A DNA stretch of 12,750 bases, taken from positions 1 to 12,750 of the forward strand of contig CAMLDT010000100.1 of assembly GCA_946479075.1 (NCBI GenBank). The letters run 5' to 3'. Position numbers and translations under genes: made by a program. The stretch is from an uncultured Polaromonas sp. (GTDB taxonomy: Bacteria; Pseudomonadota; Gammaproteobacteria; Burkholderiales; Burkholderiaceae). Of this stretch, positions 1 to 12,750 are shown one piece after another; position 1 is the first letter of the stretch; the number at the start of each line of letters is the position of its first letter. The notes under the pieces were generated by a model that did not search any database, was not told the DNA's origin, and saw only the letters and a program-made list of their open reading frames with translations.

Positions 1-11
1 CGACGTTGAAC
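1..11 (+). other. 3' end of the attC site of the preceding cassette (partial)
   Basis: The window starts inside an attC. Only the tail is seen, ending in core box GTTGAAC at 5-11. The box matches the R'' at 382-388 (TTTCAAC, one mismatch), so cassette 1 begins at position 6 and at least one more cassette or attI lies to the left. Confidence 0.7.
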
Positions 12-18
12 AGCAGCA

Positions 19-372
19 ATGCGGCTAGTCACAGTTGTCATCGGTATCGGAATTCTGATTGCGCTCAACGGCTGCGACGCTGGCTGCGGTAACGATGTTG
101 CGTCAGCCACCGAATCCCCACACGGAGGTCACACCGCAGTGGTCTTCAATCGCAATTGCGGCGCGACTACTGGCTTCAATACGCAGCTCTCGGTTCTGGC
201 GAAAGGCGAGGCACTTCCCAGTGAAGCGGGGAACACTTTCATTGCCGATGGCTCGCTGGCGTTAGGACTTCGGTGGGCGTCGGAGTCCGAGCTTGTGGTT
301 ACAGGCCATCATGGCGCGAAGATCTTCAAGCAAGAGAAGCTCGCAAACGGAGTGACGGTCTCGTATGAATGA
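19..372 (+). CDS. Cassette 1: small putative lipoprotein, function unknown
   Basis: A 117-residue product with a hydrophobic N-terminal stretch (residues 4-16) ending in a lipobox LNGC. Cys19 would be lipidated and the mature protein would be about 99 residues in the periplasm. Asp20 at the +2 position is, by the E. coli rule, an inner-membrane retention signal. Two further cysteines, Cys23 and Cys47, could form a disulfide. The mature part contains NRNCGATTGF (44-53), a stretch I associate with small secreted hypothetical proteins, but I cannot name the family with certainty. The ATG lies 7 nt after the cassette core box with no Shine-Dalgarno sequence. The ORF ends 9 nt before the R'' box, so it fills the cassette. 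No promoter is visible; expression would depend on upstream transcription. The reading frame and lipobox are clear, the role is not. Confidence 0.8.
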   Translation: MRLVTVVIGIGILIALNGCDAGCGNDVASATESPHGGHTAVVFNRNCGATTGFNTQLSVLAKGEALPSEAGNTFIADGSLALGLRWASESELVVTGHHGAKIFKQEKLANGVTVSYE

Positions 373-381
373 AACTCTGCT

Positions 382-438
382 TTTCAACCCTACGCTGGAG
401 CGGACGGCTTCGCCGCCCGCTCAGCTGGCACGTTGAAC
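382..438 (+). other. attC site of cassette 1 (57 bp)
   Basis: R'' box TTTCAAC at 382-388 and R' core GTTGAAC at 432-438 flank an imperfect palindrome around AGCGGACGGC / GCCGCCCGCT (about 399-421). Its inner sequence closely resembles the 57-bp site at 718-774, so the two are of one attC lineage. Recombination would cut between 432 and 433. Confidence 0.85.
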
Positions 439-443
439 ATCAC

Positions 444-716
444 ATGGGACTTCGCCAGCAATTCCGTTTCGCTGCGCAGTCGGAGACTTTGGTCGAGGAC
501 TTTTTGCGTAGGCTCGGCCAAGGCTTCACGCTGGACGAAGAGCGAGAGAGCTTTCTGTTTTCAGGGCCACCCGATGAGCGGTCATTCGAGTTTCATTGCG
601 TAATAGTTCAGGGCGGTATCGACGTTCATCGAGCCGGCCAATATTTCGAGTTCCTCGGCATGTTCGTCGAGGGGCTCACCGGTGAGTTTGGACAGGTTCT
701 TATGGAGGATGCGTGA
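444..716 (+). CDS. Cassette 2: small soluble protein of unknown function
   Basis: A 90-residue product. The frame stays open upstream to 369, but that part lies in attC and in cassette 1. The ATG at 444, 5 nt after the core box, is therefore the only start belonging to the cassette. The protein has no signal peptide or membrane segment. It reads as a compact alpha/beta domain with basic and aromatic residues near the N-terminus (LRQQFRF), an acidic central part (FTLDEERESF) and a hydrophobic helix-like segment (YFEFLGMFVEGLTGEFG). I do not recognise a named family. Small acidic single-domain proteins of this kind are common cassette cargo. No Shine-Dalgarno sequence precedes the ATG. The TGA stop (714-716) lies inside the terminal inverted repeat at 713-724. 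A regulatory or immunity role would be guesswork. Confidence 0.7.
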   Translation: MGLRQQFRFAAQSETLVEDFLRRLGQGFTLDEERESFLFSGPPDERSFEFHCVIVQGGIDVHRAGQYFEFLGMFVEGLTGEFGQVLMEDA

Positions 717-717
717 T

Positions 718-774
718 GTTCAACCTTTTGCTGCAGCGGACGGCTGCGCCGCCCGCTGAGCGCGAACGTTAGAC
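718..774 (+). other. attC site of cassette 2 (57 bp)
   Basis: R'' GTTCAAC (718-724) and R' core GTTAGAC (768-774) flank a palindrome CAGCGGACGGC / GCCGCCCGCTG with one mismatch. R'' pairs perfectly with this cassette's own opening core (432-438) but not with the adjacent R', which belongs to cassette 3. That is the expected signature of an integrated cassette. Cut point 768|769. Confidence 0.9.
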
Positions 775-793
775 CTCACAGGTCACACCGCAC

Positions 794-1257
794 ATGAACG
801 TCGTCCTCGAGCACACCAATCAGGTCCCTTGGTACACGGATATCGCAGCGACCTTTGCGGCGATGGGAGTGGATCCACTGCCCACGAGTGGTACGTGAGT
901 GACGTCGAAACGAATGTGTCGGTGCCAATGGTCAATGAGGGCGACATTTGGATGAGTGGCGAAGAACTCGCCGCCGTACTTGAGAAACCCGTCCAGTTCA
1001 TCTGGGCGGTGTTCAGCGCGTTTCCGCGTGGTGTCCGAGTCGAAGTGGAATGCGCGCCTGTCGCTGACGGGAACCCGCACTTCTGGAGGCCGCCGGAGGT
1101 GTCTCCGCAGTTGCCAGGAGCCTGCTTTGAAGTTGTCTGCTGGGATAGTTCTGCGACCATTCTCATAGGCGTGTCTAAGGACCAGGCCGAGCGCTTCGCT
1201 CGGACTTACCCAGATGCGAAGCCTCTCTCTTCTACTTGGCCCAAGGAGGGCGTGTGA
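794..1257 (+). pseudogene. Cassette 3: hypothetical protein gene, apparently frameshifted
   Basis: Two overlapping frames together look like one gene of about 150 codons. The frame from ATG 794 runs for 34 codons with a natural-looking sequence (VLEHTNQVPWYTDIAATFA, GVDPL) and stops at TGA 896-898. A second frame then carries the rest, HEWYVSDVETN to the TGA at 1255-1257, with features of a folded soluble domain (VQFIWAVFSAF, FEVVCWDSSATILIGV). The second frame has no ATG before its conserved-looking part, only a TTG at 829 followed by an implausible Gly/Ser-rich stretch. One added or two lost bases near 878-883 (CTGCCCACG) would join PL directly to HEWYVSD. No signal peptide or membrane segment. 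Function unknown. The gene may be inactive, the frameshift may be a sequencing error, or a shorter protein from TTG 829 may be made. Confidence 0.65.
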
Positions 1258-1258
1258 G

Positions 1259-1372
1259 GTCTAACAGGTTGTTCGACGCGGACACGCACCGGCACAGCGC
1301 CGCAAGGCGTGTGGACGAGCCTACGCCATGCGGCGCTGTGCCGCCGCGCGCCGGTCAACGCCAACGTTATGT
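1259..1372 (+). other. attC site of cassette 3 (114 bp)
   Basis: R'' GTCTAAC (1259-1265) and R' core GTTATGT (1366-1372) enclose a long palindrome. An arm starting GCACAGCGCCGC near 1292 pairs with the arm ending GCGGCGCTGTGC near 1341, with 18 of 19 bases complementary. It is twice the length of the first two sites. Cut point 1366|1367. Confidence 0.9.
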
Positions 1373-1375
1373 CTC

Positions 1376-1765
1376 ATGACTCGACGCCTGTTCTTGATCG
1401 CCACCATCGTATTGCACTCGTTCGTCCTGTCCGGGTGCTGGCGGACCAATGCTGACGAGTTTGACGAACTTGGTTCGAAGTCTGATTACTCCGTGCTGCA
1501 GCACTTCGAGTTCGAGTGGCGCGGAAAGACGATTTCCGATCCTCGGCTTGAGAAGCTGGGCGACGCAGAGGTCCTCGGTGTTCCGGCTCTAACGGGGCAT
1601 GGGACAGTCTGGATTCTCCTGAAGCCGAATGGCTCCCCCTTTTACAAACAGTCCATGGACTCCAACTACGTGGTGCAGAAGGCGCTTGTGGAGCGCTTGC
1701 TTGCGGAGAAGCGGGTCTCGCCAACTGTTGCTGCTGTCCTTTTGTCTCACGCTACGGCTCAATGA
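1376..1765 (+). CDS. Cassette 4: small putative lipoprotein, function unknown
   Basis: A 129-residue product. The frame is open back to 1328, but that part lies inside attC; the ATG at 1376 is 3 nt after the core box and is followed directly by a signal sequence (MTRRLFLIATIV, then a VLSGC lipobox). Cys21 would be lipidated. Trp22 at +2 predicts outer-membrane sorting by the E. coli rule, unlike the Asp at +2 in the cassette 1 lipoprotein. The mature part contains HFEFEWRGKTISDPRLEKLG and a C-terminal helical stretch (ALVERLLAEKRVSPTVAAVL). I do not recognise a family with a known role. There is no room for a Shine-Dalgarno sequence within the cassette. The TGA stop lies inside the terminal inverted repeat (1762-1773), whose partner (1366-1377) covers the first two bases of the start codon. 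Confidence 0.8.
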   Translation: MTRRLFLIATIVLHSFVLSGCWRTNADEFDELGSKSDYSVLQHFEFEWRGKTISDPRLEKLGDAEVLGVPALTGHGTVWILLKPNGSPFYKQSMDSNYVVQKALVERLLAEKRVSPTVAAVLLSHATAQ

Positions 1766-1766
1766 G

Positions 1767-1853
1767 ACATAACACTTCGGCCCACGCGGACACGCAGCAG
1801 CAAAATGCCGCTGCGCGGCAGTTGCTGCGTGCCGTTGGCCTCCAACGTTAGGC
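1767..1853 (+). other. attC site of cassette 4 (87 bp)
   Basis: R'' ACATAAC (1767-1773) and R' core GTTAGGC (1847-1853) enclose nested stems: CACGCAGCA / TGCTGCGTG is perfect, with TGCCGC / GCGGCA inside it. R'' is complementary to this cassette's own core GTTATGT at 1366. Cut point 1847|1848. Confidence 0.9.
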
Positions 1854-1860
1854 ATTAGGA

Positions 1861-2205
1861 ATGCAGCACCCCGCACACTTCGACGACGGTCGCCCGCCTT
1901 TCGACCAGGCGTTGGCCCGCCAGCTTGTAGGCAAGTACGTGCTGGTGGGCGTCACCATTCAGGACAAGCGCGGTGAGTTCAAGCGTCGAGAGCAGTTCCA
2001 TGGAACGGTGGTGTCGGCGAATGAACAATCAGGCATCGTTCTATCCCTCCTGGGCACTCGGGCGGGAGAGTTCAAGACCCTTCCTCCAATGACCGAGGTC
2101 TTTGAACCGGCGCCGCGAGGCACCTACTCGTTGAAGGACACCAATGAAGAAGTGGTGGATCCTGACTTCATGTGCACCTGGATGTTGACGCAGCCTGATG
2201 CCTAA
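1861..2205 (+). CDS. Cassette 5: small soluble protein of unknown function
   Basis: A 114-residue product from ATG 1861, 7 nt after the core box. AGGA sits directly against the ATG, too close for normal Shine-Dalgarno spacing. No signal peptide or membrane segment. The central part reads as alternating beta strands (KYVLVGVTIQD, EQFHGTVVSANE, GIVLSLLGT), suggesting a small beta-barrel-like domain. It is followed by an acidic, Pro-containing C-terminal part (VVDPDFMCTWML). I believe similar proteins occur as integron cassette cargo, but I know of no assigned function. The TAA stop (2203-2205) lies inside the R'' box GCCTAAC, so the ORF uses the cassette to its last possible codon. This is the last cassette before ordinary chromosome. 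Confidence 0.8.
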   Translation: MQHPAHFDDGRPPFDQALARQLVGKYVLVGVTIQDKRGEFKRREQFHGTVVSANEQSGIVLSLLGTRAGEFKTLPPMTEVFEPAPRGTYSLKDTNEEVVDPDFMCTWMLTQPDA

Positions 2206-2290
2206 CCAGTCGTTCGGCACGGACGCATAGGTGCATCTATGCGCTTTTGTGCACTTGCCTCCCGGTCGCGGGTCAACTTCGACGCCAGGC
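2200..2290 (+). other. Terminal attC site of cassette 5, degenerate R'
   Basis: R'' GCCTAAC (2200-2206) matches cassette 5's own core GTTAGGC. A hairpin CGCATAG / CTATGCG follows. The right end is decayed. Aligning GGTCAAC with the same block of the 114-bp site puts R' at 2284-2290 as GCCAGGC (TT changed to CC at the cut position); an alternative is CTTCGAC at 2277-2283. In an integron, the bases after the last cut come from the original attI, so poor conservation here is plausible. The site probably recombines poorly. Confidence 0.65.
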
Positions 2291-2291
2291 C

Positions 2292-3131
2292 TCACCCCGC
2301 CCCATGACACTTCTTGTACTTCTTCCCGCTGCCACACGGGCATAAGTCATTGCGGCCCGGCTCGGCTTCCTTGCGAATCGTCTCGACCTTGGGGCCCATG
2401 GTTTTCCACAACTCGCGCAGGTCATAGACCGCCCAGATCGCGTCGCCGAAGGCGTTGAGACGCGCGATGCTGGTGCTGGAGGCGCCGTCTTCACTGAGTG
2501 GTGACACTTCCGGCTTGCCGGTGTCGTCTTCGGTCATGGCGACCACGGCCTGCAGCGCGTCGTCCAGCCATTGGGCGGCGTCCTTGTCGCGCGGCGCGGC
2601 CCATTCCTCGGGCCAGCTTTCGACCGCGAACATGAAACCCAGCGCCCAGACCTGGGCAAAGGCCGGCAGGTCCTCGCCCTTGAAGCCGGCCTGCTCTTCG
2701 GGCGGCATGTCGGCGACCGCGCCGCGCACGTCCATCACCTCGGGGTGGTAACACGCATCGTCTTCCAGCGTGTCCACACGCGCGTCGAGGGCCGTGGCGA
2801 CCTCGTTCCAGCGCCGGTCCCACAAGGCGAGGAATTGTTCACGCTGTTCCGGGCTGGCGAAGGAACCGCTTTCCTCGTCAGGTATTTCGCCCTCGGCGGG
2901 AATCGCCAGCAGCACCGACAGGTACTCGGCGGCGGCGATGGGCCGGCGCGAGCAGATCACGGCGGCCATGAAGCCCTCGCAGAATTCCCACTGCGGCGTC
3001 TCGTCGTAACGCGTGCGCAGGTCGTCAAGGATGTCGTCGAGCGCGTCGAAGTCTTCCATCTCCATCCAGCCATCCGCGGGCGCGGAAGAGACGGGGAGCA
3101 GGGACGGATCAGTGGGTCTTGTGGGCTTCAT
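2292..3131 (-). CDS. UPF0149 (YgfB/YecA-like) protein with C-terminal SEC-C zinc motif
   Basis: A 279-residue, strongly acidic, mostly helical cytosolic protein. Residues about 25-245 match the UPF0149 family in character, with the pattern [16 protein letters not shown] near residue 50 followed by an acidic region. The C-terminus carries a SEC-C motif, [13 protein letters not shown], in which Cys264, Cys266, Cys275 and His276 can bind one zinc ion. This motif is shared with SecA and with YecA. The family's exact role is unknown; SEC-C motifs in SecA and YecA are linked to ribosome and SecB contacts. The start is the ATG at 3131; an internal Met-Glu-Met near residue 23 is a less likely alternative. 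Its stop codon lies 1 bp beyond the last attC, so it converges on the cassette array with no separate terminator. It is divergent from the gene that begins at 3210. Confidence 0.88.
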
Positions 3132-3209
3132 GGGGCAGGAGGCTAAACGTCACGCGACGCTCTTATGATCAAAGTGTATCTGCCACGCGGTTCCCGCCGA
3201 AAGTCCTTC

Positions 3210-4877
3210 ATGCTGCACAAACTCAATCTCCTGTTTCCAATCCGTTACGCCGTCATGGGCCTGTGCCTGTTGGGCGTTCTGCTTGCCGGACTGAGCTTGC
3301 TGTCCGGCGGCAGCGGCTGGATGGCTCTGGGGGTGTGCGCGGTGTTGCTGGGCCTGGGCGTCCACGATGTGCGCCAGACGCACAGCTCCATCCTGCGCAA
3401 CTACCCGGTGATCGGCCATCTGCGCTTTTTGCTGGAATTCATCCGCCCGGAGATGCGCCAGTACTTCATTGAAAGCGATTCGGAAGCCGTGCCGTTTTCG
3501 CGCGCGCAGCGTTCGCTGGTGTACCAGCGCGCCAAGGGCGAGATGGACAATCGGCCTTTCGGCACGCAGCTCGATGTGAGTCAACACGGCTATGAGTGGA
3601 TCAACCATTCGGTGCAACCGACCCACATCACCTCGCACGACTTCCGCATCACCATCGGCCCCGACTGCGCCCAGCCCTACAGCGCCAGCATCTTCAACAT
3701 CTCGGCCATGAGTTTCGGCGCGCTGTCGGCCAACGCCATCCTCGCGCTCAACAGCGGCGCGAAAAAAGGCGGCTTTGCGCACGACACCGGCGAAGGCTCG
3801 ATCTCGCAGCACCACCGCGTGCACGGCGGCGACCTGATCTGGGAGATCGGCTCGGGCTACTTCGGTTGCCGCAACGACGATGGCAGCTTCAGCCCCGAGC
3901 GCTTTGTTGCGGGCGCCACCGATCCGCAGGTCAAGCTGATCGAGCTCAAGCTGAGCCAGGGCGCCAAGCCCGGCCACGGCGGCATCCTGCCGGGCGCCAA
4001 GGTCACGGCCGAGATTGCCGCGGCGCGGGGCGTGCCCATCGGCAAGGACTGCGTGTCGCCGTCTGCACACAGTGCGTTTTCCACGCCGGTCGAGATGATG
4101 CACTTCATTGCGAGGCTGCGCGAGCTGTCGGGCGGCAAGCCGACCGGCTTCAAGTTCTGCATCGGCCACCCCTGGGAGTGGTTTGCCATGGTCAAGGCCA
4201 TGCTGGAGACCGGCATCACGCCCGACTTCATCGTGGTGGATGGCGCCGAGGGCGGCACCGGTGCGGCGCCGCTGGAATTTACCGACCACGTCGGCGCGCC
4301 GGTGCAGGAAGGCCTGCTGCTGGTGCACAACACGCTGCTGGGCGTGGGCCTGCGCGACAAGATCAGCGTGGGCTGCGCCGGCAAGGTGATCAGCGCCTTC
4401 GACATCACGCGCATGATGGCGCTGGGCGCCGACTGGTGCAACTCGGGCCGCGCCTTCATGTTTGCACTGGGCTGCATCCAGGCGCAGACCTGCCACACCG
4501 GCAACTGCCCGACCGGTGTCACCACGCAAGACGCGGTGCGCCAGCAGGCGCTGGTGGTGCCCGACAAGGCCGAGCGCGTCTGGCGCTACCACCAGAGCAC
4601 GCTGAAGGCGCTCAAGGAACTGCTGGAAGCTGCGGGGCTGCACCACACCGACGACGTGACGGCCCACCACATCGTGCGCCGCATCAACGACACCGAGGTG
4701 CGGCTGCTGTCCAATCTGGTGATGCGGGTCAAGCAGGGTTCGCTGCTGACCGACCTGGAGAGCCAGCACCAGGTGTTCAAGCTTTACTGGCCGCTGGCCA
4801 GCGCGCACAGCTTTGCCGTCAGCAAGCCGGACGACAAGGTTTCGAGCACCGGTGAGCTGGCGCCACCTGCGGAGTAA
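3210..4877 (+). CDS. Membrane-anchored FMN-binding glutamate synthase family protein
   Basis: A 555-residue protein. Two hydrophobic segments (about 12-31 and 37-51) anchor it. The rest is the FMN-binding central plus synthase part of glutamate synthases. Visible marks are SAMSFGALS (about 165-173) in the FMN barrel, DGAEGGTG (344-351), and a Cys motif C422-x5-C428-x4-C433 (GCIQAQTCHTGNCPTG), the 3Fe-4S ligand spacing of GltS. The glutaminase domain and the C-terminal beta-helix of full GltB are absent, so it cannot release ammonia from glutamine by itself. The physiological substrate of such stand-alone proteins is not established. An in-frame ATG at 3165 would add 15 residues. I prefer 3210 because the product then begins just before the first membrane segment and because GAAAG precedes it; neither start has a strong ribosome site. 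A TATGAT at 3164-3169 could be a -10 element, but no good -35 is present. It converges with the PIN gene, 3 bp apart. Confidence 0.88.
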   Translation: MLHKLNLLFPIRYAVMGLCLLGVLLAGLSLLSGGSGWMALGVCAVLLGLGVHDVRQTHSSILRNYPVIGHLRFLLEFIRPEMRQYFIESDSEAVPFSRAQRSLVYQRAKGEMDNRPFGTQLDVSQHGYEWINHSVQPTHITSHDFRITIGPDCAQPYSASIFNISAMSFGALSANAILALNSGAKKGGFAHDTGEGSISQHHRVHGGDLIWEIGSGYFGCRNDDGSFSPERFVAGATDPQVKLIELKLSQGAKPGHGGILPGAKVTAEIAAARGVPIGKDCVSPSAHSAFSTPVEMMHFIARLRELSGGKPTGFKFCIGHPWEWFAMVKAMLETGITPDFIVVDGAEGGTGAAPLEFTDHVGAPVQEGLLLVHNTLLGVGLRDKISVGCAGKVISAFDITRMMALGADWCNSGRAFMFALGCIQAQTCHTGNCPTGVTTQDAVRQQALVVPDKAERVWRYHQSTLKALKELLEAAGLHHTDDVTAHHIVRRINDTEVRLLSNLVMRVKQGSLLTDLESQHQVFKLYWPLASAHSFAVSKPDDKVSSTGELAPPAE

Positions 4878-4880
4878 ACC

Positions 4881-5312
4881 TCAGGCCGCTACTGTTTTGA
4901 TAGCTGCTTGCGCCCGCACACCAAGGGCCAGCAGCCTTTTTTGCATGGAAAGCACGGCCTGGTCCTTGCTCAGCAGCCAGGCGCTGTGTGCGACGGCCAG
5001 GTCGATGAAGATCTGGTCGTCGGCATCGCTGCAGGTCACCGGCGCTTTGGCAGCGGCCGGCACCAGGCGCGCGTGTTGGTCGAAAGCGGCCAGCACGTCA
5101 GCCGCCTGAAGTTGATAAAACGTCAGGCGCGGAATGATCTGCGGGTAGGCCAGCACGCGTTCGAGTTCGTTGCGCATGGACTGCGTGCTGATCCAGTCGA
5201 TGGTGCGATCCTGCAGCGCCTGTTTAAGCGGCGCTGCGGCGGCATCGTTGAAGACAAACAGGTCCAGCACGATGTTGGTGTCCAGCACCACGATTTGGGG
5301 ACTACTTTGCAT
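4881..5312 (-). CDS. PIN-domain nuclease, orphan putative toxin (COG1569/TIGR00305-like)
   Basis: A 143-residue single PIN domain. The metal-binding acidic residues are in order: Asp11 in VLDTNIVLD, Glu49/Glu51 in MRNELERVL, Asp96/Asp98/Asp99 in CSDADDQIFIDLA, and Asp117 in LLSKDQAVL. PIN proteins are Mg/Mn-dependent ribonucleases. This subfamily is usually annotated as a toxin-antitoxin toxin. The frame stays open to 5390, but that extension is encoded by the intergenic repeat (5316-5421), so the ATG at 5312 (MQSSPQIVVLDTN) is the true start. No small antitoxin-like ORF flanks it: upstream is the repeat and rlmL on the same strand, downstream the convergent glutamate-synthase-like gene. It may therefore be a housekeeping-type PIN nuclease or a remnant of a toxin pair. 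Domain assignment is firm; the role is not. Confidence 0.88.
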   Translation of the reverse strand: MQSSPQIVVLDTNIVLDLFVFNDAAAAPLKQALQDRTIDWISTQSMRNELERVLAYPQIIPRLTFYQLQAADVLAAFDQHARLVPAAAKAPVTCSDADDQIFIDLAVAHSAWLLSKDQAVLSMQKRLLALGVRAQAAIKTVAA

Positions 5313-5315
5313 GAT

Positions 5316-5421
5316 CCGTTCGCGTTGAGCCTGTCGAAACGATGTCTGTGTGTGAGATGGTGTGTAGCCAGGGCTTCGACCCTTCGGCAAGCTCAGGACA
5401 GGCCAAGCTCAGCCCGAACGG
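5316..5421. repeat. Palindromic intergenic repeat, copy 1 (downstream of rlmL)
   Basis: A left arm (5316-5339, CCGTTCG...GAGCCTGTCGAA) and a right arm (5375-5421, TTCGACCCTTCG...CGAACGG) are inversely related. The right arm matches 43 of 47 bases with 6910-6956 and the left arm 20 of 24 with 6857-6880. The GAGCCTGTCGAA word is typical of dispersed intergenic repeats in Comamonadaceae genomes (from memory). It occupies most of the 132-bp gap between rlmL and the PIN gene. Confidence 0.85.
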
Positions 5422-5444
5422 AAAGAAGGGGGCAAGCCTGTCGG

Positions 5445-6824
5445 TCAGGGTGCAGCTGCGGGTTTTTTCTCGCGCGCCGAGCCGGCCACCATGTCGAAGC
5501 GGAACAGACGGCATTCGATCGGGCCGTTCCACATCGGCACGCGGCGCGATTCCTTCAGGCGCATTTTTTGCGGTAGCTTCATGTCGGGCGTCAGCACATG
5601 CGCGGTCCAGCCGGCGTAGTTCTTTTTCCAGTGGCTAGCCAGATGCGGGAAGAAGTCCGCGACCTGCTCACCGCTGTCGCTCACGGCCTGCTCACGGCTG
5701 GGGTTGGCGCCGCGGTCACGCCGCGGCATGTCGCCTTCTTCATCGCGCCCGTCGCCGCCCTCGCGCGCCAGCGGCTGGCCGAACTCGTCGATGGCCGCGC
5801 CCTGGAACTGCGCAGAACGGCGCTGATCCCGGCCCTGCACCGAAGGGATGCCGGCGACACCGGCCACGTCGATACGTTCGCCATAAGGTGGATTCACCAT
5901 CATCACGCCCGCGGGCGCAGGCGGCATGCGTTGCAGCGCGTCGCCGCCGCGCAGTTGCACCACATCGGCCACGCCCGCACGCTCGGCATTGCGCTGCGCA
6001 AAGTCGACCATGCGGAAAGACACGTCGCTGCCAAACACCGGCGCGGTGGGCGCGGTGATCGCGGCTTCGGCCTGGTCCAGCAGGCCTTCCCAGACATGCG
6101 ACTGGAAAGGCACGAATTTTTCAAACGCAAACCGCCGGCCCATGCCGGCCGCGATGTTGCGCGACACCTGCGCGGCTTCGATCACGATGGTGCCGGAGCC
6201 GCAGCAGGGGTCGTACAGCGCCACACCCTGTTTGCACAGGCCGTTTTCGCCGCTCCAGCCGCTGGCGGCCAGCATGGCGGCGGCCAGGGTTTCCTTCAGC
6301 GGCGCGTCGCCCTTGTCCTCGCGCCAGCCGCGCTTGAACAGCGGCTCGCCCGAGGTGTCGATGTAAATGGTGACGGTATCGGTGGTCAGGTGCACATAAA
6401 TGCGCACGTCGGGCCAGCGCGTATCGACGCTGGGCCGCACATCCTGGAACTTGTGGCGGAAACGGTCGGCCACCGCGTCCTTGATTTTCAGCGCAGCGAA
6501 ATTCAGGCTGGTCAGCGGGCTGTGCTGCGCGGTGATTTCGACCTTGAAGGTTTGCTTGGGCGTGAACCAGATTTCCCAAGCCACGGCGGCGGCGGCGTTG
6601 TACAGGTCCTGCTCGCTGCGGTAGCTGTTGTGCTGCAGCTCGATCAGCACACGCTGGGCCAGACGGCTGTGCAGGTTCAGCTGTAGCGCATCGCGCCAGG
6701 AGCCGGACACCTGCACACCGGCGCGCCAGGCTTTGCCGCTGTTGCCGGTGATGTGTTTGACCTCGGCGGCCAGCAGCTCTTCGACGCCGGCGGCGCAAGG
6801 TAAAAATAATTGAAGCTGGTTCAT
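5445..6824 (-). CDS. rlmL: THUMP-domain 23S rRNA guanine-N2 methyltransferase, RlmL type
   Basis: A 459-residue SAM-dependent methyltransferase. The N-terminal ferredoxin-like plus THUMP region spans about 1-165. The Rossmann methyltransferase follows, with the SAM motif DPCCGSGT (205-212) and the catalytic-loop motif NPPYGER (311-317). By family it makes m2G in 23S rRNA (position 2445 in E. coli). E. coli RlmKL is a 702-residue fusion; this protein corresponds only to its RlmL half and has no RlmK domain. Between NPPYGER and the next conserved block (FFPHLASHWKKNYAGW, from about 391) there are about 73 residues. They are rich in Gly, Arg, Asp and Glu (318-388) where E. coli has a much shorter link, so a flexible insertion is likely. 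The ATG at 6824 gives the expected family N-terminus. It lies between two copies of the same intergenic repeat, downstream of rpoN on the same strand. Confidence 0.87.
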   Translation of the reverse strand: MNQLQLFLPCAAGVEELLAAEVKHITGNSGKAWRAGVQVSGSWRDALQLNLHSRLAQRVLIELQHNSYRSEQDLYNAAAAVAWEIWFTPKQTFKVEITAQHSPLTSLNFAALKIKDAVADRFRHKFQDVRPSVDTRWPDVRIYVHLTTDTVTIYIDTSGEPLFKRGWREDKGDAPLKETLAAAMLAASGWSGENGLCKQGVALYDPCCGSGTIVIEAAQVSRNIAAGMGRRFAFEKFVPFQSHVWEGLLDQAEAAITAPTAPVFGSDVSFRMVDFAQRNAERAGVADVVQLRGGDALQRMPPAPAGVMMVNPPYGERIDVAGVAGIPSVQGRDQRRSAQFQGAAIDEFGQPLAREGGDGRDEEGDMPRRDRGANPSREQAVSDSGEQVADFFPHLASHWKKNYAGWTAHVLTPDMKLPQKMRLKESRRVPMWNGPIECRLFRFDMVAGSAREKKPAAAP

Positions 6825-6856
6825 GATGAATTTTCTGCTCGCATGATCAAGACATT

Positions 6857-6956
6857 CCGTTCGGCCTGAGCCTGTCGAAGGCTATAGCCACCGCCAGAGC
6901 CGCAGGCGTTTCGACCCTTCGACAAGCTCAGGACAGGCCAGGCTCAACGCGAACGG
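6857..6956. repeat. Palindromic intergenic repeat, copy 2 (upstream of rlmL)
   Basis: Same family as 5316-5421: left arm 6857-6880 (CCGTTCGGCCTGAGCCTG...) and right arm 6910-6956 (TTCGACCCTTCGACAAGC...). The unrelated spacers of the two copies (35 bp at 5340-5374, 29 bp at 6881-6909) show they are diverged dispersed elements and not a recent duplication of the locus. It fills the 149-bp gap between rpoN and rlmL. Confidence 0.85.
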
Positions 6957-6973
6957 ATATGGACGTGTGGGTG

Positions 6974-8509
6974 TTAAAGCGACTTCCGTAAGTTGGCGGG
7001 TGCAATGCGCAACGCCTCGCGGTATTTGGCGACGGTGCGGCGCGCGCACTCGATGCCTTGTTCCTTGAGCATTTCGGAAATCTGGTTGTCGCTCAGCGGT
7101 TTCTTCAGGCTTTCGGACGCGACAAACTGCTTGATCAGCGCGCGCACTGCGGTGCTGGACGCATTGCCGCCGGTCTCGGTGCCCAGCGCCGAGCCGAAGA
7201 AGTACTTCAGCTCGAAGGTGCCGAAAGGCGTGCTCATGTATTTGGCCGTGGTCACGCGCGAGATGGTCGATTCATGCAGGCCCAGTTCGTCAGCGATTTC
7301 ACGCAGCACCAGCGGGCGCATGGCGAGTTCGCCATGGGTGAAGAAGTTTTTCTGGCGCTCGACAATCGCGCTGCTCACGCGCAGGATGGTGTCGAAGCGC
7401 TGCTGGATGTTCTTGATGAACCAGCGCGCCTCCTGCAGCCGCTGCTGCAGCGCCGCGCCGCCCTGGCCCTTGTTCTGCTTGAGCGCGTTGGCGTAGATGT
7501 CGTGCACGCGCAAACGCGGCATCACGTCGCTGTTGAGCGAGACCTTGAAGCCGCGGCCGGACTTGACCACCAGCACATCGGGCACCACCAGGTTGCGCTC
7601 CACATTGACAAAGCGCCGGCCCGGTTTCGGGTCCAGCCGGCCAATCAGTGCAATCGCGCCCTTGATCACCGCATCTGGAAAACCGCAAAGCTGCGCCAGC
7701 CGTTTGACATCGCGCTTGGCCAGCAACTCCATCGGCTGCTGGCACATGGCGATGGCGGCGCGGGTTTCGTCGCAATTGCGGCAGTCGAGCAGTTGCAGGC
7801 TCAGGCACTCGGCCAGGTTGCGCGCGCCCACGCCGGCCGGCTCCATGTGGTGCAGCAGCTTGAGCGCCACGGCAAATTCATGCTCCACCGCCTCCAGTTC
7901 CTCGATGTCGTCGCCGGCCAGACCCGCAGCGAGTGACGCCAGGCTGTCTTCGAGGTAACCGTCGTCGTTGAGCGATTCGATCAGGAAATGCAGGGCGGCC
8001 TTGCCTTCGGGGCTCAAGCGCAGCGACAGCGCCTGCCGGTGAAGGTGCTCCTGCAGCGACTCCTGGCTGCGCGCCAGCTCGGTGGCATCGACGTCGCTGT
8101 CGTCGTTGTTGTTCTTGCGCGGCGTGGCGTCACCGCCCCACTCGTTGTCGTCGGGCGCGGTGTCCACGCTGCCGTCGCCTTCCCAGCTTTCCTCCAGCTT
8201 GGCTTCGCTGCTGGGTTCGGCATCATTTGTGGCTGTAGACCCCGCCCCATCTGCGTCACCAGCTATCGATTCCGTAGCAGATTCGAACTCACGGGTTTCC
8301 TGGCTGACCGGCGTATCGGTCTGTCCCAGGCCAAAGTCCTCGCGCGGCGCGGCTTCTTCAGAGACTTCCAGGAACGGGTTCTCGTCGAGCATCTGCTCGA
8401 CCTCCTGGCTCAGCTCCAGCGTCGAGAGCTGCAACAGGCGGATCGACTGCTGCAGCTGCGGCGTGAGCGCCAGATGCTGCGAGACGCGGAGGGAGAGACC
8501 CTGCTTCAT
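6974..8509 (-). CDS. rpoN: RNA polymerase sigma-54 factor
   Basis: A 511-residue sigma-54, the factor for enhancer-dependent promoters (nitrogen assimilation, motility and others). The regions are all visible. Region I is Gln/Leu-rich (SLRVSQHLALTPQLQQSIRLLQLSTLELSQE, about 5-36) and contacts bEBP activators. The acidic Region II (about 50-145) is long and low in complexity. Region III holds the core-binding domain and helix-turn-helix (HESTISRVTTAKY). The RpoN box ARRTVAKYRE at 489-498 reads the -24 element. E. coli RpoN is 477 residues; the extra length is mainly in Region II. The ATG at 8509 gives the canonical MKQGLSLR N-terminus. The gene follows lptB on the same strand, as in many proteobacteria, but a 297-bp repeat-filled gap separates them. 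I do not see the usual downstream hpf/ptsN genes; rlmL follows. Confidence 0.97.
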   Translation of the reverse strand: MKQGLSLRVSQHLALTPQLQQSIRLLQLSTLELSQEVEQMLDENPFLEVSEEAAPREDFGLGQTDTPVSQETREFESATESIAGDADGAGSTATNDAEPSSEAKLEESWEGDGSVDTAPDDNEWGGDATPRKNNNDDSDVDATELARSQESLQEHLHRQALSLRLSPEGKAALHFLIESLNDDGYLEDSLASLAAGLAGDDIEELEAVEHEFAVALKLLHHMEPAGVGARNLAECLSLQLLDCRNCDETRAAIAMCQQPMELLAKRDVKRLAQLCGFPDAVIKGAIALIGRLDPKPGRRFVNVERNLVVPDVLVVKSGRGFKVSLNSDVMPRLRVHDIYANALKQNKGQGGAALQQRLQEARWFIKNIQQRFDTILRVSSAIVERQKNFFTHGELAMRPLVLREIADELGLHESTISRVTTAKYMSTPFGTFELKYFFGSALGTETGGNASSTAVRALIKQFVASESLKKPLSDNQISEMLKEQGIECARRTVAKYREALRIAPANLRKSL

Positions 8510-8519
8510 AAAGCTAAAG

Positions 8520-8798
8520 CCCCCACGCTCCCCACTGCGTGTGGTTCCCTGCCCCCCGAGGGGGCTGGCCTTGCTTGGGGCGGCCCGGCGCGGCGGCCGG
8601 CGCGTGCTCGTAATCTGCTGGCCAGCGGGGGCCGCGCAACCGGCTTTGCCGGGGCGCGGGCGCCGCCCCCTGCAGGGGGGAGGGAGCTACACGCAGTGAG
8701 CGACGATGGGGGGGAGCCATTTTTTCGCCGGGCCGCCCCAAGAAAAAATACGCACCCTCGGGGGGCAGAGAGCTACACGCAGTGAGCGAACGTGGGGG
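8520..8798. repeat. Long nested inverted/direct repeat filling the lptB-rpoN gap
   Basis: The 297-bp gap holds no gene. Its outer arms are inversely related: 8520-8564 (CCCCCACGCTC...CCCCGAGGGGG) against 8755-8798. Inside them a 17-bp perfect inverted pair lies at 8574-8590 and 8726-8742 (CTTGGGGCGGCCCGGCG and its complement). A third, direct copy lies at 8672-8713: 20 bp at 8684-8703 are identical to 8770-8789. The middle (8591-8671) is very GC-rich with further hairpins. This resembles dispersed intergenic repeats of Comamonadaceae (from memory) and would fold strongly in RNA between lptB and rpoN. Confidence 0.8.
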
Positions 8799-8806
8799 CC
8801 ACATAG

Positions 8807-9574
8807 CTACATCTTGAAGTGCTCACCGAGGTAGACCCGGCGCACATCGGCGTTGTTGACGATTTCGGACGGCGTGCCGGTGGCCAGCACCTGACCGTCG
8901 CTGATGATGAAGGCGTGGTCGCAGATGCCCAGGGTTTCACGCACGTTGTGGTCGGTGATCAGCACGCCGATACCGCGCGACTTGAGGAAACCGATGATGC
9001 GCTGGATCTCGATCACCGCAATCGGGTCGATGCCGGCAAACGGTTCGTCCAGCAGGATGAAGCGTGGCTGCGTGGCCAGCGCGCGGGCAATCTCGACACG
9101 CCGGCGCTCACCGCCGGACAGCGCCGGTGCGGGCGAGTCACGCAGGTGGTCCACGCGCAGGTCCTGCAGCAGGGCGTCGAGGCGCTCGTTGAGTACGGTT
9201 GCCGTCAAGGGCTTGCCAGCGTCATCGGTCTGCAACTCCAGCACGGCGCGCACGTTCTGCTCGACCGTGAGCTTGCGGAAGACGGAGGCTTCCTGCGGCA
9301 GGTAGCTCAGGCCCAGGCGCGACCGCTTGTGGATGGGCATGTGCTCGATGGACTCGCCGTCGATGGTGATCTCGCCGGCGTCGGCGCGCACCAGCCCGAC
9401 GATCATGTAAAACGAGGTGGTTTTGCCCGCGCCGTTGGGCCCGAGCAGCCCCACCACTTCACCCTTCTGGACGGTTAGCGAGACATCCCTGACAACCTTG
9501 CGGCTTCCGTAGGACTTTTGCAGGCCGCTGGCAATGAGCCGGCTGGCAGGAGCGGTTTCCGGGGGCACATTCAT
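8807..9574 (-). CDS. lptB: Lipopolysaccharide export ABC transporter ATP-binding protein
   Basis: A 255-residue ABC ATPase, one of two copies that with LptF and LptG extract lipopolysaccharide from the inner membrane. Motifs in order: Walker [11 protein letters not shown] (45-54), Q-loop in [11 protein letters not shown], signature LSGGERRR, Walker [13 protein letters not shown], and the switch His in ITDHNV. Length and the C-terminal YLGEHFKM are typical of LptB. The frame is open far upstream to 9778, but that overlaps lptA. Two sensible starts exist: ATG 9574 (MNVPPET), 10 bp after the lptA stop, and ATG 9598, which overlaps lptA by 14 bp. I chose 9574, though neither has a clear Shine-Dalgarno sequence. 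Co-transcription with lptA is near certain from spacing. Confidence 0.95.
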
Positions 9575-9584
9575 TGAGACGAGG

Positions 9585-10202
9585 TTACTTTTTGTCATCG
9601 CCCAGCGTGGTGCTGGGGCGCAGGGTGGGTGACGGACCGGCGGGCGGCGGGGTGACGGGGCTGCCGGGCTTGTTGCGCGGCGCCAGCAGCGCGCGAACAC
9701 GGCCGGTCGGGTTGGCGGCCGTGCGGTTCTGGCCGCCGCTGTCCACCGTGAACACATCGGTCGGGTTGTCATAAACAATCAGGTTGCCGGTGGTTTCGTC
9801 CGCCAGCGTGGCCCCCACATAACGGCGCAGCACCGCCTGCTTGATGAACTTGACGGTGTCGGCCCGGCTGTCGTATTCGATGCGTTCGCCTTCGCCCTCG
9901 ATGTATTCGTCCACCCCGTCGCGCTTCTTGCGGTAGAAGGCCAGCTTGTCGGGCGCGGCGTACACAAAGGCGGTCTGGTAACCCTCGGCGTCCTGCATCA
10001 CGTCCACGCGGGCGCCGCGGATGATGATGGTGCCCTTGGTGATCACCACGTTGCCGGTGAAAACACTGGTCTGCTTGAGGTCGTCGTAACGCAGCGCGTC
10101 GGCCTCGGCGTTCATCGGTTGGTCGCGGTCGGCCTTTTCAGCCGCCGCCGGGAAAGCCGCCAGGGCAGCGGCCAGCATCAGTACACAGGCGGGGTAGTTC
10201 AT
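9585..10202 (-). CDS. lptA: Lipopolysaccharide transport periplasmic protein LptA
   Basis: A 205-residue periplasmic protein. A Sec signal peptide spans about residues 1-21 ([21 protein letters not shown]). The OstA/LptA beta-jellyroll domain follows ([49 protein letters not shown]), which carries lipopolysaccharide across the periplasm between LptC and LptD. The last 40 or so residues are Pro/Thr-rich and probably disordered. I start it at ATG 10202; an in-frame GTG at 10211 would add three residues. It heads the lptA-lptB cluster. LptC and the kdsC-type genes that often precede lptA are absent here: the next gene upstream is dsbA, beyond a terminator. A candidate promoter lies about 40 bp upstream. 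Confidence 0.93.
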
Positions 10203-10240
10203 AAAAGGCACGAATCTTGCTGCTTTGGTTGCGTTGCCCC

Positions 10241-10246
10241 ATTGTA
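10241..10246 (-). promoter_or_regulatory. Candidate -10 element for lptA-lptB(-rpoN)
   Basis: On the minus strand the hexamer TACAAT lies about 38 bp before the lptA ATG and just downstream of the dsbA terminator, where a promoter is needed. No convincing -35 hexamer sits 16-18 bp further upstream, so this is tentative. Confidence 0.35.
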
Positions 10247-10279
10247 GCCACCCATCCCGCCGAATCCCGGTCTTTACCC

Positions 10280-10314
10280 ATGAAAAACCCGCCGGATCAG
10301 GGCGGGTTTTTCAT
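10280..10314. terminator. Rho-independent terminator between dsbA and lptA
   Basis: A perfect 14-bp stem pairs ATGAAAAACCCGCC (10280-10293) with GGCGGGTTTTTCAT (10301-10314) across a 7-nt loop. On the minus strand it gives a GC-rich stem followed by TTTTT, ending the argS-SPOR-dsbA transcript. The stem is symmetrical, so it could act in both directions. Confidence 0.92.
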
Positions 10315-10367
10315 TGGGAAAAGGCCACAACCGGCCATTCCGCGCGCCCCATCGGCGCCGGCCGCGG

Positions 10368-11021
10368 TCAGCCCTTGCGGGCCTGCGTGATCAGGTAGTC
10401 GGTCACCAGCAGCGCCCGGTCCATGTTTTTGGCCAACTCGCCCGAGGTGTAAAAACGCCCGGCCACGCCCAGCGCCGGCACGCCGTCTACCTTGTAGGCG
10501 TCCTGCAACTGCGTGGCCTTGCGCGCCTTGGTGGCGATGGAAAACGAGTTGTACATCTCGCTGAATTTGGCCCGGTTGATGCCCTGTTTTTCCGCCCAGG
10601 CCGCCACCAGCTCGGGCGTGTTGAGCATCTGCTTTTCGGCGTGGATGGCGTAAAACACCTTTTTGTGCAGCTCATCGACCTTGTTCATGGCTTCCAGCAC
10701 GTAATACAGGCGCTGCTGCGGCTCGAAATCGGCGCGGAAAGACACCGGCACGCGCCGCACCGCCACGTCTTTCGGAGCTTTTTTGATCCATTCTTCGAGC
10801 GCCGGCTCAAAGCGGTTGCAATGCGGGCAGCTGTACCAGAAGAACTCCACCACCTCGACCTTGCCGGCCGGGGCGTCCACCGGTGCGCGTTTGTCGAGCA
10901 CCAGGTAGTCGGTGCCTTCGCGCGGTGCCTGGCCCTGCGCCTGCGCGGTGGTGGTGAGCGCGCCCAGCGAGGCGGCGGCCGCCACCGAGGCGGCGGACAT
11001 CGAAAATTCACGTCGTTGCAT
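10368..11021 (-). CDS. dsbA: DsbA-type thiol:disulfide oxidoreductase
   Basis: A 217-residue periplasmic thioredoxin-fold oxidase that would introduce disulfides into exported proteins and be reoxidised by DsbB. The active site is Cys65-Pro-His-Cys68 (FFWYSCPHCNRF), the classic CPHC. Pro182 in DGVPALG is the cis-proline. Between them lies the helical insertion typical of DsbA. The N-terminus, MQRREFSMSAASV to AQA at about residue 28, carries an RRxF motif with a mildly hydrophobic core and so resembles a Tat signal as much as a Sec one. The start is ATG 11021, with GGAGA 8 nt upstream; an ATG at 11028 is out of frame. It follows the SPOR gene after 52 bp on the same strand and ends at a strong terminator. 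No dsbB is in the window. Confidence 0.93.
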   Translation of the reverse strand: MQRREFSMSAASVAAAASLGALTTTAQAQGQAPREGTDYLVLDKRAPVDAPAGKVEVVEFFWYSCPHCNRFEPALEEWIKKAPKDVAVRRVPVSFRADFEPQQRLYYVLEAMNKVDELHKKVFYAIHAEKQMLNTPELVAAWAEKQGINRAKFSEMYNSFSIATKARKATQLQDAYKVDGVPALGVAGRFYTSGELAKNMDRALLVTDYLITQARKG

Positions 11022-11073
11022 CAATCATTTCTCCAGGTAGTACGCAGGGTTTGACAGCCAGCGGCCGGAAAGT

Positions 11074-11751
11074 TCAGCGCTGGACGCGAACCAGGGCGGT
11101 TTCCACGCCGCTGCCGTCCAGCCGTTCCTTGGCTTTTTCCGCTTCTTCCTTTTTGTCGAAAGGCCCGAGGCGCACGCGAAACACAGTGCGGCCCGACTGC
11201 TCGCGTTCGGTCACCTTGGCTTCCAGGCCCATCAGCGAAATCTTGGCGCGTTGCTGTTCGGCATCTTCCGGGGTGCGGAAAGCGCCGACCTGCACGAAGT
11301 AGTTGAAGGGGTCGCTGCCCGAGCTGGCGGTGGCCGGGGCGGCTGCGGGGGCTGCCATTTTGGCCTTGGCCAGGTCGCCAATCGGGTCGGCGCCGGGTTT
11401 GCCGGGCTTGGCCGTGGTCGGGTCGGGCACCGGTTTTTGCGCATTGGCCGGGGTTTGCGGCGTCACATCGGTCACGGCACCGGACGCGGCGGCCGGCTTG
11501 GCCGGATTTTTGCCGTAGAGCGGCGCGTTCGGGTTCCAGTTCTGGTTTTTCTTGGCTTCGGCGGCATCATGGTCGGGGCTGCGCGCCTGGCCCTTGTTCA
11601 TGAAGGGCACCGGCACCTTGGTGATGTAAACCGCCACGGCCAGCGCTGCGGCCAGGCCGATCAGCGCACCGATGATCAGGCCCAGCAGGGTGCCGCCGCG
11701 TTGCAGGGCCTTGCCTTGCCGGCCCGGTGGATTGGAGAGCTTGCGCGCCAT
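11074..11751 (-). CDS. SPOR-domain inner-membrane protein
   Basis: A 225-residue bitopic membrane protein. A short basic cytoplasmic N-terminus (MARKLSNPPGRQGKALQRGG) is followed by one transmembrane helix (about 21-43, TLLGLIIGALIGLAAALAVAVYI). Then comes a Pro/Ala-rich periplasmic linker (about 50-145) and a C-terminal SPOR domain of about 75 residues (YFVQVGAFRTPEDAEQQR to the end). SPOR domains bind denuded peptidoglycan at the septum, so a role in cell division or envelope remodelling is likely, as for FtsN or DedD. The name FtsN is not justified by sequence alone. The start is uncertain: ATG 11763 directly abuts AGGA, while ATG 11751 has AAGGA 12 nt upstream. I prefer 11751. It lies 3 bp (from 11763) or 15 bp after the argS stop, so it is surely in the same transcript. 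Confidence 0.88.
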   Translation of the reverse strand: MARKLSNPPGRQGKALQRGGTLLGLIIGALIGLAAALAVAVYITKVPVPFMNKGQARSPDHDAAEAKKNQNWNPNAPLYGKNPAKPAAASGAVTDVTPQTPANAQKPVPDPTTAKPGKPGADPIGDLAKAKMAAPAAAPATASSGSDPFNYFVQVGAFRTPEDAEQQRAKISLMGLEAKVTEREQSGRTVFRVRLGPFDKKEEAEKAKERLDGSGVETALVRVQR

Positions 11752-11766
11752 GGTGATGGTCATTCC

Positions 11767-12750
11767 TTACATTTTGCGCGGGGCATCGACGCCCAGCACA
11801 GCCAGCCCATTGTGCAACACCTGCGCGGTCGCCGCGACCAGCGCCAGACGTGCCAGCTTGACCGCTTCGTCGTCCACCAGGATGCGTTCCGCGTCGTAGT
11901 AGCTGTGGTAACTGGCGGCCAGTTCGCGCAGGTAAAACGCCACGTCGTGCGGCGCGAAGCCGGCGGCCGCATTGGCCAGCATGTCGGGATATTTGGCGAT
12001 CAGCAGCATCAGCGCTTGCGCCGGCGGGCTGTTGAGCGCGGACAGGTCCACGTCCTTGAGACCGGCTTCATCGCCGCCCCAGGCCGTGAGCACCGAGCAG
12101 ATGCGCGCATGCGCGTACTGCACGTAATAGACCGGGTTGTCGTTGTTCTTCGCCACCGCCAGGTCCACGTCGAAGGTGTATTCGGTGTCGGGCTTGCGGC
12201 TGAGCAAGAAGAAACGCACCGCGTCCTTGCTGGTCCACTCGATCAAATCGCGCAGGGTGACGTAGCTGCCGGCGCGCTTGCTGATCTTGACCTCTTCGCC
12301 GCCCCTGACCACACGCACCATGGTGTGCAGCACATAGTCGGGGTAGCCTTCGGGAATGCCTTCGCTCGCGGCCTGCAGGCCGGCGCGCACACGCGCGATG
12401 GTGCCGTGGTGGTCCATGCCCTGGATGTTGATGGCTTTGGTGAAGCCGCGCTCCCATTTGGCCAGGTGGTAGGCGACGTCGGGCACGAAGTAGGTGTAGC
12501 CGCCGTCGCTCTTGCGCATCACGCGGTCCTTGTCGTCGCCGTAGTCGGTGGACTTCAACCAGAGCGCGCCGTCCTGCTCGTAGGTTTTGCCGGCGGCTTT
12601 CAGTCTGGCGACGGTGGCCTCGACCCGCCCCGAGCTGTACAGGCTGGATTCCAGGTAGTAGTTGTTGAACTTCACCGCAAAGGCCTGCAGGTCCAGGTCC
12701 TGCTCGCGGCGCAAATAGGCCACGGCAAACTGGCGGATCGCGTCGAGGTC
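11767..12750 (-). CDS. argS: Arginine--tRNA ligase, C-terminal part (5' end beyond window)
   Basis: The last 327 residues of a class I arginyl-tRNA synthetase; the frame is open to the window edge and the N-terminal domain with the HIGH motif is outside. Seen here are part of the catalytic Rossmann domain ([37 protein letters not shown]), the KMSKS-equivalent loop as KISKRAGS, and the C-terminal anticodon-binding helical domain ([32 protein letters not shown]). The protein ends ...LGVDAPRKM; ArgRS usually ends in a similar VL(G)xxxPxxM sequence, so the C-terminus is complete. The SPOR gene follows immediately on the same strand. Confidence 0.97.

Follow-up and report, generated by a model that had tools for sequence, protein, structure and literature searches.

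Ends of many integron cassettes match within the cassette over about twelve bases and probably form the two halves of an attC hairpin arm

The window, i.e. the whole analysed stretch of 12,750 nucleotides from an uncultured Polaromonas sp., begins inside an integron cassette array. Five cassettes were found, each organized as a unit with a single small ORF on the plus strand, and no Pfam match was obtained for any of these five ORFs. According to the attC finder, the units abut via attC sites. All four internal sites carry both boxes, R'' (RYYYAAC) as well as R' (GTTRRRY), the two together showing no more than one deviation per site, and an imperfect L''/L' stem between them (stem scores 11-14). 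The fifth, terminal attC site is a remnant (2200-2275, right end approximate) which has an R'' box and lacks R', as there is no GTT at the expected distance; the first GTT, at 2212, falls within the 5' arm, and the next one is at 2401.

In all five cassettes, the complementarity between start and end extends past 7 nt. The start zone of cassette 1 (5-16), i.e. the R' box GTTGAAC plus 5 nt, is complementary at 11 of 12 positions to its end zone (377-388), i.e. 5 nt plus the R'' box TTTCAAC; the ORF in between (19-372) encodes 117 aa, and the 57-nt attC site in the array (382-438) ends with an R' box (432-438) that is the one of cassette 2. In cassette 2, the start zone (432-443) pairs at 12/12 positions with the end zone (713-724), which contains the TGA stop (714-716) of an ORF with a putative start codon (444-716) and runs into another 57-nt attC site (718-774). 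Cassette 3 has its start zone at 768-779 and its end zone at 1254-1265, matching at 12/12 positions, or 13/13 if bases 780 and 1253 are included; the TGA stop (1255-1257) of its ORF (829-1257, start codon uncertain) again lies in the end zone, and its attC site is 114 nt long (1259-1372). The zones of cassette 4 (1366-1377 and 1762-1773) match at 12/12 positions, with a TGA stop at 1763-1765 inside the end zone, an ORF at 1376-1765 that has a putative in-frame ATG at 1376 and was scanned from 1370 onwards, and an 87-nt attC site (1767-1853). Finally, the zones of cassette 5 (1847-1858 and 2195-2206) match at 11/12 positions, or 12/13 including bases 1859 and 2194, and the 114-aa ORF (1861-2205) has its TAA stop inside the R'' box. 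The single mismatch is a G-T wobble on the top strand, with T on the start side and G on the end side. All five terminal pairs had been reported in the first-pass annotation and were recovered exactly, and when 20 nt were compared the run of matches ended at base 12 or 13 in every cassette.

At positions 8-12, just beyond the core, own ends in the window matched at 24 of 25 positions, compared with 60 of 100 when the ends were swapped among the five cassettes, so that the complementarity does exceed that of re-paired ends. The swapped ends still match this often because of a CATCA-like motif common to the cassettes, which accounts for only part of the match. Among the arrays compared, that of the window ranks at the upper extreme: the three of its cassettes that were called automatically average 5.0 out of 5 at bases 8-12, the median being 2.83 over 47 arrays with at least three cassettes.

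The same measurement was made on 396 distinct cassettes from 111 loci, left after removal of 31 out of 427 called cassettes that were repeats or contained N. Of the window, only cassettes 2, 3 and 4 are included, since for cassettes 1 and 5 an attC site was called on one side only. A part of the 396 will be false or mis-bounded, which dilutes the own-end figures; in an oriented set from an earlier stage, 57 of 318 match at no more than five of the seven core bases, and without extension. At positions 8-12, own ends matched at 1095 of 1980 positions (0.553; 55.3%), array neighbors at 467 of 1385 (0.337; 277 junctions) and other pairs from the same array at 4523 of 13405 (0.337; 2681 pairs), i.e. 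equal to the neighbors. Own ends surpassed swapped ends at each of the five positions, and the matched pairs included all four bases, each above expectation at every position. When ends were permuted within loci, using the 357 cassettes from loci holding two or more, none of 1000 permutations reached the observed 998 matches (mean 649.9, sd 19.4). In the 264 cassettes whose 7-bp core is perfect, the match between own ends was 844 of 1320 positions (0.639), as opposed to 0.304 after re-pairing with cassettes of identical core. The profile also persisted under stricter attC stem thresholds (396, 342, 269 and 192 cassettes). The proposal that the extra bases differ between cassettes yet match within each is thus borne out on a much larger sample, with no excess between array neighbors. 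Matching is far from universal among the 396 cassettes: 57 match at 12/12 positions, 133 at 11 or more and 202 at 10 or more. Three dfrA-like cassettes, a label based on a start in common with dfrA27 plus homology, match over 7 or 8 bases only.

With increasing distance from the crossover the matching declines, to 0.70, 0.63, 0.55, 0.50 and 0.38 at bases 8 to 12, respectively, and beyond base 12 the own-end excess is gone. Given a match at all earlier bases, base 12 matched in 57 of 98 cassettes and base 13 in 12 of 57, which is about chance and makes the additional match of cassette 3 unremarkable. Over positions 13-17 the own ends reached 0.246, against 0.243 and 0.237 for re-paired ends. 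The uniform length noticed in the window consequently holds in a wider sense, in that the matched zone ends at base 12 across loci. Sampled integrons of Burkholderiales and of Gammaproteobacteria showed the same profile with the same drop at base 13.

The mismatches that do occur are biased with respect to strand. In the 201 cassettes matching at 10 or more of 12 positions, after five of the 396 without a clear strand had been left out, 64 mismatches were bottom-strand G-T, 18 top-strand G-T and 131 of other types, with 44.5, 28.3 and 140.1 expected (p=0.0003). This polarity was unchanged under two alternative strand assignments and was also seen at a threshold of 9/12 (bottom 100, top 39; p=0.002 to 0.005). 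A surplus of C-to-T changes on an often single-stranded bottom strand would give the same bias without selection. The bottom strand is the one recombined by the integrase. In modelled folding of bottom-strand DNA, the circle form had a mean of -25.85 kcal/mol and the array form -21.87 kcal/mol over 346 sites, being more stable in the circle at 278 sites and less stable at 53; these are 346 out of 391 sites, after exclusion of the named loci, L082-L121 and sites longer than 190 nt. The halves can meet only in the excised circle, where the modelled stem is the more stable one. According to PMC5371416, agreement between R'' and the variable part of R' is not required when the site lies in an array.

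Judging from sequence and modelled folding, the terminal pairs are probably the halves of a 12-nt hairpin arm belonging to the cassette's own attC site, which would assist folding and insertion of the circle. The crossover point would divide each arm into its two terminal halves. Upon excision as a circle, the start (GTTRRRY plus 5 nt) would be brought beside the end (5 nt plus RYYYAAC), the halves would pair on the bottom strand, and the single-stranded attC, once folded, would have its R''/R' stem lengthened to 12 bp, i.e. about one recombinase arm. Xer recombinase arms are 11 bp. The longer arm probably aids bottom-strand folding of the circle and binding of the integrase for insertion at attI, and selection during insertion would maintain it. 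Within an array, the sequence next to a cassette end is the start of another cassette, and most of the extra stem would be lost. We infer the use of the extra 5 bp by the integrase, the selection at insertion and the correspondence of 12 nt to a recombinase arm. Of the three ideas in the first-pass annotation, a folding aid for the integrase is the best, because the matching is found only within cassettes, the halves meet only in the circle and the modelled stem is more stable there; the folding aid and the within-cassette matching are supported, while the supposed unusualness and the RNA panhandle are not.

The panhandle, in which the two ends of the cassette mRNA would pair and leave the ORF in a loop, would have an identical layout on the top strand. 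RNA would accept top-strand G-T mismatches as G-U, yet these are depleted (18 against 28.3 expected) and those of the bottom strand enriched (64 against 44.5), and the extension continues the core without a break, in a single arm that includes the recombination boxes. The bias towards the bottom strand thus counts against this idea, which we consider highly improbable. It is very unlikely as well that a shared consensus, TCA on the start side and TGA stops on the end side, yields the matching without any link between own ends. A genuine consensus does exist at bases 9-11, as seen in 318 oriented cassettes; among 376 cassette ORFs of 50 aa or longer, the stop codon begins at base 4 in 95 cases and at base 11 in 25; and swapped ends in the window still match at 60 of 100 positions. 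Nevertheless, own ends match more often than swapped ends throughout positions 8 to 12, and do so with all four bases, and base 8, without a strong consensus, is the best matched of these (276 of 396). As the whole cause, consensus is ruled out by the re-pairing of ends. Practically negligible is the probability that these are the terminal inverted repeats of a transposon-like element mobilised by a transposase: such repeats are indeed present, but they are located on the attC R boxes, the units abut through attC sites, and no transposase was recognised among the five cassette ORFs, given their lack of Pfam matches.

A relic of cassette birth is a more serious rival, although we still regard it as unlikely. 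Here, both ends would derive from one perfect inverted repeat that is now merely decaying, and cassettes with matched ends could simply have arisen so. This too predicts own-end matching without neighbor matching. Uniform neutral decay, on the other hand, does not predict the steady fall from the crossover and the stop at 12, transitions are not enriched among the mismatches (82 of 213, with an expectation of 72.8), and the strand bias requires an additional cause. Homologous cassettes, proposed earlier as a check for covariation, gave a mixed answer. Most of the 25 homologous pairs listed have ends in common, duplicate each other within an array or are uncertain in their boundaries. The one clean and fully compensated pair is L126/L220 (52.6% protein identity), with 6 of 6 differing positions matched at both ends. 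Between aadA5 and aadA2 the change at base 6 is paired and that at base 12 unpaired, and aadA1 and aadA2 differ by two unpaired changes, both bottom-strand wobbles. A looser list of homologues (70 of 154 pairs listed) was set aside, as it held many matches of 35-95 nt of unclear kind. Covariation after cassette divergence is suggested, although the matched differences of L126/L220 could also reflect two separate births.

Returning to the split hairpin arm, its completeness only in the free circle raises the more speculative thought, on balance doubtful, that it acts as a one-way latch, with directionality written in the cassette ends. The cassette would then fold best when ready for insertion, and insertion would swap the partner, with a mean loss of about 4 kcal/mol of modelled stem, leaving the inserted site weaker for excision. 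This offers a testable cause for insertion being favored over excision. The data further suggest a functional attC arm of about 12 nt, as opposed to the 7-nt box of consensus definitions, with the full arm present only in the circular cassette. Matching of own ends also provides a cheap test of cassette boundaries.

The basic feature is already known and was published in 2009 at the latest. As stated in a section of Bouvier et al. 2009 (PMC2727003), which cites Rowe-Magnus 2003 and Sundstrom 1991 on R''/R' self-pairing, self-pairing in most cassettes covers 9-11 nt and so exceeds the 7-nt boxes. Five matching cassettes out of five are accordingly less striking than first thought, as is also evident from the 202 of 396 above. 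Relative to this known feature, the present measurements are sharper on three points, namely the own-end-only rule, the stop at 12 nt and the polarity by strand; the relevant parts of Bouvier et al. 2009 contain no neighbor test, limit of 12 or strand polarity of mismatches. Neither own-end-only matching nor a 12-nt limit was found in the sections consulted of a mostly non-subscription literature, which included PMC2727003, PMC3053210, PMC5371416, PMC4792948, PMC11641012, PMC8946536, PMC8191803 and PMC3518468.

Class 1 integron cassettes allow a direct comparison. The partial version of the feature mentioned for aadA1 in the first-pass annotation was confirmed, with 10/12 positions matched, and both of its mismatches are bottom-strand G-T pairs, unlike in the window. 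Both ends were found by a simple pattern for 11 cassettes among 22 genes, and seven of these match at 9 to 11 of 12 positions. While class 1 cassettes are carried on mobile integrons, and those of the window are small ORFs without Pfam match beside housekeeping genes, the remaining four of the 11, i.e. aadB, aadA2, aac(6')-Ib-cr and aac(6')-Il, have ends matching at 12/12 positions, like those in the window.

The window opens with the last part of an integron cassette array, followed by chromosomal genes, three of which were scanned with Pfam (UPF0149/SEC-C protein, sigma-54 and LptA-like, all on the minus strand). An ORF scan placed five small cassette ORFs on the plus strand, none with a Pfam match, and the attC finder located four complete sites, at 382-438, 718-774, 1259-1372 and 1767-1853. 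The first-pass annotation had reported that all five cassettes (array 5-2206) are bounded by inverted repeats 12-13 bp long, and each repeat was recovered exactly as listed. In the array, the R' box of each attC is part of the following cassette; the two complementary halves are the start zone of a cassette, made up of R' and 5 further nt, and the end zone of that same cassette, where 5 nt precede R'', and the run of matches stops at base 12 or 13 in each case. The re-pairing check that the annotation proposed also came out in its favor. At bases 8-12, i.e. the 5 nt beyond the 7-bp core counted inward from each cassette end, own ends matched at 24 of 25 positions, versus 60 of 100 for ends swapped among the five cassettes. 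A shared motif is therefore a partial contributor, which the own-end match exceeds. In the attC of the last cassette (within 2200-2400) the R'' box is kept and no GTT of an R' box lies where one would be expected, so this cassette probably cannot be excised through that site; despite this, its two ends match at 11 of 12 bases. Four of the five cassettes have their stop codon within the paired end zone (714-716, 1255-1257, 1763-1765 and 2203-2205). For cassette ORFs with a length of 50 aa or more (376 in total), the first base of the stop, counted from the R'' end, is base 4 in 95, where the box supplies the TAA, and base 11 in 25.

Other repeats occur further along the window. A 48-nt repeat has two copies, 92% identical, at 5375-5422 and 6910-6957, with 20-nt inverted copies nearby (5314-5333 and 6939-6958). 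Repeats of 20-38 nt, both inverted and direct and nested in one another, occupy 8533-8798, between the sigma-54 gene and a gene whose ORF reads as a putative ABC-type ATPase.

For the survey, loci were gathered around integron integrases (79 from genome contigs, two plasmid regions, and loci or stretches of further genomes). At the E-value limits used, genomes with an integron integrase numbered 149 of 399 in one order, 137 of 369 in one class and 103 of 247 in a further order; for another order the figure was 98 of 201. Cassettes were called by a script that seeks R'', R' and the L stem and leaves the extension bases unused, giving 396 distinct cassettes in 111 loci, three of them from the window. 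The fraction of own ends that matched fell from 0.70 at base 8 through 0.63, 0.55 and 0.50 to 0.38 at base 12, and was 0.23 at base 13. When ends were permuted within loci (357 cassettes), bases 8-12 showed 998 matches where 649.9 were expected (sd 19.4), and none of 1000 permutations reached the observed number; for bases 13-17 the same procedure gave 441 against 434.5. Re-pairing confined to cassettes that share the same 7-bp core brought the match down from 0.639 for own ends to 0.304. The own-end profile was alike in all four locus groups, with re-paired controls run for three of them, and was unchanged under stricter stem thresholds.

The window array ranked top of 47 arrays by mean match, the next two reaching 4.75 and 4.25 of 5, and is thus at the high end yet inside the range of the sampled arrays. 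The feature is far from general, as many cassettes are without it: the match is perfect over 12 bases in 57 of 396 cassettes and covers at least 10 of 12 in 202, and it is limited to 7 or 8 bases in three cassettes inferred to be dfrA-like. At one locus outside the window (L276), near-identical 318-nt cassettes in repeated copies have ends matching over 9 nt, and in a series of collected loci (L271-L295) the match is lower at base 10 (0.37) than at base 11 (0.51); arm length may therefore vary by lineage.

The hairpin present in the array pairs a cassette end with the start of the next cassette, and it takes the excised circle to bring own ends together. Had templated correction of the array hairpins produced the matching, neighbors would be expected to match. 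The 277 array junctions, however, matched at 0.337 at bases 8-12, the level of other pairs from the same array (0.337, 2681 pairs), versus 0.553 for own ends, and such correction is therefore an unlikely cause. Hairpins were also modeled on the bottom strand with DNA energy parameters at 346 sites, where the mean was -25.85 kcal/mol in the circle form versus -21.87 kcal/mol in the array form, the circle form being the more stable at 278 sites and the less stable at 53. Lengthening from 7 to 12 nt contributed a modeled -3.70 kcal/mol to the circle form versus -1.32 kcal/mol to the array form, and for window cassettes 2, 3 and 4 the predicted difference between the two forms was about 9 kcal/mol each. 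The simplest account would be a functional attC R arm of approximately 12 nt, with sequence conserved in the 7-nt box only and pairing as the main requirement on the outer 5 nt. Such a length would fit one tyrosine-recombinase arm, as the cut, which follows the G of GTT, leaves 11 nt; Xer sites have an arm of 11 nt. Among solved structures, 2a3v (an IntI4 recombinase) is nearest in sequence to IntI1. We infer that insertion should be favored over excision, because the arm would be complete in the circle only.

Mismatches at bases 4-12 were polarized by strand in the 201 cassettes matched at 10 or more of 12 bases: 64 were G-T on the bottom strand and 18 on the top strand, versus 44.5 and 28.3 expected from independent draws on base composition (p=0.0003), and the outcome was the same when strand was assigned instead by the cassette's own ORF or its own stem bulge. 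The cassette transcript would correspond to the top strand. The bottom strand is the one recombined by the integrase, according to PMC2727003. As a caveat, the same trace would be expected from bottom-strand C-to-T change, and the single mismatch of cassette 5 is a top-strand wobble, contrary to the general trend. Paired change after divergence has thin evidence from the sequence comparisons. One clean homologous pair from two collected loci (L126 and L220) suggests it with six of six changes paired; between aadA5 and aadA2 one change is paired and one unpaired, and between aadA1 and aadA2 both changes are unpaired bottom-strand wobbles. The end matching is therefore still possibly a relic of cassette birth.

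A literature search did not find the own-end-only rule measured against neighbors, the stop at base 12 or the strand polarity of mismatches. The matching itself is already known, as follows from two published statements and from familiar cassettes. Bouvier et al. 2009 state that self-pairing reaches 9-11 nt in most cassettes (PMC2727003), and according to a 2017 paper a match to R'' is not required of the variable part of R' in arrays (PMC5371416). What the window shows is thus a known feature, well observed and independently so, and matched ends of 12/12 are likewise found in the aadB, aadA2, aac(6')-Ib-cr and aac(6')-Il cassettes, i.e. in four of the 11 cassettes with both ends located among 22 genes examined.
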